DNA of 64,000 nucleotides from positions 1,949,941 to 2,013,940 of the forward strand of contig JACQXA010000004.1 in the NCBI GenBank assembly GCA_016208975.1. Direction: 5' to 3'. Below are positions 1 to 64,000 of this stretch, in pieces. Within the stretch, counting starts at the first letter, position 1, and each line of letters starts with the position of its first letter. The notes under the pieces are model-generated. The model was not told where the DNA came from, did no database searches, and saw nothing but the letters and a program-made list of their open reading frames with translations. Made by a program: the position numbers and the translations under genes. The stretch is from Nitrospinota bacterium (lineage in GTDB: Bacteria > Nitrospinota_A > UBA7883 > JACRLM01).

Positions 1-300
1 CACTTTTAACGATGAGGCCATTTCGCCCTCCCCAACGCCGCACCGGTCTATGCAGGTCTTGCAGTATTTTATTTCCGCCCCTTTCGCGGCCAGATCCACT
101 AGCATGTCGCACAGATCGAAAGCGCCGTCTGGAGGGGTTAAAGCATCCCTCCCCGCGTCAACCGCCTCGTTGATGAGGAATACCCTCGTCACCGAGCCGT
201 TTTTCAAGGCCGTCTCCGCGAGCCTTATGGCGTTCCACGCCGCGTCGGATCCTGCGTATGGAGCGCTACTAATTACCACCAGCAAAGATTTGGATTCCAT
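1..300 (-). CDS. DsrE-family sulfur-relay-like protein (C-terminus outside the window)
   Basis: Reading leftward from an ATG at 300, 100 codons stay open to the window edge, so the C-terminus is missing. The start is supported by a GGGAGGAC ribosome-binding site about nine bases upstream. The N-terminus (LLVVISSAPYAGSDAAW) and the alpha/beta pattern match the DsrE/DsrF-like fold, small cytoplasmic proteins that carry or reduce sulfane sulfur. Cysteines 80, 83 and 87 (YCKTCIDRCG) lie where DsrE-like carriers hold their reactive cysteine. It begins 19 bases after a rhodanese-fusion gene, so the two are probably co-transcribed and may share persulfide chemistry. The family call is good; the substrate is unknown. 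Confidence 0.75.
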   Translation of the reverse strand, partial: MESKSLLVVISSAPYAGSDAAWNAIRLAETALKNGSVTRVFLINEAVDAGRDALTPPDGAFDLCDMLVDLAAKGAEIKYCKTCIDRCGVGEGEMASSLKV

Positions 301-319
301 AAATATCAGTCCTCCCATG

Positions 320-1276
320 TTATTTTTCCAGGGGCCATCCCTGTTTTTTCCAAAAGGTCACCCCCCCTTGCGTCACCACAGCGTCGAGCCCCTCTTTTAT
401 CAGCCGCTCCCTGGCGGAAGAGGAACGGCGATCTGTCCCGCAGATCAAATAGACCCTGGCTCCGCTTTTTATCTCCCCAATCCTGGTCTCCAGCTCCGGC
501 AATGGGATGTTCACGGCGCCGGGCAGATGACCCTCCACAAATTCCGCTACGCTCCTTACATCCACCACGTAAGGATTCCCGCCGGACTCGATCATCCGTT
601 TCAGCTCTTGCGCCGGGGTGAATAGCTTCGCCTCCCGGGCCCTTTTCACCAGCCTTGGTAGAACGAACATGGCCGCCACCAGCGCCGCCGCCACTAGGCC
701 GTGCCGGACGGCCCCTTCCCCTCCGGCCAGCGCTTCATTACCCGCGTAGCCTAAATAGGTGTAGGCGAAGCTTGCGGGCGCCATGAAGACAAAGGAGGCT
801 ATAACGTATTGCGCCAGGCCTATCTTTGTAAGGCCCAGGGCGTAGTTCATCACATTGAAGGGGAATACCGGCACAAGCCGTATGAAGGCCACAAACCACC
901 ATCCTTCCACCTCCACGCCGTCGTACATCCTTTTCAACACGCCGGATCCCAACCGGCGTTGTACCCATTCGCCCGCCACGAACCTTGAAACAATGAAGGC
1001 CAGCGTGGCGCCCAGCGTGGCCCCTGTGAGGTTTAGAATCGTGCCCCACACCGGGCCGAAAAGCGCTCCGCCCATGATGGTGAGGGCCGATCCGGGGATC
1101 ATTAGCGGGGTCATCGCGGCGTAGAGCGCCACGAAAATCACAGGCCCCCAAATGCCAGCTTCTTCCAGCAAGGGCGCAAGCTGGCCCGGATCCAGCGATT
1201 CCCGGTTCAAAATCGCCACGACGATAGCCACGATCACCATGGCGGCGACCAAGGTCCTGATAAAATTCCTGTTCAA
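320..1276 (-). CDS. VTT/TVP38-type membrane protein fused to a rhodanese domain
   Basis: Residues about 1-210 form a polytopic inner-membrane domain of the VTT (TVP38/TMEM64, SNARE-associated) family, with an N-terminal anchor and the characteristic hydrophobic region near FPFNVMNYALG. Residues about 220-318 are a rhodanese domain with the active-site loop CGTDRRS, which would carry a persulfide on its cysteine. The start is a TTG at 1276, chosen because TTGAGGCGATT gives a well-placed Shine-Dalgarno. The VTT-rhodanese fusion recurs in bacteria, but its physiological role is not established. It sits between a sterol-desaturase-like gene and a DsrE-like gene on the same strand, which suggests membrane-associated sulfur transfer or sulfide detoxification. 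That role is inference. Confidence 0.85.
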   Translation of the reverse strand: MNRNFIRTLVAAMVIVAIVVAILNRESLDPGQLAPLLEEAGIWGPVIFVALYAAMTPLMIPGSALTIMGGALFGPVWGTILNLTGATLGATLAFIVSRFVAGEWVQRRLGSGVLKRMYDGVEVEGWWFVAFIRLVPVFPFNVMNYALGLTKIGLAQYVIASFVFMAPASFAYTYLGYAGNEALAGGEGAVRHGLVAAALVAAMFVLPRLVKRAREAKLFTPAQELKRMIESGGNPYVVDVRSVAEFVEGHLPGAVNIPLPELETRIGEIKSGARVYLICGTDRRSSSARERLIKEGLDAVVTQGGVTFWKKQGWPLEK

Positions 1277-1294
1277 AATCGCCTCAATCCAAAA

Positions 1295-2107
1295 CTATCT
1301 GTTGATGGCGTAACCGCTTCCGGGTGAGACGAATGGCTGGATGAGCATCCTGTCCAGCCGGTTATCTCTCGGGCCGCGGAACTCTTTTATTCCTATAACC
1401 ATCCCCAGGTGCCCCTTGGCGGGCTGGGGGAGGTATGTGCCGAAAAGCCTGTCCCACCAGGGCAGGTTGAAACCGAAATTGCTGTTGGCCTCCCGGGGCT
1501 CCACCGAATGATGGACCCTGTGCATGTCCGGGGTCACCACGAAAAGACGCAAAACAGCGTCCACCCTTTCCGGGATGCGGATGTTGCCATGGTTGAACAT
1601 GGCGGTGGCGTTGAGCAAAACCTCGAATATCAGCACCGATCCCGGGCTTGCGCCGATGGCCGTCACCACACCGAATTTTATTAGCATGGACAAGATTATC
1701 TCTATCGGGTGGAACCGAGCGCCGGTGGTAACGTCATAATCCAGGTCGGCGTGATGCATCCGGTGCAGACGCCAAAGGGATGGAGCCGCGTGGAACAGAA
1801 CATGCTGAAAATATATGGCCATGTCCAGAAAGACCACGGCGCCCAGGGTTTCAATCCAGAAGGGGAGGTCAACGTTGTTTAACAGGCCCCATGCCCTGTC
1901 TTGAACGGTGAAGGCCAGCCCCACCGCAGCCGCCGGGAAGATAAGCCTGAGCAGGAGGGTGTTCAACGCCACCAGCCCCAGGTTCGAAAGCCACCGGGCC
2001 GCCTTGGGTGTTGTCAGCGCTCTCCTGGGCGCCGCAAGCTCCCACATGGCCACCGCCCCGAAAACCCCGAAGAAAAACGATAGCCTTACGGCGGCCTCCC
2101 ACGCCAT
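1295..2107 (-). CDS. Sterol desaturase / fatty acid hydroxylase superfamily protein
   Basis: This is an integral membrane di-iron oxygenase-type protein of about 270 residues, normal for the family. Histidine clusters expected to bind two irons are visible: FQHVLFH, LHRMHHAD, FNHGN and MHRVHHS. Four or five hydrophobic segments flank them. Relatives hydroxylate or desaturate sterols, hopanoids, carotenoids or acyl chains; the substrate cannot be told here. I prefer the ATG at 2107 because GGGGAGGG lies just upstream and the protein then begins MAWEAAVRL; an ATG at 2125 would add six residues. It is first in a leftward operon with the VTT-rhodanese and DsrE-like genes, and divergent from the ArsR-rhodanese regulator. 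Confidence 0.85.
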   Translation of the reverse strand: MAWEAAVRLSFFFGVFGAVAMWELAAPRRALTTPKAARWLSNLGLVALNTLLLRLIFPAAAVGLAFTVQDRAWGLLNNVDLPFWIETLGAVVFLDMAIYFQHVLFHAAPSLWRLHRMHHADLDYDVTTGARFHPIEIILSMLIKFGVVTAIGASPGSVLIFEVLLNATAMFNHGNIRIPERVDAVLRLFVVTPDMHRVHHSVEPREANSNFGFNLPWWDRLFGTYLPQPAKGHLGMVIGIKEFRGPRDNRLDRMLIQPFVSPGSGYAINR

Positions 2108-2169
2108 TGAACCCTCCCCGGCCATGATTTAATATACCCCTTCTTGAAAAAGTGGACGCGCTGGCGTAT

Positions 2170-2191
2170 TATTCAACTGTTCAATTGAATA
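2170..2191. promoter_or_regulatory. Candidate ArsR-type operator
   Basis: The arms TATTCAA and TTGAATA are perfect inverted repeats separated by eight bases, and contain a shorter perfect palindrome, TTCAATTGAA, at 2180-2189. The site lies 24 bases before the start of the ArsR-rhodanese gene, in the only gap between it and the divergent operon. ArsR/SmtB repressors commonly bind AT-rich 12-2-12-like inverted repeats at such positions. Autoregulation and control of the divergent genes are inferred, not shown. Confidence 0.5.
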
Positions 2192-2215
2192 CTAAAATAT
2201 CTTGGGGAAGGGGCA

Positions 2216-2890
2216 ATGTCAAGCGTAAGCCGTAAAGGCGAGATTTACGCCCATTTGGCCAATGCGGGCAAGGCGCTGGCGCACGGGGCCAGGCTGGAGC
2301 TTTTGGAGTACATGTCACAGGGGGAACGAAGCGTAGAGGAGCTGGCGGAGCTTTCAGGCATGCCGGTGGCCAACGTCTCCCAGCATCTGCAAAAACTGGG
2401 CAGGGCCGGAATGGCCGTTTCCCGCAAGGAGGGGCAGAGGGTGTATTACTCCATATCCGGCATGGAGGTGGTGGCCCTGCTTTCGGCGCTACGGAGCGTG
2501 GCGGAGAAGAACCTGGCGGAAATTCGTGGAGTGGTGGACAGATACCTGAAAGTCAAAGACAGCCTGGAGCCTGTTCGCGCCCGGGAGCTTTTGAAGCTGG
2601 CCAAAAAAGGTTCCGTGACGGTGATAGACGTTCGCCCCCCCGAGGAGTACGTTCAGGGGCATCTGGCCGGGGCCGTGAATGTGCCGCTAAAGGAGCTGGA
2701 GTGGCGGTTGAAGGATATTCCCAAGGCGGGCGAAGTGGTTGCGTATTGCCGGGGGCCTTACTGCGTTATGGCTTTTGAGGCAGTGGTCGCGCTTCGCAAA
2801 AAGGGGTATAGGGCGCGAAGGCTGGCTGATGGATTTCCAGAGTGGAAGCAGGCGGGCCTGCCGGTGGCCGCCGGGACCGGAAAAAGCTGA
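2216..2890 (+). CDS. ArsR-family regulator fused to a rhodanese domain
   Basis: Residues about 10-105 form an ArsR/SmtB winged helix, with recognition-helix region SGMPVANVSQHLQKLGRAGM. No clear metal-binding cysteine cluster is visible in it. Residues about 125-220 are a rhodanese domain with the active loop CRGPYC, whose two cysteines could form a persulfide, disulfide or tetrasulfide. The start ATG follows GGGGAAGGGG. Such two-domain regulators are a known family thought to respond to reactive sulfur species. Its location beside a VTT-rhodanese and a DsrE-like gene fits that role. A symmetrical element just upstream is the likely binding site. Domain calls are firm; the signal is inferred. 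Confidence 0.9.
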   Translation: MSSVSRKGEIYAHLANAGKALAHGARLELLEYMSQGERSVEELAELSGMPVANVSQHLQKLGRAGMAVSRKEGQRVYYSISGMEVVALLSALRSVAEKNLAEIRGVVDRYLKVKDSLEPVRARELLKLAKKGSVTVIDVRPPEEYVQGHLAGAVNVPLKELEWRLKDIPKAGEVVAYCRGPYCVMAFEAVVALRKKGYRARRLADGFPEWKQAGLPVAAGTGKS

Positions 2891-2903
2891 AGACGCGGGG
2901 GGC

Positions 2904-4388
2904 TTATCCGTTGTCGGCCATTTGATGGGAGTATAGGACCAGCCTTCCGCCACCTGCCCTTTTAGCCGCGTACATGGCGTCGTCGGCGAACTTCACCAGC
3001 TCCTCAGGATCGCCGCCATGGGACGGATAGATGCTTATTCCTATGCTGGCCGAAAGCGAAAGGGGGATGCCGCCGATCTCCACGGGGCTCTTGAGGGCCG
3101 CCAGTATCTTTTCCGCTATAAATTCCGGCTCTTCCCCTTTTTTCATCCGGGGGATGAGCGCCATAAACTCGTCCCCCGCGATGCGCGACACGGTGTCGGA
3201 CTCCCGGAGCGAGTGTTTCAGCCGTATGGCCGCCTCCTGGATAAGCTTGTCCCCCACATCGTGGCCATGGCTGTCGTTGACATGCTTTAGTTTGTCCAGA
3301 TCCAGGAAAAACACCGCCAGCATCTCTCCGTCCCGTTTGGCGTGGGCCAGCTCCAGCGAGAGACGCTCGAAGAACATTTGCCGGTTCGGAAGCCCCGTAA
3401 GCGCGTCGTGATAGGCCAGGAACCTGATAGTTTCCTCTTTCTGTTTGCGCTCGGCGATGTCGTTGAACACGCCTATGTAGTTTGTCACCAGGCCAGAATC
3501 GTCTTTAATGGCCGCCAGGGATAGCCACTCGGGGTAAACCTCCCCGTTCTTGCGGCGGTTCCATATTTCCCCCTGCCATTGCCCGGTGTTTTTCATTTCC
3601 TCCCACATCGCCTGGTAGAACTCGGGCCCATGGGCTCCGGACCTGAGAACCCTGGGGGTGCGGCCAATCACATCCGCCTGATCGTATCCCGTAACGGCCG
3701 TGAACGCGGGATTTACCGTTTGTATAACCCCGTTGGCGTCGGTGATCATGATCCCCTCGATGGCGTTATCGAACACCGTGGCGGTCATTTTCAGCCTGTC
3801 TTCGGCTTGTTTTCGCTGTGTCCGGTCTATCCCGGTGACGATGATGTGCAGGGGGGCGGTTTCACTCCTAAAGAGCGCCGCCAGGGACCATTCGATATAT
3901 CGCCGCTCATGGGCGCTGGTCCTTATATAGTGCCAGAAGCTTACGTTTTTACCTTCGTGGATTACCTGGCGGAGCGCATCCTGCGCCTCATCTTTGTCGT
4001 CATCGCTCCAGGAAAGCTCCTGGAATTTATGACGGTCCAGGTCTTCCGGGGTGTATCCGGTGGTGTCGGAGAAAGCCCGGTTCATCCTCAATATCCGGCC
4101 AGCGGGATCCAGAACGGCCACAAGGGCGCCAACCGTGTCCAGGATGCCCGATACAAAGTTGCGTTCTTCCTGCAACTGTATGGCCAGCATGGTGCGGCGG
4201 TCCACCTCCTTGCGGAGCGCCGCCTTGCTCCCTTTCATAAGGTAAATGGTCTTGGTGAGCAAATCGGCTTTAACCTCCGCCAAATATGCGTTGCACCGCA
4301 TCTTCAGCGCTTTTTCGGTGAGGTTCTTGTTGATCCCCTGTATTTCCTTCATGTGCCTTGCGCCGGTCTGCCTGATGTTCTCGTCCAT
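2904..4388 (-). CDS. PAS-PAS-GGDEF diguanylate cyclase
   Basis: A 494-residue cytoplasmic protein. A helical N-terminus (about 1-75) is followed by two PAS domains (about 80-200 and 205-320, each ending in a PAC-like segment), then a GGDEF domain (about 330-490) that would make cyclic di-GMP from two GTP. The signature is AGDEF, a common variant of GGDEF. RESD lies five residues upstream at the position of the inhibitory I-site (RxxD), so product inhibition is likely. No transmembrane segment or EAL domain is seen. It follows the ODP-type gene by 13 bases, with GGGAGGGGGCG before its ATG, so the two are almost certainly co-expressed and the neighbour may supply an oxygen or redox input. Confidence 0.92.
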   Translation of the reverse strand: MDENIRQTGARHMKEIQGINKNLTEKALKMRCNAYLAEVKADLLTKTIYLMKGSKAALRKEVDRRTMLAIQLQEERNFVSGILDTVGALVAVLDPAGRILRMNRAFSDTTGYTPEDLDRHKFQELSWSDDDKDEAQDALRQVIHEGKNVSFWHYIRTSAHERRYIEWSLAALFRSETAPLHIIVTGIDRTQRKQAEDRLKMTATVFDNAIEGIMITDANGVIQTVNPAFTAVTGYDQADVIGRTPRVLRSGAHGPEFYQAMWEEMKNTGQWQGEIWNRRKNGEVYPEWLSLAAIKDDSGLVTNYIGVFNDIAERKQKEETIRFLAYHDALTGLPNRQMFFERLSLELAHAKRDGEMLAVFFLDLDKLKHVNDSHGHDVGDKLIQEAAIRLKHSLRESDTVSRIAGDEFMALIPRMKKGEEPEFIAEKILAALKSPVEIGGIPLSLSASIGISIYPSHGGDPEELVKFADDAMYAAKRAGGGRLVLYSHQMADNG

Positions 4389-4401
4389 CGCCCCCTCCCG
4401 G

Positions 4402-5136
4402 TTAAACCAGGTCCACCCCGCATTTCAAGTTTTTCAGCCGGCCGATGGCTTTCCGGACATTCTCCCCCTCCAGCACCGAGCCGTGCTGGGGAAGTATCCT
4501 TTCTATATCCATCTTCTCCAGCATCTCCATGCATGGGCGCAAAATGGCGGAGCTTGGCATGTAAAGCTCGTGCCACCGCTCCATGGGGGAAAGGAAATCC
4601 CCGTTGGCGAACAGGCTCCAGTCCTGCGATATGGCCCCGAAAATGTCTGAAGTGAACAAAGTCTTGGTCTGGCTGTCGTAAGTGACTATGGCGCCGGGCG
4701 CGTGCAGGTACGGGGTGAAGATAAAATCCAGTGTCCGTCCGCTTTTCAGCTGGAGTTTGTAGCCGTTTTTGTCCACCGCGTAAAACCCGGACCGCAAGCC
4801 GTAATGCCTGAGAAGGCGCACCGTGTTGGAGTGGGCCACTATCTGGAGGCTTGCGCTGTTTATTACCTCCTCCACCACCGCCAGGTTGCCAGCCACGTCG
4901 GGATCCTGATGATGGGCCACCACGTAGGTGATGCTCTCCGGGTCCACAAGGTCTATGACCTTTCGCATCACCACGGAGAAGTGGGGGATGGAGCCCGGAT
5001 CTATGAGAATTATGTCCTCATCGTCGATAAGCACATACGGGTTGCAGTGGAGGTTGGCTTCCCTGTCGTAGAACCCGACCCAATAGATGTCCCGTGTTAT
5101 GGAAATAGCGTTATCGTAATCGAGTTTTAAAGCCAT
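4402..5136 (-). CDS. ODP/FprA-like di-iron metallo-beta-lactamase-fold protein
   Basis: The 244 residues match the stand-alone diiron (ODP) domain of flavodiiron proteins, with no flavodoxin part. Probable iron ligands are H76, D78 and D80 in AHHQDPDVAGN (the usual HxExD motif with Asp for Glu), the histidine in YLHAPGA, the aspartate in TSDIFGA and the histidine in LPQHGSVLEG. Family members reduce or bind oxygen, nitric oxide or peroxide, and some act as sensors. Without a flavin domain, a sensor role is plausible. It is directly upstream of a PAS-GGDEF cyclase in the same operon, which suggests coupling of oxygen level to cyclic di-GMP. The family call is firm; the sensor role is inferred. 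Confidence 0.85.
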   Translation of the reverse strand: MALKLDYDNAISITRDIYWVGFYDREANLHCNPYVLIDDEDIILIDPGSIPHFSVVMRKVIDLVDPESITYVVAHHQDPDVAGNLAVVEEVINSASLQIVAHSNTVRLLRHYGLRSGFYAVDKNGYKLQLKSGRTLDFIFTPYLHAPGAIVTYDSQTKTLFTSDIFGAISQDWSLFANGDFLSPMERWHELYMPSSAILRPCMEMLEKMDIERILPQHGSVLEGENVRKAIGRLKNLKCGVDLV

Positions 5137-5170
5137 GGGCCTTTTAAATAAGACTTGGTTAAATTGTAAA

Positions 5171-5209
5171 GGGGCGTTACTGAGCCATTCTACACAATCA
5201 TGGCGCCCC
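5171..5209 (-). terminator. Possible hairpin between the DAK2-DegV and ODP genes
   Basis: GGGGCG at 5171-5176 pairs with CGCCCC at 5204-5209, and an inner CCAT/ATGG pair extends the stem with an asymmetric internal loop. Read leftward it is followed by TTT and AT-rich sequence. It could be a weak terminator after the DAK2-DegV gene or a leader structure for the ODP gene. The T-run is poor, so confidence is low. Confidence 0.25.
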
Positions 5210-5231
5210 GTGTCTAATCAACAGACCCGCT

Positions 5232-7001
5232 CTAAAAACAGAACACCCCAAGAGCCCCCGGTCCAACATGGGAGCCTAACACCGGCGAGACCCGGCCGGT
5301 GAGGGGAGATTCCACCCCCAGCCGTTCTTTTATAATGGCGATAACCTGGTCCCGGCTGTCCATGTCGTCCGACCAGGCGACGGCCACGCGCCCTTCAAAG
5401 CCGGGCCGGGAGGCGCGTTCCTCCAGCAGTTCCACCAGTTTTTTCATCATCGCCTTCCTGCCCAGTGCCGACCGGCATGACGTTGCCTTTCCATCCTTGT
5501 ATTCAAGGATGGGTTTCACCCCGAAAGCATAGCCTATTACCTTCTTGGCGGTTCCAATACGCCCGTTTTTGGAGAGATATTCCAGCGTGTCCACCGTGAA
5601 GAAGGTGGAGAGTTTCCCTTTTATCCCATCCAGCCGCGACAGAATGTCCGTAACCGCGGCTCCGCTTTCCGCCATGCGGGCGGCTTCCACAACCATCATC
5701 CCCAGTCCCAGCGAAACATGGCCCGAATCGTAACTTATAACCTTTCCGCCGCCGAACTCGTCCCCAAGCCTTTTCCCGGCCTGGTAGGCGCCGGAGAGGG
5801 TGGAGGATATGTAGATGGCCAGGACCTTGTCGCAATGGGGGATGAGGTGCTCCAGCGCCCGGATGAAATCGCCCGGGGCCGGAAGGCTGGTGCGGGGTAA
5901 AGATCCGTCCCGCCGAAGGCGGTGATAGAACTCGTCGGCGGTGATGTCCATCCTGTCGCGGAAAGACTCGTCGCCGAACATCACCTGGAGCGGCGCCATC
6001 TCCACGCCCAGCTCTTCGAGCAGAGCCAGGTCCAAGTCGCAGGTGGAGTCGGTGAGCATCCCGATGGCCTTGAGCGCCCGTTCCGCCCCCGCCAGCTGGC
6101 CGCTTTGGGCCACCATGTCGTCCACCTTGGTCTTTATAAGCTGGCCCAGGCCGCCGAGGTAACTGAACACTTTGGGCGGGTCGTTGGTGTGCACATGTAT
6201 TTTCAGCAGGCCGCTGTCGCAGGTTACTATCACCGAGTCCCCCAGGGAAGACAACTGGCCGCTTATGTCGCTCCTTACGAATCCGCCGCCGCTTACAAGC
6301 CCCTCCACGCAATAACGGAACTTGATATCCTCCGGCTTGGCGCGGGCGAATACGCGCCTGATAGGTTTTAACGCCGCGCCCCATTCCCCCTTCATGTAGT
6401 TTAACGCCCCTTCCCAGAACAGCAGGAACCCATGGGCGCCGGAATCCACCACTTTGTTCTCCCGGAGTAGCTCCATCTCCCCGGTGGTCTCGTCCACCGA
6501 GTGGCGGGCGCTTTCCACCAGTTTCTCTATGGTCACCCGCATGTCCTCGATATCCGTCTGGGCTTCTTTGAGCCTGTCCACAGCCTTGCGGATGGTGGTG
6601 AGGATGGTGCCCTCCTTCGGGTTTGTAAGGGCCGCGTAGGCCGCCTGTTTGCCATGGTCCATCGCTTCAATGAACCCGCCGGGGCGGACAGACTCCTCCT
6701 CTTTTAGCTTCAAAAACATGCCGTGGAAGAATTCCGAAAGTATGATGCCGGAGTTACCCTTGGCGTCCATACGAAGTTTTTGGGATAGCGTGCGAAGCAC
6801 CTGGCTTAAGGAATCGCCATCGGAGCCCTCCAGCGCCTCGGCGGCTTTTGTGAGGGTGTGGGCCATGTTCGTGCCCGTGTCGCCATCGGGCACGGGGAAC
6901 ACGTTAATGCTGTTGAGGTAGTCGCGGGACTCGGAAACCCGCCGCGCCCCCGCAATGAAAAGCTCCCGGAACCTTTGTCCGTCCAGCGTATCCTTGGTCA
7001 T
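5232..7001 (-). CDS. DAK2 (DhaL) - DegV fusion, fatty-acid-kinase-like
   Basis: Residues about 8-200 are a DhaL/DAK2 ATP-binding domain with NVFPVPDGDTGTN (33-45), as in FakA kinases. Residues about 225-300 resemble the FakA middle domain, including C231, H269 and H271 (KIHVHTNDP), at the positions of a reported zinc site in FakA. From about 313 (GMLTDSTCDL) to 589 there is a complete DegV domain, the fold of the fatty-acid-binding FakB proteins. In Firmicutes FakA phosphorylates fatty acid held by a separate FakB; here both would be on one chain. The usual FakA C-terminal domain is absent. Similar fusions exist elsewhere, but I know of no characterised one. Acyl-phosphate production is inferred. 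Confidence 0.88.
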   Translation of the reverse strand: MTKDTLDGQRFRELFIAGARRVSESRDYLNSINVFPVPDGDTGTNMAHTLTKAAEALEGSDGDSLSQVLRTLSQKLRMDAKGNSGIILSEFFHGMFLKLKEEESVRPGGFIEAMDHGKQAAYAALTNPKEGTILTTIRKAVDRLKEAQTDIEDMRVTIEKLVESARHSVDETTGEMELLRENKVVDSGAHGFLLFWEGALNYMKGEWGAALKPIRRVFARAKPEDIKFRYCVEGLVSGGGFVRSDISGQLSSLGDSVIVTCDSGLLKIHVHTNDPPKVFSYLGGLGQLIKTKVDDMVAQSGQLAGAERALKAIGMLTDSTCDLDLALLEELGVEMAPLQVMFGDESFRDRMDITADEFYHRLRRDGSLPRTSLPAPGDFIRALEHLIPHCDKVLAIYISSTLSGAYQAGKRLGDEFGGGKVISYDSGHVSLGLGMMVVEAARMAESGAAVTDILSRLDGIKGKLSTFFTVDTLEYLSKNGRIGTAKKVIGYAFGVKPILEYKDGKATSCRSALGRKAMMKKLVELLEERASRPGFEGRVAVAWSDDMDSRDQVIAIIKERLGVESPLTGRVSPVLGSHVGPGALGVFCF

Positions 7002-7031
7002 GGCGTCACGCGATGAAGGGTCAATGGAGGC

Positions 7032-8426
7032 TCACACCCCCATGGCCAGTTTTCTGATAGGTTTTTTAAGCTTGTCCATCATCCTTATAAGCCGCTCGCC
7101 GTGGCGCGAGTAGTACATCTTGTAGATGAGCGCTTTTTTAAGCGACTTCTCCCGGTACACGTTGAAGGCGAAGTTCCTGTAGCAGTCCAGGATGTCCTCC
7201 CGGGTGAACTGGGGCATGGTAAGCGGCGTGTCGGTCCTGGAGATGAAATCCTCGTCCAGAAAATCCGGGCTCAGGAAACCGGCCTCGATGGATATGCGGT
7301 GAAGGGCGGTGCCCGGGTAAGGGTTGAATATGTAACATACAAGGCTGTCCGGCTCTATCCTGCGGTTCACCTCCACGGTGTCCATATGCATCTGGCGGGT
7401 TTCATGCGGGAAACCCACGATGTTGTAAGACTTGGTCTTCAACCCGGCCTTCCTGGCGTCGGCGAAAGCCTGCACAATTTTCCCGTTGGTCATCTTGCGG
7501 TTCAGCACTTTTCTGCGCAATTCCTCACTGCCCGACTCCACCCCCATGGCCACCCTTGTGCATCCGGCGTCGGCCAGGTTTTTGAAAGTGTCGTAATTGG
7601 CGCTTTCAACCCTGGTGGTCACCTCGAAAGGCAGGTCTATCTCCCTTGTGTACGCGTCGCAGAAGTCTTTAACGTACTTTCTGTCTATGGTGAACACGTC
7701 ATCGGCGAAGAAGATGTTTTTCACCTTGAACCGGGTCACAACGTCCTTTATCTCGGCGATGCCGTTCTCCACGCTCCTGAACCGCACGTATTTGCCCTCC
7801 TGCAACCTGCCCATGGCGGGGCTTCCGCAATAGTTGCAGTTATAGGGGCAACCGCGGGAGAGCATGAAGGTGGCCCGGTCGTAATCCGAGTCCACTATCT
7901 TCTGGTAGTCGAACATGTCCCGGTCGCCGAATGGTATCTGGTCCAGTTCGTGGATGAAATAGCCCGGAGGGTTTTTTATGAGCGACCCGTCGCTGTTTCG
8001 CGCCCACACGCCGGGGATGGTCCTGTAATCCCCCCCCTTCTCCAGAGCTTCCACAACTTTTAAAATTACCGTTTCCCCCTCGCCCACGCATATGGCGTCC
8101 AGCCCCTCGGCGTTTTCCAGGAACTGGGGATATAAGGAGGGGTGGGTTCCGCCCGCTATTTGGAACACTCCCGTGGGCCTCACCATGGCGGCCAGTTTTT
8201 TCACATGGCGCACTTGTGAGGAATCGGTGGTGTAGCCTACGATGTCCGGCTTGAAATCGCTTATATGTTTGAGGAGCCCTTCCGGATCCCACTGGTCGAA
8301 CATATAGCGCAACTGGGTCTGGTGGCCCGCTTTCTTCAACACCGACGATAGGATGCCCAGGCCGAAATGGTAGCTTTTGGCCCCGCCCTTCACGTTTATG
8401 TCGGTATAGACAAACAAAACTCTCAT
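7032..8426 (-). CDS. B12-binding-domain radical SAM protein
   Basis: Residues about 1-135 form a Rossmann-like cobalamin-binding domain that lacks the classic DxHxxG motif. Residues about 180-390 are a radical SAM TIM barrel with the iron-sulfur motif CxxxCxxC at C193, C197 and C200 (RGCPYNCNYC). The C-terminal tail (about 400-464) contains an aromatic, basic helix. The architecture is that of the large B12-radical-SAM class that includes methylases and hopanoid- or tetrapyrrole-modifying enzymes; the reaction cannot be assigned from sequence alone. It is 30 bases upstream of the DAK2-DegV gene on the same strand and divergent from an acyltransferase gene, so a role in lipid or envelope modification is a reasonable guess. 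Confidence 0.88.
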   Translation of the reverse strand: MRVLFVYTDINVKGGAKSYHFGLGILSSVLKKAGHQTQLRYMFDQWDPEGLLKHISDFKPDIVGYTTDSSQVRHVKKLAAMVRPTGVFQIAGGTHPSLYPQFLENAEGLDAICVGEGETVILKVVEALEKGGDYRTIPGVWARNSDGSLIKNPPGYFIHELDQIPFGDRDMFDYQKIVDSDYDRATFMLSRGCPYNCNYCGSPAMGRLQEGKYVRFRSVENGIAEIKDVVTRFKVKNIFFADDVFTIDRKYVKDFCDAYTREIDLPFEVTTRVESANYDTFKNLADAGCTRVAMGVESGSEELRRKVLNRKMTNGKIVQAFADARKAGLKTKSYNIVGFPHETRQMHMDTVEVNRRIEPDSLVCYIFNPYPGTALHRISIEAGFLSPDFLDEDFISRTDTPLTMPQFTREDILDCYRNFAFNVYREKSLKKALIYKMYYSRHGERLIRMMDKLKKPIRKLAMGV

Positions 8427-8456
8427 GCTTTATCCTGTTTATTCGCCGATGGAAGG

Positions 8457-8471
8457 TTATCCATAGGATAA
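8457..8471. promoter_or_regulatory. Small inverted repeat in a divergent promoter gap
   Basis: TTATCC and GGATAA face each other across three bases, and another TTATCC occurs at 8430-8435. The site lies between the divergent radical SAM and acyltransferase genes. It is short enough to be chance; it is noted as a possible operator only. Confidence 0.2.
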
Positions 8472-8544
8472 TCACATCTTAATTTAACGTAGGGTTTAAT
8501 GCAATTTTTAACGGACGCAAGCGGCGTTGGGGAACATAGGCTGT

Positions 8545-9288
8545 ATGGATCCCTCCGATAAGCTGAACATACAGATTCAGCACGAGTACCGGGGCAAAGG
8601 CAAGTCGCGCCTTGAACAGTACCAGGACCTGGTGGTGGGTAGCCGCTCCATATGGTTCCTCATGAAGTTCGAGCTTATTACCCTGCTTTTTTCCCGGATT
8701 CCCGGGGCGTTGGGGCTCATCCTGCGAAAAATATTCTATCCCTTCATTGTTAATAAAGTGGGGCATGGGGTGGTGTTCGGTGTGGACGTGTCCCTGCGGC
8801 ATCCTCAAAAGCTTACAATTGGCGAACGGGCCATTATAGACGATGGCGTTCTTCTGGACGCCAAGGGGGCAGATAACAACGGCATCAGCCTGGGCGCCAA
8901 CAGCTACATAGGCCGGGGCACGGTGTTAAGTTGCAAGGAGGGGGATATTGTAATAGGCGACTACGCCAACATATCCACATGGTGCAACATCTCGTCCAAC
9001 TCCAAAATAATAATAGGCGAGAAAACCCTGCTGGGGCCTTATGTTTCCATCTTCGCCACCAGGCACAATTTCGACCGGCTGGACGAGGCCATACTGGACC
9101 AGGCATGGTCCAGCAAGGGTATAACCCTGGGCGCCAACTGCTGGCTTGGGGCCAAGGTGACGGTGCTGGATGGGGTCACTGTGGGGGACAACACCGTGGT
9201 GGGCGCCGGGGCGGTGATTAACGCCGATCTGCCGCCAAACGTGGTGGCCGTGGGAATGCCCGCCAGGGTTGTACGGGAAAGGAAATGA
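8545..9288 (+). CDS. Left-handed beta-helix (hexapeptide repeat) acyltransferase, WbbJ-like
   Basis: After an N-terminal helical part (about 1-75), the protein is a string of hexapeptide repeats (IGERAI, LGANSYIG, IGDYAN, LGANCWLG, VGDNTVVGAGAVI) that build a left-handed beta-helix. It ends with the VVAVGMPARVVRE element typical of sugar O-acetyltransferases such as WbbJ and NodL. It probably moves an acetyl group from acetyl-CoA to a surface sugar. I take the ATG at 8545 (MDPSDKLN); a TTG at 8527 in the same frame would add six residues. Its stop overlaps the start of the next gene (ATGA), so translation is coupled to the large membrane protein. The fold is certain; the acceptor is unknown. 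Confidence 0.88.
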   Translation: MDPSDKLNIQIQHEYRGKGKSRLEQYQDLVVGSRSIWFLMKFELITLLFSRIPGALGLILRKIFYPFIVNKVGHGVVFGVDVSLRHPQKLTIGERAIIDDGVLLDAKGADNNGISLGANSYIGRGTVLSCKEGDIVIGDYANISTWCNISSNSKIIIGEKTLLGPYVSIFATRHNFDRLDEAILDQAWSSKGITLGANCWLGAKVTVLDGVTVGDNTVVGAGAVINADLPPNVVAVGMPARVVRERK

Positions 9289-11900
9289 CCCAAAGCCCGG
9301 CAAACCGCCCAGCCAGGCCGTTTTCGGTTTTTGCCCTCTTTTTTCTCATCGGCCTGTTTTTTTCATGGCCGCTGGCTGGAAACCTATTCAATTCCATTCC
9401 ATACGCGTATATTCCCGCGGCGGAGCTTTTAAAATCGAAGCTTATCCAGGGAGACCATCTTCAGTTTTACTATCATCTGGGTCTGCTCAAACACGCCGCG
9501 TTGGGGCATATAGAGTGGTTTACTAACCCTCTGGAATTCGCCACGGAATACCAGAGTAAAGGCTTTTACAGCTATTTCATGCCGCTCTCGTTTCTTTATT
9601 TGCCGTTCACTGCCGTTTCAACGCCACTGGCCTACAACCTGTTCCTGCTGATAACGTTCGCTCTCGGCGGGCTGGCCATGTATTTATGGGCGTGGCAGGT
9701 TACCGGCAACCGGTTTGCGGCGCTTATGGCCGGGGTGGTGTTCAACTTCGCGCCCATAAGGCAGGTGGAGCTTTTTGGAGGCCATCCCGCCGGATTCGCC
9801 ATATTCATGGCCCCGCTGACCATGTATTTTTTTGACCGGGCCATGGCCAGCCGGAAAATCGCGCAGGGCGTTCTGGCGGGGCTTTGCGCGTTCCTGCTGG
9901 CGTTCCAGTATCTCCAGTTCGGTTATTACATGCTGATGTTCCTGATTGTGTACATCCCATGGATGGTCTGGACATCCACAACAGGCTCAGGTTTGAATTA
10001 TAAAACGGCGCTCCGCGCTTTTGCGCCAACAATGGCCCCGTTCCTCACGGGTTTGGCCGGGGCTGTCGGCTGGATGTACTACTTCAAGAAATCGGCCGTG
10101 AAAGAGGCCGTGTTCTCCGCCGGGCGCACCATGGACGAGATAAGCCTTTTTTCCCCGAAACTTTCTTCCGCGTGGGATCCGGACACGGATTTCAGCGTTT
10201 ACATCGGCCTGCCGCTTCTGATGGTAGTAGCCGCGCTGGCCCTGGGCGTGGCGGCGTTAAAGTGGAAGTCCAATTCGATGAGAGACGCCATTTTCTTCAG
10301 CGCCGTTTTCGTGTTGGCGTACATCCTCTCTTTCGGCGTAACGCTGAACGGGATTATTCCGCTGTACACGGTGTTCTATAAATATTTCCCTTATTTCAAC
10401 CTTTCCCGCACCCCCGCCAAGATGATGCTGGTGTCGCTTATGTCCATCGCCATGCTAACGGCGGTATTGGCGGCATGGTCCATAGAAAAAGAGCGCTGGC
10501 GACGGGTTGCGGGAGTTGTCCTGATCGCCTTCACCCTTGTGGTAATGGCGGACTGGCGCCCGGCCAGAGGGGTGGGGATGTGCGTCCTTGACGAGGGCAA
10601 CGCCATATATAAAGATGCGGCTCAGCGAGACGGCGGGAAAATACTGAACCTGCCCATATGGCCCGGGGAAAGCTCCTGGGAGTCTATCTATCAGTATTAC
10701 GCCATATCCAGCGGGGCGCCGATGATCAACGGCTATTCCCCCCTGGTGTCCAAACGGTACGCCGAAAACGTCTTCATGCCCCTCTTTTCATTAAACGCCG
10801 GGGATGTCACCCAGAAACAGGCCCACCTGTTGAAAGAGCTGGGGGTGACAAACATAATATTCCACGAAGAGGCATATCCGCCCAAGGTGTCGGCCTATCC
10901 GGCCGGTCTGGCTGTGGCGAGACTGGCCAGGTCTCCCTATCTAAAGCTTGTGAGGCATGAAGGGCCGTTATGGCTTTTCGAGCTTTCGCCGGAGAGTGGG
11001 GAGGGGAAAGCGGAAACCATTCAGGTATCATCCCCGGTGGGAGTGTTTTACGAAGCGGAACATCTGGCCCCTATTGGGGGAAAACGTGTTGAGGATAAGC
11101 GAGCCTCTGGCGGCATTGCGCTTTTGATGGAAAAAGCGGAGCCCGGCAATCCCGCTGGCATAATAAACGCCGGGCCGTACAGGACTTTTCCGTCCGGAAA
11201 ATATACGGCCGTGTTCCGCATGAGAACCGTTGACGGGATCCCGGCGGAGGCCCCGGTGGCCAAACTGGACGTGGCCGCCGATGAGGGACGGACAATTGTA
11301 AAATGGCGGAAAGTCAACGGCGCCGAGTTTGGCCAGGATGGCGGGTATCAGGATATACAGCTGGAGTTTGAGCTTGCCCCCGGCGGCGCATGGCAATTGG
11401 AGTTTCGCGCCTATCTTGCGGGGAGCGCGCCTGTATGGCTGGACAGCGTGTATGTATTGCCAGCCGAAAGGGTTGACCCCCAGTTTGAATTCGAGGCAGA
11501 AGAGCTTTTCCATACGGGTGACGCGATAAAAGATGAAAACGCCTCCGGAGGTCTGGTGGTGCGGGCGGAGCCGGGGAAAGATCCCATAGGCCCAATGGTT
11601 TTCGGCCCATGGCGGATGTTTGAAGCGGGGGACTATTCGTTACGTGTTTATATGCGCTCAGAATGCCCTGCCGGAATCCAGGGCGGCGCAGGCGTTTCCA
11701 TCCACAAGGGTGGAGAGGGTAAACTGATAATGAAAAGTGATACGCCGCCCGCGGGTCAGGCTGGCAGTGGATATGGTGAAACCGCCCTTAAGTTCCACCT
11801 GGACGAAAAAGGGCCGCTGGAGTTTAAGGTGGTTTTTAGCGGAGCCTGCGCGGTGATGGTTGATAAATTGCGGGTTGAAGCTGATAAAACCTCCAATTGA
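9285..11900 (+). CDS. Large polytopic membrane protein with two C-terminal CBM-like domains (YfhO/GT-C-like)
   Basis: The first about 430 residues hold roughly ten to twelve hydrophobic segments with loops like those of GT-C/YfhO-type lipid-linked glycosyltransferases. A soluble region follows (about 440-590). Residues about 595-735 and 740-870 are two related beta-rich modules, both beginning with an EAE motif then ASGG, with GPxRxF and GxYxxxxxMR further on. This is the pattern of CBM6/35-like carbohydrate-binding domains, probably outside the membrane. The gene starts at an ATG overlapping the acyltransferase stop. I do not recognise a named orthologue. A role in glycan transfer onto lipids or proteins is inferred from topology, the carbohydrate-binding modules and the acyltransferase partner. 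Confidence 0.75.
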   Translation: MTQSPANRPARPFSVFALFFLIGLFFSWPLAGNLFNSIPYAYIPAAELLKSKLIQGDHLQFYYHLGLLKHAALGHIEWFTNPLEFATEYQSKGFYSYFMPLSFLYLPFTAVSTPLAYNLFLLITFALGGLAMYLWAWQVTGNRFAALMAGVVFNFAPIRQVELFGGHPAGFAIFMAPLTMYFFDRAMASRKIAQGVLAGLCAFLLAFQYLQFGYYMLMFLIVYIPWMVWTSTTGSGLNYKTALRAFAPTMAPFLTGLAGAVGWMYYFKKSAVKEAVFSAGRTMDEISLFSPKLSSAWDPDTDFSVYIGLPLLMVVAALALGVAALKWKSNSMRDAIFFSAVFVLAYILSFGVTLNGIIPLYTVFYKYFPYFNLSRTPAKMMLVSLMSIAMLTAVLAAWSIEKERWRRVAGVVLIAFTLVVMADWRPARGVGMCVLDEGNAIYKDAAQRDGGKILNLPIWPGESSWESIYQYYAISSGAPMINGYSPLVSKRYAENVFMPLFSLNAGDVTQKQAHLLKELGVTNIIFHEEAYPPKVSAYPAGLAVARLARSPYLKLVRHEGPLWLFELSPESGEGKAETIQVSSPVGVFYEAEHLAPIGGKRVEDKRASGGIALLMEKAEPGNPAGIINAGPYRTFPSGKYTAVFRMRTVDGIPAEAPVAKLDVAADEGRTIVKWRKVNGAEFGQDGGYQDIQLEFELAPGGAWQLEFRAYLAGSAPVWLDSVYVLPAERVDPQFEFEAEELFHTGDAIKDENASGGLVVRAEPGKDPIGPMVFGPWRMFEAGDYSLRVYMRSECPAGIQGGAGVSIHKGGEGKLIMKSDTPPAGQAGSGYGETALKFHLDEKGPLEFKVVFSGACAVMVDKLRVEADKTSN

Positions 11901-11952
11901 CCCTGTATGTTACAATGGCCAGCTTAGAGAGATCATAGGCGCGGATAATAAA

Positions 11953-12816
11953 TTGAGCAGGCTGGAACAACAACAGATCCTCGAATTTGTGGACAAGCTC
12001 CCGGGTTTTTCCCCGGCGGCGCTGAAGATAATATCTTTGGCCAACAATCCCAACACTTCCCCCACGGAGTTGGTAAACGCCATAAGCATGGACCCCATGC
12101 TTACCGCCAAGATGCTCAAGCTTGTAAACTCGGCCTATTTCGGTTCGCGCGGCGTTGCCTCACTTAACCGGGCTGTGATGCTTCTGGGTTTCAACACGGT
12201 CAAGAACATATCCTTGTCCCTGGCGGTGGTGGGGGGCATCCGTGTGCGGGGCGAGTTCAAGTGGTTCACCAACGACCAGTTCTGGGAACATTGCCTGGCG
12301 TGCGCCATAGTCACAAAGAGCCTGGCCAAAAAGATGAATGTGGGGGCGCTGGAGGTTGAGGAGTTTTTCGTGGCCGGCCTGGTGCACGACATGGGGCTGG
12401 CGGCGCTGATACAGAAAATGCCCAAGGAGATGGGGGATATTTACGACCCGTCCTATCAGCCCGAGCGTCCGCGGCACAACGTGGAGAAGGAAATGCTGGG
12501 TTTCTCCCACCCCGAGCTGTCCGGGCTTATCGCCCGGCGGTGGAAATTCCCGCCATCGCTGGTGGCGGCCATCGAACATCATCACGACCCTCTCGCGGCG
12601 CCCGAGGAGCATCGCAGGCTGGCCGCCGCGGTGCACCTTGCCGACAGTGGTTGCCACTCCCTAAAAATAGGTATTCAAACCGAGATAAATATTGGTAATA
12701 TCACAAAAGAAGAACTTGCCGCCGCCGGGCTGGAGCCGGACCAGGTTGAAGAAAGCCTGGTGGGCCTGCCGGAAGCGGTGGAAGGCGCCAGGTTCTTCCT
12801 AGAGAAGGTGGACTAA
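11953..12816 (+). CDS. HDOD-domain protein
   Basis: Residues about 8-210 form an HDOD domain, an HD-superfamily regulator that usually lacks hydrolase activity. The start of the domain (LPGFSPAALKIISLANNP) and an HD pair in GLVHDMGL are visible, and a later AIEHHHDP matches the typical helix. HDOD proteins act in signalling, motility and DNA-damage or c-di-GMP responses. The start is uncertain: TTG at 11953 gives LSRLEQQQ and is preferred. A TTG at 11860 in the same frame would overlap the upstream gene by 41 bases, and no ATG lies near. It is followed after nine bases by an MBL-fold gene, probably in the same transcript. Confidence 0.85.
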   Translation: MSRLEQQQILEFVDKLPGFSPAALKIISLANNPNTSPTELVNAISMDPMLTAKMLKLVNSAYFGSRGVASLNRAVMLLGFNTVKNISLSLAVVGGIRVRGEFKWFTNDQFWEHCLACAIVTKSLAKKMNVGALEVEEFFVAGLVHDMGLAALIQKMPKEMGDIYDPSYQPERPRHNVEKEMLGFSHPELSGLIARRWKFPPSLVAAIEHHHDPLAAPEEHRRLAAAVHLADSGCHSLKIGIQTEINIGNITKEELAAAGLEPDQVEESLVGLPEAVEGARFFLEKVD

Positions 12817-12825
12817 AAAGCAGTC

Positions 12826-13716
12826 ATGCAAATCCAGTTTTGGGGGGTTCGAGGCTCCATTCCCTCACCTGCGCCGGACACGGCGCAATTCGGGGGCAAC
12901 ACACCATGTGTTGAGGTTCGCAACGAGGGGGAGCCGGTCATAATACTGGACTCCGGCACTGGCATCCGCAAGCTGGGGATGGAGATAATGAAAGACCCCT
13001 CGGTGCGGGAGATACACATTCTCCTCTCCCACACCCATTGGGACCATATTCAGGGCCTCCCCTTTTTCGCGCCTCTGTTCAGCCCCAAATACACCATAAA
13101 ACTATACGGCCCCGTCCATTACTCCAAGAACCTGGAGCAGATTTTAAGCCTGCAGATGGACTATACCTATTTCCCCGTGAGGGTAGAGGAGCTGGCGGCC
13201 AACCTTTCTTTCCACGACATAAACGAGCAGGAACTCACCATCGGCAAGGGTGTCAGCATAAAGACCAAATTTGTGAACCATCCTGTGGTGTGCCTTTCAT
13301 ACCGCATTACCCACAACGGCAAGTCTTTCGTTTATTGCACGGACCATGAGCCGTACAGGAACCTTTTCGATGACGGAGACGAGCTTAACCGCGAAGAGGG
13401 CAGGCTTGTGGCCGAAGAGCAGACCGAGGCGCTGATAAGGTTCATGGAAGGCTCAGACCTTCTGTGCATGGACGCCCAGTACACGCCGGAGGAATACCGC
13501 ACAAAGATAGGCTGGGGCCATTCCCATGTGGACTACACTTACAGCATGGCCAGGGAGAGCGGCGTGGGTGAGCTGGTGCTGTTCCATCATGACCCGGACA
13601 GGACCGACTCGGAGCTCATGAAAATCCTCAGCGGCCTGCAGGACCGTTCATGGAGCCCTGTCAGCGGCGCCGTCCCTGTCCGCCTTGCCAGGGAGCGGCT
13701 GGTAATCACGCTGTGA
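12826..13716 (+). CDS. MBL-fold metallohydrolase (RNase Z/phosphodiesterase-like)
   Basis: A 296-residue cytoplasmic protein of the metallo-beta-lactamase superfamily. The metal motif HTHWDHIQG (about 68-76) is clear. Later ligands include the histidine of KFVNHPV, the aspartate of YCTDHEP, DAQYT, GHSHVDY and FHHDPDRTD. The N-terminus MQIQFWGVRGSIPSP is typical of the subgroup annotated as beta-lactamase-domain or class-III cyclic-nucleotide phosphodiesterase-like proteins. The substrate may be a cyclic nucleotide or another phosphodiester; this is not certain. It follows the HDOD gene closely and precedes DUF502 by 28 bases. Confidence 0.85.
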   Translation: MQIQFWGVRGSIPSPAPDTAQFGGNTPCVEVRNEGEPVIILDSGTGIRKLGMEIMKDPSVREIHILLSHTHWDHIQGLPFFAPLFSPKYTIKLYGPVHYSKNLEQILSLQMDYTYFPVRVEELAANLSFHDINEQELTIGKGVSIKTKFVNHPVVCLSYRITHNGKSFVYCTDHEPYRNLFDDGDELNREEGRLVAEEQTEALIRFMEGSDLLCMDAQYTPEEYRTKIGWGHSHVDYTYSMARESGVGELVLFHHDPDRTDSELMKILSGLQDRSWSPVSGAVPVRLARERLVITL

Positions 13717-13744
13717 TTCCCCCCAGTAGCTGGCTCACCGGCCT

Positions 13745-14434
13745 ATGACCTCCGTCGCCCACAGCATAAGAAGGATATTCTTCACCGGGCTTCTGGTGAG
13801 CCTTCCGCTGGTCATTACCATATTCATATTCAAGTTCGTTTTCGAGTTGTTCGACGGCCTTTTAGGGCCGGTGGTGACAACGGCCATCAGGATAATGGGC
13901 GCGCCCATACCTCCCGATTTCCGCATACCAGGCATAGGCGTGGTAAGCACCATCGCGGTGATCTTTTTCATCGGCCTGGTGTCGGCCAATTACCTGGGCA
14001 GGAAACTGTGGGACATGGCCGAGACGGCTTTAACCAAAATACCCATAATCCGCTCGGTGTACATCGCCGCAAAGCAGGTGATAGACACATTTTCCACCAG
14101 CAACGGCGCGGCCTTCCGCAAGGTGGCGCTGGTGGAGTACCCGCGGAAAGGGATGTTTTCGCTGGCGTTTATAACCGGAACCACGCGCGGAGAGGTGGCC
14201 CAGAGGCTGGGCGGGGAGATGGTGAACATCTTCATCCCCACCACGCCCAACCCCACCTCGGGATTCCTGCTTATCCTGCCCAAAGAGGCTGTTATTGAAC
14301 TTGACATGGCGGTTGAGGATGGCGTTAAGATGATCGTGTCATGCGGGCTGGTTGTGCCCCCCACCGCTGGGGCTATTGTGGAGGGGAATCGCTCCGCTCC
14401 TTCTGACGAGCCCGTTTCTAATGGAAGTGTTTAA
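13745..14434 (+). CDS. DUF502 family membrane protein
   Basis: A 229-residue protein with two transmembrane segments (about 10-35 and 60-85). The conserved DUF502 body includes GIGVVSTIAVIFFIG, a proline-rich IPIIRSVYIAAKQV stretch, and GFLLILPKE near the end. DUF502 proteins are widespread in Gram-negative bacteria and have no established function. The ATG lies 28 bases after the MBL-fold gene and the stop is six bases before the DUF5674 gene, so it is inside a plus-strand operon. Confidence 0.88.
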   Translation: MTSVAHSIRRIFFTGLLVSLPLVITIFIFKFVFELFDGLLGPVVTTAIRIMGAPIPPDFRIPGIGVVSTIAVIFFIGLVSANYLGRKLWDMAETALTKIPIIRSVYIAAKQVIDTFSTSNGAAFRKVALVEYPRKGMFSLAFITGTTRGEVAQRLGGEMVNIFIPTTPNPTSGFLLILPKEAVIELDMAVEDGVKMIVSCGLVVPPTAGAIVEGNRSAPSDEPVSNGSV

Positions 14435-14439
14435 AGAAA

Positions 14440-14781
14440 ATGTCTGGGAAGTTTTGCGTACAAATAATCTCTAAAAAGGCTGGCTCAGGCCTCATTAAAA
14501 AACTGGCCGCGGGGTTCGAGGGCGAAATTAAGGCGGTGGTGGACGTCAAGCGTTCCATCATCGCCGCCGGTTGCGAATGGCACGACGAGGCGCGGGACAT
14601 GCTGGTGAAGAACGGCTCCGACTCCGACGATTTGTGGGGGGCCAGGGTTTGCGTGAAAAGCGGAGACATCATCTTCAAATCGCAGATAAACGAGGGCAGG
14701 GTGGGCGCCGAGAAAAACGAAATTTGCGACCAGGAGATCCGCTCCGAAGTGGAGTCGGTAATTAGGCAGTTGCTTATCTAA
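14440..14781 (+). CDS. DUF5674 family small protein
   Basis: A 113-residue soluble protein. The order of features (KAVVDVKRSIIAAGCEWHDEA, then a GSDSDDLWGARV element and an FKSQINEGR motif) matches the DUF5674 family as I remember it: small proteins of about 110 residues with no known function. It starts five bases after DUF502 and meets the ATP-grasp gene tail to tail with a 12-base gap. The assignment rests on motif recall, not on a search. Confidence 0.7.
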   Translation: MSGKFCVQIISKKAGSGLIKKLAAGFEGEIKAVVDVKRSIIAAGCEWHDEARDMLVKNGSDSDDLWGARVCVKSGDIIFKSQINEGRVGAEKNEICDQEIRSEVESVIRQLLI

Positions 14782-14793
14782 CCCCGGCCGTCT

Positions 14794-16029
14794 TTATATC
14801 GCTCCTTCGGCCGCAAGCCTGGCTCCGTTGATGATCATCTCCCGTTCTTCCGGTCCAGCGCCAATTATAACGGCGGAAAGCTCCTCGCCGCCCGTGTCCA
14901 TGGGCAGGGCTCCCCGTTTGGTTAGAGGGTTGAACGCAAACTCACCCAAAACCTCCAGCCACCGGGCCGCGGAGAAAACTTTTCCCGGGGCCGGTATCCT
15001 CACGCTGGCTCCAAGCCCAGTATCAGCCATCACCATCGGGTCGCCAGTCAAGGCGCGGTTTACAAACCAAAGGGCGGCTGTGGAAGTGTTGTGCCGGGCG
15101 TTCATCTCCACAGCGTAAACTTTCCGGGTCTGGCCGGTCACAATAAAATCCACTCCCACCACGCCTCTTAGCCCCAACAGCGCCGCCTCCCTTGCCAGGT
15201 GATGGCCCTGATCCAGAAGCTCCGCCCTCACGCGCCCGTCGGGATGGATGTCGAAAAGGTTGCCCGTATGTTTTAAATCCGCGGACATCACCTGGGCGCT
15301 CTGCCCGAAAAGGATTGCTTCATTGTCTGTGATGTAAAACTGCAGGTTGGGGCTTTCCTCCACATCCATAAGAGGCTGGAGCACATAAAGGCCGCCACCT
15401 TGCCGCTCCACACGGCTGGCCAGCGCCAGCTTTTCATCGGCGTCTCGCGCTATAAACACCCTGGAGCCGCCGACGCTTTTCGCTCCTCGGACGATGATGG
15501 GACCACCGTTCCATTTTCTTATCCGGGACGCCACCGCGTCGCTGTTGCCTGAATAGGAAGGGATGAACGGCATACCCATGTCTTCCAGGAGGCGCAGGAA
15601 GAAAGCCTTGTCGTTCAACAGGTCCACCACTGCGGGATTGGTGAATCCGCCACGTTTGCCCGCCATATCCATAATCCTGTTTTCAACCGGACCCATTATG
15701 TATGGCTCCACGCCCCCTTGCCAGCGCCGGATAAACTCCATGACGCCGGGGCTTTTTATTACGTCATCGGCCAGGGAAGCGCCTGCGGACACTTCGGGGG
15801 TAAGGATATCGGCCCCGCCAGCGCCGAGGGAGCGAAGAAGGCCCAGATAGTTTTCTTCCACCTGCCCATCCAGGATTACCGGGTCTTCCGGCCCCGCCAT
15901 CAGGAGCGCCCGGCGCGAAAGGCGTTTTAAAGCCCGCTCGAAATTAAGGTAGTCGCTGGACTTTTCCGGCCATATCTCCCTGCCCCGGGTGAAATGCACG
16001 CTGGGCAAGTGAAGCAAAGGGTTTCTCAA
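14794..16029 (-). CDS. ATP-grasp ligase, possibly preATP-grasp/PGM1-like
   Basis: The stop of the upstream activator gene (TGA at 16028-16026) overlaps a TTG at 16029, giving TTGA. The same frame is open 330 bases further upstream but there reads as low-complexity Arg/Gly sequence inside the activator gene, so TTG is the likely start (411 residues). The N-terminus (LPSVHFTRGREIW) and the long preceding Rossmann-like part recall preATP-grasp peptide ligases. The ATP-grasp core (about 190-390) includes PIIVRGAKSVGGSRVF and the metal-binding AVEMNARHNTST. The family joins a carboxylate to an amine using ATP. No substrate is evident. It is the last of four overlapping genes with TolC and a GspE-type ATPase. 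Confidence 0.72.
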   Translation of the reverse strand: MRNPLLHLPSVHFTRGREIWPEKSSDYLNFERALKRLSRRALLMAGPEDPVILDGQVEENYLGLLRSLGAGGADILTPEVSAGASLADDVIKSPGVMEFIRRWQGGVEPYIMGPVENRIMDMAGKRGGFTNPAVVDLLNDKAFFLRLLEDMGMPFIPSYSGNSDAVASRIRKWNGGPIIVRGAKSVGGSRVFIARDADEKLALASRVERQGGGLYVLQPLMDVEESPNLQFYITDNEAILFGQSAQVMSADLKHTGNLFDIHPDGRVRAELLDQGHHLAREAALLGLRGVVGVDFIVTGQTRKVYAVEMNARHNTSTAALWFVNRALTGDPMVMADTGLGASVRIPAPGKVFSAARWLEVLGEFAFNPLTKRGALPMDTGGEELSAVIIGAGPEEREMIINGARLAAEGAI

Positions 16030-17390
16030 TTCTTGCCCTTCCGCCTGTAGCCGGATGGATCCACTCCCGCCGCTTTCATTTTTGAATAGAGGGTTTTTCT
16101 GTCCAGCCCGGCCTGTTGCGCAACAGCGCTTATGTTCCCTGAGAACCTGGCAAGTAGCGACTGGAAATAGTTTCTTTCCACGGCGATCAAGGCTTTCTCG
16201 CGCATCTGCCGGTAGGGCAGGGCGGCCAGGCCCTCCTGCGCTTCGCTTTTTACCGGCAGGGTTCCAAGTCCTACGTCGGCCTCCCTTATAATTCCATCTC
16301 TGGCCACTATCACCGCCCGCTCCATGGCGTTTTCCAGTTCGCGCACGTTGCCGTCCCACCGGGCGGCGGCAAGTTTGGCCATGGCGGCCGGGTCTATGGA
16401 ATGGGCGGCCCGGCCATGCCGGGCGGCGTATTGTAACAGAAAATGCTCCGCCAGAGCCGGGATGTCCCCGGGCCGTTCCCGCAGGGGCGGCACATGCACC
16501 GGGAATGTGTTGATCCTGTAATAAAGGTCCCGCCGGAACCTTCCTTCGGCCACGTCGGCGGCCAGGTCCCGGTTGGTGGCGAAGATAAGCCGGATATCCG
16601 TTTTTATAACGGTGTTGCTTCCCAGCCTTTCCACCTCGCCTGTCTCAAGCGCCTTTAAAAGCTTCACCTGGGTTGCGGGGCTTATCTCGCCGATTTCGTC
16701 CAGGAACAGGGTGCCGCCATGGGCTATCTCGAACTTGCCCGGCTTTTCCCGGATGGCGCCGGTGAAAGCCCCCTTCTCATGCCCGAATAACTCCGATTCC
16801 AGCAACGACTCGCTGAGGGCGCCGCAGTTGATGGTGACAAACTTCATTCCCCCTCTACGACTGAGCTTGTGCACCGCCGCCGCGATAAGCTCTTTGCCCA
16901 CACCGGTCTCGCCATGGATTAGCACCGCCGAGTCGGTTCCCGCCACCGAGCGTATGGTTTCGTAAAGGCCCAGCATTTTCTCCGCCCGGCCGATGATGCC
17001 GCAGAAGTCCCGCTCTTGCCCTGCCCCGCTTCCGGCCATGGCGATGGCCCGTTCCAGCGTCTCGTCGGAATAGGGTTTTGTCAGGGCGCAAATGGCCCCG
17101 GCGTGGAGGAAGGTTTTTTCCAGCGCCTCGTCGGCCCCGCCAAGAAGGATGACTATGGGCGACCCCGGGGATTTGGAGCGGATGTGGGCCATTATGTCAG
17201 TAGGGCCTGGTGTGGGAAACCTGGGGTCCGCGAAGATTATGTCAAACCGTCCGGAATATATCTCCAGCCTGTCCACCTCCTGCCATGCGTAAGCGGCCCG
17301 GGCGGCCCACCCGAGTCTTTCCAGCTTACCGCGAAGGCTTTCCACGGCATGCCTGTCCAAATCCACGATAAGGGCGGAACCGGCGTTCAT
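16026..17390 (-). CDS. Sigma-54-dependent transcriptional activator (NtrC-type) with degenerate receiver
   Basis: Residues about 5-120 form a receiver domain with D10/D12, the phospho-acceptor D55 (IIFADPRFP) and K105, but the usual Thr/Ser at the end of strand 4 is Gly (VILLGG), so signalling may be altered. Residues about 132-370 are the AAA+ domain with Walker A GETGVGKE (160-167) and the sigma-54 contact loop GAFTGA (207-212). A Fis-type helix-turn-helix ends the protein (SAVAQQAGLDRKTLYSKMK). Its ATG overlaps the TolC stop and its own stop overlaps the ligase start. No partner kinase is adjacent. Targets are unknown; its own operon is a candidate, though I could not find a sigma-54 promoter upstream of it. 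Confidence 0.92.
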   Translation of the reverse strand: MNAGSALIVDLDRHAVESLRGKLERLGWAARAAYAWQEVDRLEIYSGRFDIIFADPRFPTPGPTDIMAHIRSKSPGSPIVILLGGADEALEKTFLHAGAICALTKPYSDETLERAIAMAGSGAGQERDFCGIIGRAEKMLGLYETIRSVAGTDSAVLIHGETGVGKELIAAAVHKLSRRGGMKFVTINCGALSESLLESELFGHEKGAFTGAIREKPGKFEIAHGGTLFLDEIGEISPATQVKLLKALETGEVERLGSNTVIKTDIRLIFATNRDLAADVAEGRFRRDLYYRINTFPVHVPPLRERPGDIPALAEHFLLQYAARHGRAAHSIDPAAMAKLAAARWDGNVRELENAMERAVIVARDGIIREADVGLGTLPVKSEAQEGLAALPYRQMREKALIAVERNYFQSLLARFSGNISAVAQQAGLDRKTLYSKMKAAGVDPSGYRRKGKN

Positions 17391-18973
17391 GGCGCTTCCA
17401 GGCTAAGCTCTACCCCGGCCTTAGCGAGAGCCAGCCCTACGGCTTTCCAGTATCTGGCGGCGGCTTTCCGGGCTGAACCCTGGGCCAACAGTTCCGCGGC
17501 GCGCTGGGCCACCAGTTCTTTCTGGTATTCGAGGACAGCGAATGGCGTTGTGGCCCCGGCCTCCAGTTTTTTTGTTTCCCCGTCCAGCCGTTTTTCCGCC
17601 AGTTCCCGAGCCGCCCTGGCCGCCACTGTCTGTTTTAATCCCGAAGCCAGATTGCGCGCCGCCTCGCGGACCTCCAGCGCCGCGTCACGCCGGGCCATTT
17701 CAAGCCTGGTTTGCGCCGCCTTCAGGTTTAACCCCGCCAGCGCCGCCGCTGATGACGCCCCCCGGGAGTCCAGCGGGAGAGAGAATTTAAGGCCCACCAT
17801 GTAATCGTAGTAATTGCCCGAAACCACATCCGACACAGAGTCGGAAAAACCTCCATTGAGCGGCGACAAAAGCTCCCCCTCGCCGGTGAGGCTCGTTACT
17901 GGGCGCGCCTCTCCCCGAAGGCCGGAAAGATTTACCGTTCCCACCATGTCCAGCCCGGGCAGGGTTTGGTTGTTGCGGTATAAAAGCTCGGCCCGCCGGT
18001 TCTCCACCTCCATTTGCGCCGCCAGGATATCCGGCCGCAACGATAAAGCCTGCTCCAGCGCCTCCAGGCTCTCTTCCGGCGGGCTTTCCGGCTCCGGGGC
18101 TCCTCCAGGTTCCAGCGTGGTATCCCACCAGGCTGGATCTTTTCCCCGGGAACCCATGAGCTTTATCAGGTTGTCGGAAGCCCCGCAGTATGAGTTTTCT
18201 GCGGCGATAAGTTTCTCCTCCCAGGAGGCCACCGAAGCCTGGGCGGCGATGATCTCGATGGGCGCCAGCGCCCCCGCTTTCACCTGGGCGGTCACCCGCC
18301 GTTCCAGGTCGCGCGCCCTGTCCAGCGCCTCTTTTTGCGCCTGAACGTTTTCCTTTTGATAAACCAGGTCCCAGTACGCTTCCTGGGTCCTGGTCACAAT
18401 GTCGCTCAAGGCGGTTTTAAGCTTGTAGAACGCCATGTCCCGCTTGGCCTCGGCGGAAGTGATGCGCCACCGGTTCACGGATATGCCCGCGTTTTTAAGC
18501 ACCGGTTGGGTAAGCTCCAGCTTTAATCCCGCGCCGTAAGAGGGATTGAGACTCTGGAATGAGGAGTTGGTGGTTTCCCTGGATGTTGTGGCCGCCAGCT
18601 TGTACTGGGTACCCGGCTGGGCCTTGCCGGATATGGAAATCTCGCCGCTTTGAACGTCTTTTTCAACCACCGCCGGGTCGGCGAAAACGGAGGAGCTGGG
18701 GGTGGCGCTCTTTCCCGCCGCCGCCTCCGCCCCGAACTGCGGATCGAACTCGGACAGGGCCGATACCAGCTCGGTTCCCGCCGCCGCCGAGTTTATCCAT
18801 TCAAGCGTCCCGTCGAAATTCCCGGCCACCGCCTCGGTTACGGCCTGGGATAGCGTGATTTCGGTGATGCGGGCGGAACCGGCCAGGGCTGGCCCAGGCC
18901 AGGTAAAGGCCGTTATAAGGCATAGGCGGGCCGGAAAAAGAAAAACCGCCGGCCATGAAGACCGGAAGGTCAT
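17387..18973 (-). CDS. TolC-family outer-membrane channel protein
   Basis: A 528-residue protein with a likely signal peptide (about 1-32, ending ALAG). It carries two repeats of the outer-membrane-efflux-protein fold: long coiled helices rich in Ala, Glu, Arg and Leu (about 195-290 and 405-520) and beta-strand segments such as YYDYMVGLKFSLPLD. TolC trimers form the exit duct of efflux pumps and type I secretion systems. Unusually, no membrane-fusion protein or inner-membrane pump is adjacent. Its ATG overlaps the ATPase stop and its stop overlaps the activator start, by four bases each. The partners are therefore unknown; the GspE-type ATPase in the operon is an intriguing candidate. Confidence 0.9.
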   Translation of the reverse strand: MTFRSSWPAVFLFPARLCLITAFTWPGPALAGSARITEITLSQAVTEAVAGNFDGTLEWINSAAAGTELVSALSEFDPQFGAEAAAGKSATPSSSVFADPAVVEKDVQSGEISISGKAQPGTQYKLAATTSRETTNSSFQSLNPSYGAGLKLELTQPVLKNAGISVNRWRITSAEAKRDMAFYKLKTALSDIVTRTQEAYWDLVYQKENVQAQKEALDRARDLERRVTAQVKAGALAPIEIIAAQASVASWEEKLIAAENSYCGASDNLIKLMGSRGKDPAWWDTTLEPGGAPEPESPPEESLEALEQALSLRPDILAAQMEVENRRAELLYRNNQTLPGLDMVGTVNLSGLRGEARPVTSLTGEGELLSPLNGGFSDSVSDVVSGNYYDYMVGLKFSLPLDSRGASSAAALAGLNLKAAQTRLEMARRDAALEVREAARNLASGLKQTVAARAARELAEKRLDGETKKLEAGATTPFAVLEYQKELVAQRAAELLAQGSARKAAARYWKAVGLALAKAGVELSLEAP

Positions 18974-21189
18974 CGGGGCGCCCGCTCCGCGATTCTGGCC
19001 AGCCGTTTGTCAGCCTCGTTCAAGCGGCTCACCAGGGAGTGGATTATCTTGAGGGCTATCTCGGGGTAGTTCTCGATGGTCTGTTTAAGCTTGTCGCCCG
19101 GGAATACTTTCACCATGCTCTTGCCCTTGGAGCGGATGGTGGCCGTGCGCGGCTGGTCCATCAGCGCGCTCATCTCGCCGAAATATTCGCCCGGTTGTGA
19201 GATTTCCCCCACCACCCTGCCGCTTTTGGTGATGATAAGGTGGCCCTGCAGGAGCTGGTAGAAGTTCTTGTCGGTGTTGCCCTCTTTTATTATCAGGTCC
19301 CCATCTTCGAATGTCAGTTCGTCCGGGTTGAGCAGGTAGGCCGGGAGCGCTTCTTTCACCAGCACGGTCTTGGCCAACACTTCCTCCAGGCTGGTCATGC
19401 CCAGCCGCGCCTTATCCAGCGCGTCCATGCGGAGGGTTTTCATTCCTTCCTTTATGGCTATCTTCCGCAGGGCGGCCTCCTGCACTTGGGCCGTTATGGC
19501 CTCTTTCACCGTCTGGGAGGCCTCCAGCATCTCAAAAACACCCAACCGGCCCTTGTATCCGGAGCCGTTGCATATGGTGCAACCCTTGCCCTTGTACAGG
19601 GTGTAATGGGGCACCTCCTCCTTGGCTACGCCCGCCTCCAGCAGATCCTGCGGATTGAAGTCGGTGACTTCAACCTTGCAACTGGCGCACACCCGGCGCA
19701 AAAGCCGCTGGGCTATGACAACCGTAAGCGCCGAGGAGATCATGTAACCGGGTATGCCTATGTCCAGCAGGCGGCCTATGGTGGAGGCGCAGTCGTTGGT
19801 GTGCAGGGTGGAGAACACCATGTGGCCCGTCATGGCCGCCTTTATGGCTATCTCCGCCGTCTCCATGTCGCGAACTTCGCCCACCAGTATCACGTCCGGA
19901 TCCTGCCGCAAAAAAGCCTTTAGCGCCGAGGCGAAGGTAAGCCCCACCTCCGGCCGCACGTTCACCTGGTTTATGCCGGTGAAGTTGAACTCCACCGGGT
20001 CTTCTGCGGTGAGTATCTTCACGTCCGGTTTGTTTAGTATGTTGATGCCCGAATAGAGGGTGTTGGTCTTGCCGGAGCCTGTGGGCCCGGTGACCAGCAC
20101 AAGCCCCTGGGGCCGCCGGATAAGCTCCAGGAACCGCGTCAGCATTTTTTCCGTGAAGCCCAGCTTCGTAAGGTCTATCTGTAGCTTGCTCTGGTCCAGC
20201 AGGCGGAGCACCATGGATTCGCCGAATAGCGTGGGTAGCACGTTCACGCGGAAGTCTATGGATTTGCCCCGGCCAAGCTTAAGCTTTATCCTGCCGTCCT
20301 GGGGGCGGCGCTTCTCAGCTATGTTCAGGTTGGACATTATCTTCAGCCGCGAGATCAGGGCGCCCTTGATGGTCAACGGCAGGTTCATGGCCCGGTGCAG
20401 GGAGCCGTCTATCCTGTACCGCACCTGGAAGCTTTTTTCGTATGGCTCTATGTGAATGTCCGAGGCCCCCTGGCTTATCCCCTTGAGCAGGATGCCGTTG
20501 ACAAGCTTTACTATGGCCGCGTCGGCGGAGTTGTAAAGCTGGTCCTTGTCCTCGTCTTCGGAGGTGGAGTCTATCTCCACCTCCTCGGTGGCGTCGGATA
20601 TGATCCCTCCGATGTCGTCGAACTTTTCGAATATCTGCTTGTCGTCCCCTTCGGGCTTTTCCTCATGCACCTCGCCGGCGGTGGCCAGGGCGGTGTAGTC
20701 TTCGCTGGAGATGGCGTAGTATTTCTTGAACGCCTCCAGCAGGTCCCGCTCGGAGACCACGGCGGGTTTTATGGTCTGCTTTACATGGGAACCCACCTGC
20801 TCCAGCGTGGCGTAATTGGTGGGGTCTATCATGGCCAGCCGCAGGTTCTTCCCGTCGGAGCGGATGGGGAATATCAGGTTGTCCCGCGCCATCTCCCAGG
20901 GAATCATCTTGATGGCCTCGGCGTCCGGCTTTTCGTCTTCTATGTTAGTGATCGGGATGGCGAGAGACCGGGCGATGAATTTGATTATGGTCTCTTCATC
21001 CAGGTACCCGAGCTTCTGGACAACCTTGCCTATGCGGGCGTTGGCTTTCTTCTGGTACTCTTCAGCCTCTTTTAGCTGGGACCGGGTAATCTGCCCGTCC
21101 TTGACCAAAAGCTTTCCCAGCACCTCGGAGGAAGCATCCTCCTTAACGCTTTTTTTGAAGCTGGTCTTTTTTTCCGCTATTTCAGCCAT
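18970..21189 (-). CDS. GspE/PilB-type secretion ATPase with C-terminal cyclic-nucleotide-binding domain
   Basis: A 739-residue protein. Residues about 20-150 resemble an MshEN domain, which in relatives binds cyclic di-GMP. The secretion ATPase core (about 210-600) has Walker A GPTGSGKTNT (about 368-377), DPDVILVGEVRDMETA (Walker B region) and the zinc-type tetracysteine CASC...CTIC. Residues about 625-739 are a cyclic-nucleotide-binding domain with GEYFGEMSALMDQPRTATI, including the phosphate-binding Arg. The core family drives type IV pilus or type II secretion assembly. The C-terminal CNB domain is an unusual addition and could couple the motor to cAMP or a related ligand. The gene heads the overlapping operon that continues into TolC. 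Confidence 0.9.
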   Translation of the reverse strand: MAEIAEKKTSFKKSVKEDASSEVLGKLLVKDGQITRSQLKEAEEYQKKANARIGKVVQKLGYLDEETIIKFIARSLAIPITNIEDEKPDAEAIKMIPWEMARDNLIFPIRSDGKNLRLAMIDPTNYATLEQVGSHVKQTIKPAVVSERDLLEAFKKYYAISSEDYTALATAGEVHEEKPEGDDKQIFEKFDDIGGIISDATEEVEIDSTSEDEDKDQLYNSADAAIVKLVNGILLKGISQGASDIHIEPYEKSFQVRYRIDGSLHRAMNLPLTIKGALISRLKIMSNLNIAEKRRPQDGRIKLKLGRGKSIDFRVNVLPTLFGESMVLRLLDQSKLQIDLTKLGFTEKMLTRFLELIRRPQGLVLVTGPTGSGKTNTLYSGINILNKPDVKILTAEDPVEFNFTGINQVNVRPEVGLTFASALKAFLRQDPDVILVGEVRDMETAEIAIKAAMTGHMVFSTLHTNDCASTIGRLLDIGIPGYMISSALTVVIAQRLLRRVCASCKVEVTDFNPQDLLEAGVAKEEVPHYTLYKGKGCTICNGSGYKGRLGVFEMLEASQTVKEAITAQVQEAALRKIAIKEGMKTLRMDALDKARLGMTSLEEVLAKTVLVKEALPAYLLNPDELTFEDGDLIIKEGNTDKNFYQLLQGHLIITKSGRVVGEISQPGEYFGEMSALMDQPRTATIRSKGKSMVKVFPGDKLKQTIENYPEIALKIIHSLVSRLNEADKRLARIAERAPR

Positions 21190-21378
21190 AGTCCGGTGAT
21201 GTTATAAAACACGCCATCAAAGCAGGGAAAACCGGAAGCGCACGCTCCGCCCCATTTAATTATAAAAACTTAGGAGGCCCCAGTCTATGAATTATATTTG
21301 AATGGCTTGAGCCAGCGGGCCCTGGTTTATAAGGATGGACATTTAAAATTGGCGGCGGGATTTTAACGAGGCTCTTTA

Positions 21379-22563
21379 TTAATTGCCCGCCCAAATAAAT
21401 TTTACGGGTTTGCCCTGCTTTTCGATAAGCACGATATCGTAAGGCCAGTCTTTCTGCTGAGGAAGGTTTTGGGCCTCGACAGGAGCCCATTGGCGCACCA
21501 CCACCTCCACGGTCTTTTCCCGCGCCACAACCCGTTCCACTCCTATCCGGTGCCCTTGCGCCGGTTTTTCTCCGGCGAAGACCGCTATAAGGCTTACAGC
21601 CTCGAAATTAAAGGGTGGCGACGTTTGTTCGTTGATGTTCAACTCGGCCAGGAGTTTGGAGTAATCTTTCCCGTTGTCCACCAACGTGGCCCTGGGGCCT
21701 TTGATACCCGATGGATTGGCGTTGGGGAGCGTTGTCGGGTTGAACCTCAGGATAAGCCCGCTCTGCGCGCCATCCTGGTCATCCCAGTGCATGTAATATT
21801 CCTCCGGCGTGTTGCGGACTATCTCCGCCACCGCACTGTCTATACAGACTCTCGCCGCCTGCTCCGCGCCTGTTCCCTGGAATCCACCTAACCCCACCGG
21901 CACGCGCGACCAGCCGCCGCCCACGCCCCCCACTATGCCACCGCCCCAGTCCTGGGTTCTGCCTTCAACAGAATTGGCGTGGACCACCCTGCCGGTGCGG
22001 GCGTCCACTATCTTGATGTCGGTGGTGATGTAAGACTCGGTGTAGGTGACAGCGCCTATGGGGGTGTCTCCCTGGTTGTTGGCGTTTATGGCTATGGATG
22101 CCCCCAGGGTTAACGCGCCGATAAGGATTCCTCCGGCCCCGAAAGCGTCTTTCTCAAAACCGGTGACGGCCCCGAACACCAGAAGCTCAGCCCCTTCGAT
22201 CTGACCGGTTTGCGCCGCGGTGGCTTCCGATATCCGGCCTGCGGCGGCGAAGTCCTGCTCGTTGATGACGGCGTTGAGATCCTGCCGGTCCAGCATTATG
22301 AAGCGGTTCGTATTGAACAGGGCGGTGGTGAGCATGTCGGCCATGCCCTCGCCCATGGAGCCTTCCAGCTTTCCGCCGGTCTTGTCCACGAACTTCACCA
22401 CCGACAACCTGGCCTTGGGGCCGTTGTAACGCTCTTCCATGGCCTGGGCCATGGTTGGGCCGCCCCCTCCGCGAACCGTGGCTGTGGGCGCCGTGGCGCA
22501 GGCGGAGGTGAAAGTGAGAATCATGGCGGCCATCGCCGCCGAAAGCCTAAGCCTGGGTTTCAT
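21379..22563 (-). CDS. CsgG/HfaB-family outer-membrane lipoprotein
   Basis: A 394-residue protein with a lipoprotein signal peptide and lipobox FTSAC (Cys about 21). The CsgG-like region (about 50-240) shows LSVVKFVDKTGGKLEGSMGE, a nucleotide-fold-like stretch and Gly-rich GAGGILIGALTLGAS, then DIKIVDARTGRVV. CsgG forms the export pore for curli subunits; many homologues are single genes with unknown cargo. No curli genes are near. The last about 100 residues (after about 290) are an extra domain of unknown type. It lies 189 bases upstream of the GspE/TolC operon on the same strand. Functional linkage to that operon is possible but unproven. Confidence 0.82.
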   Translation of the reverse strand: MKPRLRLSAAMAAMILTFTSACATAPTATVRGGGGPTMAQAMEERYNGPKARLSVVKFVDKTGGKLEGSMGEGMADMLTTALFNTNRFIMLDRQDLNAVINEQDFAAAGRISEATAAQTGQIEGAELLVFGAVTGFEKDAFGAGGILIGALTLGASIAINANNQGDTPIGAVTYTESYITTDIKIVDARTGRVVHANSVEGRTQDWGGGIVGGVGGGWSRVPVGLGGFQGTGAEQAARVCIDSAVAEIVRNTPEEYYMHWDDQDGAQSGLILRFNPTTLPNANPSGIKGPRATLVDNGKDYSKLLAELNINEQTSPPFNFEAVSLIAVFAGEKPAQGHRIGVERVVAREKTVEVVVRQWAPVEAQNLPQQKDWPYDIVLIEKQGKPVKFIWAGN

Positions 22564-22622
22564 ATCTGTCGTGAACCGGTTGACGCCTTTTACCTAACGA
22601 GTTTAGCACCAAACAGGCCCGG

Positions 22623-24560
22623 TCACATTATGAACCGGCCAACGCGGGGGATGAAATCGCTCTCCTCCACGGGTTTTGTTAGGAAGTCCGCCGCGCCCAG
22701 GCGGAACACCTGTTCCCGGGTTTCCACGTCGCTGTCGGAGGTGATGACAATAACCGGCGTATCCTTGAGCTTCGGCATGTCCTTGATCCGCTTTAACAGC
22801 CCCAGTCCATCCAGGCTTGGCATGTGGACGTCGGATATAATGAGGTCTGGCGTTCTCTCTTCCAACAGCTTCAGGGCGAGGTCGCCGTCTTCGGCCTCCA
22901 CGGTTTGCGCCCCCATCTTGCCCAGGTGGATTCTCAGGGTTTGCCGCATCACGTCGCTGTCGTCCACTATCAGTATGAGGGGCTGGGACGGCCCCATGTC
23001 CATGCAGAAAGACGAGCCTTTACCCGGCTCAGACTCCAGCTGGATGGTTCCACCGTGGGCTTTCATGATGTCCATGCAAAGCGGAAGCCCGAAGCCCGCG
23101 CCCCTTTCCCCCGAGGAGCCGGAAGTGCTGGTTTTTGTCTCATGGCGGAAAAGGTCCGGCTTCAGGGATTCGAGCACCCCCGGCCCCGTGTCCTTGACGC
23201 ACAGCAAGTTTGGGCCGGGGGAGTGGATCACCACCCTGTCCCCCTTGGCGCAGAATTTCACCGCGTTGCTGATGAGGTTTAAAAGGACTTCGTGGATGAG
23301 CGCCATGTCCCCGTAAATCTTCAAGGTTTCCGGGATGTCCACATTTATGGAAATGCCCTTGCGCTCCGCCTGGAACGATACGGAGGCGGCGGTGGCTTGG
23401 GCCAGCGCCCTGGCGTTTACCAGCCTTCGGTTGAGTCTGATCTTTCCCATGTTCATCCTGCTGATATTCAGCAGTTGGTCGGTCATTTTCAGAAGGTCGT
23501 CGCAGGTGTTCAACGCCCTTTTCATAAGGGTGGCGCGGTCTTCTTCGCTCATGGCCGGTTCCCCAAGGATAAAATTGAGGATGCCGATAACCGTAGCCAT
23601 CGGGGACCTTAAATCGTGAGACACGAGCGATACGAACTTGTCCTTGAGCATGGTGGCGTCTTCGGCCAGTTCCTTGGCCTGTTTCAGCTCCGCCTCGGCC
23701 TTCTTCCTTTCGGTCATGTCCCGCCCGATACCCTGTACCCCAACCGGCTTGCCGTCGCTCCATATCAGCCTGGTGGAAAGCTCCACCGGTATCCTCTTCC
23801 CGTTTTTTGCCACCACCTCCAGTTCGTACAAGGTGGAAATGGCTTCGCCCTTGAGCTTTTTCTGGATGCTTTCCGTGGTGGTCTTTAAATGTTCCGGAGG
23901 CACCACCATGGAGATGCTCGAGCCGATAACTTCATCCTCGCCAAAGCCCAAAACGTTTACGCATGCTTTGTTTATGGTGGTAAAACGCCCCTCCAGGTCG
24001 TGGGAGTAAAGCAGGTCGTTGGCGTTGAGGAAAAGGTCTTTATATTTCTCTTCGCTGGCTTTCAGCGCCGCCTCGGTGGCCTTGCGCTCGGTAACGTCCC
24101 TGGCCACGCCGAAGATCTCCTCTTCGCCCCTGGCGTTCTTTATAAGCATACCCTTGAATTCCAGGATGAGGACCTGGCCGCTCTTGTTTCGTATCCTAAG
24201 CTCGTTTACGGGCGGCGCTTCCATCTCCTGTACCCGCTGGAGGTTTACCCTGGCCTTCTCCATATCGTCCGGATGCACCAGCCCATTGAAATTTTTTCCG
24301 ATCCATTCCTCTACCGGCCAGCCGGTGATCTTATGGAATGCCGGGGTTAGGGAGGTGAAAATCCCGTCCCTTGTCATGGTGTAAACGTAATCCCGGAGGT
24401 TTTCAAGAATATCCTTGTAGCTGTCCAGCCGGTCGTTGAGCCCGGTGTTTTCATGGCGAACCTGCTCCAGCTCTTTTTCCAATGACTCCACGCGGGCGCG
24501 CAGGGTTTTGGCCTCTCCGTCCCCCCGGTGGCCGGACAACAGCTGATCGAAAATAGGCAT
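22623..24560 (-). CDS. Hybrid histidine kinase: PAS-PAS-HisKA-HATPase-REC
   Basis: A soluble 645-residue kinase. A short coiled coil (about 18-45) precedes two PAS domains (about 50-170 and 172-290). A HisKA domain follows with the phospho-acceptor histidine in FVSLVSHDLRSPM, then a HATPase domain with the N, G1 and G2 boxes (LISNAVKFC, DTGPGV, GAGFGLPLCMD). A C-terminal receiver (about 525-645) contains the acidic pair DDSD, the phospho-acceptor in LIISDVHMPSLDG and the conserved Lys in FLTKPV. No transmembrane segment is present, so it senses a cytoplasmic cue. No cognate output protein is adjacent; the Fur gene is divergent. The input is unknown. Confidence 0.92.
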   Translation of the reverse strand: MPIFDQLLSGHRGDGEAKTLRARVESLEKELEQVRHENTGLNDRLDSYKDILENLRDYVYTMTRDGIFTSLTPAFHKITGWPVEEWIGKNFNGLVHPDDMEKARVNLQRVQEMEAPPVNELRIRNKSGQVLILEFKGMLIKNARGEEEIFGVARDVTERKATEAALKASEEKYKDLFLNANDLLYSHDLEGRFTTINKACVNVLGFGEDEVIGSSISMVVPPEHLKTTTESIQKKLKGEAISTLYELEVVAKNGKRIPVELSTRLIWSDGKPVGVQGIGRDMTERKKAEAELKQAKELAEDATMLKDKFVSLVSHDLRSPMATVIGILNFILGEPAMSEEDRATLMKRALNTCDDLLKMTDQLLNISRMNMGKIRLNRRLVNARALAQATAASVSFQAERKGISINVDIPETLKIYGDMALIHEVLLNLISNAVKFCAKGDRVVIHSPGPNLLCVKDTGPGVLESLKPDLFRHETKTSTSGSSGERGAGFGLPLCMDIMKAHGGTIQLESEPGKGSSFCMDMGPSQPLILIVDDSDVMRQTLRIHLGKMGAQTVEAEDGDLALKLLEERTPDLIISDVHMPSLDGLGLLKRIKDMPKLKDTPVIVITSDSDVETREQVFRLGAADFLTKPVEESDFIPRVGRFIM

Positions 24561-24661
24561 GGTTCTTCTCTGCCGGACGGCCCGGCTTAATCTATTGGTG
24601 ATTTGGATGGATGTAGCCCGTAGATTCTATCCAAACGCCCATTGCAGGTCAACGCCTCGTG

Positions 24662-24690
24662 TTGACAATGGGAATCAATTGAAATACGCT
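24662..24690 (+). promoter_or_regulatory. Candidate promoter with overlapping Fur-box-like sequence
   Basis: TTGACA (24662-24667) is a perfect -35 element and TACGCT (24685-24690) lies 17 bases on, as a weak -10. The 19 bases from 24664 match the Fur consensus at about 12 positions (GACAATGGGAATCAATTGA) and overlap the -35. The site is 57 bases upstream of the Fur-family gene, so autorepression is plausible. The match is partial and untested. Confidence 0.4.
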
Positions 24691-24747
24691 GTGCATTGGC
24701 GGTTGAAACTTATCATCGAAACGCGGAAAGGGAGCGGCGCTTAAAGG

Positions 24748-25212
24748 ATGTCCAGGGTTTCCTCAGGCGGACAGTGGCTGAAAAGGTATCACGATTTCCT
24801 TACCCGCAACGGATTGAAATCCACCATCCAGCGGGACTTGATCGTGGAGGAGTTCACCCGCTCCACGGGCCACATAAGCGCCGACGAACTGCATTTGAAG
24901 CTCCGGGCGGGACACCCGTCCATAGGCCTGGCCACCGTTTACCGCACATTGAAAATACTTTCCGCGGCGGGGCTGGCCAAGGAGCGCCGGTTTAACGACG
25001 GGTTGATAAGATATGAATTCGCCGGTCCCGACGGCGGGCATCACGACCACATGGTGTGCCTGACCTGCGGGAGGGTGGAGGAGTTTGAGAACGAGGATAT
25101 CGAGGAGCTTCAGCGCAAAGTGGCGGGGCAACATGGATTTAAAATGACCGACCACCGGCTGGAGATATATGGCCATTGCGCCCAATGCGCCTCCCGCCGG
25201 GAGAAAGCCTGA
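24748..25212 (+). CDS. Fur-family metal-dependent transcriptional regulator
   Basis: A 154-residue protein of normal family length. The N-terminal winged helix (about 10-80) includes STIQRDLIVEEF and the recognition region PSIGLATVYRTLKIL. The dimerisation domain carries the histidine cluster GGHHDHMVCLTCG, in which the CxxC binds structural zinc together with a second pair near the end (CAQC). It could respond to iron, peroxide or zinc; sequence alone does not decide between Fur, PerR and Zur. Starting at the ATG at 24748 gives a standard N-terminus. A Fur-box-like site lies upstream. The gene ends 20 bases from the convergent DHH gene. Confidence 0.93.
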   Translation: MSRVSSGGQWLKRYHDFLTRNGLKSTIQRDLIVEEFTRSTGHISADELHLKLRAGHPSIGLATVYRTLKILSAAGLAKERRFNDGLIRYEFAGPDGGHHDHMVCLTCGRVEEFENEDIEELQRKVAGQHGFKMTDHRLEIYGHCAQCASRREKA

Positions 25213-25232
25213 AGGGTTAAGCCCGCCCGTTA

Positions 25233-26120
25233 TTAATTGGCGTTAAGCCGCTCCACGATCTCCATGATCACGTCGTCGGCCTTGTCGGAGGCCACTCCGC
25301 ACGATCCGGCCCCCGCATGGCCCCCGCCGCCGTATCCGGCCAGAAGGTTTCCCACGTCCACCGCGCAGGTGCGGTTTAAGATGCTGTGGCCCACGGCTAT
25401 GGTCACCATCCCCTGGGGGCCGCCGTAGAATACCCTCACGGAGACATTGGCGGTGGGGTACAGCGCGTATACAAGGAACCGGCTTCCCACGGGCGTCTCT
25501 TGCAACGGGCGGAAATCCGTCACCACCACCGCGCCGTTGATGTAGGAATGTTTTTTGAGCTTTCCCTCAAAGTCTATCTGCTGTTTGTAGAACTCCCGGG
25601 TCCGGTCTTTCACCTCGTCTATGGCCAGGATATCCTCAATGGGCAGTTCCCTTATCCATTCTATAAGCTTTTGGAAGAAGTCGTGGGAACTGCCGAAACC
25701 AGTGCGAGGGTCCACTGTATTTGCCAGTTTCACCCATCCTTCGGGACGCAGGATGTCGTTTAGCGTAAGTTGCGCGGAGTCTATCTTGTCCACATCGGCC
25801 ATGAGCCCGGCGTAACGCTCCCACTGGGGCATGGCGTAATATTCATACACCAATCTGGCGCAGGAGGGGGCCAGCCCGTACCGTCCTTTGAAGCCCTCGG
25901 GGCGTTGTTCCCTGTCCATCTCCGATATGTGATGGTCGAACCACATGCCGCAGGAGGGGTGGTAAGGCAGGTTTACTATTATGTCTTCGCCGGTGACCTC
26001 AACTATCCGGTCCTGCATCTGCTTTGGATGCACGAAACGGACACCGTCTATCTTTTCGGCTTCGGTGAGCAGGACACAGCAAACAAGCCCGTCGAAATCA
26101 CCTCTGGTGATTATTTTCAT
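25233..26120 (-). CDS. DHH-family phosphoesterase
   Basis: A 295-residue cytoplasmic protein with the DHH motifs: RGDFDGLVC near the N-terminus, FDHHISEM (the DHH signature) and ADVDKIDSA. The C-terminal DHHA1-like motif is GGGGHAGAGSC. Relatives hydrolyse polyphosphate, oligonucleotides or cyclic dinucleotides; this compact version resembles the group annotated as exopolyphosphatase-related. The exact substrate cannot be assigned. It follows a small Cys-motif gene (19-base gap) and purE upstream on the same strand. Confidence 0.87.
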   Translation of the reverse strand: MKIITRGDFDGLVCCVLLTEAEKIDGVRFVHPKQMQDRIVEVTGEDIIVNLPYHPSCGMWFDHHISEMDREQRPEGFKGRYGLAPSCARLVYEYYAMPQWERYAGLMADVDKIDSAQLTLNDILRPEGWVKLANTVDPRTGFGSSHDFFQKLIEWIRELPIEDILAIDEVKDRTREFYKQQIDFEGKLKKHSYINGAVVVTDFRPLQETPVGSRFLVYALYPTANVSVRVFYGGPQGMVTIAVGHSILNRTCAVDVGNLLAGYGGGGHAGAGSCGVASDKADDVIMEIVERLNAN

Positions 26121-26139
26121 CTTGGCCCTTCCCGCAAAA

Positions 26140-26640
26140 TCATTTCAACCCTATCCTGTGCCCGCATCGGGATACAACCGTAACGGCCCCCGCTTTATCC
26201 AGAAGGCCCATGGCCACCCGGAAACGGTTCGGCCCGATAACAGCCCCGCAAAGCGGGCATTGCGCCGTTTCACCAGCGGAGACAGCCATTATCGTTTCGG
26301 CCTCTTTATGCCCTTCCCAGCCTATAATGTCGCCCCGGATTTTAACCGCCATCCCCGGCCCATACCGCCGCCGGGTTTCCGCCGGTGGTTTTCCGCCCCT
26401 ATATATGTCCCGGGCGGTAAGCGTAAACTCGACCCCGGCGCCGCTTTCCACTTCCGCCATATCCATGATGGGTGGCGCCAGGAAAACCTTTATAAAAAGG
26501 TCCCGCCAGGTTTTGCCCCCGCTGTCTGGCAAAAGCGCCGCTCCGTCATATATAAAACTCCCCCCGGTCTTTATGGATTCACGGCCAGCCTGGTTTATCA
26601 CCGTCAGGCCCATGTAAACTATCTTCCGCTCCACAGGCAT
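26140..26640 (-). CDS. Hypothetical protein with a C-terminal CxxC/CH metal-type motif
   Basis: A 166-residue protein between purE and the DHH gene, spaced by 26 and 19 bases, so probably in their operon. Mixed alpha/beta sequence occupies about 1-120. The C-terminus has AQCPLCGAVIG and later SRCGHRIGL, together a plausible zinc site (two Cys, then Cys-x-His). I do not recognise a family. The opposite strand has an open frame here, but spacing and same-strand neighbours favour this reading. Confidence 0.55.
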   Translation of the reverse strand: MPVERKIVYMGLTVINQAGRESIKTGGSFIYDGAALLPDSGGKTWRDLFIKVFLAPPIMDMAEVESGAGVEFTLTARDIYRGGKPPAETRRRYGPGMAVKIRGDIIGWEGHKEAETIMAVSAGETAQCPLCGAVIGPNRFRVAMGLLDKAGAVTVVSRCGHRIGLK

Positions 26641-26666
26641 AGCCGCAATCCCGGTCGGATGGATAC

Positions 26667-27167
26667 CTATTTACCCGTCCTTTGTTTCTGAACGCGCCCG
26701 TCGGCCTCTTCCACCTCGGCGGCGATTTTTACCCGATAAGCCTCAAGCTTTTTGCGCAGACGTTTGTTGGACAACGCCATGATTCGAACGGCCAGCAATG
26801 CCGCGTTCTTTCCCCCGGCTTTGCCTATGGATACCGTGGCCACGGGCACCCCGCCTGGCATGTTTACCGTGGACATCAGCGCGTCCATCCCGTTCAGCGC
26901 CCCGCCGCCCATGGGAATGCCTATAACCGGAAGAACGGTTTCCGCCGACACCACCCCCGCCAGATGGGCAGACATGCCAGCCCCGGCGATGATAACCTTT
27001 GCCCCCTCGGCCTCCGCCCGTTTAACCAGCGCCCGTGTCTTTTCCGGAGTCCTGTGGGCGGAGCAGATGTGAAGCTCATAGGTGACGCCCATTTCGTTCA
27101 AAACTTTTTCGGACTCCACGGCCGTATCCATGTCCGACTCGCTTCCAATCAGTATCAGAACGTCCAT
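26667..27167 (-). CDS. purE: N5-carboxyaminoimidazole ribonucleotide mutase
   Basis: A 166-residue class I PurE. It interconverts N5-CAIR and CAIR in purine synthesis. Seen are GSESDMD near the N-terminus, the catalytic histidine in CSAHRTP (about 45), AGAGMSAHLAGV, and the loop GIPMGGGALNGMDALMS. The length and motifs fit well. A partner purK is not next to it. It lies 31 bases downstream of the GlcD-like gene and upstream of a Cys-motif protein and a DHH phosphoesterase on the same strand. Confidence 0.95.
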   Translation of the reverse strand: MDVLILIGSESDMDTAVESEKVLNEMGVTYELHICSAHRTPEKTRALVKRAEAEGAKVIIAGAGMSAHLAGVVSAETVLPVIGIPMGGGALNGMDALMSTVNMPGGVPVATVSIGKAGGKNAALLAVRIMALSNKRLRKKLEAYRVKIAAEVEEADGRVQKQRTGK

Positions 27168-27198
27168 AGCCCCTTTTCCGCCCTCTGTTTTTTATGGC

Positions 27199-28644
27199 TC
27201 ATCCGTGCAAGGCTGTCATCGCCAGCGGCGTTTCGTCCGGCACGATCTTTCCCGGATTCAAGATGTTATTGGGGTCGAAAGCCGTTTTTATCCGTTTGGT
27301 CAAATCAATGCCTATCCGGCCTATCTCCTGCTCTATGTACGGGGCCTTGGATATGCCCACCCCATGCTCGCCGGACAGGGTGCCCTCCAGCTCCAGGCAG
27401 ATGCGGAACACGTCGTCTATGGCCTTCTTGGCCCGTTCGTACTCCGTCTTGTCACGCTTGTCGGTCATAACGTTCACGTGGATGTTCCCATCCCCGGCGT
27501 GGCCGAAGTTGATGATGGGCATGCCTATTTTCTCCGACAGGGCCGCCAGACGCGTCATAAGGTCTGGTATGCGGGAGCGGGGAACGGTGACATCCTCGTT
27601 TATCTTAGAGGGGCGCACCCGCAGGATGGCCGGGGATATGGAGCGGCGCACCTTCCATAGCGTCTCCCGCTCCTCCTCGTTCTTGGCCACCTGTATCCTT
27701 ACGGCGCCATTCTCGCCACAAATGTTCTGTATCCGCGCCAGGTCGCTTTCGGCGGCGGCGGCCGTTCCATCGGTCTCTATGAGCAAAATGGCCGCCGCGT
27801 CGGTGGGCAGGCCAGCGTGCAGATAATCCTCCACCGCCGCCACGGCGCTCTTGTCCATAAACTCCAGGGTGGTGGGAATTACCTTTGCCCGGATAACGGC
27901 GGACACGGTCTTGGCCGCCGAGTCCACCGTGGGGAATATGGCCAGCATGGTGCGGGCGGTCTCCGGTTTGGGCAATAGGCGCAGGCGTATCTTGGTTATC
28001 ACGCCCAACGTGCCTTCCGAACCCACCATCAGCCTTGTTAAGTCGTATCCCACCACGCTTTTGACGGTCTTGGCGCCGGTGTTGATTATCTCCCCCGTTG
28101 GAAGAACAACCTCCAGCCCCAGAACGTAGTCTCGCGTTACGCCGTATTTTACCGCCCTCGGGCCGCCCGCGCCCATTGCCACGTTGCCGCCGAGGGTGGA
28201 CATTTTAAGCGAGGCCGGGTCCGGCGGGTAGAACAGCCCCTGGGCCTCCACGGCTTTCTGGAATTTCTCCGTCACCAGCCCCGGCTCCACCACGGCGGTG
28301 AGGTTATCAGTGTCTATCTCAAGTATGCGGTTCATCCTGGTCATTACCATTTCCACACCATAATGGGTGGGAATGGCCGCCCCAACAAAACCGGAGCCCG
28401 CGCCCCTGGGAGTGACGGGGAAACGATGCTGGTTGGCCAGTTTTAGAACCGCGCTCACCTGCTCGGGTGTGCGGGGGAATATGGCGATTTCGGGTTTCCT
28501 TTCCTCCCCTGTGGCGTCGTAACCGTACACCATCAGGTCTTCCGGGGCGTCGGTGACATCCTCCGGCGGGAAAAGGCCCTTGATTGTCCGCTTTACTTCC
28601 GGATCCATCATAACCTTAACCTGTGAATCGTTATAGGGTTTCAT
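27199..28644 (-). CDS. FAD-linked oxidase, GlcD-like (glycolate/lactate dehydrogenase family)
   Basis: A 481-residue cytoplasmic flavoenzyme. The FAD-binding type-4 (PCMH) domain occupies about 45-225, with VTPRGAGSGFVGAA and the flavin-contact region STLGGNVAMGAGGPRAVKYG. The FAD-oxidase C-terminal domain occupies about 230-470, with INFGHAGDGNIHVNV and GEHGVG before the end. It oxidises a 2-hydroxy acid such as glycolate or D-lactate. GlcE and the iron-sulfur GlcF partner are absent from the neighbourhood, so it may act alone as a D-lactate dehydrogenase-type enzyme. The substrate is unproven. Confidence 0.9.
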   Translation of the reverse strand: MKPYNDSQVKVMMDPEVKRTIKGLFPPEDVTDAPEDLMVYGYDATGEERKPEIAIFPRTPEQVSAVLKLANQHRFPVTPRGAGSGFVGAAIPTHYGVEMVMTRMNRILEIDTDNLTAVVEPGLVTEKFQKAVEAQGLFYPPDPASLKMSTLGGNVAMGAGGPRAVKYGVTRDYVLGLEVVLPTGEIINTGAKTVKSVVGYDLTRLMVGSEGTLGVITKIRLRLLPKPETARTMLAIFPTVDSAAKTVSAVIRAKVIPTTLEFMDKSAVAAVEDYLHAGLPTDAAAILLIETDGTAAAAESDLARIQNICGENGAVRIQVAKNEEERETLWKVRRSISPAILRVRPSKINEDVTVPRSRIPDLMTRLAALSEKIGMPIINFGHAGDGNIHVNVMTDKRDKTEYERAKKAIDDVFRICLELEGTLSGEHGVGISKAPYIEQEIGRIGIDLTKRIKTAFDPNNILNPGKIVPDETPLAMTALHG

Positions 28645-28695
28645 GATACCACGGGGTTGGGCTTTTCCGTTACAATCCCGACGGGCTTTCCGTCT

Positions 28696-29844
28696 TCACC
28701 AACTCGCCAATCCGGCGCGCCGCAGGGCTTTAGCGCCCATAACCTTCCATAGTGGCCAGCGCCCCTTGCCCGGCAGGCGGAAAATGTAATCGTCTTTCAT
28801 TCGTGTGACGTTTAACACTCCCTTCATGCCGGTGGCGTGGGCGGGCAATGTTGTTCCCCAATAAAGCCCTTTAAAACCTTCGTGGGCCGCTATCCGTGCC
28901 GCCGCCGCCCCGCCAACACCGAAAGGAAAACAAAGATGGTCCACCCGATGCCCCGGCAGTCGCTCTTCAATATCCCGCTTAGACCTTGAAAGGTTGTGAC
29001 GGATGCTTTCGTCCCGCTCTTCGGGCGTTTCCAACTGGAATTTATAGCCCTTGACGGCCTCCGAGTGGATCGTCGTCAATTCCCGCTCCCAGCCGGATCT
29101 GTTAAAAAAAGCGGAGCCTCCGTTATCGGCCACATGCTTTTCCAAAGCGTGGCGGACCTGGGGCGGTTCAAATGAGCGCAAACAGTCCGACAGGCGCGAT
29201 TCCATGGAATAAAACGGCGCGCCAAGCCCATATTTGCGTGAGTAATCGTCCCCATCCTCTTCCCGCAATACAGGGAGGTCTATATAAATCCATCTATCCC
29301 TGATCTGGGGCGAGTAAAAACACTCCACCCTGTCCGACACGAAGACCATGAAATGGTAAAGAGAGTGGCTCTGGAAATCTAAACTGTCCCGCATTGCGGT
29401 TATCTCCGGCCAGGTGGCCAGAGGTTCGCCGCCGGTATCGCTCAAAGAGTTTGTGGGTTTCCTGGGCTCTTTTGCTTCTTTTATCTCTCCGGGCAGGATG
29501 AAAGCCACGGCCTTCATCCGCCGCGTCATCAACGCCGGGTAAGCCACGTTCCAGAGGGACGCCCGCCCGTCGTCGAAAGTCAGCATCACATGGCGGCCCG
29601 TGGGGCTTTTCCCTTCCATGGCAAGGTATTCGTCCGCCGTAACCGTTTGATACCCGTTGTCCGCCAGGTATATAAGCTGGGCCATGAATTTTTCCGGCTC
29701 CACGTCGTGGAATGAAAAAACCGGGATATTTTCCAGCCCCCCGTTTTTATCTCCGGTCACAAAGCCCGGGTATGTCCCGCGCCGGAAATTCCTTAACTCT
29801 GCGGCGATCTGAACCCAATGGTTTTTCGGCTCGAAGATGTTCAT
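28696..29844 (-). CDS. Polysaccharide deacetylase (NodB/CE4) family protein
   Basis: A 382-residue protein. The CE4 motifs are visible: FSFHDVEPE, then MLTFDDGRAS (catalytic and metal Asp pair), and SHSLYH (the HxxxH metal motif). It probably removes N-acetyl groups from a glycan or modifies a lipid-linked sugar. No clear signal peptide is seen, so it may act in the cytoplasm or on the inner membrane face. The end of the methyltransferase gene overlaps its start by one base (TGATG), and a GT2 gene lies upstream of that. The three genes form a compact glycan cassette. Confidence 0.85.
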   Translation of the reverse strand: MNIFEPKNHWVQIAAELRNFRRGTYPGFVTGDKNGGLENIPVFSFHDVEPEKFMAQLIYLADNGYQTVTADEYLAMEGKSPTGRHVMLTFDDGRASLWNVAYPALMTRRMKAVAFILPGEIKEAKEPRKPTNSLSDTGGEPLATWPEITAMRDSLDFQSHSLYHFMVFVSDRVECFYSPQIRDRWIYIDLPVLREEDGDDYSRKYGLGAPFYSMESRLSDCLRSFEPPQVRHALEKHVADNGGSAFFNRSGWERELTTIHSEAVKGYKFQLETPEERDESIRHNLSRSKRDIEERLPGHRVDHLCFPFGVGGAAAARIAAHEGFKGLYWGTTLPAHATGMKGVLNVTRMKDDYIFRLPGKGRWPLWKVMGAKALRRAGLASW

Positions 29845-30494
29845 CAGTCTTTCCGGATCAGCGTTATCCGGTACATGGGGTATGTCTGGTCGTAAACTTT
29901 CGTGAATCCCGGCGAGCTTATGAACAGCTCGTGGATGGTTTTGGCCCCGAACTTTTTCATGGGCACGCCGGAATCATCGTCGCCCAAAGCCCTGGCATGA
30001 CATAAAAGTAGCGCCCCGCCCGGGTTTAACAGGTCTGAAATCCGCTCCACCACCAACGGCAGTTGGGCCAGTTCAAAATAATAAAGCACCTCGGAGCAGG
30101 CGATAAGGTCGAACTTCTCGCCGAAATCGCAGGTTAAGATGTCCGCCACTTTGAACCGGATATTCGGCGCGTGGGCGAACCGTTCCCGCGCGCGGTTTAC
30201 CACCAGCCCCGAGATGTCCACCCCCAAAGCGCGGGCCGATATTTTCGCCAGCGGCTCGGTGAGAAACCCCTCGCCGCAACCTATCTCCAGCGCGCTCTTT
30301 ACATGCCCGACAGGTTTTATGGCCTCAAGGGTCCTTTGTAGCTTATCCCTCTCAAATTCGGACTTCTCCACATTGTATGGGTCGGCCGTCAGGTATCGCC
30401 AGTTGAAGTACAGTTTCACGAAAAGCCGGTTCTCGGTAAGGAACCGCTTGATGGCCGGGGTGTTGGCTATCTTGTGTAAAATGGTAAAAGGCAT
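29844..30494 (-). CDS. SAM-dependent methyltransferase, NodS-like class I
   Basis: About 216 residues with a Rossmann-type methyltransferase fold. Motif I is ALEIGCGEGFLTEPL (about 58-72). The acidic end of beta-2 is GVDISG, and FDLIACSEVLYYFE corresponds to motif IV, which contacts substrate in NodS-type enzymes. The ATG at 30494 is preferred; a GTG at 30500 directly abuts the GT2 stop. It overlaps the NodB-like gene by one base. In rhizobia NodS methylates a glucosamine nitrogen after NodB deacetylates it, so the pairing is suggestive of amino-sugar methylation. That role is an inference. Confidence 0.82.
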   Translation of the reverse strand: MPFTILHKIANTPAIKRFLTENRLFVKLYFNWRYLTADPYNVEKSEFERDKLQRTLEAIKPVGHVKSALEIGCGEGFLTEPLAKISARALGVDISGLVVNRARERFAHAPNIRFKVADILTCDFGEKFDLIACSEVLYYFELAQLPLVVERISDLLNPGGALLLCHARALGDDDSGVPMKKFGAKTIHELFISSPGFTKVYDQTYPMYRITLIRKD

Positions 30495-30500
30495 AACCAC

Positions 30501-31568
30501 CTATTTCGTCAAAAAAGGGGATACCACCCGCCAGTAGGCGTCCAGGAACCCCTCGAAAAGTTTTTTGGCCTTTGGAAGGATCCCGCCCCCTAGCCGCGAT
30601 GGGAACATGAATATTTCTCCCGAGGTTAAAAGCTCCTTGTCCGGCCGTTTTTTAATGGACAGCGTGGCGCGGCGCTTCTCCATTATCCCGCCGAAACTTT
30701 TCAATATCATCCCCACCCCTCTGGCCCATTCCATGCCTGCGCCTTTTGCGGCGAGGAAAGTGAAATTGGCCGCCTCGAAGATAAAGAGCGCTGGGGCCAG
30801 AAGGACAAACGAGCGGGAGGCGTAGTTTTTCAGCATGAAATCCAGTCTTCCGCGCACCTGGTAGCGAAGCCTTTTCGGGTTCCGGCCGGGTTTTTCTATA
30901 TGGTATATCCGCGCCGATGGAACCTGTATCACGTCCCGGCCTGAAGCTGACACCCGGTACGTGTACTCCCCGTCGTCGTACCCGAAATAAAAGTCCTCGT
31001 CGAACATGCCCACGGCCTCTGCCACCGTTTTCTTAGTGAGCATTATGCCGCCGGACCCGCAAACCGAAAGGCGGTTGGCCATATCCAGCCCCGCGGGGAT
31101 TTTCTGGCGCCGCAATGGTATTACGCCGAAACAGGCGAAATGGAGCGCCGCGCCGTTGGAGTAGATCCTGTCCCGCTCCACCGCGTCCAGAACCATGGGG
31201 GTGGCCACGCCCGCGTTATCGTCCGCCAGCAGAGACTGCGCCAGCAATTGAAGGCAGTTTTTCTCCAGCGTGATGTCGTTATCGGTAATGAAGACGATTT
31301 CGTTCTTCGCCTCGCGCAGGGCCCGGTTGCGGGCGGCGTTGGGCCCCTGGTTCCGCTCCTGTATGAAGACGCGGGCCTGTGGGAACCGGTTTTTAATCAT
31401 ATCCGGCGAGTTGTCGGTGGAGCAATCGTCCACCACCACCACGTCCAGCGAAGGGTAGCCAGAGTTGAAGATGGACTCCAGCGTATCAAGGACGCATCCC
31501 GCGCCATTATAGTTTATTACCCCCACAGACATGGGGGGTAGCGCCCCGGCCCCGGTTGAGAAGTTCAT
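30501..31568 (-). CDS. Glycosyltransferase family 2
   Basis: A 355-residue protein. The GT-A fold begins with SVGVINYNG and contains VVVDDCSTDNS, then FITDNDITLE for the DxD-like metal site. A further conserved region is GGIMLTKKTVAEAVGMFDEDFYFGYDD. The C-terminal part (about 230-300) is a more hydrophobic and basic segment that may dock on the membrane. It transfers sugar from a nucleotide-sugar to an unknown acceptor. It is first in the overlapping GT2, methyltransferase and deacetylase set, supporting synthesis of a modified surface glycan. Confidence 0.9.
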   Translation of the reverse strand: MNFSTGAGALPPMSVGVINYNGAGCVLDTLESIFNSGYPSLDVVVVDDCSTDNSPDMIKNRFPQARVFIQERNQGPNAARNRALREAKNEIVFITDNDITLEKNCLQLLAQSLLADDNAGVATPMVLDAVERDRIYSNGAALHFACFGVIPLRRQKIPAGLDMANRLSVCGSGGIMLTKKTVAEAVGMFDEDFYFGYDDGEYTYRVSASGRDVIQVPSARIYHIEKPGRNPKRLRYQVRGRLDFMLKNYASRSFVLLAPALFIFEAANFTFLAAKGAGMEWARGVGMILKSFGGIMEKRRATLSIKKRPDKELLTSGEIFMFPSRLGGGILPKAKKLFEGFLDAYWRVVSPFLTK

Positions 31569-31660
31569 TTCAAATGATCAGCCTTGAAGACCCATATCCC
31601 GGTATTCTATCCGGAAATTCGCGGCCATTGGCGGCTAAAGAGCTTTGCGGGCGGCGGCGC

Positions 31661-32989
31661 TTACCACACCGACATGGCCGTGGACATGCCGGTTCTGGCC
31701 GTAGGGGTCGTGCAGGTCCGGGAACTGTCCACCTTGTACAACGCCACCACCGCGTCTATCTCCGCTCCGGCGGTCTGATAACAAGTTGGGGATTCCTTAT
31801 CCAGAACCTTAATATACTTCGCAAACTGCAGTCCCGCCGCGCCCAAGTCGAAATCGCAATGGCCAAAGCCGTATTCTTCGCCCGGGAAACTGTAGCCGCA
31901 ATAGCTCCAGCCCAGCGAATACCACGGCCCAGCCTCCGATTGGGCGGCGAACACCTCTATGGGCTCCTGCGACCAATATTGATATACGCGCACGTCATAG
32001 CCGCCGCCGTTCCAAATGGTGGAGCCCATCTCGAAGATCATGGTCCCGCCGATGTCCATGGAAATGAAACCGTAACCTGGATTGTCCTGGTCCACAAAGC
32101 CTGCGGCGTTCGGGGCGCCAAGGGCCTGGTTGGGATCTGTGCGCAGGAGCTGGTCGCAGTTGTAGTCATGGGTCCAGTCCACCACCCATGCGGCGTAACT
32201 GCCACCGGAGCCCAGCTCGCAAAAGTCCCTCACGGTGAAAGAATATACTTGCGACCATTCTTGGGCCACGCCGTTTACAACCGCCCGGGCGCGCCAGAAA
32301 TAGGAAGTGTTATTCAGCAGGCCGGGGGTTCCTGCGTCCGCCGATGTGGCGGGGATTGAAACATCCACGTATGTGTAAGTATCTTCGCCGTTCTGGGCCG
32401 CTCCATAGGCGTTCGTTATGGGCGCGGTAAGGGCCGCGTCGTAAAAAAGCTCAAAATCGTATGAGATAGAGGCGTCACCCTGGGTATATACGTTCTTCAC
32501 CGCAAGCCTGGGGTAAGCCGCGTTGTTCAGGTTCAGATAACCGCCACTCCTGGGCGCGATGGCGTTCATGGCCCCATCCCGCTGGACATATAGAGGCATA
32601 AGGTCCGATTCGGACGTGGAAGTGTTCGAGCCGGAGGTGAATACGCCGGTCCATTTCCAATAATAAGAGCGGTTGGATTCTAAAATAAGCCCCGAGGCCC
32701 AAGTGGCAACCCCGGCGCCATCCTCGGCCAGTTCCGGGCTTTGCGCCAGAAGCGTGGTCATGGCCCCATCGGTATAAATATAGATGGTGTATGTTCCTGG
32801 AGATTTGGTGGCTTTGGTGTTGGTAAGCTGGATAACAAGCTCGCTTCCAGATGCCATAACGGCGCTTGCGGCGGGGACTGATGTGACAGAGCCGGTAGAG
32901 CCGGAACCTCCAGAGCCGCCACCGCCTCCGCATGAGGTTGTAAGGGAGAAAACAGCCACTGCCGCCAGAAAACGAAAAAATCGCCGCAT
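31661..32989 (-). CDS. Surface lipoprotein with FN3-like and coagulation-factor-like domains
   Basis: The ATG at 32989 gives MRRFFRFLAAV and a lipobox SLTTSC followed by a Gly-rich linker (about 20-30), typical of exported lipoproteins. A GTG at 33004 would add five residues. Beta-rich regions occupy about 40-240 and end in an FN3-like strand near NNTSYFWRARAVVNG. The last third (about 250-430) has ALGAPNAAGF, a pattern of bacterial cell-surface domains, and cysteines that may pair. The function is probably adhesion or scaffold. No export partner is adjacent. It is 92 bases upstream of the GT2 gene on the same strand. Confidence 0.75.
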   Translation of the reverse strand: MRRFFRFLAAVAVFSLTTSCGGGGGSGGSGSTGSVTSVPAASAVMASGSELVIQLTNTKATKSPGTYTIYIYTDGAMTTLLAQSPELAEDGAGVATWASGLILESNRSYYWKWTGVFTSGSNTSTSESDLMPLYVQRDGAMNAIAPRSGGYLNLNNAAYPRLAVKNVYTQGDASISYDFELFYDAALTAPITNAYGAAQNGEDTYTYVDVSIPATSADAGTPGLLNNTSYFWRARAVVNGVAQEWSQVYSFTVRDFCELGSGGSYAAWVVDWTHDYNCDQLLRTDPNQALGAPNAAGFVDQDNPGYGFISMDIGGTMIFEMGSTIWNGGGYDVRVYQYWSQEPIEVFAAQSEAGPWYSLGWSYCGYSFPGEEYGFGHCDFDLGAAGLQFAKYIKVLDKESPTCYQTAGAEIDAVVALYKVDSSRTCTTPTARTGMSTAMSVW

Positions 32990-33004
32990 GTCGTTAAATG
33001 TCAC

Positions 33005-33345
33005 AATAGTAGAGCCGCTGGAATATCGCCAGGTGTTCTAAAATTAAGCCCGAATTTCACCGCTATGAAAGGGATAACGGTGAATACCATCCCCGCCTTT
33101 TAAGGCAACAAAGGCTAGAAATATACCGGGTTATTCAAGGTTTCGTCAATAATTATCATGGGTTGCGCATTTTTTTGAGGCGGTTCGGGGGAAAATCCCT
33201 GTTCCGGAGGTAAGGACATTAAATTAACGGCTCAACTGAAATTGACGGCTATTCCACCCCAATGTGTTAAAATCCTAACCCTTACGGGAAACATATGCCC
33301 TTCCGTGGCTTACGTCGGGGCGCCGTTTTAACGAGGCTATACTGG
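33005..33345. other. Divergent intergenic region, no gene
   Basis: The 341 bases between the minus-strand lipoprotein and the plus-strand OadB gene hold no convincing coding region or RNA gene. A weak sigma-70-like pair for the plus strand is TTGACG at 33242-33247 and TTAAAA at 33267-33272, 19 bases apart. A short palindrome, CCTTTTAAGG, lies near 33100. Other structure was not recognised. Confidence 0.6.
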
Positions 33346-34560
33346 ATGGAAACAATCGCCCTTTCGGACGGGTTCAACAAGATATTTTCGCTCACCGGTT
33401 TATATGGGCTTACCACGGGCAACGTGGTAATGATCGGTGTCTCGCTGGTACTGATGTACCTTGCCATAAAGAAAAACTTCGAGCCGCTTCTTCTACTACC
33501 TATCGGGTTTGGATGCCTGATGGCCAACATGCCGATGGGGAACATGGCCTCTGGCGATGAAGGAGGGCTTCTATATTTCTTCTATCAGGGTGTAAAGCAC
33601 GAGATTTGGCCGCCGCTGATTTTCCTGGGCGTAGGGGCGCTTACCGATTTCGGCCCGTTGCTGGCCAACCCCTCTACCCTTATCCTTGGCGCGGCGGCGC
33701 AGATAGGGGTCTATATCACTCTGGTAATGGCGGTGGTCATCGGTTTCTCCGTTAAAGAGGCGGCGGCCATAGGCATTATAGGCGGGGCCGATGGGCCCAC
33801 GGCCATTTACCTCACCAACAAGCTGGCGCCGGAGCTTTTGGGTCCGATAGCCGTGGCGGCCTATTCCTACATGTCACTGGTCCCTATCATCCAGCCTCCC
33901 ATAATGAGGTGGCTTACCACCGAAAAAGAGCGGAAGATACGCATGGAGCAGTTAAAGCCTGTAAGCCGCGAGGTGAAGATAATATTCCCCATCGTCACCA
34001 CCATAATATGCTCGTTACTGCTTCCTGCGGCGGCTCCGTTAATAGGCATGCTGATGCTGGGGAACCTTTTCCGCGAATGCGGTGTCACAAAAAGGCTCCA
34101 TGAGACTTCGGAGACCCATCTAATCAATGTGGTCACTATCCTCCTGGCGATGGCGGTGGGGTCTTCCATGACGGCGGAATCGTTCCTGCGGCTGGAGACC
34201 ATAAAGATTATAATCCTGGGTCTTTTCGCTTTCGCCACAGCCACGGCAGGGGGCGTTCTTATAGGCAAGCTGATGAGCAAACTGTCCGGAGGGAAAATAA
34301 ACCCGCTAATCGGGTCGGCGGGGGTGTCGGCGGTGCCGATGGCCGCCCGGGTGTCGCAAAAGGTGGGACAGGAGGCGGATCCGTATAACTATCTTCTCAT
34401 GCACGCCATGGGGCCAAATGTGGCGGGGGTTATAGGCACGGCGGTGGCGGCGGGGATGATGCTGGCCATGTTCGGCGTCACCGGCGGGCAGGCGCCGGGG
34501 GAGATGGAGGCCATGATTTCAAAAGGGGCGGAATTTGTTCTGTCCATCCTGAGAGGTTGA
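33346..34560 (+). CDS. Sodium-translocating decarboxylase beta subunit (OadB/GcdB-like)
   Basis: About 404 residues of a polytopic membrane protein in the OadB/MmdB/GcdB family, the sodium-pumping subunit of biotin-dependent decarboxylases. Family-like stretches include [29 protein letters not shown] and [19 protein letters not shown] start at the ATG at 33346 ([14 protein letters not shown]), preceded by GAGG at a proper distance; an ATG at 33295 gives an extra 17 residues without family likeness. A gamma-like subunit follows, but no alpha (carboxyltransferase) or biotin-carrier gene is adjacent. The pump may therefore pair with a distant alpha subunit. Confidence 0.93.
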
Positions 34561-34566
34561 GGATAA

Positions 34567-34827
34567 ATGATAGAAAACCTTGTTTCTTCACTCTATTTAA
34601 CCGTTATTGGCTTAACTGTAGTGTTCCTTGTGCTGGGATTGCTAATGGCAAGCATCACTGTGTTGAACCGCCTTCTGCCCTATGTGGAGCCCATCGCGAT
34701 GGAGACCCCTTCTTTCGCTATTTCCGCAGTGGACGAGGAAACCGTGGCGGTAATCCATACAGCTTTGGCTACTTATCTGCAACGGGCTCCTGGAAAACTT
34801 ATCATCACCCCGGCGGACAGACAATAA
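34567..34827 (+). CDS. OadG-like gamma subunit of a sodium-pump decarboxylase
   Basis: An 86-residue protein with one N-terminal transmembrane helix (about 8-35, LTVIGLTVVFLVLGLLMA) followed by a soluble tail, the normal layout of OadG. It starts six bases after the beta gene, with GAGG and an ATG at 34567. OadG stabilises the alpha-beta complex. The small size and position make the call, since the family has little conserved sequence. The tail (about 50-80, DEETVAVIHTALATYL) matches the extended variant found in bacteria with beta-gamma pairs. Confidence 0.8.
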   Translation: MIENLVSSLYLTVIGLTVVFLVLGLLMASITVLNRLLPYVEPIAMETPSFAISAVDEETVAVIHTALATYLQRAPGKLIITPADRQ

Positions 34828-34931
34828 ACAGCTCGGTCCTTCGCAGGACATATTTTAGCCATCCGGGAACCTTTTTTCCCCTTCCGGTGTTCTAACAAGC
34901 ATAGCCAAAATCTTTTTGGCAAGGAGGGTAT

Positions 34932-35603
34932 ATGGCTGTTCGCTCGAAAATACTGGTTCTAACCTTCTCTATAATAACCGGTTTCACCGGCTCCGCGTTT
35001 TTGACTGCCTGTAGCGGAAGCAGTTCCGGCGACTCGTCAGCCTCGGATTCTTCCGGCTCCAGCCAAACGGCGGTTTATCCCATGTTCGCCGACTCGAATA
35101 GTAACGGCGTAAACGACTATTTCGAACAATCCACCCATGATTCAGGCTCCACGGCCCGCATGGGCGGCGCCGCGCTTCACGGCCACAGTTTTGTGGACAA
35201 CGATGGCGACGGCATTTGCGATTACGCCCAGAACGGCTCCAACACCTGGCACGGGCCGGGATTTGTGGACGAGAACGGCAACCACGTTTGCGACTATTGG
35301 GAGAGCGGCCAGCCACAATTCGGCATGGGCGGCGGCATGATGTTCGCCGACCAGAACGGCAACGGCCTTAACGATTACGCCGAAAACCAGACCCACATGG
35401 GTTACGGCCATGATTACGTTGATTTGGACGGCGACGGTGTGTGCGACTATGCCCAGAACGGCGAAGTCTCCATGTACCACGGCCCCGGGTTCACCGATGA
35501 AGATGGCGACGGCATGTGCGACTTCTGGCAGTCCGGCGGCAGGGGCTACATGGGCGGTGGCGGAATGGGCGGCCAGGGCGACGGCGGGATGATGGGTTAT
35601 TGA
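34932..35603 (+). CDS. Lipoprotein with six EF-hand-like calcium loops
   Basis: A 223-residue protein with a signal peptide and lipobox LTACS. After a Ser-rich linker come about six copies of a short calcium-loop motif: DSNSNGVNDY, DNDGDGICDY, DENGNHVCDY, DQNGNGLNDY, DLDGDGVCDY and DEDGDGMCDF. These resemble DxDxDG loops of thrombospondin-3/dockerin type and often carry a cysteine just before an aspartate. The C-terminus is a Gly/Met-rich tail. It likely binds calcium on the outer membrane or cell surface. A 104-base gap separates it from the OadG gene, so it may have its own promoter. I know of no named orthologue. Confidence 0.8.
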   Translation: MAVRSKILVLTFSIITGFTGSAFLTACSGSSSGDSSASDSSGSSQTAVYPMFADSNSNGVNDYFEQSTHDSGSTARMGGAALHGHSFVDNDGDGICDYAQNGSNTWHGPGFVDENGNHVCDYWESGQPQFGMGGGMMFADQNGNGLNDYAENQTHMGYGHDYVDLDGDGVCDYAQNGEVSMYHGPGFTDEDGDGMCDFWQSGGRGYMGGGGMGGQGDGGMMGY

Positions 35604-35655
35604 TATCCAATAGCCGGGGGCTACCTTTCAAGGACTAGTTAGCCCTGCCACTCTT

Positions 35656-36024
35656 TCATAAAGCCCTGCATGCCGCTACAAAGGCCTTTGCATTAGAGAG
35701 CGTTTCTTCCGCCTGACTGGTTTGTACAGGAGGGGAAGGAAAATAATCGGAGAATGCCCTTGCGTCGAAGGCCGCCCGGAAATATTCATGAAACCGTTTT
35801 TCTAGGCGGCCGCTCTTGATAAATGTTTCCCCGAACGCGCTGATAATGCCTTTGTGCGAAGATCTCTCAATTCCTTCCATCAACAGTACGGCAGTGGCGG
35901 CATGGAACATGGCGTAATAAGCGCGGCTTACGCTGTCTGCCGGATGGTTGTTGTGGAGGTTTTCTTCCGCTACGGCCAGCAGTTCGTCAGCTCTTGTAAG
36001 ATGATTTTTCGTTTCCTCGCTCAC
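35656..36024 (-). CDS. HEPN-domain protein (toxin-type)
   Basis: A 122-residue all-helical HEPN protein. The motif SRAYYAMFHA holds the conserved Arg-x-His pattern of the HEPN RNase active site. The start is a GTG that overlaps the preceding MNT stop (GTGA), the common arrangement of MNT/HEPN toxin-antitoxin pairs. In characterised pairs the MNT partner silences HEPN by adding AMP groups. Whether this copy is active is unknown. Confidence 0.82.
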   Translation of the reverse strand: MSEETKNHLTRADELLAVAEENLHNNHPADSVSRAYYAMFHAATAVLLMEGIERSSHKGIISAFGETFIKSGRLEKRFHEYFRAAFDARAFSDYFPSPPVQTSQAEETLSNAKAFVAACRAL

Positions 36025-36350
36025 GCCGCTATCCCGTCTCTAAAGATGCTCCTATGGATGGCGAATGGATGGTTTGCCCATTCTTCCTCGGAAATAAAGA
36101 GCGCCGATATAAGCGTGTTTTCCCTGAGACATAAGTCCGAAAGCAAACTGTTTACCCGTCTGGCTTCATCAGACCGGTTCAAAGCACCAGTTAAAACGAT
36201 TGCCACATCAATATCGGAATCTTCCGTAGCCTCATCCCGCGCATGGGAGCCGTAAAGATAAACACCTTTCAACCGCCCACCGTACACGCTGAACAGTTTG
36301 CCGCGCAGATCCCGGACAATTCTTAATGCGTTTTCCTTGCGAACGGTCAT
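36021..36350 (-). CDS. MNT-type nucleotidyltransferase-domain protein (antitoxin-type)
   Basis: A 109-residue minimal nucleotidyltransferase. The signature is LYGSHARDEATEDSDIDVAI, with GSxxR and the SDxD pair that binds metal. It is immediately upstream of, and overlaps, the HEPN gene, so the two are an MNT/HEPN pair. It is expected to neutralise the partner by AMPylation. The two genes and the adjacent DUF6680 gene are AT-richer than the flanking sequence. Confidence 0.85.
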   Translation of the reverse strand: MTVRKENALRIVRDLRGKLFSVYGGRLKGVYLYGSHARDEATEDSDIDVAIVLTGALNRSDEARRVNSLLSDLCLRENTLISALFISEEEWANHPFAIHRSIFRDGIAA

Positions 36351-36415
36351 GGCGACTTTAGCTTTTCCTGATATTTATTGTGAAGCTCACCATCATTGAC
36401 TCGGCTTAATGTAGC

Positions 36416-36976
36416 TTAAACCCCGGTTTTATCTTTCCTGTTTGCAACGGAAACTGGAATGGATTTCTCTTTAATAATGGAGCCTAGCAACCCCAAAATT
36501 CCTTTTCGTATCAAATTCTTTTCGAAAGTTTCCTCGAAATGTCCTCTGGGCAAATATGCGGCTCTTTTTAAATGAACCTTATCAAATTTATATCCGAGCG
36601 TTTTCGCCATTTCATAAAGCAAATCAGATAACCTGTCTTTTGCTTCCTCTCTTTTCGTATCCAAAAGGTTTTGAAAATTTGGCATGGATTGGTTTTGGGG
36701 GAAATTTGCATAGCAATCAAGCAATGCCTTCCATAGCTCTCTGACAGATGAATTATCGTAATATTCGATATCAATTTTATTTAATGCTTCAACATGTTCT
36801 TGAGATAGCGGCGTTGCCCTTGTAGCCATTAAAGTGGTGAATATATCTATCTTGCGCTGTTTTTTTTCTCTCTTCCGTTGAATGATTGATTCTGCTTGTA
36901 TCGCCAGAATTGGAGCGGCTATTATAGCGATAATAGTTATCCAGTCATGAGCGCTCATTTCACCGATCCATTCCAT
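36416..36976 (-). CDS. DUF6680-like membrane-anchored protein
   Basis: A 186-residue protein with an N-terminal transmembrane helix (about 10-30, ITIIAIIAAPILAIQAE) then a basic region and a helical cytoplasmic domain. IFTTLMATRATPLSQEHVEAL resembles the DUF6680 family as I recall it. The base composition is strikingly AT-rich (about 40% GC by eye) against its neighbours, and codon use differs. It lies beside the MNT/HEPN pair, so the island may be horizontally acquired. The function is unknown. Confidence 0.65.
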   Translation of the reverse strand: MEWIGEMSAHDWITIIAIIAAPILAIQAESIIQRKREKKQRKIDIFTTLMATRATPLSQEHVEALNKIDIEYYDNSSVRELWKALLDCYANFPQNQSMPNFQNLLDTKREEAKDRLSDLLYEMAKTLGYKFDKVHLKRAAYLPRGHFEETFEKNLIRKGILGLLGSIIKEKSIPVSVANRKDKTGV

Positions 36977-37015
36977 GATAGTAAAATTTTACCTATTCTT
37001 CTTCGGGCTGTAAAT

Positions 37016-38161
37016 TCAAAACGGAAAATCCACATGATCAACGCCATGTTGTTTCATGAAATCCTTAATAGCGTCCATGAAGCTGTTTTTGAATTCCAGC
37101 GAGGAAAACCGCTCCGACGATTTTCTGCATGCTCCTGCAATAAAAGATGAGAACTCTTCTTCGAAAGTTTCCAACGCCTCTTCAAGCCCATCCACCGTCT
37201 GCTCAAGGAAGAACACGCCGGTGGGGTTTCTGCCATCGGGATTATCCAGCGGGGTAACCGTTTCAGCCTGGCCGCCACGGCCATAGGCCACCACCGGCGC
37301 GCCGCAGGCCATGGCCTCCACGGGGATTATGCCGAAATCCTCCTCGCCGGGATACACCAGGGCTTTGGCGGCCCTATATAGTTCCCGCAGGCGTTCACGG
37401 CTGGCTCCGGATTCGAAAACTATGTTCGGCCCGGCCATTTTCCGCAGACGCGCCCCGTCTTCCCCGGAGCCCACTATCCGGAGAGGTTTTCGATTGGCGT
37501 TGAAAGCCTCGATGGCCAAATCAACTCTTTTATATGGCGCGAACGCGGAGACCATAAGGTATTCGCCGCCCCGCTCCCCGTTTCCGGGAGTGTAAAATTC
37601 CACATCCACCGGCGGGTAAATAACATCCGCCTCGGCCCCATACCATCGTTTTATCCGTTCCCTCACATGATGGGAAATGGCCACGAATTTTTTAACGCGC
37701 CCGGCGGTTCTCACATCCCATCGGCGAAGATACGGCATCACCGAGGCTATGGCCCAAAGGGTGGGAGGGGAGAACCGGTTTGGATTGAAATATTGGGGGT
37801 ACATGTCCCACGCGTAACGCATGGGGGTGAAACAGTAGCAAAGATGGGGCGCGCCGCCGGGTTTGATGCCCTTCGCCACGCAATGGCTGGAGGACAGAAC
37901 CATGTCGTACCCTTCCAGCTTGAACGACTCGATAGCGGAGGGCATCAGGGGCAAATACCACCTGTACTTTTTCTCCACGGCGGGCATGTTTTGAAGGAAC
38001 GAGGTGTAAATCCGCCGGTTCTCGATGGTCTTCGACACGGAGCCTTTAACGTGAAGGAGGGTGTATAGGTCCGCCTCCGGGAACATGCGGCAGAATATCT
38101 CCAGCACGTTCTCGCCGCCGCGCATGCCGGTGAGCCAATCGTGAACCAGCGCCACTTTCAT
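37016..38161 (-). CDS. Glycosyltransferase family 4
   Basis: A 381-residue GT-B protein. The N-terminus [21 protein letters not shown] is characteristic of GT4 mannosyltransferase-like enzymes. The C-terminal donor-binding region shows LMVSAFAPYKRVDLAI, the EX7E-like element in EEDFGIIPVEAMACGAPVVAY and GRGGQAETV. It acts in the cytoplasm on lipid-linked glycan. It overlaps the neighbouring GT4 by four bases (ATGA), so the pair is translated together. Confidence 0.92.
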   Translation of the reverse strand: MKVALVHDWLTGMRGGENVLEIFCRMFPEADLYTLLHVKGSVSKTIENRRIYTSFLQNMPAVEKKYRWYLPLMPSAIESFKLEGYDMVLSSSHCVAKGIKPGGAPHLCYCFTPMRYAWDMYPQYFNPNRFSPPTLWAIASVMPYLRRWDVRTAGRVKKFVAISHHVRERIKRWYGAEADVIYPPVDVEFYTPGNGERGGEYLMVSAFAPYKRVDLAIEAFNANRKPLRIVGSGEDGARLRKMAGPNIVFESGASRERLRELYRAAKALVYPGEEDFGIIPVEAMACGAPVVAYGRGGQAETVTPLDNPDGRNPTGVFFLEQTVDGLEEALETFEEEFSSFIAGACRKSSERFSSLEFKNSFMDAIKDFMKQHGVDHVDFPF

Positions 38162-39231
38162 CGTACAGCCGCCTCGTAAACTTCCAGCGTGGCCTCGGCC
38201 ATTTTGCGCCAGGAGAAGATTTTCACCCGCTCATGTCCTTTCCGCGCAAGTTCCGCGCGGTAACGGTTGTCCATGGCGATCTCCCGCAGTTGATAGGCCA
38301 TGGACTCATAATCGTCCGGATCCACCAGAACAGCGGCGTCCCCCACCACTTCCGGGATGGAGGAGCGGTTCGAGGCCACTACCGGCGTTCCGCAGGCCAT
38401 GGCCTCCAGCGGTGGCAGGCCGAATCCTTCATGGTATGAGGGAAACAAAAGGGCCGCGGCCCCGGAATAAAGAGCGGCCATCCGGGTTTTATCCACAAAG
38501 TCCACAAACGTTACCCGCGATCCGAACTTTTCAAAAATTTTCCGCGCCTCCGGCCGCGTCCTGCCAGCGATGGCGAACCGGAACGAATTATCCAACCTGT
38601 TCAAAACTTCCGCTACGGCTTTTTGATTTTTGTGGGGCCGGTCGGAGCCTACGAAAAGGAAATAGCCTGGCTGTATGCCCATCTGGCTCAGCGTGGAAAT
38701 AATCACCGGCTCCGGCGGTCTGGTAAAATCGCCTCCTCCACCGTTAGGGATAACCCGGATTTTGTCTCCCCTCGCCTCGAACAATTCGACCAAATCCTCT
38801 TTCGTCCGTTGCGAGACGGTGATCACCGCCCGCGCCCGTTTCACCGCGGAGCCTATCATTACGCGCGCGTAGGTTCTTGCGGCGAATCCGTAAGAAGGGT
38901 CAATGACATGGATTGCGTCGTGGACGGTGACCACGGCTGGGGTTTTCATGAAATAAGGCAGGACATAATGGGGAGCGTGGAAAATGTCCAGCCGTTGCCC
39001 GTCCGCGTTCCGGGCCAGAGTCCAATGCTCTTTTAGGGAGTATTTCGGGGCGGGCTCAATTATTTTAGTGACGCGCTCTTCTGGATAGGCCAGCCGGTCA
39101 AAATCTTCCGGGGTCACGAACAGGACGTAATGATGGCCGCCATCAACCTCCAGAAGGTTGTCCACGAGGTTTGAAATGTGCCGTCCTATGCCGGTGTCGT
39201 ATATTTTGCGGGCGTCGATTCCAATGCGCAT
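38158..39231 (-). CDS. Glycosyltransferase family 4
   Basis: A 357-residue GT-B protein and the first gene of the pair. [21 protein letters not shown] and [14 protein letters not shown] are typical. The EX7E motif is [20 protein letters not shown]. It resembles mannosyl- or rhamnosyl-type enzymes of surface polysaccharide synthesis. The last four bases overlap the start of the next GT4 gene. The exact sugar is unknown. Confidence 0.92.
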
Positions 39232-39310
39232 CTGGTCATTTTAGTGGGCGGGGGCCGCAAGTCAACAACTTGCGCTGACTGCGCGCCCGGGGCTATTCTC
39301 TTCGGGGCTG

Positions 39311-39355
39311 TATAATGATGATATTGAAAACCTGTCCGGCGGCCGGGCAGGTTTT
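39311..39355 (+). promoter_or_regulatory. Candidate -10 element followed by a terminator-like hairpin
   Basis: TATAAT occurs at 39311-39316, although I see no good -35. At 39327-39339 and 39343-39355 there is a 13-base stem (one G-T wobble) with a CGG loop, flanked by AAAA on the left and TTTT on the right, which resembles a bidirectional terminator. It sits in the divergent gap between the GT4 and DUF2062 genes, 37 bases before the DUF2062 start. An attenuator role or a terminator are both possible. Confidence 0.5.
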
Positions 39356-39391
39356 ATAAACGCCCGGGTTTGGCATGGAGAAGTTGCATTA

Positions 39392-39982
39392 ATGACATGG
39401 CGCGAGAAATGGTACGCCGCTCACGACAGGTACGAGCTTGTCAAGGCGCGGTTAAAGAAAAGGCTTCCAACCACAGGCCATGTGGAGAACAGCGCCATAT
39501 TCCGCTTTTTCGGCTCCACGCTTCTGCGGCGGGACTTGTGGAGTTTCAAGCCGGAGCCGCTGGCCCGGGGCCTGGGGCTGGGGCTGTTTGTGTCGGTGTC
39601 CCCGACCATGGGATTCCAATGGGTAGTGGCGGCCCTGCTAGTCCTCATTATCCCCGGCAACCTGCCCATAGCGCTGGCCGCCTGTCTTCTCACGAATCCG
39701 CTTACCACCCCGGCGGTGCTTTACGCTGAATATAAGATCGGAGAGTGGATACTCACATTCATGGGGTCCGCGCCTTTGCCGCCTTTCACCATGGACATAA
39801 ACATGTCCAACATCCGCGAAATAGTTTCCGACCTGGGGTTGGCTATAGTGGTTGGCTCGCTGGTATTAGGGGTCGTCCTGGGCGTGGGTGGTTATTTTGG
39901 CGTTCGCGGTTTCGTGGCCGTGGAGCGCAGGATCAAGCACTCCAAACTCCTGCACAAGCGAAAAACCAGAAAACCGGAATAA
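39392..39982 (+). CDS. DUF2062 domain-containing membrane protein
   Basis: A 196-residue protein. DUF2062 family features include ALLVLIIPGNLPIALAACLL, NPLTTPAVLYAEYKIGEW and a C-terminal transmembrane segment (VVGSLVLGVVLGVGGYFG). It has two or three transmembrane helices. The family is found near glycosyltransferase and envelope genes, with no proven function. It starts at an ATG preceded by GGAGAAG. It is followed 70 bases on by the DHH-CBS-nucleotidyltransferase gene. Confidence 0.88.
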   Translation: MTWREKWYAAHDRYELVKARLKKRLPTTGHVENSAIFRFFGSTLLRRDLWSFKPEPLARGLGLGLFVSVSPTMGFQWVVAALLVLIIPGNLPIALAACLLTNPLTTPAVLYAEYKIGEWILTFMGSAPLPPFTMDINMSNIREIVSDLGLAIVVGSLVLGVVLGVGGYFGVRGFVAVERRIKHSKLLHKRKTRKPE

Positions 39983-40051
39983 ACTGTTCCCGCCAGCCGC
40001 CAGCCGGTTAAAATTGTTAGTGGAAGAGATATTACCGGGAAGGGGCTTTAC

Positions 40052-42679
40052 TTGATAATCGTCACCACCCACCAGAACGCCGATTTCGACTGCGTGGCAT
40101 CCATGGCCGCCGCGCTGAAACTTTACCCGGACGCGTTCGTATTCTTCCCCGGAGCCCAGGAAAAAAACGTGCGCGACTTTCTGGCCCACGCCGATTACCA
40201 CCTGCCCATACTGCGCCACAAGAACCTGGACTTGAAACAGGTTAAGGTTGTGGTAATGGTGGACGCCGCCGGGCGGGTGAAGCTGGGGCCATTGGATGAG
40301 CTGGCGGAGCGGGACGATGTGGAGTTCCACATTTATGACCATCACCCATTTTCAAAACCGGACCTGCCAAACATGCGCCCCACCATCCTTGAGCGGGGCT
40401 CCACCACCACCATCATGGTGGAGATTCTCCGGAAAAGGGGCATATCAGTAACCCCCATGGAAGCCACCCTGCTGATGCTGGGGATATACGAGGACACCGG
40501 TTCCTTAAGTTTCCCCTCCACCCGGTTTGAGGATTACGAGGCCGCAGGGTGGTTGTTGAAACAGGGGGCGGACCTGAACATGGTGTCCGACTACATGCGG
40601 CGCGAGCTTACCGCCGAGCAGGTGGACACGCTAAACAACCTTTTGAAGAACCTGGAGGCCCGGCGCATAGGCGGCCAGGCTGTGGCTGTGGCCGCCGCCA
40701 GCGTGGAACGGCACATCGGCGACATCGCCGCGCTGGCCCACAAGATAATGGACATAGAGAGCGTAAACTCCCTCTTCATCCTCGTTCAAATGGAGGGGCG
40801 CATACACCTGGTGGCCCGGAGCAGGGTGAAAGAGATTAACGCAGGGGCCGTGGCCGGGTATCTGGGCGGCGGGGGGCATCCCACGGCGGCGTCGGCCACT
40901 ATTAAGGACCTCACAATCCACCAGGCGGCGGAAAAGGTTTGGGAAGCCGTCCGGGACGCCATGGCGCAGGCCAACTTCGCGTCGGACATGATGGTGGAGC
41001 GGGTGATAACCGTAAAAAGCGGCGACTCCATAGAGGAAGCCGGGAAACTGATGACCCGGTACGACATTAACGGGATGCCGGTGATGGACCACAAGCGGGT
41101 GGCGGGGCTAATAACGAGACAAATCGTTGAGAAGGCCATCCACCATGGCATGGCGTCGCATCCGGTGGAAGAGCTGATGATAACCGAGTTCGCCACCGTG
41201 CATCCGGACACCCCCGCCCACGTGGTGGAAGACATCATGCTGGGTAGCCGTCAGAAACAGGCCCCGGTTGTGGACAGGGAGAGCGGGGCGCTGGTGGGGC
41301 TGTTATGCCGCGGGCAGGTGCTGGGCAGGCTGTACGGCGAGGCGGTGAGCAACAGGGTTTACGCCACCGGGGTGGCCCGGGCGCAACCGGCCATGCGCGA
41401 CGTGAGCGGCCTTTTAAGAGACAGGATGCCAGCGCCCCTGGCGCGGCTGTTGAACGTCATCGCCGATGTGGCCAACAAGAACAACTATGTGGCCTACCTT
41501 GCCGGGGGATGCGTGAGGGACCTGTTGTTGAGAATCCCCAATATGGACATGGACGTGGTGGTGGAAGGGGACGGCGCTGATTTCGCCAAGAAACTGGCCG
41601 CAAGGCTTTTGGGCCGTGCCCGGATCCATGAAAAGTTCAAGACCGCCGTGGTGGTCACCAGCGACGGATTGAAGATAGATGTGGCCACCGCCAGGCTGGA
41701 ATATTACACCCATCCGGCGGCGCTTCCAATAGTGGAGATGAGCGCCATAAGGAACGACCTGTACCGGCGCGACTTCTCCATAAACGCCATGGCCATCAGG
41801 CTGAACGGCGCAAGGCCCAACATGTTGCTGGATTTTTTCGGCGGCCAGGCGGACTTGAAAGACAGGGTCATCCGCGTGCTCCACAATCTGAGTTTCGTGG
41901 AAGACCCCACCCGGGCCTTCCGCGCCGTGCGGTTCGAGAGCCGGTTCGGGTTCTCCATCGGCAGGCAAACCCTCACTCTGCTAAAAAACGCCGTGCGGCA
42001 CGAGCTTTTTAACAGGCTTTCGGGGGCCAGGCTGTTCTCCGAGATTAAGGCCATACTCAACGAGCGGCGCCCGGTGGGGGCGGCCCGGCGGATGAAAGAG
42101 CTTGGCCTGCTCCGTTTCATCCATCCATCCCTTACCCTAACTCCGGAATCTGAAAGGGTTTTCGACAATGTAGAAGACCTGCTCACCTGGATGGCCCTGG
42201 CGTTTCCCCGCAGGCCGGTGAGGCCTTGGTTCGCCCGGCTCCTGGCCCTGCTGGACGGGCTGGAGGAAAACCACATAATGGAGATGGTGACCAGTTTCAG
42301 GCCCGCCGCCAAGGTGTTGAAAGAGTCCATGGAGTGCCGCAGGTTCGCAAAACTCGCCTTTGACGAGCCAGACCTGTGGAAAGAGCCGCCGCCATCCACC
42401 CTCCACCGGATTTTCGGAGAGCAGAAAGAGGAGGCGTTACTGTATTTCGCGGCCAAATCCAAAGACAGCCGGGTCACTAACGCGGTCACCAGGTACATAG
42501 GGGAAATTTCCGGCATTAAACCCTTGCTTAACGGGGAAGACATTATGGCTATGGGAGTGGCGCCGTCGCGGCGGCTGGGCGAGGCGTTAAGGGATATTTA
42601 CGGGGCCCAGCTGGATGGCAGGCTGTCTTCGCGGGAAGATGCCGTAAGAATGGCCAAAGAGATTTTAGGGCTTGGTTGA
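40052..42679 (+). CDS. DHH-CBS-CBS-tRNA nucleotidyltransferase fusion
   Basis: An 875-residue protein of four parts. A DHH phosphoesterase (about 1-200) has HQNADFDCVAS and DHHPFSK. A DHHA1 domain (about 200-310) has GGGGHPTAASA. Two CBS domains span about 310-440. A class II nucleotidyltransferase, as in CCA-adding enzymes and poly(A) polymerase (about 480-875), contains GGCVRDLLL and the metal pair in NMDMDVVVEGD, then RRDFSINAMAI. The start is TTG, with GGAAGGGG at the right distance. Similar fusions occur in other phyla and are annotated as A-adding tRNA nucleotidyltransferase. It probably completes tRNA 3' ends; the DHH part may trim or edit. The last 15 bases overlap the convergent ATP-grasp gene. 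Confidence 0.93.
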   Translation: MIIVTTHQNADFDCVASMAAALKLYPDAFVFFPGAQEKNVRDFLAHADYHLPILRHKNLDLKQVKVVVMVDAAGRVKLGPLDELAERDDVEFHIYDHHPFSKPDLPNMRPTILERGSTTTIMVEILRKRGISVTPMEATLLMLGIYEDTGSLSFPSTRFEDYEAAGWLLKQGADLNMVSDYMRRELTAEQVDTLNNLLKNLEARRIGGQAVAVAAASVERHIGDIAALAHKIMDIESVNSLFILVQMEGRIHLVARSRVKEINAGAVAGYLGGGGHPTAASATIKDLTIHQAAEKVWEAVRDAMAQANFASDMMVERVITVKSGDSIEEAGKLMTRYDINGMPVMDHKRVAGLITRQIVEKAIHHGMASHPVEELMITEFATVHPDTPAHVVEDIMLGSRQKQAPVVDRESGALVGLLCRGQVLGRLYGEAVSNRVYATGVARAQPAMRDVSGLLRDRMPAPLARLLNVIADVANKNNYVAYLAGGCVRDLLLRIPNMDMDVVVEGDGADFAKKLAARLLGRARIHEKFKTAVVVTSDGLKIDVATARLEYYTHPAALPIVEMSAIRNDLYRRDFSINAMAIRLNGARPNMLLDFFGGQADLKDRVIRVLHNLSFVEDPTRAFRAVRFESRFGFSIGRQTLTLLKNAVRHELFNRLSGARLFSEIKAILNERRPVGAARRMKELGLLRFIHPSLTLTPESERVFDNVEDLLTWMALAFPRRPVRPWFARLLALLDGLEENHIMEMVTSFRPAAKVLKESMECRRFAKLAFDEPDLWKEPPPSTLHRIFGEQKEEALLYFAAKSKDSRVTNAVTRYIGEISGIKPLLNGEDIMAMGVAPSRRLGEALRDIYGAQLDGRLSSREDAVRMAKEILGLG

Positions 42680-43696
42680 AGAAGGCCCCGGCAAAACGGG
42701 TTCGGCTTTTTGCTCGCTTATCTTCTTGAACCCGTTGGCCTCGAAAAGGCTCTCCTCGTAGCTCATCATCAGGAAGTTGTCCTTGAACTGGCCGATGGCC
42801 GGTTCGGGCCTTTCCCCCAACGCTTCCCGGATTATCATCTGGAAAAAATCCGCCCCGGCGGCCACCGTAAGCTGGATTGCGCCGGAGAACCTGGGGTTGA
42901 TCTCGAAAAAGGTTATATTGCCGTTGTCCGACTTGCACTGCATGTTTACAGGGCCGCAGATTTTGAGCTTTTCGCAGATTTCCTTGCACAGGTTTATTAT
43001 GGCGCTGTTATTCCTTGTCCTGCCCCGGTCGGACACTCCGGAGCGGATGACTATCCGTTCCCGGGGTACTATTGACAGTATTCTTCCATCCAGCCCGGCC
43101 AGCACGTCCACGGTGAATTCCTCGCCGGAGAGGTAATTTTGCACCACGGGATCCTTTACATAATTCACGAAAAACCGCAGTTCGGTCTCGTTGCGCACCT
43201 GATGGGCGCCAATGGAGCCCCGGCCCATCCTCGGCTTGATGAAAAGGGGATAGGACACTTTTGAATAATCCAGCTGGTCGGGCAATATGGTGTGGGCGAA
43301 GGGAAAACCGTTCTCGCTGAAAAATAGCGAGGTGTTGTATTTGTCGGTACAGATGCGCCCCACCTTTTCGTCGCACACCAGCGGTATCACGCCCGCGTCG
43401 GAAAAATCCTTCTTGCGCCTGCCGAAGGCCGGAAGCTCCTCGTCTATGGTGGGCACCACCATGCCGATGCCCTCCTTGCGGCAGATGTCCAGTATCGTGG
43501 GGATGTAGTCACGGGAGGTGGAAAGGGGGACAATGTGGAACTTGTCGGCGAATCGCAGGCCGGGGGACAGCCGGTCCGAATCGGTCACCTGTATCTGGCC
43601 GGACACTCCAAGGGCCGACATCGCCCGTTTGAATCCCCGGATCATTGCCACCCGGCGTGAGGCGGCTGTGACAAGAATGTTAAAATCGCCAGCCAT
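42665..43696 (-). CDS. ATP-grasp domain protein (carbamoyl-phosphate-synthase-like)
   Basis: About 343 residues. The N-terminus FNILVTAASRRVAMIRGFKR is the usual Rossmann-like preATP-grasp part; the ATP-grasp core has YPLFIKPRMGRGSIGAHQV and the metal-binding FFEINPRFSGA. The start ATG at 43696 gives MAGDFNILV; the frame is open upstream but not conserved-looking. The family ligates a carboxylate to an amine, often in peptide or sugar-modification pathways. The substrate is unknown. Its 3' end overlaps the convergent DHH-CBS fusion by 15 bases. It is divergent from the NYN gene across an AT-rich gap. Confidence 0.85.
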   Translation of the reverse strand: MAGDFNILVTAASRRVAMIRGFKRAMSALGVSGQIQVTDSDRLSPGLRFADKFHIVPLSTSRDYIPTILDICRKEGIGMVVPTIDEELPAFGRRKKDFSDAGVIPLVCDEKVGRICTDKYNTSLFFSENGFPFAHTILPDQLDYSKVSYPLFIKPRMGRGSIGAHQVRNETELRFFVNYVKDPVVQNYLSGEEFTVDVLAGLDGRILSIVPRERIVIRSGVSDRGRTRNNSAIINLCKEICEKLKICGPVNMQCKSDNGNITFFEINPRFSGAIQLTVAAGADFFQMIIREALGERPEPAIGQFKDNFLMMSYEESLFEANGFKKISEQKAEPVLPGPSSTKP

Positions 43697-43836
43697 GATT
43701 GATATCTTGAAACCTTCTCCCCCAAGTCGTTTTATACCGCCGCCGGATTCCCGTGGCGTACGGCGGTTCATTAATCTTAATCGCAGGCTAACGCCGTTTC
43801 CATAATAAAACGCTACCCGCGTCTCAACTATGGTTA

Positions 43837-43872
43837 TTCCGATGTTTAATGTATTATTATTAAATATCGGAA
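43837..43872. promoter_or_regulatory. Inverted repeat in the divergent gap (operator or hairpin)
   Basis: TTCCGATGTTTAAT (43837-43850) faces ATTAAATATCGGAA (43859-43872), with an eight-base spacer and one mismatch in 14. It lies in the 289-base AT-rich gap between the ATP-grasp and NYN genes, which otherwise holds no gene. It could be a regulator-binding site for both genes or an RNA hairpin. No regulator is adjacent. Confidence 0.45.
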
Positions 43873-43985
43873 AATATGACCGAATACTTGAACCTGCCCC
43901 AGGAAACATAGCGGGGCATTTTATTTATATAGCGTTTAAACCGCGCCTCAGGGCGCCATAAACAAAAGGAAAGGTTCCATACCTG

Positions 43986-44483
43986 ATGGCCAATTTAATT
44001 TATCAGAAGGTCGGGATTTTCATAGACGCCGAGAACGTGGAGCTTTCGGGCTACAACATATTCGGCGGAAGGACCAACTATGCCATGCTCATAGAGGAAA
44101 TGGGGAATAGGGAAGTCACCCGCATCATCTATTACAAACCCATCCATAAAACCATCAGCGAGGAGTTTAAAAAGTTCTGGACAGGACTGGGCGGCGAGAT
44201 AAAACAGCCAATCAAGAACGCCGACGCCTGGCTGACCATAGACGCCGTCACCCTTTCGGAAAAGCTGGACGTGGTGATTCTGGTGGGTGGCGACAAGGAC
44301 TACATGCCGCTGATATGGTACCTGAAGAACCGCGGGTGCAAGGTGGAGGTGTGGAGCTATCCGGAGACCGCGTCGGACATGATAAAAGACGCGGCGGACC
44401 TTTTCGTGCCGCTGGACGAGCGGTTCACCATCCACGACAAGCCCCAGGGCCGGGGCGGACGCCAGGCGAAACGGGCGGTTTAA
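43986..44483 (+). CDS. NYN-domain (LabA/DUF88) ribonuclease-like protein
   Basis: A 165-residue protein with the PIN-like NYN fold. Acidic residues expected to bind metal are in FIDAENVE, NADAWLTIDAV and GGDKDYMPL. The C-terminal tail is basic and Gly/Arg-rich. NYN proteins are thought to cleave RNA; the LabA/DUF88 group is widely distributed with mostly unknown targets. It starts at an ATG preceded by AAAGGAAAGG. It converges with the heme-binding gene. Confidence 0.88.
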   Translation: MANLIYQKVGIFIDAENVELSGYNIFGGRTNYAMLIEEMGNREVTRIIYYKPIHKTISEEFKKFWTGLGGEIKQPIKNADAWLTIDAVTLSEKLDVVILVGGDKDYMPLIWYLKNRGCKVEVWSYPETASDMIKDAADLFVPLDERFTIHDKPQGRGGRQAKRAV

Positions 44484-44531
44484 ACAAACCGCCACCGCCA
44501 CTATTATGTTTGGCGCCGCCGAGCGGATTCA

Positions 44532-45041
44532 TCAGGGGGCGGCGGTAAGGAGCTTCCTGCTTTCGGCGGCCCAGCGGAGCGTTATCGCCTTTTCCGTATC
44601 GCCCAATGGCGCGTCGGTGTGCATGATCCGGTAGCGCCACGGCGGCATAGTCCCCTCGTTCATAGCCTTCTCTATCGCCTCCAGATCCTTCAGCGGGGTG
44701 GAGTGGCTCTTGAACGGAAAATCGGCGCTCATGTCCATATGCTCGCGCGCCTTGCGGATATCACGGTCTATAAGCCAGCCGGCGCCGGGAATTGCGTAGT
44801 ACCAGGGGTAAACCGTCATCTTGGAGTGGCAATCGAAGCAATGCCTTTTGAAGATCGGCTTCACTTCCTTGATGTAGCGCTCGTTGATCACCGCAAGGCG
44901 TTCCCGGCCGCTTGGGATGGAAGCTTGCGCGGGAGGGGCCGCTTCATGACGTTCTCCGCCATGAGCGTAAACTGACGGCGCCGGGAAAAGGAGAATGGCG
45001 GAAACCGCCAAGGCCGCCAGACAGCCGTTAAATTTCCTCAC
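44532..45041 (-). CDS. Periplasmic heme-binding-domain protein (Haem_bd type)
   Basis: A 169-residue protein with a signal peptide (about 1-26, ending VYAHG). The c-type heme motif CFDCH lies at 68-72. The downstream residues (YPWYYAIPGAGWLI, then PLKDLEAIEKAMNEGTMPPWRYRIMH) match the Haem_bd domain family, in which the distal Met or His supplies a second ligand. It starts at a GTG with a near-perfect AGGAGGT ribosome-binding site. It is likely a soluble or anchored cytochrome; the electron partner is unknown. Confidence 0.88.
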   Translation of the reverse strand: MRKFNGCLAALAVSAILLFPAPSVYAHGGERHEAAPPAQASIPSGRERLAVINERYIKEVKPIFKRHCFDCHSKMTVYPWYYAIPGAGWLIDRDIRKAREHMDMSADFPFKSHSTPLKDLEAIEKAMNEGTMPPWRYRIMHTDAPLGDTEKAITLRWAAESRKLLTAAP

Positions 45042-45112
45042 TTTTACCTCCTGAAACCGGGCTTACAAGCGGTCATTCAATTATATGACGGAACGGGTTA
45101 TAACGCATTCTA

Positions 45113-45299
45113 ACTAATTTCCGGTGATGTGCCAGTTTGAATCTCAAATAACAGACAGATCCTTCACTTCGCTTGCGCTTCGCTCAGGATGACAATGTTA
45201 TCAACGGCTCTTATATTGTCATTCTGAGCGTAAGTGAAGAATCTCCCCTGCACTTTCAAACTGAGACACTACCAATTTCCGGTGATGTGCCAGTTTGAA
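45113..45299. repeat. MITE-like repeat element
   Basis: Two copies of a 26-base direct repeat (45116-45141 and 45274-45299, identical) flank a central inverted repeat. The left arm is 45157-45196 and the right arm is 45215-45244; both contain CTTCACTT and a variant of CGCTCAGGATGACAAT. The core resembles a short palindromic repeat that recurs in many bacterial genomes. The gap (45042-45382) has no gene. It is probably a non-autonomous mobile or repeat element in an intergenic region. Confidence 0.7.
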
Positions 45300-45382
45300 A
45301 TTTCCGGGAGCGGGATATTTAGAAATCGAACTTGTGATCCTTCCCTGACGGCCGGAATGATATGGCGCTCAATGCCTCCAAG

Positions 45383-46882
45383 TCATTGGCCCGCCGATAA
45401 CGGGTAGGCCAGCGTTACCTTTGTGCCGCGATTCTCACCGGAACTGTCTATGTTTATCGTGCCGCCGTAATGTTCGGTTATCATCCTGGCGATGGTAAGC
45501 CCCAGCCCTATACCGCCCCCCAGGTATTTATAGCGCCCGCTGGAATGATGGCGCGCGTCTTCCAGGGAGAAATAGGGCTCGAATATCTCGGTAACCTTTC
45601 CTGCGGGCAGGCCTATGCCCTCGTCTGTTATTTCCACTATGGCCCAGTCGCCCCGCATGAAAGAGCGCACCGTGATCTTTTTGCTGTCGGGGGTGTACTT
45701 TATGGCGTTGGAGATGAGTTCGTCTATCACCTTGCGGATCATCACCCCTTCGCCCCGCACCCGGATTTCCTTGGGCAGGCCCGCCATTTCAAGCCCCAGG
45801 GAAAGCCGCCGCTGGTCCTTTTCGATCATGTGTCCGGCCATCTGCACGCTGGAGATAAGCTCGAAATACAGGAGGGCGTTTTCTTTCGGGTCTTTGGGGC
45901 TGGTCAGGCTCATTTCCGAAAGCAGGGCCGTGGCGGTGGCGATTCTTTCAAGCCGGGCGCAAGACTCGTCCAGCACGGTCCTTATCTGGCCCACCTTGTC
46001 TTTAGCCGGGATCTCGTCGTCCAGGCTGTTCAGGAATATCCGCACCAGCCCCAGCATGGTCAGCGGCGTGCGAAGCTCGTGTGATGTGATGGAGGTGAAA
46101 TATTCCTTGGCTTTTATCAGGGTGGCCTCATGGGTTATGTCCCTCTTGACGGCCACGAAATTGGCGATTTCCCCCTCCCGCCCGAAAACCGGGGAGATGG
46201 TGGCGTCCTCCTCGTATAAAGTCCCGTCCTTCTTCTTGTTTATGAACCTGGAGCGCCAGGTTCCCCCGCTCAGGATTGTCCTCCACATCTCGTCATAGAA
46301 GGCCTTGTCGTGATAACCGCTTTTCATTATCCGGGGATTCTGGCCGATTATATCGTTCCGGGAATAGCCGGTTATTTTTTCGAACGCCGGGTTTACGTAT
46401 TGGATTATGCCATCGGCGTCGGTGATGATTATCATTTCCGCCGCCTGCTCTATGGCGGTGTTCAGCCTGGCCCGTTCCTGCTCGGCCGTTTTAAGGTCGG
46501 CCACGTGCAAAATGGCGTGGTCCAGTATTTCCTGGTTCAGCTCGTATTTTGTGATGTAGTCGTGGGCGCCCTCCCTCAGCGCCTCCACCGCGGCCCGCTC
46601 ACCCCCCATGCCCGTGAGCAATATGAACGCCGCGCGGCTTCCGGCCTGCTTCAGGCGGCGCATCACGTCTATCCCGGTTTCGCCGCCAAGAAGGTAGTCC
46701 AGGAACACCACATCCGGATCCCCTCCCTTGATGGATTCCAACGCCTCATCTCCGGTAGCCACGGCCATGGCTTCGATGGAGCCAACCTGGGAATCCGCAA
46801 GGTATCTTGTCAGCAGGGCCGAGTCCGCGGGGTTGTCGTCCACTATCAGCGTCTTAATGTGGATACCCAATCCGCTCTCCAT
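45383..46882 (-). CDS. REC-PAS-HisKA-HATPase sensor kinase
   Basis: A soluble 499-residue protein. A receiver (about 8-130) has the DD pair in IVDDNPAD, the phospho-acceptor Asp in VVFLDYLLGGETG and a Lys in DYITKYE. A PAS domain with PAC motif follows (about 140-260). HisKA has ITSHELRTPLTM and HATPase has LISNAIKYT, DEGIGLPAG and GGGIGLGLTIARM. It could take phosphate from an upstream kinase to modulate its own activity. No partner is adjacent. It is divergent from the riboflavin operon. Confidence 0.92.
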   Translation of the reverse strand: MESGLGIHIKTLIVDDNPADSALLTRYLADSQVGSIEAMAVATGDEALESIKGGDPDVVFLDYLLGGETGIDVMRRLKQAGSRAAFILLTGMGGERAAVEALREGAHDYITKYELNQEILDHAILHVADLKTAEQERARLNTAIEQAAEMIIITDADGIIQYVNPAFEKITGYSRNDIIGQNPRIMKSGYHDKAFYDEMWRTILSGGTWRSRFINKKKDGTLYEEDATISPVFGREGEIANFVAVKRDITHEATLIKAKEYFTSITSHELRTPLTMLGLVRIFLNSLDDEIPAKDKVGQIRTVLDESCARLERIATATALLSEMSLTSPKDPKENALLYFELISSVQMAGHMIEKDQRRLSLGLEMAGLPKEIRVRGEGVMIRKVIDELISNAIKYTPDSKKITVRSFMRGDWAIVEITDEGIGLPAGKVTEIFEPYFSLEDARHHSSGRYKYLGGGIGLGLTIARMITEHYGGTINIDSSGENRGTKVTLAYPLSAGQ

Positions 46883-46898
46883 TAAATGCGGGCCGACA

Positions 46899-46944
46899 AT
46901 AGGCCCCGGACGTTATTTTTGAGTTACGTTATCATAGGCCCCGG
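46899..46944. promoter_or_regulatory. Paired direct repeats in the gap upstream of ribD
   Basis: ATAGGCCCCGG occurs at 46899-46909 and again at 46934-46944; ACGTTAT occurs at 46910-46916 and at 46926-46932. The modules are arranged as A-B then B-A. A related inverted GGCCTAT lies at 46995-47001. They may be binding sites of a regulator of the divergent kinase and riboflavin genes. The composition is GC-rich, so chance cannot be excluded. Confidence 0.35.
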
Positions 46945-46982
46945 GGTTCGCCAACCTCCGCTTTGAGCCCGCCAACTTGGCG

Positions 46983-47010
46983 TTGTGCCCCGCTGGCCTA
47001 TGGGGATAAT
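46983..47010 (+). promoter_or_regulatory. Candidate promoter of the riboflavin operon
   Basis: TTGTGC (46983-46988) and GATAAT (47005-47010) are separated by 16 bases, just 31 bases before the ribD start. No FMN riboswitch was seen between them and the gene. A clean AGGTGA ribosome-binding site is at 47028-47033. Confidence 0.4.
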
Positions 47011-47041
47011 ATATATATTCACGCCATTAGGTGAAATTAAT

Positions 47042-48142
47042 ATGAAAAACGAAGAGCAAGACGAGTTTTGGATGGGCCGGGCGCTTGAACTGGCCGCCCG
47101 GGGTAAAGGCCGCACCTCGCCGAATCCGGCGGTTGGGGCGGTAATTGTCAAAAAGGGCAAGATAATAGGCGAGGGATGGCATAAGAAGGCCGGGACGGCC
47201 CATGCGGAAGTGGCGGCTATAGAATCATGCAAAGGCTCCACCAAGGGATCCACTTTGTATGTGACGCTGGAGCCATGCAACCATCACGGGAAAACCCCTC
47301 CCTGTGTGGACGCCATCCTGAAAGCCGGGATATCCACGGTGGTCATCGGGGCCAAAGACCCATCGCCAAAACCCGGCGTGAAGGGAACGGCCCGGTTGAA
47401 AAAAGCCGGTGTGGAGGTGCGGGTGGGGGCGCTTGAGGAAGACTGCCAGCGGATGATAGAGGATTTCGCGAAGCATTCCACCACGGGGCTTCCTTTCGTA
47501 ACGCTAAAATCCGCCATTACGCTGGACGGGAAAATCGCCACCAAATCGGGCGACTCCAAATGGATAAGTTGCGAAAAGTCGCGAAAGCTTGCCCACCGAA
47601 TGCGCAACGAGCGGGACGCGGTGCTGGTGGGGGCGTACACCGTTATCGCCGACGATCCCCAACTTACCGTCCGTTACGGAACCCCCCGCAGAAATCCTTT
47701 GAGGGTGGTGGTGGACGGGTCGTTGAGGATATCCCCGGAGTCCTTCGTGGTGGCCACCGCCAAAAAGACCCCAACCCTTGTGGCCGCCACAATGAAAGCC
47801 CCGTCTGAACGGGTGGAGGCTTTCACCAGTTCCGGGGTGGACGTGTTGACGGCTACTGAACGGGGCGGCCATGTGGATTTACGCTGGCTGATGGAAGAGT
47901 TGGGCAGGAGGAACGTGATGAGCGTCCTGCTGGAAGGGGGCGGCAGGCTGGCGGGAGCGGCCATGGAACTGGGGCTGGTGGACCGCGTCATTTTCTTTGT
48001 GGCCATGAAAATAGCCGGTGGCGACAATTGCGTGGTGGCCGGGCAGGGGGTAAATAAGATGGCCGACGCCTGGCATCTGAAAGACGTGGTTATAAACATA
48101 GTGGGCGACGACCTGATGGTGGACGCGCTGGTGGACAAATAA
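47042..48142 (+). CDS. ribD: Riboflavin biosynthesis deaminase/reductase
   Basis: About 366 residues. The N-terminal deaminase (about 1-150) has the zinc motif AHAEVAAI with PCNHHGKTPPC. The C-terminal reductase (about 150-360) has SAITLDGKIATKSGDSKWIS and LLEGGGRLAGAAM. It converts the pyrimidine product of GTP cyclohydrolase II to 5-amino-6-ribitylaminouracil phosphate. The ATG at 47042 has AGGTGA before it; an upstream GTG at 46985 is less likely. Its stop abuts ribE. Confidence 0.96.
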   Translation: MKNEEQDEFWMGRALELAARGKGRTSPNPAVGAVIVKKGKIIGEGWHKKAGTAHAEVAAIESCKGSTKGSTLYVTLEPCNHHGKTPPCVDAILKAGISTVVIGAKDPSPKPGVKGTARLKKAGVEVRVGALEEDCQRMIEDFAKHSTTGLPFVTLKSAITLDGKIATKSGDSKWISCEKSRKLAHRMRNERDAVLVGAYTVIADDPQLTVRYGTPRRNPLRVVVDGSLRISPESFVVATAKKTPTLVAATMKAPSERVEAFTSSGVDVLTATERGGHVDLRWLMEELGRRNVMSVLLEGGGRLAGAAMELGLVDRVIFFVAMKIAGGDNCVVAGQGVNKMADAWHLKDVVINIVGDDLMVDALVDK

Positions 48143-48808
48143 ATGTTCACAGGCATAGTGGCAGGCACGGGCCGGATAACCTCCATAATTCGGCGGGCGG
48201 AAGATTTCAGCCTGGAGGTGGACGCGGGCGGGTTCGTGCCCGAACCTGTGATCGGCGAATCAGTGGCCGTGGACGGGGTTTGCCTGACCGTTACATCGGC
48301 CCGGGGGCAGACCCTGTCCTTCGACGTGTCGGTGGAGACTTTGAGCAGGACCTCCCTGGGCGCCGCCAAACCGGGAAACGCCGTTAACCTGGAACGGGCC
48401 ATGCGCATGGGGGACCGGCTGGGTGGGCATCTTGTTTCCGGCCATGTGGACGCCGTGGGCGCGCTGGTTTCCGCTTCGCCCTCCGGGCAGGGCTACGAGG
48501 TGGAGGTGGAGCTTCCCGCCGAAGGGATGAAATACGTAATAGAAAAAGGCTCCATAGCCATATCGGGCATTAGCCTGACCGTGGCCCAAAAAAAGGAGCG
48601 TTCCGTGACCGTTGCGGTGATACCCCACACTTGGAGCGCAACGATACTTCCAGGCCTGCGGCCCGGGGGGCGGGTGAACATTGAATATGATATGATAGGA
48701 AAGTACGTGGAAAATTTTATGTCCGCCTTCCACGGCGCCGGAAAAAGCGGGCCCTCGGGCGGTGAAATAAGCGAGGAGTTCCTGGCCCGCCACGGGTTTT
48801 TAAAGTAG
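48143..48808 (+). CDS. ribE: Riboflavin synthase alpha chain
   Basis: A 221-residue protein with two lumazine-binding repeats. It starts MFTGIVAGTGRI, and the second repeat shows GHLVSGHVDAVG. It disproportionates two 6,7-dimethyl-8-ribityllumazine molecules to riboflavin and the pyrimidine. It directly follows ribD with no gap and precedes ribBA by 31 bases. Confidence 0.95.
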   Translation: MFTGIVAGTGRITSIIRRAEDFSLEVDAGGFVPEPVIGESVAVDGVCLTVTSARGQTLSFDVSVETLSRTSLGAAKPGNAVNLERAMRMGDRLGGHLVSGHVDAVGALVSASPSGQGYEVEVELPAEGMKYVIEKGSIAISGISLTVAQKKERSVTVAVIPHTWSATILPGLRPGGRVNIEYDMIGKYVENFMSAFHGAGKSGPSGGEISEEFLARHGFLK

Positions 48809-48839
48809 TAACTAGCGGCAGTCTTTACAGTAAAACACA

Positions 48840-50078
48840 ATGACAGACACATCCGGTTCCAGAAAATTCAACACCGTCGAGTCCGCCGTTGAAGACCTGC
48901 GCCAGGGGCGCATGATCATCATGATAGACGACGAGGACAGGGAAAATGAGGGAGACCTGGTTTTGGCCGCGGAGATGGTAACGCCCGAGGCCGTCAACTT
49001 CATGGCCAAAGAGGGGCGTGGGCTTATATGCCTGGCCATGACAGGCCAGCGTTGCGACGAGCTTAACCTGCCTCTGATGGTGAGGGACAACACCTCTTCA
49101 TTCGGTACGGGGTTCACCGTATCCATAGAGGCCAAACGTGGGGTAACCACGGGCATATCGGCCCATGACCGGTACGTGACAATAAAAACAGCGATAGACC
49201 CCAAGACCGGCGCGGACGACCTGGCCCGGCCGGGCCACGTGTTCCCCCTTCGCGCGCGGGAGGGCGGCACGCTGGTTCGCGTGGGGCAAACCGAGGGTTC
49301 GGTGGACATGTGCAAGATCGCGGGGCTTACCCCGGCGGCGGTTATATGCGAGATCATGAAAGACGACGGCCAGATGGCCCGCGTCCCAGACCTGATAGAG
49401 TTCGCCAAAAAGCACGACCTTAAAATAATCACCGTCAAGGACATCGTGGAACACCGCATCCGCAACGAGCATTTCGTGCAACGGGCTGTGGAGACGAAGC
49501 TTCCCACCCGGCATGGCATGTTCCGCGCCATCGCTTACGACAACGTGATAAACGGCGAGGTTATACTGGCGCTGGTCATGGGGGATATTACGGTTGGCGG
49601 CCCCTGCCTTACGAGGGTGCATTCACAGTGCCTCACCGGCGACGTGTTCGGCTCCGAACGGTGCGATTGCGGCGAACAGCTGGACCAGGCCATGAGCATG
49701 ATAGCTAAAGAAGGGCGTGGCGTGCTGTTGTACCTCTTCCAGGAAGGGCGCGGCATAGGGCTTGTGAACAAGCTGAAGGCTTATGCCCTGCAGGACGAGG
49801 GAAGGGACACGGTGGAGGCCAACCATCATCTGGGCTTCAAGGCCGACCTGCGGGACTACGGCCTTGGCGCGCAGGTGCTACGGGACCTGGGCGCCCACGA
49901 GCTGAGGCTTATCACCAACAATCCCCGCAAGATAGTGGGGCTGGACGGGTACGGGCTTTCGGTGGTGGAGCGGGTGCCGTTGCTGTGCGAGCCCAAGGAG
50001 AGCAACATCCGTTATCTTACGGTGAAACAGTCCAAGCTGGGGCATCTGCTGGACATAAAGAAGATCCAGGACGTGTAG
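48840..50078 (+). CDS. ribBA: Bifunctional DHBP synthase / GTP cyclohydrolase II
   Basis: A 412-residue fusion. The RibB part (about 1-205) has [10 protein letters not shown] and GISAHDR, then [12 protein letters not shown]. In the usual RxGHTE motif the histidine is replaced by Gln ([11 protein letters not shown], Gln at codon 49287-49289), a possible active-site change. The RibA part (about 208-400) has the zinc ligands [14 protein letters not shown] and the GTP-binding [15 protein letters not shown] region. It makes dihydroxybutanone phosphate from ribulose-5-P and the pyrimidine from GTP. Whether the RibB half is fully active is uncertain; the RibA half looks normal. Confidence 0.93.
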
Positions 50079-50191
50079 CGGCTGGTAGAGTAAGAATCAA
50101 CTTGGCCGAGGCCGCCAGTAAAAATGGCGCTGAGGTTGAAATAGTCCGTTGGGCCGCGTAGCCTGCGCAAAGATAAAATTATAGAGGGAAT

Positions 50192-50656
50192 ATGGCTAAC
50201 ACAATCGAAGGCGTTCTTGAGGGTTCGGGGCTGAAAATAGGCGTAGCTGTCAGCAGGTTCAACGATTTCATCACCGGCAGGTTGCTGGAGGGGGCGTTGG
50301 ACTGTTTGGTGCGGCACGGCGTGAAGGATGGGGACATCACCGTGGCCAAAACCCCGGGCGCTTTCGAGCTTCCCCTGGCCGTGAAGAAAATGGCCGCCTC
50401 GGGCAAATATAACGCAGTCATCGCCCTTGGGGCGGTCATCAGGGGCGCAACGTCCCATTATCAACACATCTCCTCCGAGGTTACCAAAGGCGTTGCCCAG
50501 GCCATGCTGGAAACGGGCGTGCCCATCTCCTTCGGCGTGCTGACGGTGGAAACCATCGAACAGGGTATCGAACGGGCCGGGACAAAATCCGGCAATAAAG
50601 GGTTCGAGGCGGCGCTTTCGGCCCTGGAGATGGCCAGCCTGTTGAAGAAGCTTTAG
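50192..50656 (+). CDS. ribH: 6,7-dimethyl-8-ribityllumazine synthase
   Basis: A 154-residue protein of the normal length. Features are [18 protein letters not shown], a substrate loop PGAFELPLA, and [16 protein letters not shown] containing the active histidine. It condenses DHBP with the ribitylamino pyrimidine to lumazine and assembles as a capsid-like multimer. It starts at an ATG after GAGGGAA, 113 bases after ribBA, and the nusB start lies three bases after its stop. Confidence 0.96.
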
Positions 50657-50659
50657 CAA

Positions 50660-51079
50660 GTGGGCGCCCGTCACAAATCCCGCGAGGCGGCTGTCGCCAT
50701 CCTGTACCAGCTGGACATGGTGCGGGAGAAGGATCCCGGCAAGGCCGTAGCGGAATATTTCGCCACCGAAAATCCTGAATCCGCCCAGATGGAGTTCGTA
50801 AGTTCCATGGTTACCGGCGTGGTCTCCCGGATTGATGAGATAGACGCGAAGATCGGGCCGTTGCTTGTGAACTGGGAGTTTGCCCGGTTAGGATATATGG
50901 AGCGGGCCATTCTTCGCCTGGGGACCTACGAAATATTGTTCGACGCCACCATCCCCGGCGCCGTAGCGGTGGACGAGGCGGTGGAACTGGCCAAAGATTT
51001 TTGCGACGCCGATTCGGCCGGTTTTATAAATGGTGTTCTCGACAAGCTAGCCAAAGAAAAACAGCCCTCGGGCTCCTGA
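50660..51079 (+). CDS. nusB: Transcription antitermination factor NusB
   Basis: A 139-residue all-helical protein. The start is GTG. ARHKSREAAVAILYQLD is the typical N-terminus, and RAILRLGTYEILFDATIPGAVAVDEAVELAKDF with GFINGVLDKL near the C-terminus are family hallmarks. It binds boxA RNA with NusE/S10 to aid rRNA transcription. The ribH-nusB order is common in bacteria. Confidence 0.96.
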   Translation: MGARHKSREAAVAILYQLDMVREKDPGKAVAEYFATENPESAQMEFVSSMVTGVVSRIDEIDAKIGPLLVNWEFARLGYMERAILRLGTYEILFDATIPGAVAVDEAVELAKDFCDADSAGFINGVLDKLAKEKQPSGS

Positions 51080-51148
51080 CAAGCCTTTTCCTTCGTGTCT
51101 TCCCGTCAAGAGGTATAATAAAAATCACCGATTGAAGGGTGGAAATTC

Positions 51149-53155
51149 ATGGAGCCTCCACAAAAAAACGGCGGTTTCCGGGCGGACAAGAACAATCGCT
51201 CCGGCCCTGCCGGTTTTTCCCGCCTGAAAAACTTCCTTATCGGCCCCCCGCGGGATCTCAACGACAGGTCGCTATACCGCCGCCTTTCGCTTATCTCGTT
51301 TCTGGCCTGGGTGGGTCTTGGCGCCGATGGCCTTTCATCCTCGGCGTATGGGCCTGAGGAGGCTTTCCGCCAGCTTGGCGCGCACACATACCTGGCTTTC
51401 GGCCTGGCCGCCATGACCGCCCTTACCGTCTTCGTGATCTCCTACGCATACAGCAGGGTGATCGAACATTTCCCGCATGGCGGCGGCGGTTATGCCGTGG
51501 CCAGCAAACTGCTTGGCCCCCGGGCAGGCATGGTATCGGGAAGCGCATTGATTGTGGACTACGCGCTGACGATAACCATATCCATCGCCGCCGCCGGTGA
51601 CGCCATGTTCAGCCTGGCGCCTCTGCTGGCCGAATGGAAGCTTCCGGCGGAAATTCTGATGATAGCTTTCCTGACCGTTATAAACCTGCGCGGGGTGAGG
51701 GAGTCGGCGCTCACACTGGCCCCTGTTTTCATGCTTTTTGTTATCACTCATCTCATCCTGATTGCGGGAGGCGTCCTGATAAAGGGCCCCGAACTGCCCG
51801 ACACGGTGAGCATGGCCGGGGAGGGGTTTTCCGCCGGGATTGCGGCGCTGGGATTTGGCGGCGTGGCCGCGCTTTTCCTCCACGCTTATTCGATGGGCGG
51901 GGGAACCTATACGGGTATTGAGGCGGTGTCCAACGGCCTTTCCGTCATGCGGGAACCGCGCGTCCAAACCGGCAAGCGGACCATGGTGTATATGGCGGTA
52001 TCGCTGGCGTTCACCGCTTCAGGGTTGTTGCTTTGCTACATGCTATGGGGCATAGCTCCGGTAGAAGGCAAAACCATGAACGCCGCGTTAACGGAAAAGT
52101 TCGCCGCGAACATTCCATACGGGAACGTATTCGTTTTACTTACGATGGTGTCGGAGGCGGCAATCCTGGCGGTGGCGGCCCAGTCCGGTTTCGCCGATGG
52201 CCCCAGGGTGATGGCCAACATGTCGGTGGACTCGTGGATTCCCCATAGGTTCGCTACCCTTTCGGAAAGGTTGACCACCCAGAACGGAATTTTACTCATG
52301 GGAGCCGCTTCCCTTGCCGCGCTGTTCTACACCCGGGGGAATGTTGGCCTGATAGTGGTTATGTACAGTATCAACGTGTTCCTGACATTCTCGATGACCG
52401 AGCTGTCCATGTGCCTTCACTGGATCCATAACAGGAATTCGGACTCCTTATGGCGGCGGAAAATAACCATACACATAATCGGGCTGGCGTTGTGCCTGAC
52501 CATTCTGGCTATCACCGTGTATGAGAAATTTTTCGAAGGGGGGTGGATCACCCTGGTCGTCACGGGGATTGTGGTTTTACTATGCCTGCTCATCCGGGGG
52601 CATTATTCGCTGATAGGGGGGAAGCTTGTGAATTTGTATAACTCCCTGATGGAGACCCCGCTTATGGGGGGTGGCCCGCAAGAGGCTCCAGATGCCTCCA
52701 AAAGGACCGCGATAATACTGGTTTCAGGTTACGGGGGGCTTGGGCTACATACGTTCCTGAACGTATTCAAGGAATTCCCGGGCCATTTCGAAGGGGTTGT
52801 TTTCGTCTCGGTGGCGGTGATCGACTGGCGCGAGTTCAAGGGTGAACTCATGGTTGAGCGTCTCAAGGGCAAAGTGGAGGCGGACCTGAAGAAATACGTC
52901 TGGTTTTCCCGCGGCCAGGGGATTCCGGCCACTTACCGATTCACCGTAGGCACAGACACCGTGGACGAGGCGGAGAAACTGTGCCTTCAATTGGCGGGAG
53001 AATACCCGCACTCCACCATCTTCGCCGGAAAAATAATCTTCGAGAAGGAGAGGTGGTATCACCGCCTGCTTCACAACGAAACGGCGTTCGCCATTCAAAA
53101 ACGTCTCCAGTGGGCAGGCAAGACGGTGGTTGTGGCGCCCGCCAGGGTGATGTGA
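51149..53155 (+). CDS. APC-superfamily permease, KimA/YdaO-like potassium transporter candidate
   Basis: A 668-residue polytopic membrane protein (about 12 helices, residues 40-490) with a C-terminal cytoplasmic domain (about 510-668). It matches the KimA/YdaO type in the SSSAYGPEEAF, FPHGGGGYAVASKLLG and SALIVDYALTITISIAAAGDA regions and in TGIEAVSNG. In Bacillus such a protein is a high-affinity potassium/proton symporter controlled by cyclic di-AMP; ion and control here are inferred. It begins at an ATG after AAGGGTGG and a near-perfect TATAAT (51114-51119). Confidence 0.85.
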   Translation: MEPPQKNGGFRADKNNRSGPAGFSRLKNFLIGPPRDLNDRSLYRRLSLISFLAWVGLGADGLSSSAYGPEEAFRQLGAHTYLAFGLAAMTALTVFVISYAYSRVIEHFPHGGGGYAVASKLLGPRAGMVSGSALIVDYALTITISIAAAGDAMFSLAPLLAEWKLPAEILMIAFLTVINLRGVRESALTLAPVFMLFVITHLILIAGGVLIKGPELPDTVSMAGEGFSAGIAALGFGGVAALFLHAYSMGGGTYTGIEAVSNGLSVMREPRVQTGKRTMVYMAVSLAFTASGLLLCYMLWGIAPVEGKTMNAALTEKFAANIPYGNVFVLLTMVSEAAILAVAAQSGFADGPRVMANMSVDSWIPHRFATLSERLTTQNGILLMGAASLAALFYTRGNVGLIVVMYSINVFLTFSMTELSMCLHWIHNRNSDSLWRRKITIHIIGLALCLTILAITVYEKFFEGGWITLVVTGIVVLLCLLIRGHYSLIGGKLVNLYNSLMETPLMGGGPQEAPDASKRTAIILVSGYGGLGLHTFLNVFKEFPGHFEGVVFVSVAVIDWREFKGELMVERLKGKVEADLKKYVWFSRGQGIPATYRFTVGTDTVDEAEKLCLQLAGEYPHSTIFAGKIIFEKERWYHRLLHNETAFAIQKRLQWAGKTVVVAPARVM

Positions 53156-53217
53156 AATCAAACCCTGAGCCATATCCAATAATAACCGGATGCAACCTTT
53201 TCCCGGCCGCGCCGCTG

Positions 53218-53246
53218 TTGACCCCTTTAGCCCATTCAATTACCAT
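53218..53246 (+). promoter_or_regulatory. Candidate promoter of ilvD
   Basis: TTGACC at 53218-53223 and TACCAT at 53241-53246 are 17 bases apart, about 68 bases before the ilvD ATG. A small CCGC/GCGG hairpin follows in the leader. Both boxes match the sigma-70 consensus only partly. Confidence 0.4.
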
Positions 53247-53313
53247 ACATTAACAAGCCGCTCTAATTGCGGATGAACGTTTATAAAACAACCATCCTCA
53301 GAGGTTATTCCGA

Positions 53314-54984
53314 ATGAGAAGTGACCGTATAAAAAAAGGCGTTGAACGGGCGCCCCACCGCTCCCTGTTGTATGCGACCGGCGTGAGCGAAAGCTCCATG
53401 AAACGCCCGTTTGTGGCCATCATCTCCAGCTTCACGGACATCATCCCCGGCCACATCGGTTTTAGGGACCTGGAGCGGGCCATAGAAAAGGGGATCCATT
53501 CCGGCGGCGGGCAGGCCTTCATGTCCTCGGTGCCGGGGGTGTGCGACGGCATAGCCATGGGGCACAAGGGGATGCATTATTCACTCCCCACCCGCGACCT
53601 CATAGCCGACCTCATAGAGTGCGTGGTGGAAGCCCACGCTTTCGACGGCATGGTGATGCTCACCAACTGCGACAAGATAACCCCCGGCATGCTCATGGCC
53701 GCCGCGCGGTTGAACATACCCACCGTGGTGGTCACCGCCGGGCCCATGATGGCGGGGGTGTACCGGCAGGAGCGCCGCTCGCTGGTGAAGGACACCTTCG
53801 AAGCCATCGGCCAGTACCAGGCTGGGAACATGTCGTTAAAGGAGCTTACCGCCCTGGAGAAAGAGGCGTGCCCCGGCCCCGGCTCCTGTTCCGGCATGTA
53901 CACGGCCAACACCATGGCCTGCGTCACCGAGTCCATCGGCATGAGCCTCACCGGGTGCGCCACGGCGCTGGCGGTGAGCGGGAAGAAACGCCGGATAGCT
54001 TTCGATTCCGGCATTTTGGTTTGCGACCTTATCCGGGAGAACGTGAAACCCCGGGACATAATGACCAAAAAGGCTTTCGAGAACGCCATAAGGGTAGACC
54101 TGGCGCTGGGGGGCTCCACCAACACAGCTTTGCACATTCCGGCCATCGCCAAAGACGCCGGGGTGGACTTGCCCCTGGAAACCTTCGACAAGCTGTCCAA
54201 AACCACCCCCCAGATTGCCAGCATCCAGCCCGGTGGCGATAACCTGCTGGAGGATCTGGAATACGCCGGGGGCATACCCACCGTAATGCGTGAGCTTAAA
54301 ACCCTGCTCCACGACCTTCCCACAGTGAACGGCCGTTCGATACACAAGATAGCCGGGGAGGCGTTCAACCAGAACCGGGAAGTGATCCGGAGCCTTTCCA
54401 ACCCTTACAAGAAAGAGGGCGGGATAGCGGTGATGCGCGGCAACCTGGCGCCGGGCGGGGCCGTGGTTAAACAGGCGGCTGTCCTGCCGGAGATGATGAA
54501 GTTCAAGGGCAAGGCCATCTGCTTTGAATCGGAAGAAGATGCCATGAAGAGCATCATGGACGGCAAGGTGAAAGCCGGCCATGTGGTGGTAGTGCGCTAT
54601 GAAGGGCCCAAAGGCGGCCCCGGCATGCGGGAGATGCTGGCCCCCACGGCGGCCATCACAGGCATGGGGCTCCACAACTCCGTGGCGCTCATCACCGACG
54701 GGCGGTTCTCCGGCGGTACCCGGGGGCCGTGTATAGGGCACGTCTCCCCAGAGGCCATGGAGGGCGGCCCCATTGCGCTGGTGAAAGACGGCGATATCAT
54801 AGAGGTGGACATCCCTAAACGGAAGCTCAACCTGTTAGTGTCGCAGAAGGAGTTGAAAGCCCGGGCCAAGAAGTGGAAACGGCCGGAGCCGAAAATTAAA
54901 AGCGGTTATCTGCGAAGATACGCCCAGACCGTCAACAGCGCGGCCCAGGGGGCCACGCAAAAGGACGACATATTAGGAAAATAG
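53314..54984 (+). CDS. ilvD: Dihydroxy-acid dehydratase
   Basis: A 556-residue protein of normal length. It contains cysteines that would ligate the Fe-S cluster in [18 protein letters not shown] and [16 protein letters not shown]. Near the C-terminus [21 protein letters not shown] is the family signature region. It dehydrates dihydroxy acids in branched-chain amino acid synthesis. It is not in an ilv cluster here; the neighbours are a permease and an acyl-CoA ligase. Confidence 0.97.
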
Positions 54985-55015
54985 TTATCCCCAACCCCAG
55001 ACAAGGCTGAACCAT

Positions 55016-56683
55016 ATGACAACCAGGACGGATAAATATCCCGCTCCCCGGAATATAGACATTCCGGAGAAGCCGTTAACCAGCCTTGTTATGGCCGCAG
55101 TGGCCAAGTACCCCGAGAATGTGGCGTTAAGCTTTTTCGGTACCGCCATTACTTACCGCCAGCTGGACAGATACATCCAGCAGGCCATGAACGTCCTGCG
55201 GTCGGTGGGGGTGGAAAAGGGGGACCGGGTGGCCATAATGGCGCCCAACTCTCCCCAGGCAGTAATAGCCTACCAGGCCATACTGCGTATTGGGGCCGTG
55301 GTGTCGCAAACAAACCCCCTCTACGTAGAGCGGGAGATAAAGGAGCAGTTTAACGACGCCGGGGTTGCCGTAGTTGTCACGCTGAACCTTTTCGCTCCGA
55401 AGATAAAAGCGGTTATGGGCTCCACGGCGCTTCGCAAGGCGCTGGTGTTCCGGCTGGAGGAATTTATGCCATGGCCCATGTCGTGGCTGTTCCAGCTTAA
55501 GCTGGCGCTGGAGCGCCGGAGCGTCCCCAATGTTGTCCATCCCGATTTCCTCAATTGGGACGAGCTTGTCCGCTCGGCCCCGGGTCAGGCGGAGCATGCT
55601 TCCGTTGACCCGCTGGACACGGCTTTGCTCCAATACACAGGCGGCACCACCGGCGCGGCCAAAGGGGTGGCCCTCACCCATCGCAACGTGTTGTCCAACG
55701 CCCTGCAATGCCGGGCATGGTTCACCGCCGCCGAGGAGGGTAAAGAGGTGTTCATGCTGGCCCTGCCCATGTTCCACGCCTTCGGCATGACGGCGGGGCT
55801 TAACCTGGGGTTTTCGCTGGCGGGCAAGATAGTGCTTGTGCCAAAGTTCGAGGCCGATACGGTGATGAAACTCATCGAAAAACACAGGGCCACCATTTTC
55901 CCCGGAGTGCCGGCCATGTACGTGGCCATCAACAACCATCCCAAGGCGCCTAAACGGAACATCTCCTCCATCAAATACTGCGTTTCCGGGGCCGCCCCGC
56001 TGGCGCTGGAGGTGAAATCCAGGTTCGAGAGCCTCACCGGGGGCAAACTGGTGGAAGGGTACGGCCTTACCGAAGCCAGTCCCTGTACCCATTGCAACCC
56101 GCTGGATTGGGCAAAACCGGGAAGCATCGGCCTGCCATTGCCCAACACCGAAAGCCTGATAGTCAAAGGCGAGGAGGCGGAAACCGCATCCACGGGGGAA
56201 ATGGGGGAGCTTATCGTGCGCGGCCCGCAGGTTATGGCCGGTTATCACAACCGGCCCAACGAGACCGCCCGGGTGGTCAAAAGCGGCTGGCTGTTCACAG
56301 GGGACATGGGGTACATGGACGAGGAAGGTTATGTGTTCCTCATGGACAGGAAAAAAGAGATGATCATCTCCGGCGGGTGTAACGTTTACCCCAAAGAGGT
56401 GGAAGACGTCCTGTTCTCACTGCAAGGGGTGCTGGAGGCCGCCGTGGTAGGGGTGCGCGACAGCCAGATGGGGGAGAAGGTGGTGGCGGCGGTGGTGTTA
56501 AAACCGGGAATAAAACTGGATGAAAAAGAGGTGATAGCCCATTGCAAGCGCCTGGTGGCCTCATACAAGGCGCCCAAGAAAATCTATTTCATGGAGAGCC
56601 TGCCAAAAACCGTCATCGGCAAGGTGCTTAAAAGGGTGCTTAAAGAAGAAATCGAGAAGATGTCTCTGCGGTTACCGCACTGA
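55016..56683 (+). CDS. Long-chain acyl-CoA synthetase (FadD-like)
   Basis: A 555-residue AMP-forming enzyme. The AMP-binding P-loop is YTGGTTGAAKGVALTH. GYGLTEASP and the hinge/C-terminal signature FTGDMGYMDEEGYVFLMD are seen, with KEMIISGGCNVYPKEVEDV and, near the end, PKTVIGKVLKR with the catalytic Lys. It activates fatty acids to acyl-CoA. It follows ilvD by 31 bases. The exact chain length is not known. Confidence 0.93.
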   Translation: MTTRTDKYPAPRNIDIPEKPLTSLVMAAVAKYPENVALSFFGTAITYRQLDRYIQQAMNVLRSVGVEKGDRVAIMAPNSPQAVIAYQAILRIGAVVSQTNPLYVEREIKEQFNDAGVAVVVTLNLFAPKIKAVMGSTALRKALVFRLEEFMPWPMSWLFQLKLALERRSVPNVVHPDFLNWDELVRSAPGQAEHASVDPLDTALLQYTGGTTGAAKGVALTHRNVLSNALQCRAWFTAAEEGKEVFMLALPMFHAFGMTAGLNLGFSLAGKIVLVPKFEADTVMKLIEKHRATIFPGVPAMYVAINNHPKAPKRNISSIKYCVSGAAPLALEVKSRFESLTGGKLVEGYGLTEASPCTHCNPLDWAKPGSIGLPLPNTESLIVKGEEAETASTGEMGELIVRGPQVMAGYHNRPNETARVVKSGWLFTGDMGYMDEEGYVFLMDRKKEMIISGGCNVYPKEVEDVLFSLQGVLEAAVVGVRDSQMGEKVVAAVVLKPGIKLDEKEVIAHCKRLVASYKAPKKIYFMESLPKTVIGKVLKRVLKEEIEKMSLRLPH

Positions 56684-56852
56684 TCCTCGCCTTTTCAGCC
56701 GCGACGGAATTGTCGCGCCCTTGACCCTCGTGTCTCACACCAACGCCTTGTTCGGGACTTGTGTCCATATTAATCAATATGTTCACCCTGGCCTGATCTA
56801 TGCTTCCACTTAAATTGTTAAAGCAACCCATTAAATGGGGGAGGTTTAAGTC

Positions 56853-57371
56853 ATGGTAGCCATAGAAAAAGGCGAAATGACCGCCGTAGAGGTGATCAAC
56901 ACCGCCATATATAACGAGAAACTGGCCGCCGAGCATTATGAGATCCTGTGTGACATGTGCTTGAGGGCGGGGAACCCTTCAGTGTCGGATTTCTTCCATC
57001 ATCAGGCCAACCGGGAACGGGGCCACTATAACCGGCTCATTAAGCTTAAAAGGAAACGGGGCAAGGATAACAGCCCGGCCGTGGGCGAATACATCCGCTG
57101 GGTGTTAAGCGAGTCGGGCGCCGGGGCCAAATTCCTCCCCTCCCTGAACATGGACGAAGCTCTCAAGATGGTGGAGAGCCGGGAGAACGACGCCTGCCGG
57201 TTCTATTCGGAAGCCGCCAGGAAAACCACGGATCCGGAGCTGGCGGGAATTTTCGCCGCCCTGGCCGAGGAGGAAAGCCATCACCAGTACCTGGCCAGAA
57301 AGCTACGAACGGATTTTGAGCAGAAGGGCATCATAGACGAGATGGATTACGTGGATCTCGGTTTTGAATAA
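56853..57371 (+). CDS. Rubrerythrin-like/ferritin-like di-iron protein
   Basis: A 172-residue four-helix-bundle protein. EKLAAEHYE and NRERGHYNRL form the first Glu/ExxH half of a di-iron site, and SRENDACRFY with LAEEESHHQYL form the second. There is no rubredoxin domain. It likely reduces peroxide or stores iron in the cytoplasm. It starts at an ATG preceded by GGGGGAGG. The gene ends in front of a strong terminator. Confidence 0.88.
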   Translation: MVAIEKGEMTAVEVINTAIYNEKLAAEHYEILCDMCLRAGNPSVSDFFHHQANRERGHYNRLIKLKRKRGKDNSPAVGEYIRWVLSESGAGAKFLPSLNMDEALKMVESRENDACRFYSEAARKTTDPELAGIFAALAEEESHHQYLARKLRTDFEQKGIIDEMDYVDLGFE

Positions 57372-57474
57372 GGGCTCTCTTTACCCCCACGGGGAAGCCT
57401 TTGGACAGGCCGCGCGCCATGATGACAGGTAACAGGATGGGTGTATGCTTCTTGTCCTCCCCTGACACCCCAAA

Positions 57475-57508
57475 GGGTGGCCGCAAATAGCGGTCACCCC
57501 TTTTTTTT
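57475..57508 (+). terminator. Rho-independent terminator
   Basis: A ten-base stem (57475-57484 with 57490-57499, one G-T wobble pair) has a five-base AAATA loop. It is followed by C and a run of eight T (57501-57508). It lies about 100 bases after the rubrerythrin-like gene and before the kinase gene. Confidence 0.85.
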
Positions 57509-57665
57509 GCCTGCGTAATACGCGCGCTGTTTGTGTTCAAGGGTGAGAAGGTATGGGCTCATAGCGTGCCGGGTATTGAAATATAATAAAACTATGGTTC
57601 CCCTTTGGCCATTAACTGGTAGAATAACCGGGTGGTATAAACGCAGGGTGGGAGCGGGAAGCCGT

Positions 57666-59561
57666 ATGGGGTTTTCAATTCTTTCCAGTCTTCTTCCCAG
57701 GATAATCCTGCTCGCGCTCATATCAACCATCCCTTCAGCTTTCCTCATTTTCAGCGCCGCCGTGGATCAAAAGCGGGTGATGAGCGAACACATCAACCAG
57801 GAAATGGCCTCCCTCGTCAAGCTTATGGTTGTAAAGCACGAGGTGCTTATCAATAGCGTCTACGACACGCTTTTCCTCATCTCCAAGGAAATCGGCGGCC
57901 ACTGGAACGACGCTGAAGCGGCGCGTTCTATCATCAGCTCCGCCATAAACCAGCATCCATATTTCGCCAATATCGGCGTCCTGTCGCCAGAAGGCGACCT
58001 TATGTATTCGGCGGTGAAACCAGCAGAGCGGTCCAACTTCGCCGACAGGCCCTATTTCAGGAGGGCGCTGGAGACCGGCGCGTTCTCCATCGGGGAACTC
58101 CAGGTGGGCCGGATTGTCAAAAAGCCCACCGTCAATTTCGCGTATCCGGTAAAAGGTGATGGGGGCAAACTTAACGGTGTGGCGTTCATCGCTTTATCCG
58201 TGGAGCATATGGTGGAATTGATCAAGGAGATCAACGCCCCCTCATATACGGCCATCACGGTGCTGGACAGGCAGGGGAAAATAGTCACCCGGTGGCCCGG
58301 GCAGTCCCGCTGGGTGGGGGTTTCTACGGCGAACACCCCGCTTATGCAAAACGTTATGGCCAAAAGGAACGGGGTGGAGACCATGACTGGGGTGGACGGT
58401 GAGCCCAGGATTTATTCCTACGCCACCTTGTCCCGTCCGGGGTACGGGCCAGTATTCTTCATGATAGCCGGAACGCCGGAGCAGGCGGCCCTGGCCGAAG
58501 TGGACCGGGCTTTTAACCGTCACATGCTTTATTTGTTCCTGGCAACCTCTCTTGCAATGTCCGGGGCGTGGGTTCTGGGCAAAAGGCTGGTCATTAACAA
58601 AATAGAAAAACTGGCGGGCGCGGCCAGGGAAATCGCGGCATCGGGAGCTATGGGGGCCAGGACCGGCCTTGAACACGGGAAAGACGAGATTGGCCAGCTG
58701 GCCCTGGCCTTCGACGAAATGGCCGAGACGCTGGAGAAAAAGGCCGTGGAGCTTGAAAAATCCAGGGTGGAGGTCCATCGCGCCAAGGAGGAACTGGAAA
58801 GGCGGGTTGCCGAGCGCACGGTTCAGCTGGAAGAGGCCAACAAGGAACTGGAGGCGTTCAGTTATTCGGTATCCCACGATCTAAGGGCGCCTTTAAGGAC
58901 GGTGGACGGTTTCAGCCTTGCGCTATATGAGGACTACCAGGGCAAACTGGATGACGCCGCCAGGGATTACCTTGGCAGGATACGCTCCGGCGCCAGGAGG
59001 ATGGGCGAATTGATCGACGACATGCTCAAACTCTCCCGCATAAGCCGGACACAAGCGAAGACGGGTTTGGTGGACTTAAGCAGGCTGGCGCTCTCGATTG
59101 TGGAAAATCTCAGGATAGCCAATCCGGACAGGGAGGTGGAGTTTGATGTCCAGGCGGGTATGAAAGCCGAAGGGGACGAGGATCTCCTGCGCATAGCCCT
59201 GGAAAACCTGCTGGGCAACAGCTGGAAGTTCACCTCGAATGTCCCGCAAGCCAGGGTGGAGTTTAAGGCCAGGTTGGGTGAAAAGGGGGAGAGGCTCTAT
59301 TACGTCCGGGACAACGGCGCCGGGTTCGATATGAAATACGCATCCAGGCTGTTCGGGGTATTCCAGCGGCTACATGACGCCAGCGAGTTCCAGGGCACCG
59401 GAGTGGGCCTGGCCACGGTACAACGGATTATCCATAAACACGGCGGGCGGATATCCGCCGAATCGGAGCCAGGCAAAGGAGCTGTTTTCTATTTTACTTT
59501 AAGGAAACCGGGGGAGGCTGAAACCGATGTTATCGAAAACCATATTTCTGGTGGAGGATAA
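57666..59561 (+). CDS. Membrane sensor kinase: dCache/HAMP/HisKA/HATPase
   Basis: About 631 residues from the ATG at 57666 (MGFSILSSLLPRIILLALI); an ATG at 57594 would add 24 residues. A first transmembrane helix (about 8-30), a periplasmic Cache-type sensor region (about 35-285), and a second helix (about 290-310) are seen. HAMP and a coiled coil follow (about 310-405). HisKA has YSVSHDLRAPLRTVDG and HATPase has ALENLLGNSWKFT, DNGAGFDM and GTGVGLATVQRI. The kinase resembles the phytochrome-type group. The next gene is a stand-alone receiver, which it overlaps by 35 bases. Confidence 0.9.
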   Translation: MGFSILSSLLPRIILLALISTIPSAFLIFSAAVDQKRVMSEHINQEMASLVKLMVVKHEVLINSVYDTLFLISKEIGGHWNDAEAARSIISSAINQHPYFANIGVLSPEGDLMYSAVKPAERSNFADRPYFRRALETGAFSIGELQVGRIVKKPTVNFAYPVKGDGGKLNGVAFIALSVEHMVELIKEINAPSYTAITVLDRQGKIVTRWPGQSRWVGVSTANTPLMQNVMAKRNGVETMTGVDGEPRIYSYATLSRPGYGPVFFMIAGTPEQAALAEVDRAFNRHMLYLFLATSLAMSGAWVLGKRLVINKIEKLAGAAREIAASGAMGARTGLEHGKDEIGQLALAFDEMAETLEKKAVELEKSRVEVHRAKEELERRVAERTVQLEEANKELEAFSYSVSHDLRAPLRTVDGFSLALYEDYQGKLDDAARDYLGRIRSGARRMGELIDDMLKLSRISRTQAKTGLVDLSRLALSIVENLRIANPDREVEFDVQAGMKAEGDEDLLRIALENLLGNSWKFTSNVPQARVEFKARLGEKGERLYYVRDNGAGFDMKYASRLFGVFQRLHDASEFQGTGVGLATVQRIIHKHGGRISAESEPGKGAVFYFTLRKPGEAETDVIENHISGGG

Positions 59562-59943
59562 TCCGGACGATGTGGCGCTTACCTTGAGGGCGTTTAAACA
59601 AGCCAACATCAGTAACAACATCTCCATCGCCAGGAACGGCGAGGAGGCGCTGGACATGCTGTTCGCCATGGAAAAATTGCCAGCGGTGGTCCTGCTGGAC
59701 TTGAACCTGCCGAAAATGGACGGGCTGGAGGTGTTAAAGGCGCTCCGCGAAAACGAGAGGACCAGTATGCTACCAGTGGTGATCCTCACATCATCCATGG
59801 AGGATAGGGATATTGCGGAGGGGTATGCGTTGGGCGCCAACAGTTACATCGTCAAGCCGGTGGACTTCGGCCAATTCGCCACGGCGGCCAAACAGGTGGG
59901 GTTGTACTGGCTCGTGCTGAACGAGACGCCGCCCAAACAGTAA
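59527..59943 (+). CDS. Single-domain response regulator (Rcp1-like)
   Basis: A 138-residue receiver. The acidic pair VEDNPDD, the phospho-acceptor in VLLDLNLPKMDG, the Thr/Ser in VVILTSS and the Lys in YIVKPVDF are all present. It is similar to small receivers that follow phytochrome-type kinases. It has no output domain, so it likely works as a phosphate relay or a binding switch. It overlaps the kinase gene by 35 bases and precedes the next kinase by 15. Confidence 0.95.
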   Translation: MLSKTIFLVEDNPDDVALTLRAFKQANISNNISIARNGEEALDMLFAMEKLPAVVLLDLNLPKMDGLEVLKALRENERTSMLPVVILTSSMEDRDIAEGYALGANSYIVKPVDFGQFATAAKQVGLYWLVLNETPPKQ

Positions 59944-59958
59944 AAAAAGGAGGGGCGC

Positions 59959-61533
59959 ATGCCCGGCAGGATAAACCTTCTATTGGTGGAAGATTCGGAA
60001 GACGACGCCTTACTTGTCAGCCGCGCCCTTACGCGAGGCGGCATGGAAGTGGAGCCAACCCGGGTTTGCACGAGGGAAGCCATGGAGTCGTGTCTGAGGG
60101 AAAAGCAGATCGACATTATCCTGTCCGATCACAAGATGCCGGATTTTGACTCCTACGGGGCTTTGGACACCCTTAAAAAAAGCGGGCTGGACATCCCCTT
60201 CATAATAGTCTCCGGAACCATTGGCGAAGACAAGGCCGTGGAGGCCATGAAAGCCGGCGCCAGCGACTACATACTTAAAGACAAGCTGGACAGGCTGGCG
60301 CCAGCCGTGGAAAGGGAGCTTAAGGAAGCGGATGGCCGCCGTTTGCGAAGAGAGGCGGAAAAAGAGAAAGAGGAGAGCGAAAAGCGGTTTCGAATGCTGG
60401 TGAACGCCGCGCCGGACGCGGTGATACTGGTGGACGGCGATGGCTGTGTCATTTTCTGGAGCGGCGTCGCGGAGGCCATGTTCGGCCACCCCGCGGCGCA
60501 GGCGTCAGGCCGGAAAATCCACGAGCTTATCCTTCCGGCCGGGCGCCCCCCGGCTTGTCTTGAGATGCTTGATAACCTCCGTCAATCATCATCAAACGTT
60601 CCTAAAACCGATACGTTTGAGATCACCGCCGCCAGGATGGACGGCAAGGAGTTTCCGGCGGAAATATCCATGTCCGCCGAACAGCTTGGAGGCCAATTGC
60701 ATTTCATCGTTATTGTGCGGGACATAAGCGAGCGCAAACGGACCGAGCGGATGTTGCTCCAGTCGGAGAAAATGGCCTCCATCGGCCAGATGGCCGCCGG
60801 GCTTGTGCATGAGATCAACTCCCCCCTTACATTCGTGTATTCCAACTATGCCTATGTAAGGGAGAAGATGCTCCTGGTGTTCAAAACTCTGGAGTCAGTG
60901 ACCGGAGCGTCCAAACAGCCGCTTGGAAAGCCCTCGCCCAACGCCATGGACAGCCTTGAGGCCATCGTGGGGATGAAGGACGAACTGAACTCCGCCATAG
61001 ACGAGTCTATCGAAGGGGCAAGGCGGATAATGGGGATAGTAAAAGACCTGAAGAACTTCTCCCATGCCTCTGAGGACCGGTGGGAGCCAGTGGACGTTAA
61101 CAGCGCGCTGGATAGCGCGTTAAACATCGCCCGTAGCGAGGTGAAATACAAAGCCCGGGTTGTGAAGGAGTATGGCGACCTCCCAATGATAGACGCCATC
61201 GGCGGCCAGCTTGGGCAGGTTTTTCTCAACCTCATCATAAACGCCGCGCAGGCCATAAAGAGCCATGGCTCCATAAAGCTGAAGACCCGCGTCCAGGACG
61301 GGGGGATTCTGGCGCAAATAAGCGATACCGGCGAGGGGATACCGGAAGAATACCTGGACAGGATTTTCGACCCGTTTTTCACCACCAAACCCACGGGGCA
61401 GGGCACCGGCCTGGGGCTTTCCATATCTTACGGGATAATTCAAAAACATAAGGGCAGGATCACCGTGGACAGTGGCCCCGGCGAGGGGACAACATTCTCC
61501 ATATGGCTTCCGGAATCCCCCAGAGGCCAATAA
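59959..61533 (+). CDS. REC-PAS-HisKA-HATPase sensor kinase
   Basis: A 524-residue soluble protein. The receiver (about 5-125) has LLVEDSEDD, a phospho-acceptor in [14 protein letters not shown] and DYILKDKLD. The PAS domain is about 145-265. HisKA-like has [16 protein letters not shown] (the ntrB-like HEINSPL motif) and HATPase has [23 protein letters not shown] and [12 protein letters not shown]. The ribosome-binding site AAAGGAGGG is strong. It is third in the kinase-receiver-kinase set. Confidence 0.92.
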
Positions 61534-61559
61534 GCTCCCCTCAAACCGGGAGGCTTATT
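61529..61559. terminator. Bidirectional terminator between convergent genes
   Basis: AATAAGC (61529-61535) pairs with GCTTATT (61553-61559), and TCCC (61536-61539) with GGGA (61548-61551), with one bulged G. The stem lies exactly at the end of the kinase gene and the start of the chemoreceptor stop. It could stop transcription from both sides, though the T-run is short. Confidence 0.6.
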
Positions 61560-62991
61560 CTCCGTCCCCCTGCACCAGCCACATCAATTCCTGGATGACA
61601 TCGTGCAGTTGGGCGGACTGCTCGGAAAGGGTCTGGGCCGCCGCGGCGGTTTCCTCCGACCCGGCGGCGGTCTGCTGGGTTGTGTTATCCAACTGTCCCA
61701 CCGCGATGTTGATCTGCGCTATCCTGTCGGCCTGCTCGGCGCTTTTCCTGGCGATGGTCTCCACGGTCTGCCCCACCTTCTCCGCCGAGACTGATATTCC
61801 CGATAGCGATTCGGACAGTTTCCCCACAAGATCCACCCCGTCCTTGGAGCTTTTGTCCGCCGTGGTAATGAGGCTGGAGGTGGTTTTTACCGCCTCGCCC
61901 ACCCGCTGGGCCAGGCTTCGCACCTCTTCGGCCACCACGGCGAAACCCTTGCCATGCTCGCCGGCCCTGGCGGCCTCCACCGCCGCGTTCAACGCCAGCA
62001 GGTTCGTCTGGAACGCTATGTCCTCGATCACCTTCATGATGCGCGATATTTCCATGGAACTTTTTGAAATGCCGCGCATGGCGTCCATGGCGCTCTCCAT
62101 CCGCTTGCGACCCCCGGCTACCGACGAGTTTACCTCTGTCATCAGCTTTTCGGCCATGCCCGCCTCGTCGGCGTTTTCCTTGGCCGAAGAGGCCAGTTCG
62201 CTCAATGTGGCGGAAGTCTCCTCCAGCGAGGCCGCCTGCTGGGTGGCCGCCTCGGCCAGGGCGCGGGACGCCTCCGCCACCTGGGAGGACGCGCTGTCCA
62301 CAGCGTTGGAATTGTCTGTCAGTTGCCCCACCACACCCGTGAGCGGCGCGGTGACGTTTTTCCTGGTGAAAACCGCAAGCAGGGCCAGCAGGGCTAAAAG
62401 CTCCACGGCGATTATGCCAGCTTGCCAGGCGATCCCGGCGGTTATCCGTTTGTCCGCCGACTCCATGGAGATGAGCATGCTAACACCGCCGTTAACGCCC
62501 CCCAGCTGGCCTTCGTGACAGTCCAGGCAACGGATCATGCCGCCGCGGCTATCCACAATGATAAAAGGGACCACAGCCCTTAATTGGCGATGGCCGGAGC
62601 CGTTGACGATCAAAAATTCGGGCTTGCCCGTTTCCAGCACCCTCCGTTCCACGTCATCCTGGGGCTGTTCACCCGGCAAACCTTCGCCAAACTGGTCGGT
62701 GACCGACTTGCTTCTGAAAATCCGCAACTCATCGAGCCCCTCGATGGTGCCTTTCATGAGCTTTGTGAAATACTCCCGCTCGGCGATGGTCCCCTGTACC
62801 ATCATCGTGTTCAGGGAGCTTAATACTGTTTCCGATACGCCATTGGCGTAAGAGCGGGTCTGCTCGAACGCGGTGGCTTCCTGGTCCTTGATCGACCACC
62901 AGGCGTTGAAGCCGAATACGGCGATGATGGCCACCGCCAGGGAAACAATAAGCTTGGAGCCAAGGGACAGCCTGTGATACCAATCAATCAT
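61555..62991 (-). CDS. Methyl-accepting chemotaxis protein with a c-type heme sensor motif
   Basis: A 478-residue protein. A transmembrane helix (about 11-33), a periplasmic sensor region (about 35-185) with a c-type heme motif CLDCH (C155, C158, H159), and a second helix (about 187-212) are seen. The cytoplasmic signalling domain (about 235-478) includes the hairpin tip [20 protein letters not shown] classic HAMP is not obvious. c-type-heme PAS-like receptors are known from Geobacter, where they sense redox or oxygen; here the same is inferred. It converges with the kinase cluster. Confidence 0.92.
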
Positions 62992-63272
62992 AATCCTAGC
63001 CTAGCCGCTGGTTTTAGTTGAACGAATTGTCACTGGATATGATGCCCTGGCCGCTTGATCAGTAAATCCCCCACAGCCTGATAGCGGACATTGCGTGAAG
63101 CTTATCCCAAATTTTCACGCTTGGGGAAAAAAATGCGCCGCAACCCGGTTTTTCATCAAGATTATCCAGCGGCATGCGCCCGGGATCACGTTTTAATACC
63201 CATTCCCATAGGGCCGGTAACGGCCAATCTTCCAAGTGGAAAGCCGGGTAAAATCCAGGGGAAAAGTAGTTC

Positions 63273-63301
63273 TTGACATTAAATGAGGGTTGGGGTAAAA
63301 A
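63273..63301 (+). promoter_or_regulatory. Candidate sigma-70 promoter upstream of the oxidase gene
   Basis: TTGACA at 63273-63278 is a perfect -35, and TAAAAA at 63296-63301 is 17 bases on and matches four of six -10 positions. It faces the oxidase subunit III gene 285 bases downstream. A long leader with a hairpin would result. Confidence 0.5.
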
Positions 63302-63474
63302 CAGCTGTAATTTGGGTTGGACAAAAGTCTAGCCCGGTATTCCTGATTATTCAAAAAGAGAAATAAATCAAGCGTTTCTCGTCAAACCGTCCGTATAGTT
63401 CTTGTCGTTTTAGGGGTTTATTACTGGCGGGGTTTTGAATATCAGGAGGGATGTTTCAGAAAAAAAGCCTTTAT

Positions 63475-63501
63475 GCGCCGTTGTTCACGGCGCGGGTTTT
63501 T
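63475..63501 (+). terminator. Terminator-like hairpin in the leader of the oxidase gene
   Basis: GCGCCGT (63475-63481) pairs perfectly with ACGGCGC (63487-63493) around a TGTTC loop; GGG then TTTTT follow (to 63501). It lies between the candidate promoter and the ATG at 63586. It could be an attenuator. An ATG at 63451 runs in frame through it to the oxidase gene, so it may instead be a coding sequence. Confidence 0.4.
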
Positions 63502-63585
63502 GAGCAAGTTTCCGGCCACCTGGGTGTCCGGGAATTAGGTTTTTCAAACATTCTAGCAACCATTTTTAAAGGGGGAGGGTATTGT

Positions 63586-64000
63586 ATGGCGCATAATGAA
63601 GGCCATGCGGGCCACACGGTCCACCACTGGGAAGTAAGCGCGTATCCGCTTATCCTGGTGGCCGGTATTTTCTTTGCGTTGCCGATAGCGTTCGCGCTGT
63701 TCTTCCAGTATGGAAACGGCACAATGGCCGCCGCGGCCCTTGGTATCGGCACACCGCTTCTTATCTGGGGCGTCGCCGGTTGGACCAAGGAAGGCGTGGC
63801 CAACAGGGATAAAGAGCACGGGTATGCCCTTACCGGCCTTCCCATCTTCATCGTTTCCGAGGTGCTCATATTCCTTTCGCTGTTCGCCTCTTACTGGACG
63901 CTCCGGCTTTCGGCCTCCGTATGGCCCCCCGCCGGTAGCCCCGAGATCGGCATCACGATACCTCTGGTCATGACGGTGATACTGGTCAGCTCCTCTTTCA
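63586..64000 (+). CDS. Cytochrome c oxidase subunit III (C-terminus outside the window)
   Basis: From the ATG at 63586, 138 codons run to the window edge. Helices are seen at about 18-40, 45-65 and 85-108. HHWEVSAYPL, the GTPLLIWGVAGW segment and IVSEVLIFLSLFASYW (with the conserved Glu of subunit III) identify the family. The ribosome-binding site GGGGGAGGG is ideal. The ATG at 63451 would add 45 residues and is disfavoured. It belongs to a heme-copper oxidase; the rest of the operon is outside the window. Confidence 0.85.
   Translation, partial: MAHNEGHAGHTVHHWEVSAYPLILVAGIFFALPIAFALFFQYGNGTMAAAALGIGTPLLIWGVAGWTKEGVANRDKEHGYALTGLPIFIVSEVLIFLSLFASYWTLRLSASVWPPAGSPEIGITIPLVMTVILVSSSF

What the first reader, a model, noticed from the sequence alone, without database searches (positions are those of the whole stretch)
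14794..21189. Overlapping four-gene operon: secretion ATPase with CNB domain, TolC channel, sigma-54 activator and ATP-grasp ligase
Three successive four-base stop/start overlaps (ATGA, ATGA, TTGA) tie together a GspE/PilB-like motor with a nucleotide-sensor domain, an outer-membrane channel, an NtrC-type activator and a peptide-ligase-like enzyme. Known type I or type II secretion clusters do not have this content: no fusion protein, no pseudopilin and no ABC pump is present. It may be a novel export, surface or peptide-modification system under its own control. Order and overlaps are seen; a joint function is inference.
Basis: partly seen in the sequence, partly recalled or inferred. Interest (0 to 1): 0.75.

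Follow-up and report, generated by a model that had tools for sequence, protein, structure and literature searches.

The report
Pilus motor with cyclic-nucleotide sensor
In one class of Nitrospinota bacteria, the likely motor protein for extending type IV pili carries an extra domain predicted to bind cAMP or cGMP, which would let that signal control pilus growth directly; its gene heads a conserved gene cluster with an outer-membrane channel, a gene regulator and a peptide-ligase-like enzyme whose product is unknown.

Summary
In detail: four minus-strand genes overlap by ATGA, ATGA and TTGA. The order is conserved: ATPase and ligase genes share a contig in 18 of 23 genomes of the class. The export-system reading is not supported. 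The ATPase is PilB, the type IVa pilus extension motor: the only protein over the curated PilB cut-off here, and in each of the 16 class genomes that have one. The pilT-pilC-pilS cluster lacks pilB in 21 of 21 loci read, and in two genomes outside the phylum the same PilB is followed directly by pilM. Unusual is its C-terminal Vfr/CRP-like domain with intact cyclic-nucleotide residues; class III cyclases are in 22 of 23 genomes. I infer direct cAMP/cGMP gating of pilus extension; my paper searches listed no description of it. TolC, a sigma-54 activator and a PGM1/BesA-like ligase form a separable, class-specific rider: one genome keeps TolC and ligase without the pilus genes tested, two keep PilB and ligase without TolC. 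Its product is unknown.

The parts
18970..21189 (-). pilB-CNB: type IVa pilus extension ATPase with an extra C-terminal cyclic-nucleotide-binding domain (739 aa)
19066..19314 (-). cyclic-nucleotide-binding domain of PilB (residues 626-708); FGE (670-672) to R681 at 19147-19182
19375..20523 (-). T2SSE motor core of PilB (residues 223-605)
   Evidence: PF00437 447.4 bits; Walker A GPTGSGKT (368-375) invariant in 44 proteins
20968..21120 (-). N-terminal MshE-type c-di-GMP motif pair (residues 24-74), partly decayed
   Evidence: NF053729 44.7 bits, cut-off 38; 8 of 11 and 5 of 11 motif positions kept (motif from PMC5013675)
17387..18973 (-). TolC-family outer-membrane channel (528 aa)
   Evidence: PF02321 133.3 bits; TIGR01844 101 bits, below its 225 cut-off; ortholog in 19 of 23 class genomes
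16026..17390 (-). sigma-54 activator (NtrC type) with a weak receiver, GAFTGA loop and Fis-type HTH intact (454 aa)
   Evidence: distinct from the PilR-like regulator found elsewhere in the genome
14794..16029 (-). ATP-grasp amide ligase of PGM1/BesA-like fold (411 aa, TTG start)
18970..18973 (-). ATGA overlap pilB/tolC
17387..17390 (-). ATGA overlap tolC/activator
16026..16029 (-). TTGA overlap activator/ligase

Best explanation
The cluster's first gene encodes what is very likely the type IVa pilus extension motor PilB, fused to a Vfr/CRP-like domain that is predicted to bind cAMP or cGMP and so would gate pilus extension directly. Shown here: the protein is the only one over the PilB cut-off in the genome; the pilT-pilC-pilS cluster and the pilM/pilQ cluster lie elsewhere without a pilB; the extra domain follows the end of the PilB family model and keeps the Glu and Arg that hold ribose and phosphate in known cyclic-nucleotide domains (role of these residues recalled); class III cyclase genes are in the genome. 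Inferred: a class III cyclase raises cAMP or cGMP, the domain on each PilB subunit binds it, and the hexamer's ATPase activity or its docking on PilC/PilM changes, starting or stopping extension; in the sister family a stand-alone domain of the same kind encoded just before pilC probably acts on the same machine. The other three genes are a class-specific rider: the ATP-grasp enzyme likely joins an amino acid or short peptide by an amide bond, the TolC-type channel may let the product out in most species, and the sigma-54 activator, whose receiver is decayed in relatives, may act without ordinary phosphorylation. Sharing a transcript would tie this product to the piliated state; that link is the least certain step.
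For: PilB identity: (one protein over cut-off in each of 16 genomes, always PilB-CNB; none in the other 7). Gap filled: (21 of 21 pilC loci read hold no pilB; some contigs are short). PilM directly downstream of PilB-CNB in 2 of 4 loci outside the class, G055 and G109, both outside the phylum. A PilR-like regulator is divergent next to pilB-CNB in G003, G007 and G008, with a receiver fragment at a contig end in G011; the kinase beside pilC has the PilS membrane domain (51.6 bits, cut-off 27). cNMP domain intact. Cyclases: 22 of 23 genomes, six places in this one. Stand-alone cNMP protein next to pilC in the sister family: 7 of 7 loci read, of 10 held; one was confirmed by Pfam (78.6 of 27.5 bits) and five aligned. 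G006 lacks PilB, the PilC ortholog, PilM over cut-off, the PilR-like protein and any class III cyclase but keeps TolC and ligase. Ligase fold.
Against: No binding or motor activity was measured. Co-occurrence alone is not significant because nearly every genome has everything (PilB against PilC or cyclase, Fisher p 0.13; PilR-like 0.07; PilM 0.45). G006 is one small genome, so its joint losses may be independent. G015 has PilB and PilC but no PilM over cut-off and no PilR-like protein; G019 also has no PilM over cut-off; G004 and G009 have PilC and PilM but no PilB (incomplete or lost). Class III cyclases are common and none is linked to this locus. This genome has no stand-alone cNMP gene beside pilC (50 bases between the genes). 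FNR-type proteins, which do not bind cyclic nucleotides (recalled), match the extra domain's fold as well as CRP does. No sigma-54 promoter above chance was found upstream of pilB in 17 of 18 loci, so the activator's target is unknown. TolC and ligase do not always travel together (G015, G016).
Confidence: 0.68

Rival explanations
1. The four proteins form one novel export or surface system: the ATPase drives a substrate, modified by the ATP-grasp enzyme, out through the TolC-type channel.
For: Order and tight junctions are conserved; no ordinary pump partner is among the nine proteins scanned here.
Against: The ATPase is PilB by curated cut-off, fold and context; the parts separate in G006, G015 and G016; PilB-type motors are not known to work on TolC channels (recalled).
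Confidence: 0.08
2. PilB is real but its C-terminal domain is not a cAMP/cGMP switch: it is a structural or docking module, or binds another ligand.
Against: F670-G671-E672 and R681 invariant in 44 proteins that I picked from the 120 listed, some from other phyla by their names; best sequence matches among solved structures are mostly cGMP- and cAMP-dependent kinase domains; cyclases in 22 of 23 genomes.
Confidence: 0.22
3. The cluster is only an economical transcript: PilB has nothing to do with TolC, activator and ligase, which serve ordinary efflux and amino-acid metabolism.
For: Parts are lost independently; outside the class PilB-CNB has other neighbours in 4 of 4 loci.
Against: The arrangement has been kept across the class with short junctions; in the class the ligase gene shares the contig in 18 of 18 genomes where the PilB contig reaches far enough.
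Confidence: 0.4
4. The sigma-54 activator in the cluster is the PilR partner of the orphan PilS.
For: PilS beside pilC has no NtrC-type gene near it in 21 loci; the cluster holds no kinase gene (a hybrid kinase lies two genes upstream, 22623-24560); the window's activator still has the receiver Asp and Lys.
Against: A separate regulator with a strong receiver (100.5 bits) and a different HTH gives one match in each of 19 of 23 genomes and sits next to pilB-CNB in three, with a fragment in a fourth (seven of the 19 matches contain one stop codon); the cluster's activator lacks the Asp in the aligned column in 10 of 10 sister-family copies and in L051.
Confidence: 0.1

Closest known systems
PilB of Geobacter (5zfr, 5tsh, 5tsg), type IVa pilus extension ATPase
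   Different: The PilB family model ends at residue 609 here and the Geobacter alignments at 612; the cyclic-nucleotide domain is extra. pilB is away from pilT-pilC
Vfr / CRP cAMP receptors
   Different: No DNA-binding domain; fused to the pilus motor, whereas in P. aeruginosa cAMP-Vfr acts on transcription of pilus genes (PMC11656802, passages seen)
MshE and related c-di-GMP-controlled pilus ATPases
   Different: Second motif poorly kept (5 of 11), and a second sensor at the other end
PGM1, BesA, SAOUHSC_02373 (LdmS, recalled) and the Streptomyces peptide ligase 8ynd
   Different: 15-18% identity; far below the LdmS (38.7 of 475 bits) and BesA (26.2 of 750) cut-offs; substrate unknown
TolC-family channels
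   Same: OEP family twice
   Different: Under the TIGR01844 cut-off (101 of 225), no pump or adaptor gene among the scanned neighbours

Membership tests
Type IVa pilus extension ATPase PilB | Curated PilB equivalog score (TIGR02538) | tested here: met
   711.6 bits, cut-off 675.65; the genome's five other large ATPases score 486-580
Type IVa pilus extension ATPase PilB | PilB core fold and Walker A | tested here: met
Type IVa pilus extension ATPase PilB | Genome holds PilT, PilC, PilM and PilQ partners | tested here: met
   PilT 362 of 319 bits, PilM 240 of 133, PilQ 438 of 284; PilC-type protein over the Pfam T2SSF cut-off, its best NCBIfam model PilC at 518 of 700. PilN, PilO, PilP and pilin not tested
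Type IVa pilus extension ATPase PilB | Linked to other pil genes | tested here: inconclusive
   Not in the window; PilR-like gene beside it in 3 class genomes plus a fragment in a fourth; PilM beside it in 2 of 4 loci outside the class
Type IVa pilus extension ATPase PilB | Drives pilus extension | not testable with these tools
   needs mutants and pilus imaging
Cyclic-nucleotide-binding domain (PF00027) | Family score and Glu/Arg of the phosphate-binding cassette | tested here: met
   54.9 of 27.5 bits; E672 and R681 invariant in 44
Cyclic-nucleotide-binding domain (PF00027) | Binds cAMP or cGMP | not testable with these tools
   needs calorimetry
Type I secretion system | ABC pump and fusion protein encoded with the TolC channel | tested here: not met
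   none among nine proteins scanned from 11860 to 24560; the rest of the genome was not searched for them
Type II secretion system | GspF, pseudopilins and secretin encoded with the ATPase | tested here: not met
   none in the cluster; the genome's own GspE (703.8 of 630.25 bits) is at L044 with a T2SSF gene beside it
PGM1/BesA-type ligases | Fold over the whole length | tested here: met
LdmS or BesA equivalogs | Curated score | tested here: not met
   38.7 of 475 and 26.2 of 750 bits
PilR | Regulator with a working receiver, partner of PilS | tested here: inconclusive
   Window activator: receiver 31.2 of 30.2 bits, Asp and Lys kept; Asp column lost in 10 of 10 sister-family copies; a separate candidate with a strong receiver exists

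The most novel reading that the evidence does not exclude
The type IV pilus motor itself is a cyclic-nucleotide receptor: class III cyclase signals act on PilB in place of, or before, transcription, and the same transcript supplies a ligase and channel that make and release a small amide-linked compound whenever pili are out, a pilus-coupled secreted signal or surface modifier specific to this class of Nitrospinota.
Probability: 0.2. Interest if true: 0.8.

Novelty: new variant of a known kind. Interest (0 to 1): 0.55.

Why it matters
In Pseudomonas aeruginosa cAMP controls type IV pili through the transcription factor Vfr; in a 2024 review of PilB control the cAMP passages speak of Vfr and of gene expression, and the words 'cyclic nucleotide' and 'cNMP' do not occur (PMC11656802, passages seen). 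Here a Vfr-like sensor is built into PilB, in a phylum that is mostly uncultured (recalled) and, by listed records named for Deltaproteobacteria, Thermodesulfobacteriota and Pseudomonadota, beyond it. That makes direct second-messenger gating of a pilus motor testable with one purified protein. It also corrects a plausible misreading of the locus as a new secretion system, and singles out a class-wide ligase gene of unknown product.

Tried and rejected
Export system powered by the ATPase: rejected on PilB identity and on separable parts. Cluster activator as PilR: first favoured because PilS near pilC is orphan, then lowered when the divergent regulator in L054-L056 proved to be a different protein with a strong receiver, matched once in 19 of 23 genomes. 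'PilR-like' is my label: no PilR model was available, and the likeness of its HTH to PilR is recalled. Sigma-54 promoter upstream of pilB: the best site in up to 320 bases stayed under the shuffled 95% level (17.5) in 17 of 18 loci; L151 reached 18.5. Co-occurrence statistics: not significant for PilB against pilus genes or cyclases; the PilB-ligase and TolC-ligase values (0.01, 0.02) mostly reflect G004 and G009, which lack the whole locus. Viral contigs: four matches of 28 residues at 57%, not followed. The profile search of the ligase against solved structures also lists carbamoyl-phosphate synthetase above PGM1 and BesA.

Papers: no paper held three of cyclic nucleotide-binding, PilB, TolC, ATP-grasp; of 46 holding three of type IV pilus, cyclic nucleotide-binding domain, PilB, extension ATPase, 20 were listed and none of these held 'cyclic nucleotide-binding domain'; three hold PilB, cNMP and type IV pil, none about this by its title; further listings. 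Passages were read only in PMC11656802, PMC5013675, PMC12288465 and PMC11139211; all others were seen as listings. Most subscription papers are not held, so a description elsewhere cannot be excluded.

Counting choices: G001 counts as having PilB from 107 C-terminal residues at a contig end, and G019 and G022 as lacking PilM because no hit passed the cut-off, though G022 has PilM in pieces. Left out: G020 (its pilC is split over two contigs) and G006 (no pilC ortholog); three of ten sister-family loci were not read; two PilB proteins cut at the N-terminus were left out of the N-terminal panel; the G013 and G020 junctions were not tested; one search kept only matches at E 1e-190 or better, and one of these, G249, has PilB without the extra domain.

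Full report
What is there. On the minus strand of the window, four genes run from 21189 to 14794 with three 4-nt stop/start overlaps. The window lies in a 2.97-Mb genome in four contigs. Named relatives of the ligase are Nitrospinae/Nitrospinota; of 13 named loci, nine are titled Nitrospinota, Nitrospinaceae or Nitrospinales, three Nitrospirae and one only bacterium.

Conservation. A search with the ATP-grasp protein in 60 genomes found close orthologs (42-53%) in 8 of the 11 other genomes of its order, plus a contig-end fragment in a ninth, and remote ones (28-34%) in 11 of 11 genomes of the sister family in the class. Reading the neighbourhoods suggests the ancestral order pilB-CNB, tolC, activator, ATP-grasp. 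PilB-CNB and ATP-grasp share a contig in 18 of 23 class genomes. The activator is missing beside the others in seven genomes (G003, G005, G006, G007, G008, G010, G011); tolC is missing in G015 and G016; pilB is missing in G006; G004 and G009 show neither PilB-CNB, TolC nor ligase.

The ATPase is PilB. It is the only one of six large T2SSE-type ATPases in the genome over the PilB cut-off (711.6 of 675.65; the others 486-580). Across the class, 16 of 23 genomes have a protein over that cut-off, one each, and it is always PilB-CNB; of the remaining seven, three hold pieces of it (G016, G021, G022), G001 a C-terminal end, and G004, G006 and G009 none. The predicted structure (mean pLDDT 74, pTM 0.45) has a core that matches Geobacter PilB best. 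The genome has PilM and PilQ in one place (L093), and PilT, a zinc-ribbon protein, a PilC-type protein and a PilS-type kinase in another (L090), with no pilB in the stretches read. The PilC-type protein's best NCBIfam model is Myxococcus PilC (518 bits, under its 700 cut-off). The pilT-pilC-pilS cluster without pilB is in 21 of 21 loci read; some of these contigs are only 3 to 8 kb. Of 385 genomes searched at E 1e-190 or better, four outside the class have PilB-CNB (G023 of the same phylum; G054, G055, G109 outside it) and one, G249, has a PilB without the extra domain. In G055 and G109 pilM follows PilB-CNB directly (PilM_2 226.9 and 249.6 bits), in G054 and G023 it does not; none of the four has tolC, activator or ligase on the 7.5 to 15 kb held. 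All four pass the PilB cut-off (711-749 bits).

A natural experiment. G006 (1.7 Mb, 99% complete) has no protein over the PilB cut-off, no PilC ortholog, no PilM over cut-off, no PilR-like protein and no class III cyclase, but keeps TolC and ligase side by side. It is one genome, and across the 23 the statistics are not significant.

Verdict. The locus is best read as a pilus motor with a built-in cyclic-nucleotide sensor heading a class-specific gene cluster. Identity of the motor is close to certain by comparison; gating is inference from intact residues, position and cyclases; the rider's role is open.

Noticed in passing
window 11860-14434 +: HDOD, metallo-beta-lactamase and DUF502 genes run convergent to the cluster; of the 8 loci of the order L049-L056, DUF502 is near it in 7, MBL in 6 (72-86% identical) and HDOD in 3; none in the 11 sister-family loci. 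The MBL protein has weak similarity to a cyclic-nucleotide phosphodiesterase model (48.4 of 400 bits).
   Followed up: partly
window 21379-22563 -: CsgG/PrcB_C-type protein upstream of pilB; no relative at E 1e-6 in the 21 loci compared.
   Followed up: partly
window 22623-24560 -: PAS-PAS hybrid histidine kinase two genes upstream of pilB; partner unknown.
   Followed up: no
window 14440-14781 +: 113-aa ORF between DUF502 and the ligase gene.
   Followed up: no
L090:14049-14771: Zinc-ribbon protein between pilT and pilC, in 21 of 21 loci read, whose C-terminal part looks by eye like a decayed receiver; only the zinc ribbon passes a Pfam cut-off.
   Followed up: no
L047:7955-10267 and L046:7561-9354: Two further PilB/GspE-type ATPases (770 and 597 aa); none of the genome's T2SSF matches lies near them.
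   Followed up: no
L053:13143-15272, L054:2051-4228, and relatives in L055, L056: Divergent TPR plus Peripla_BP_6 gene (Pfam on two of four), next to the PilR-like gene or, in G006, upstream of tolC.
   Followed up: partly
L057:11084-12166 and 12420-13787: Beyond the ligase gene in the sister family: a convergent 358-360-aa protein (5 loci) without Pfam match in the one scanned, and a Porin_O_P porin (4 loci).
   Followed up: no
G015: Has PilB-CNB and PilC but no PilM over cut-off and no PilR-like protein.
   Followed up: no
L039-L042: Four viral contigs match 28 residues of PilB at 57%.
   Followed up: no
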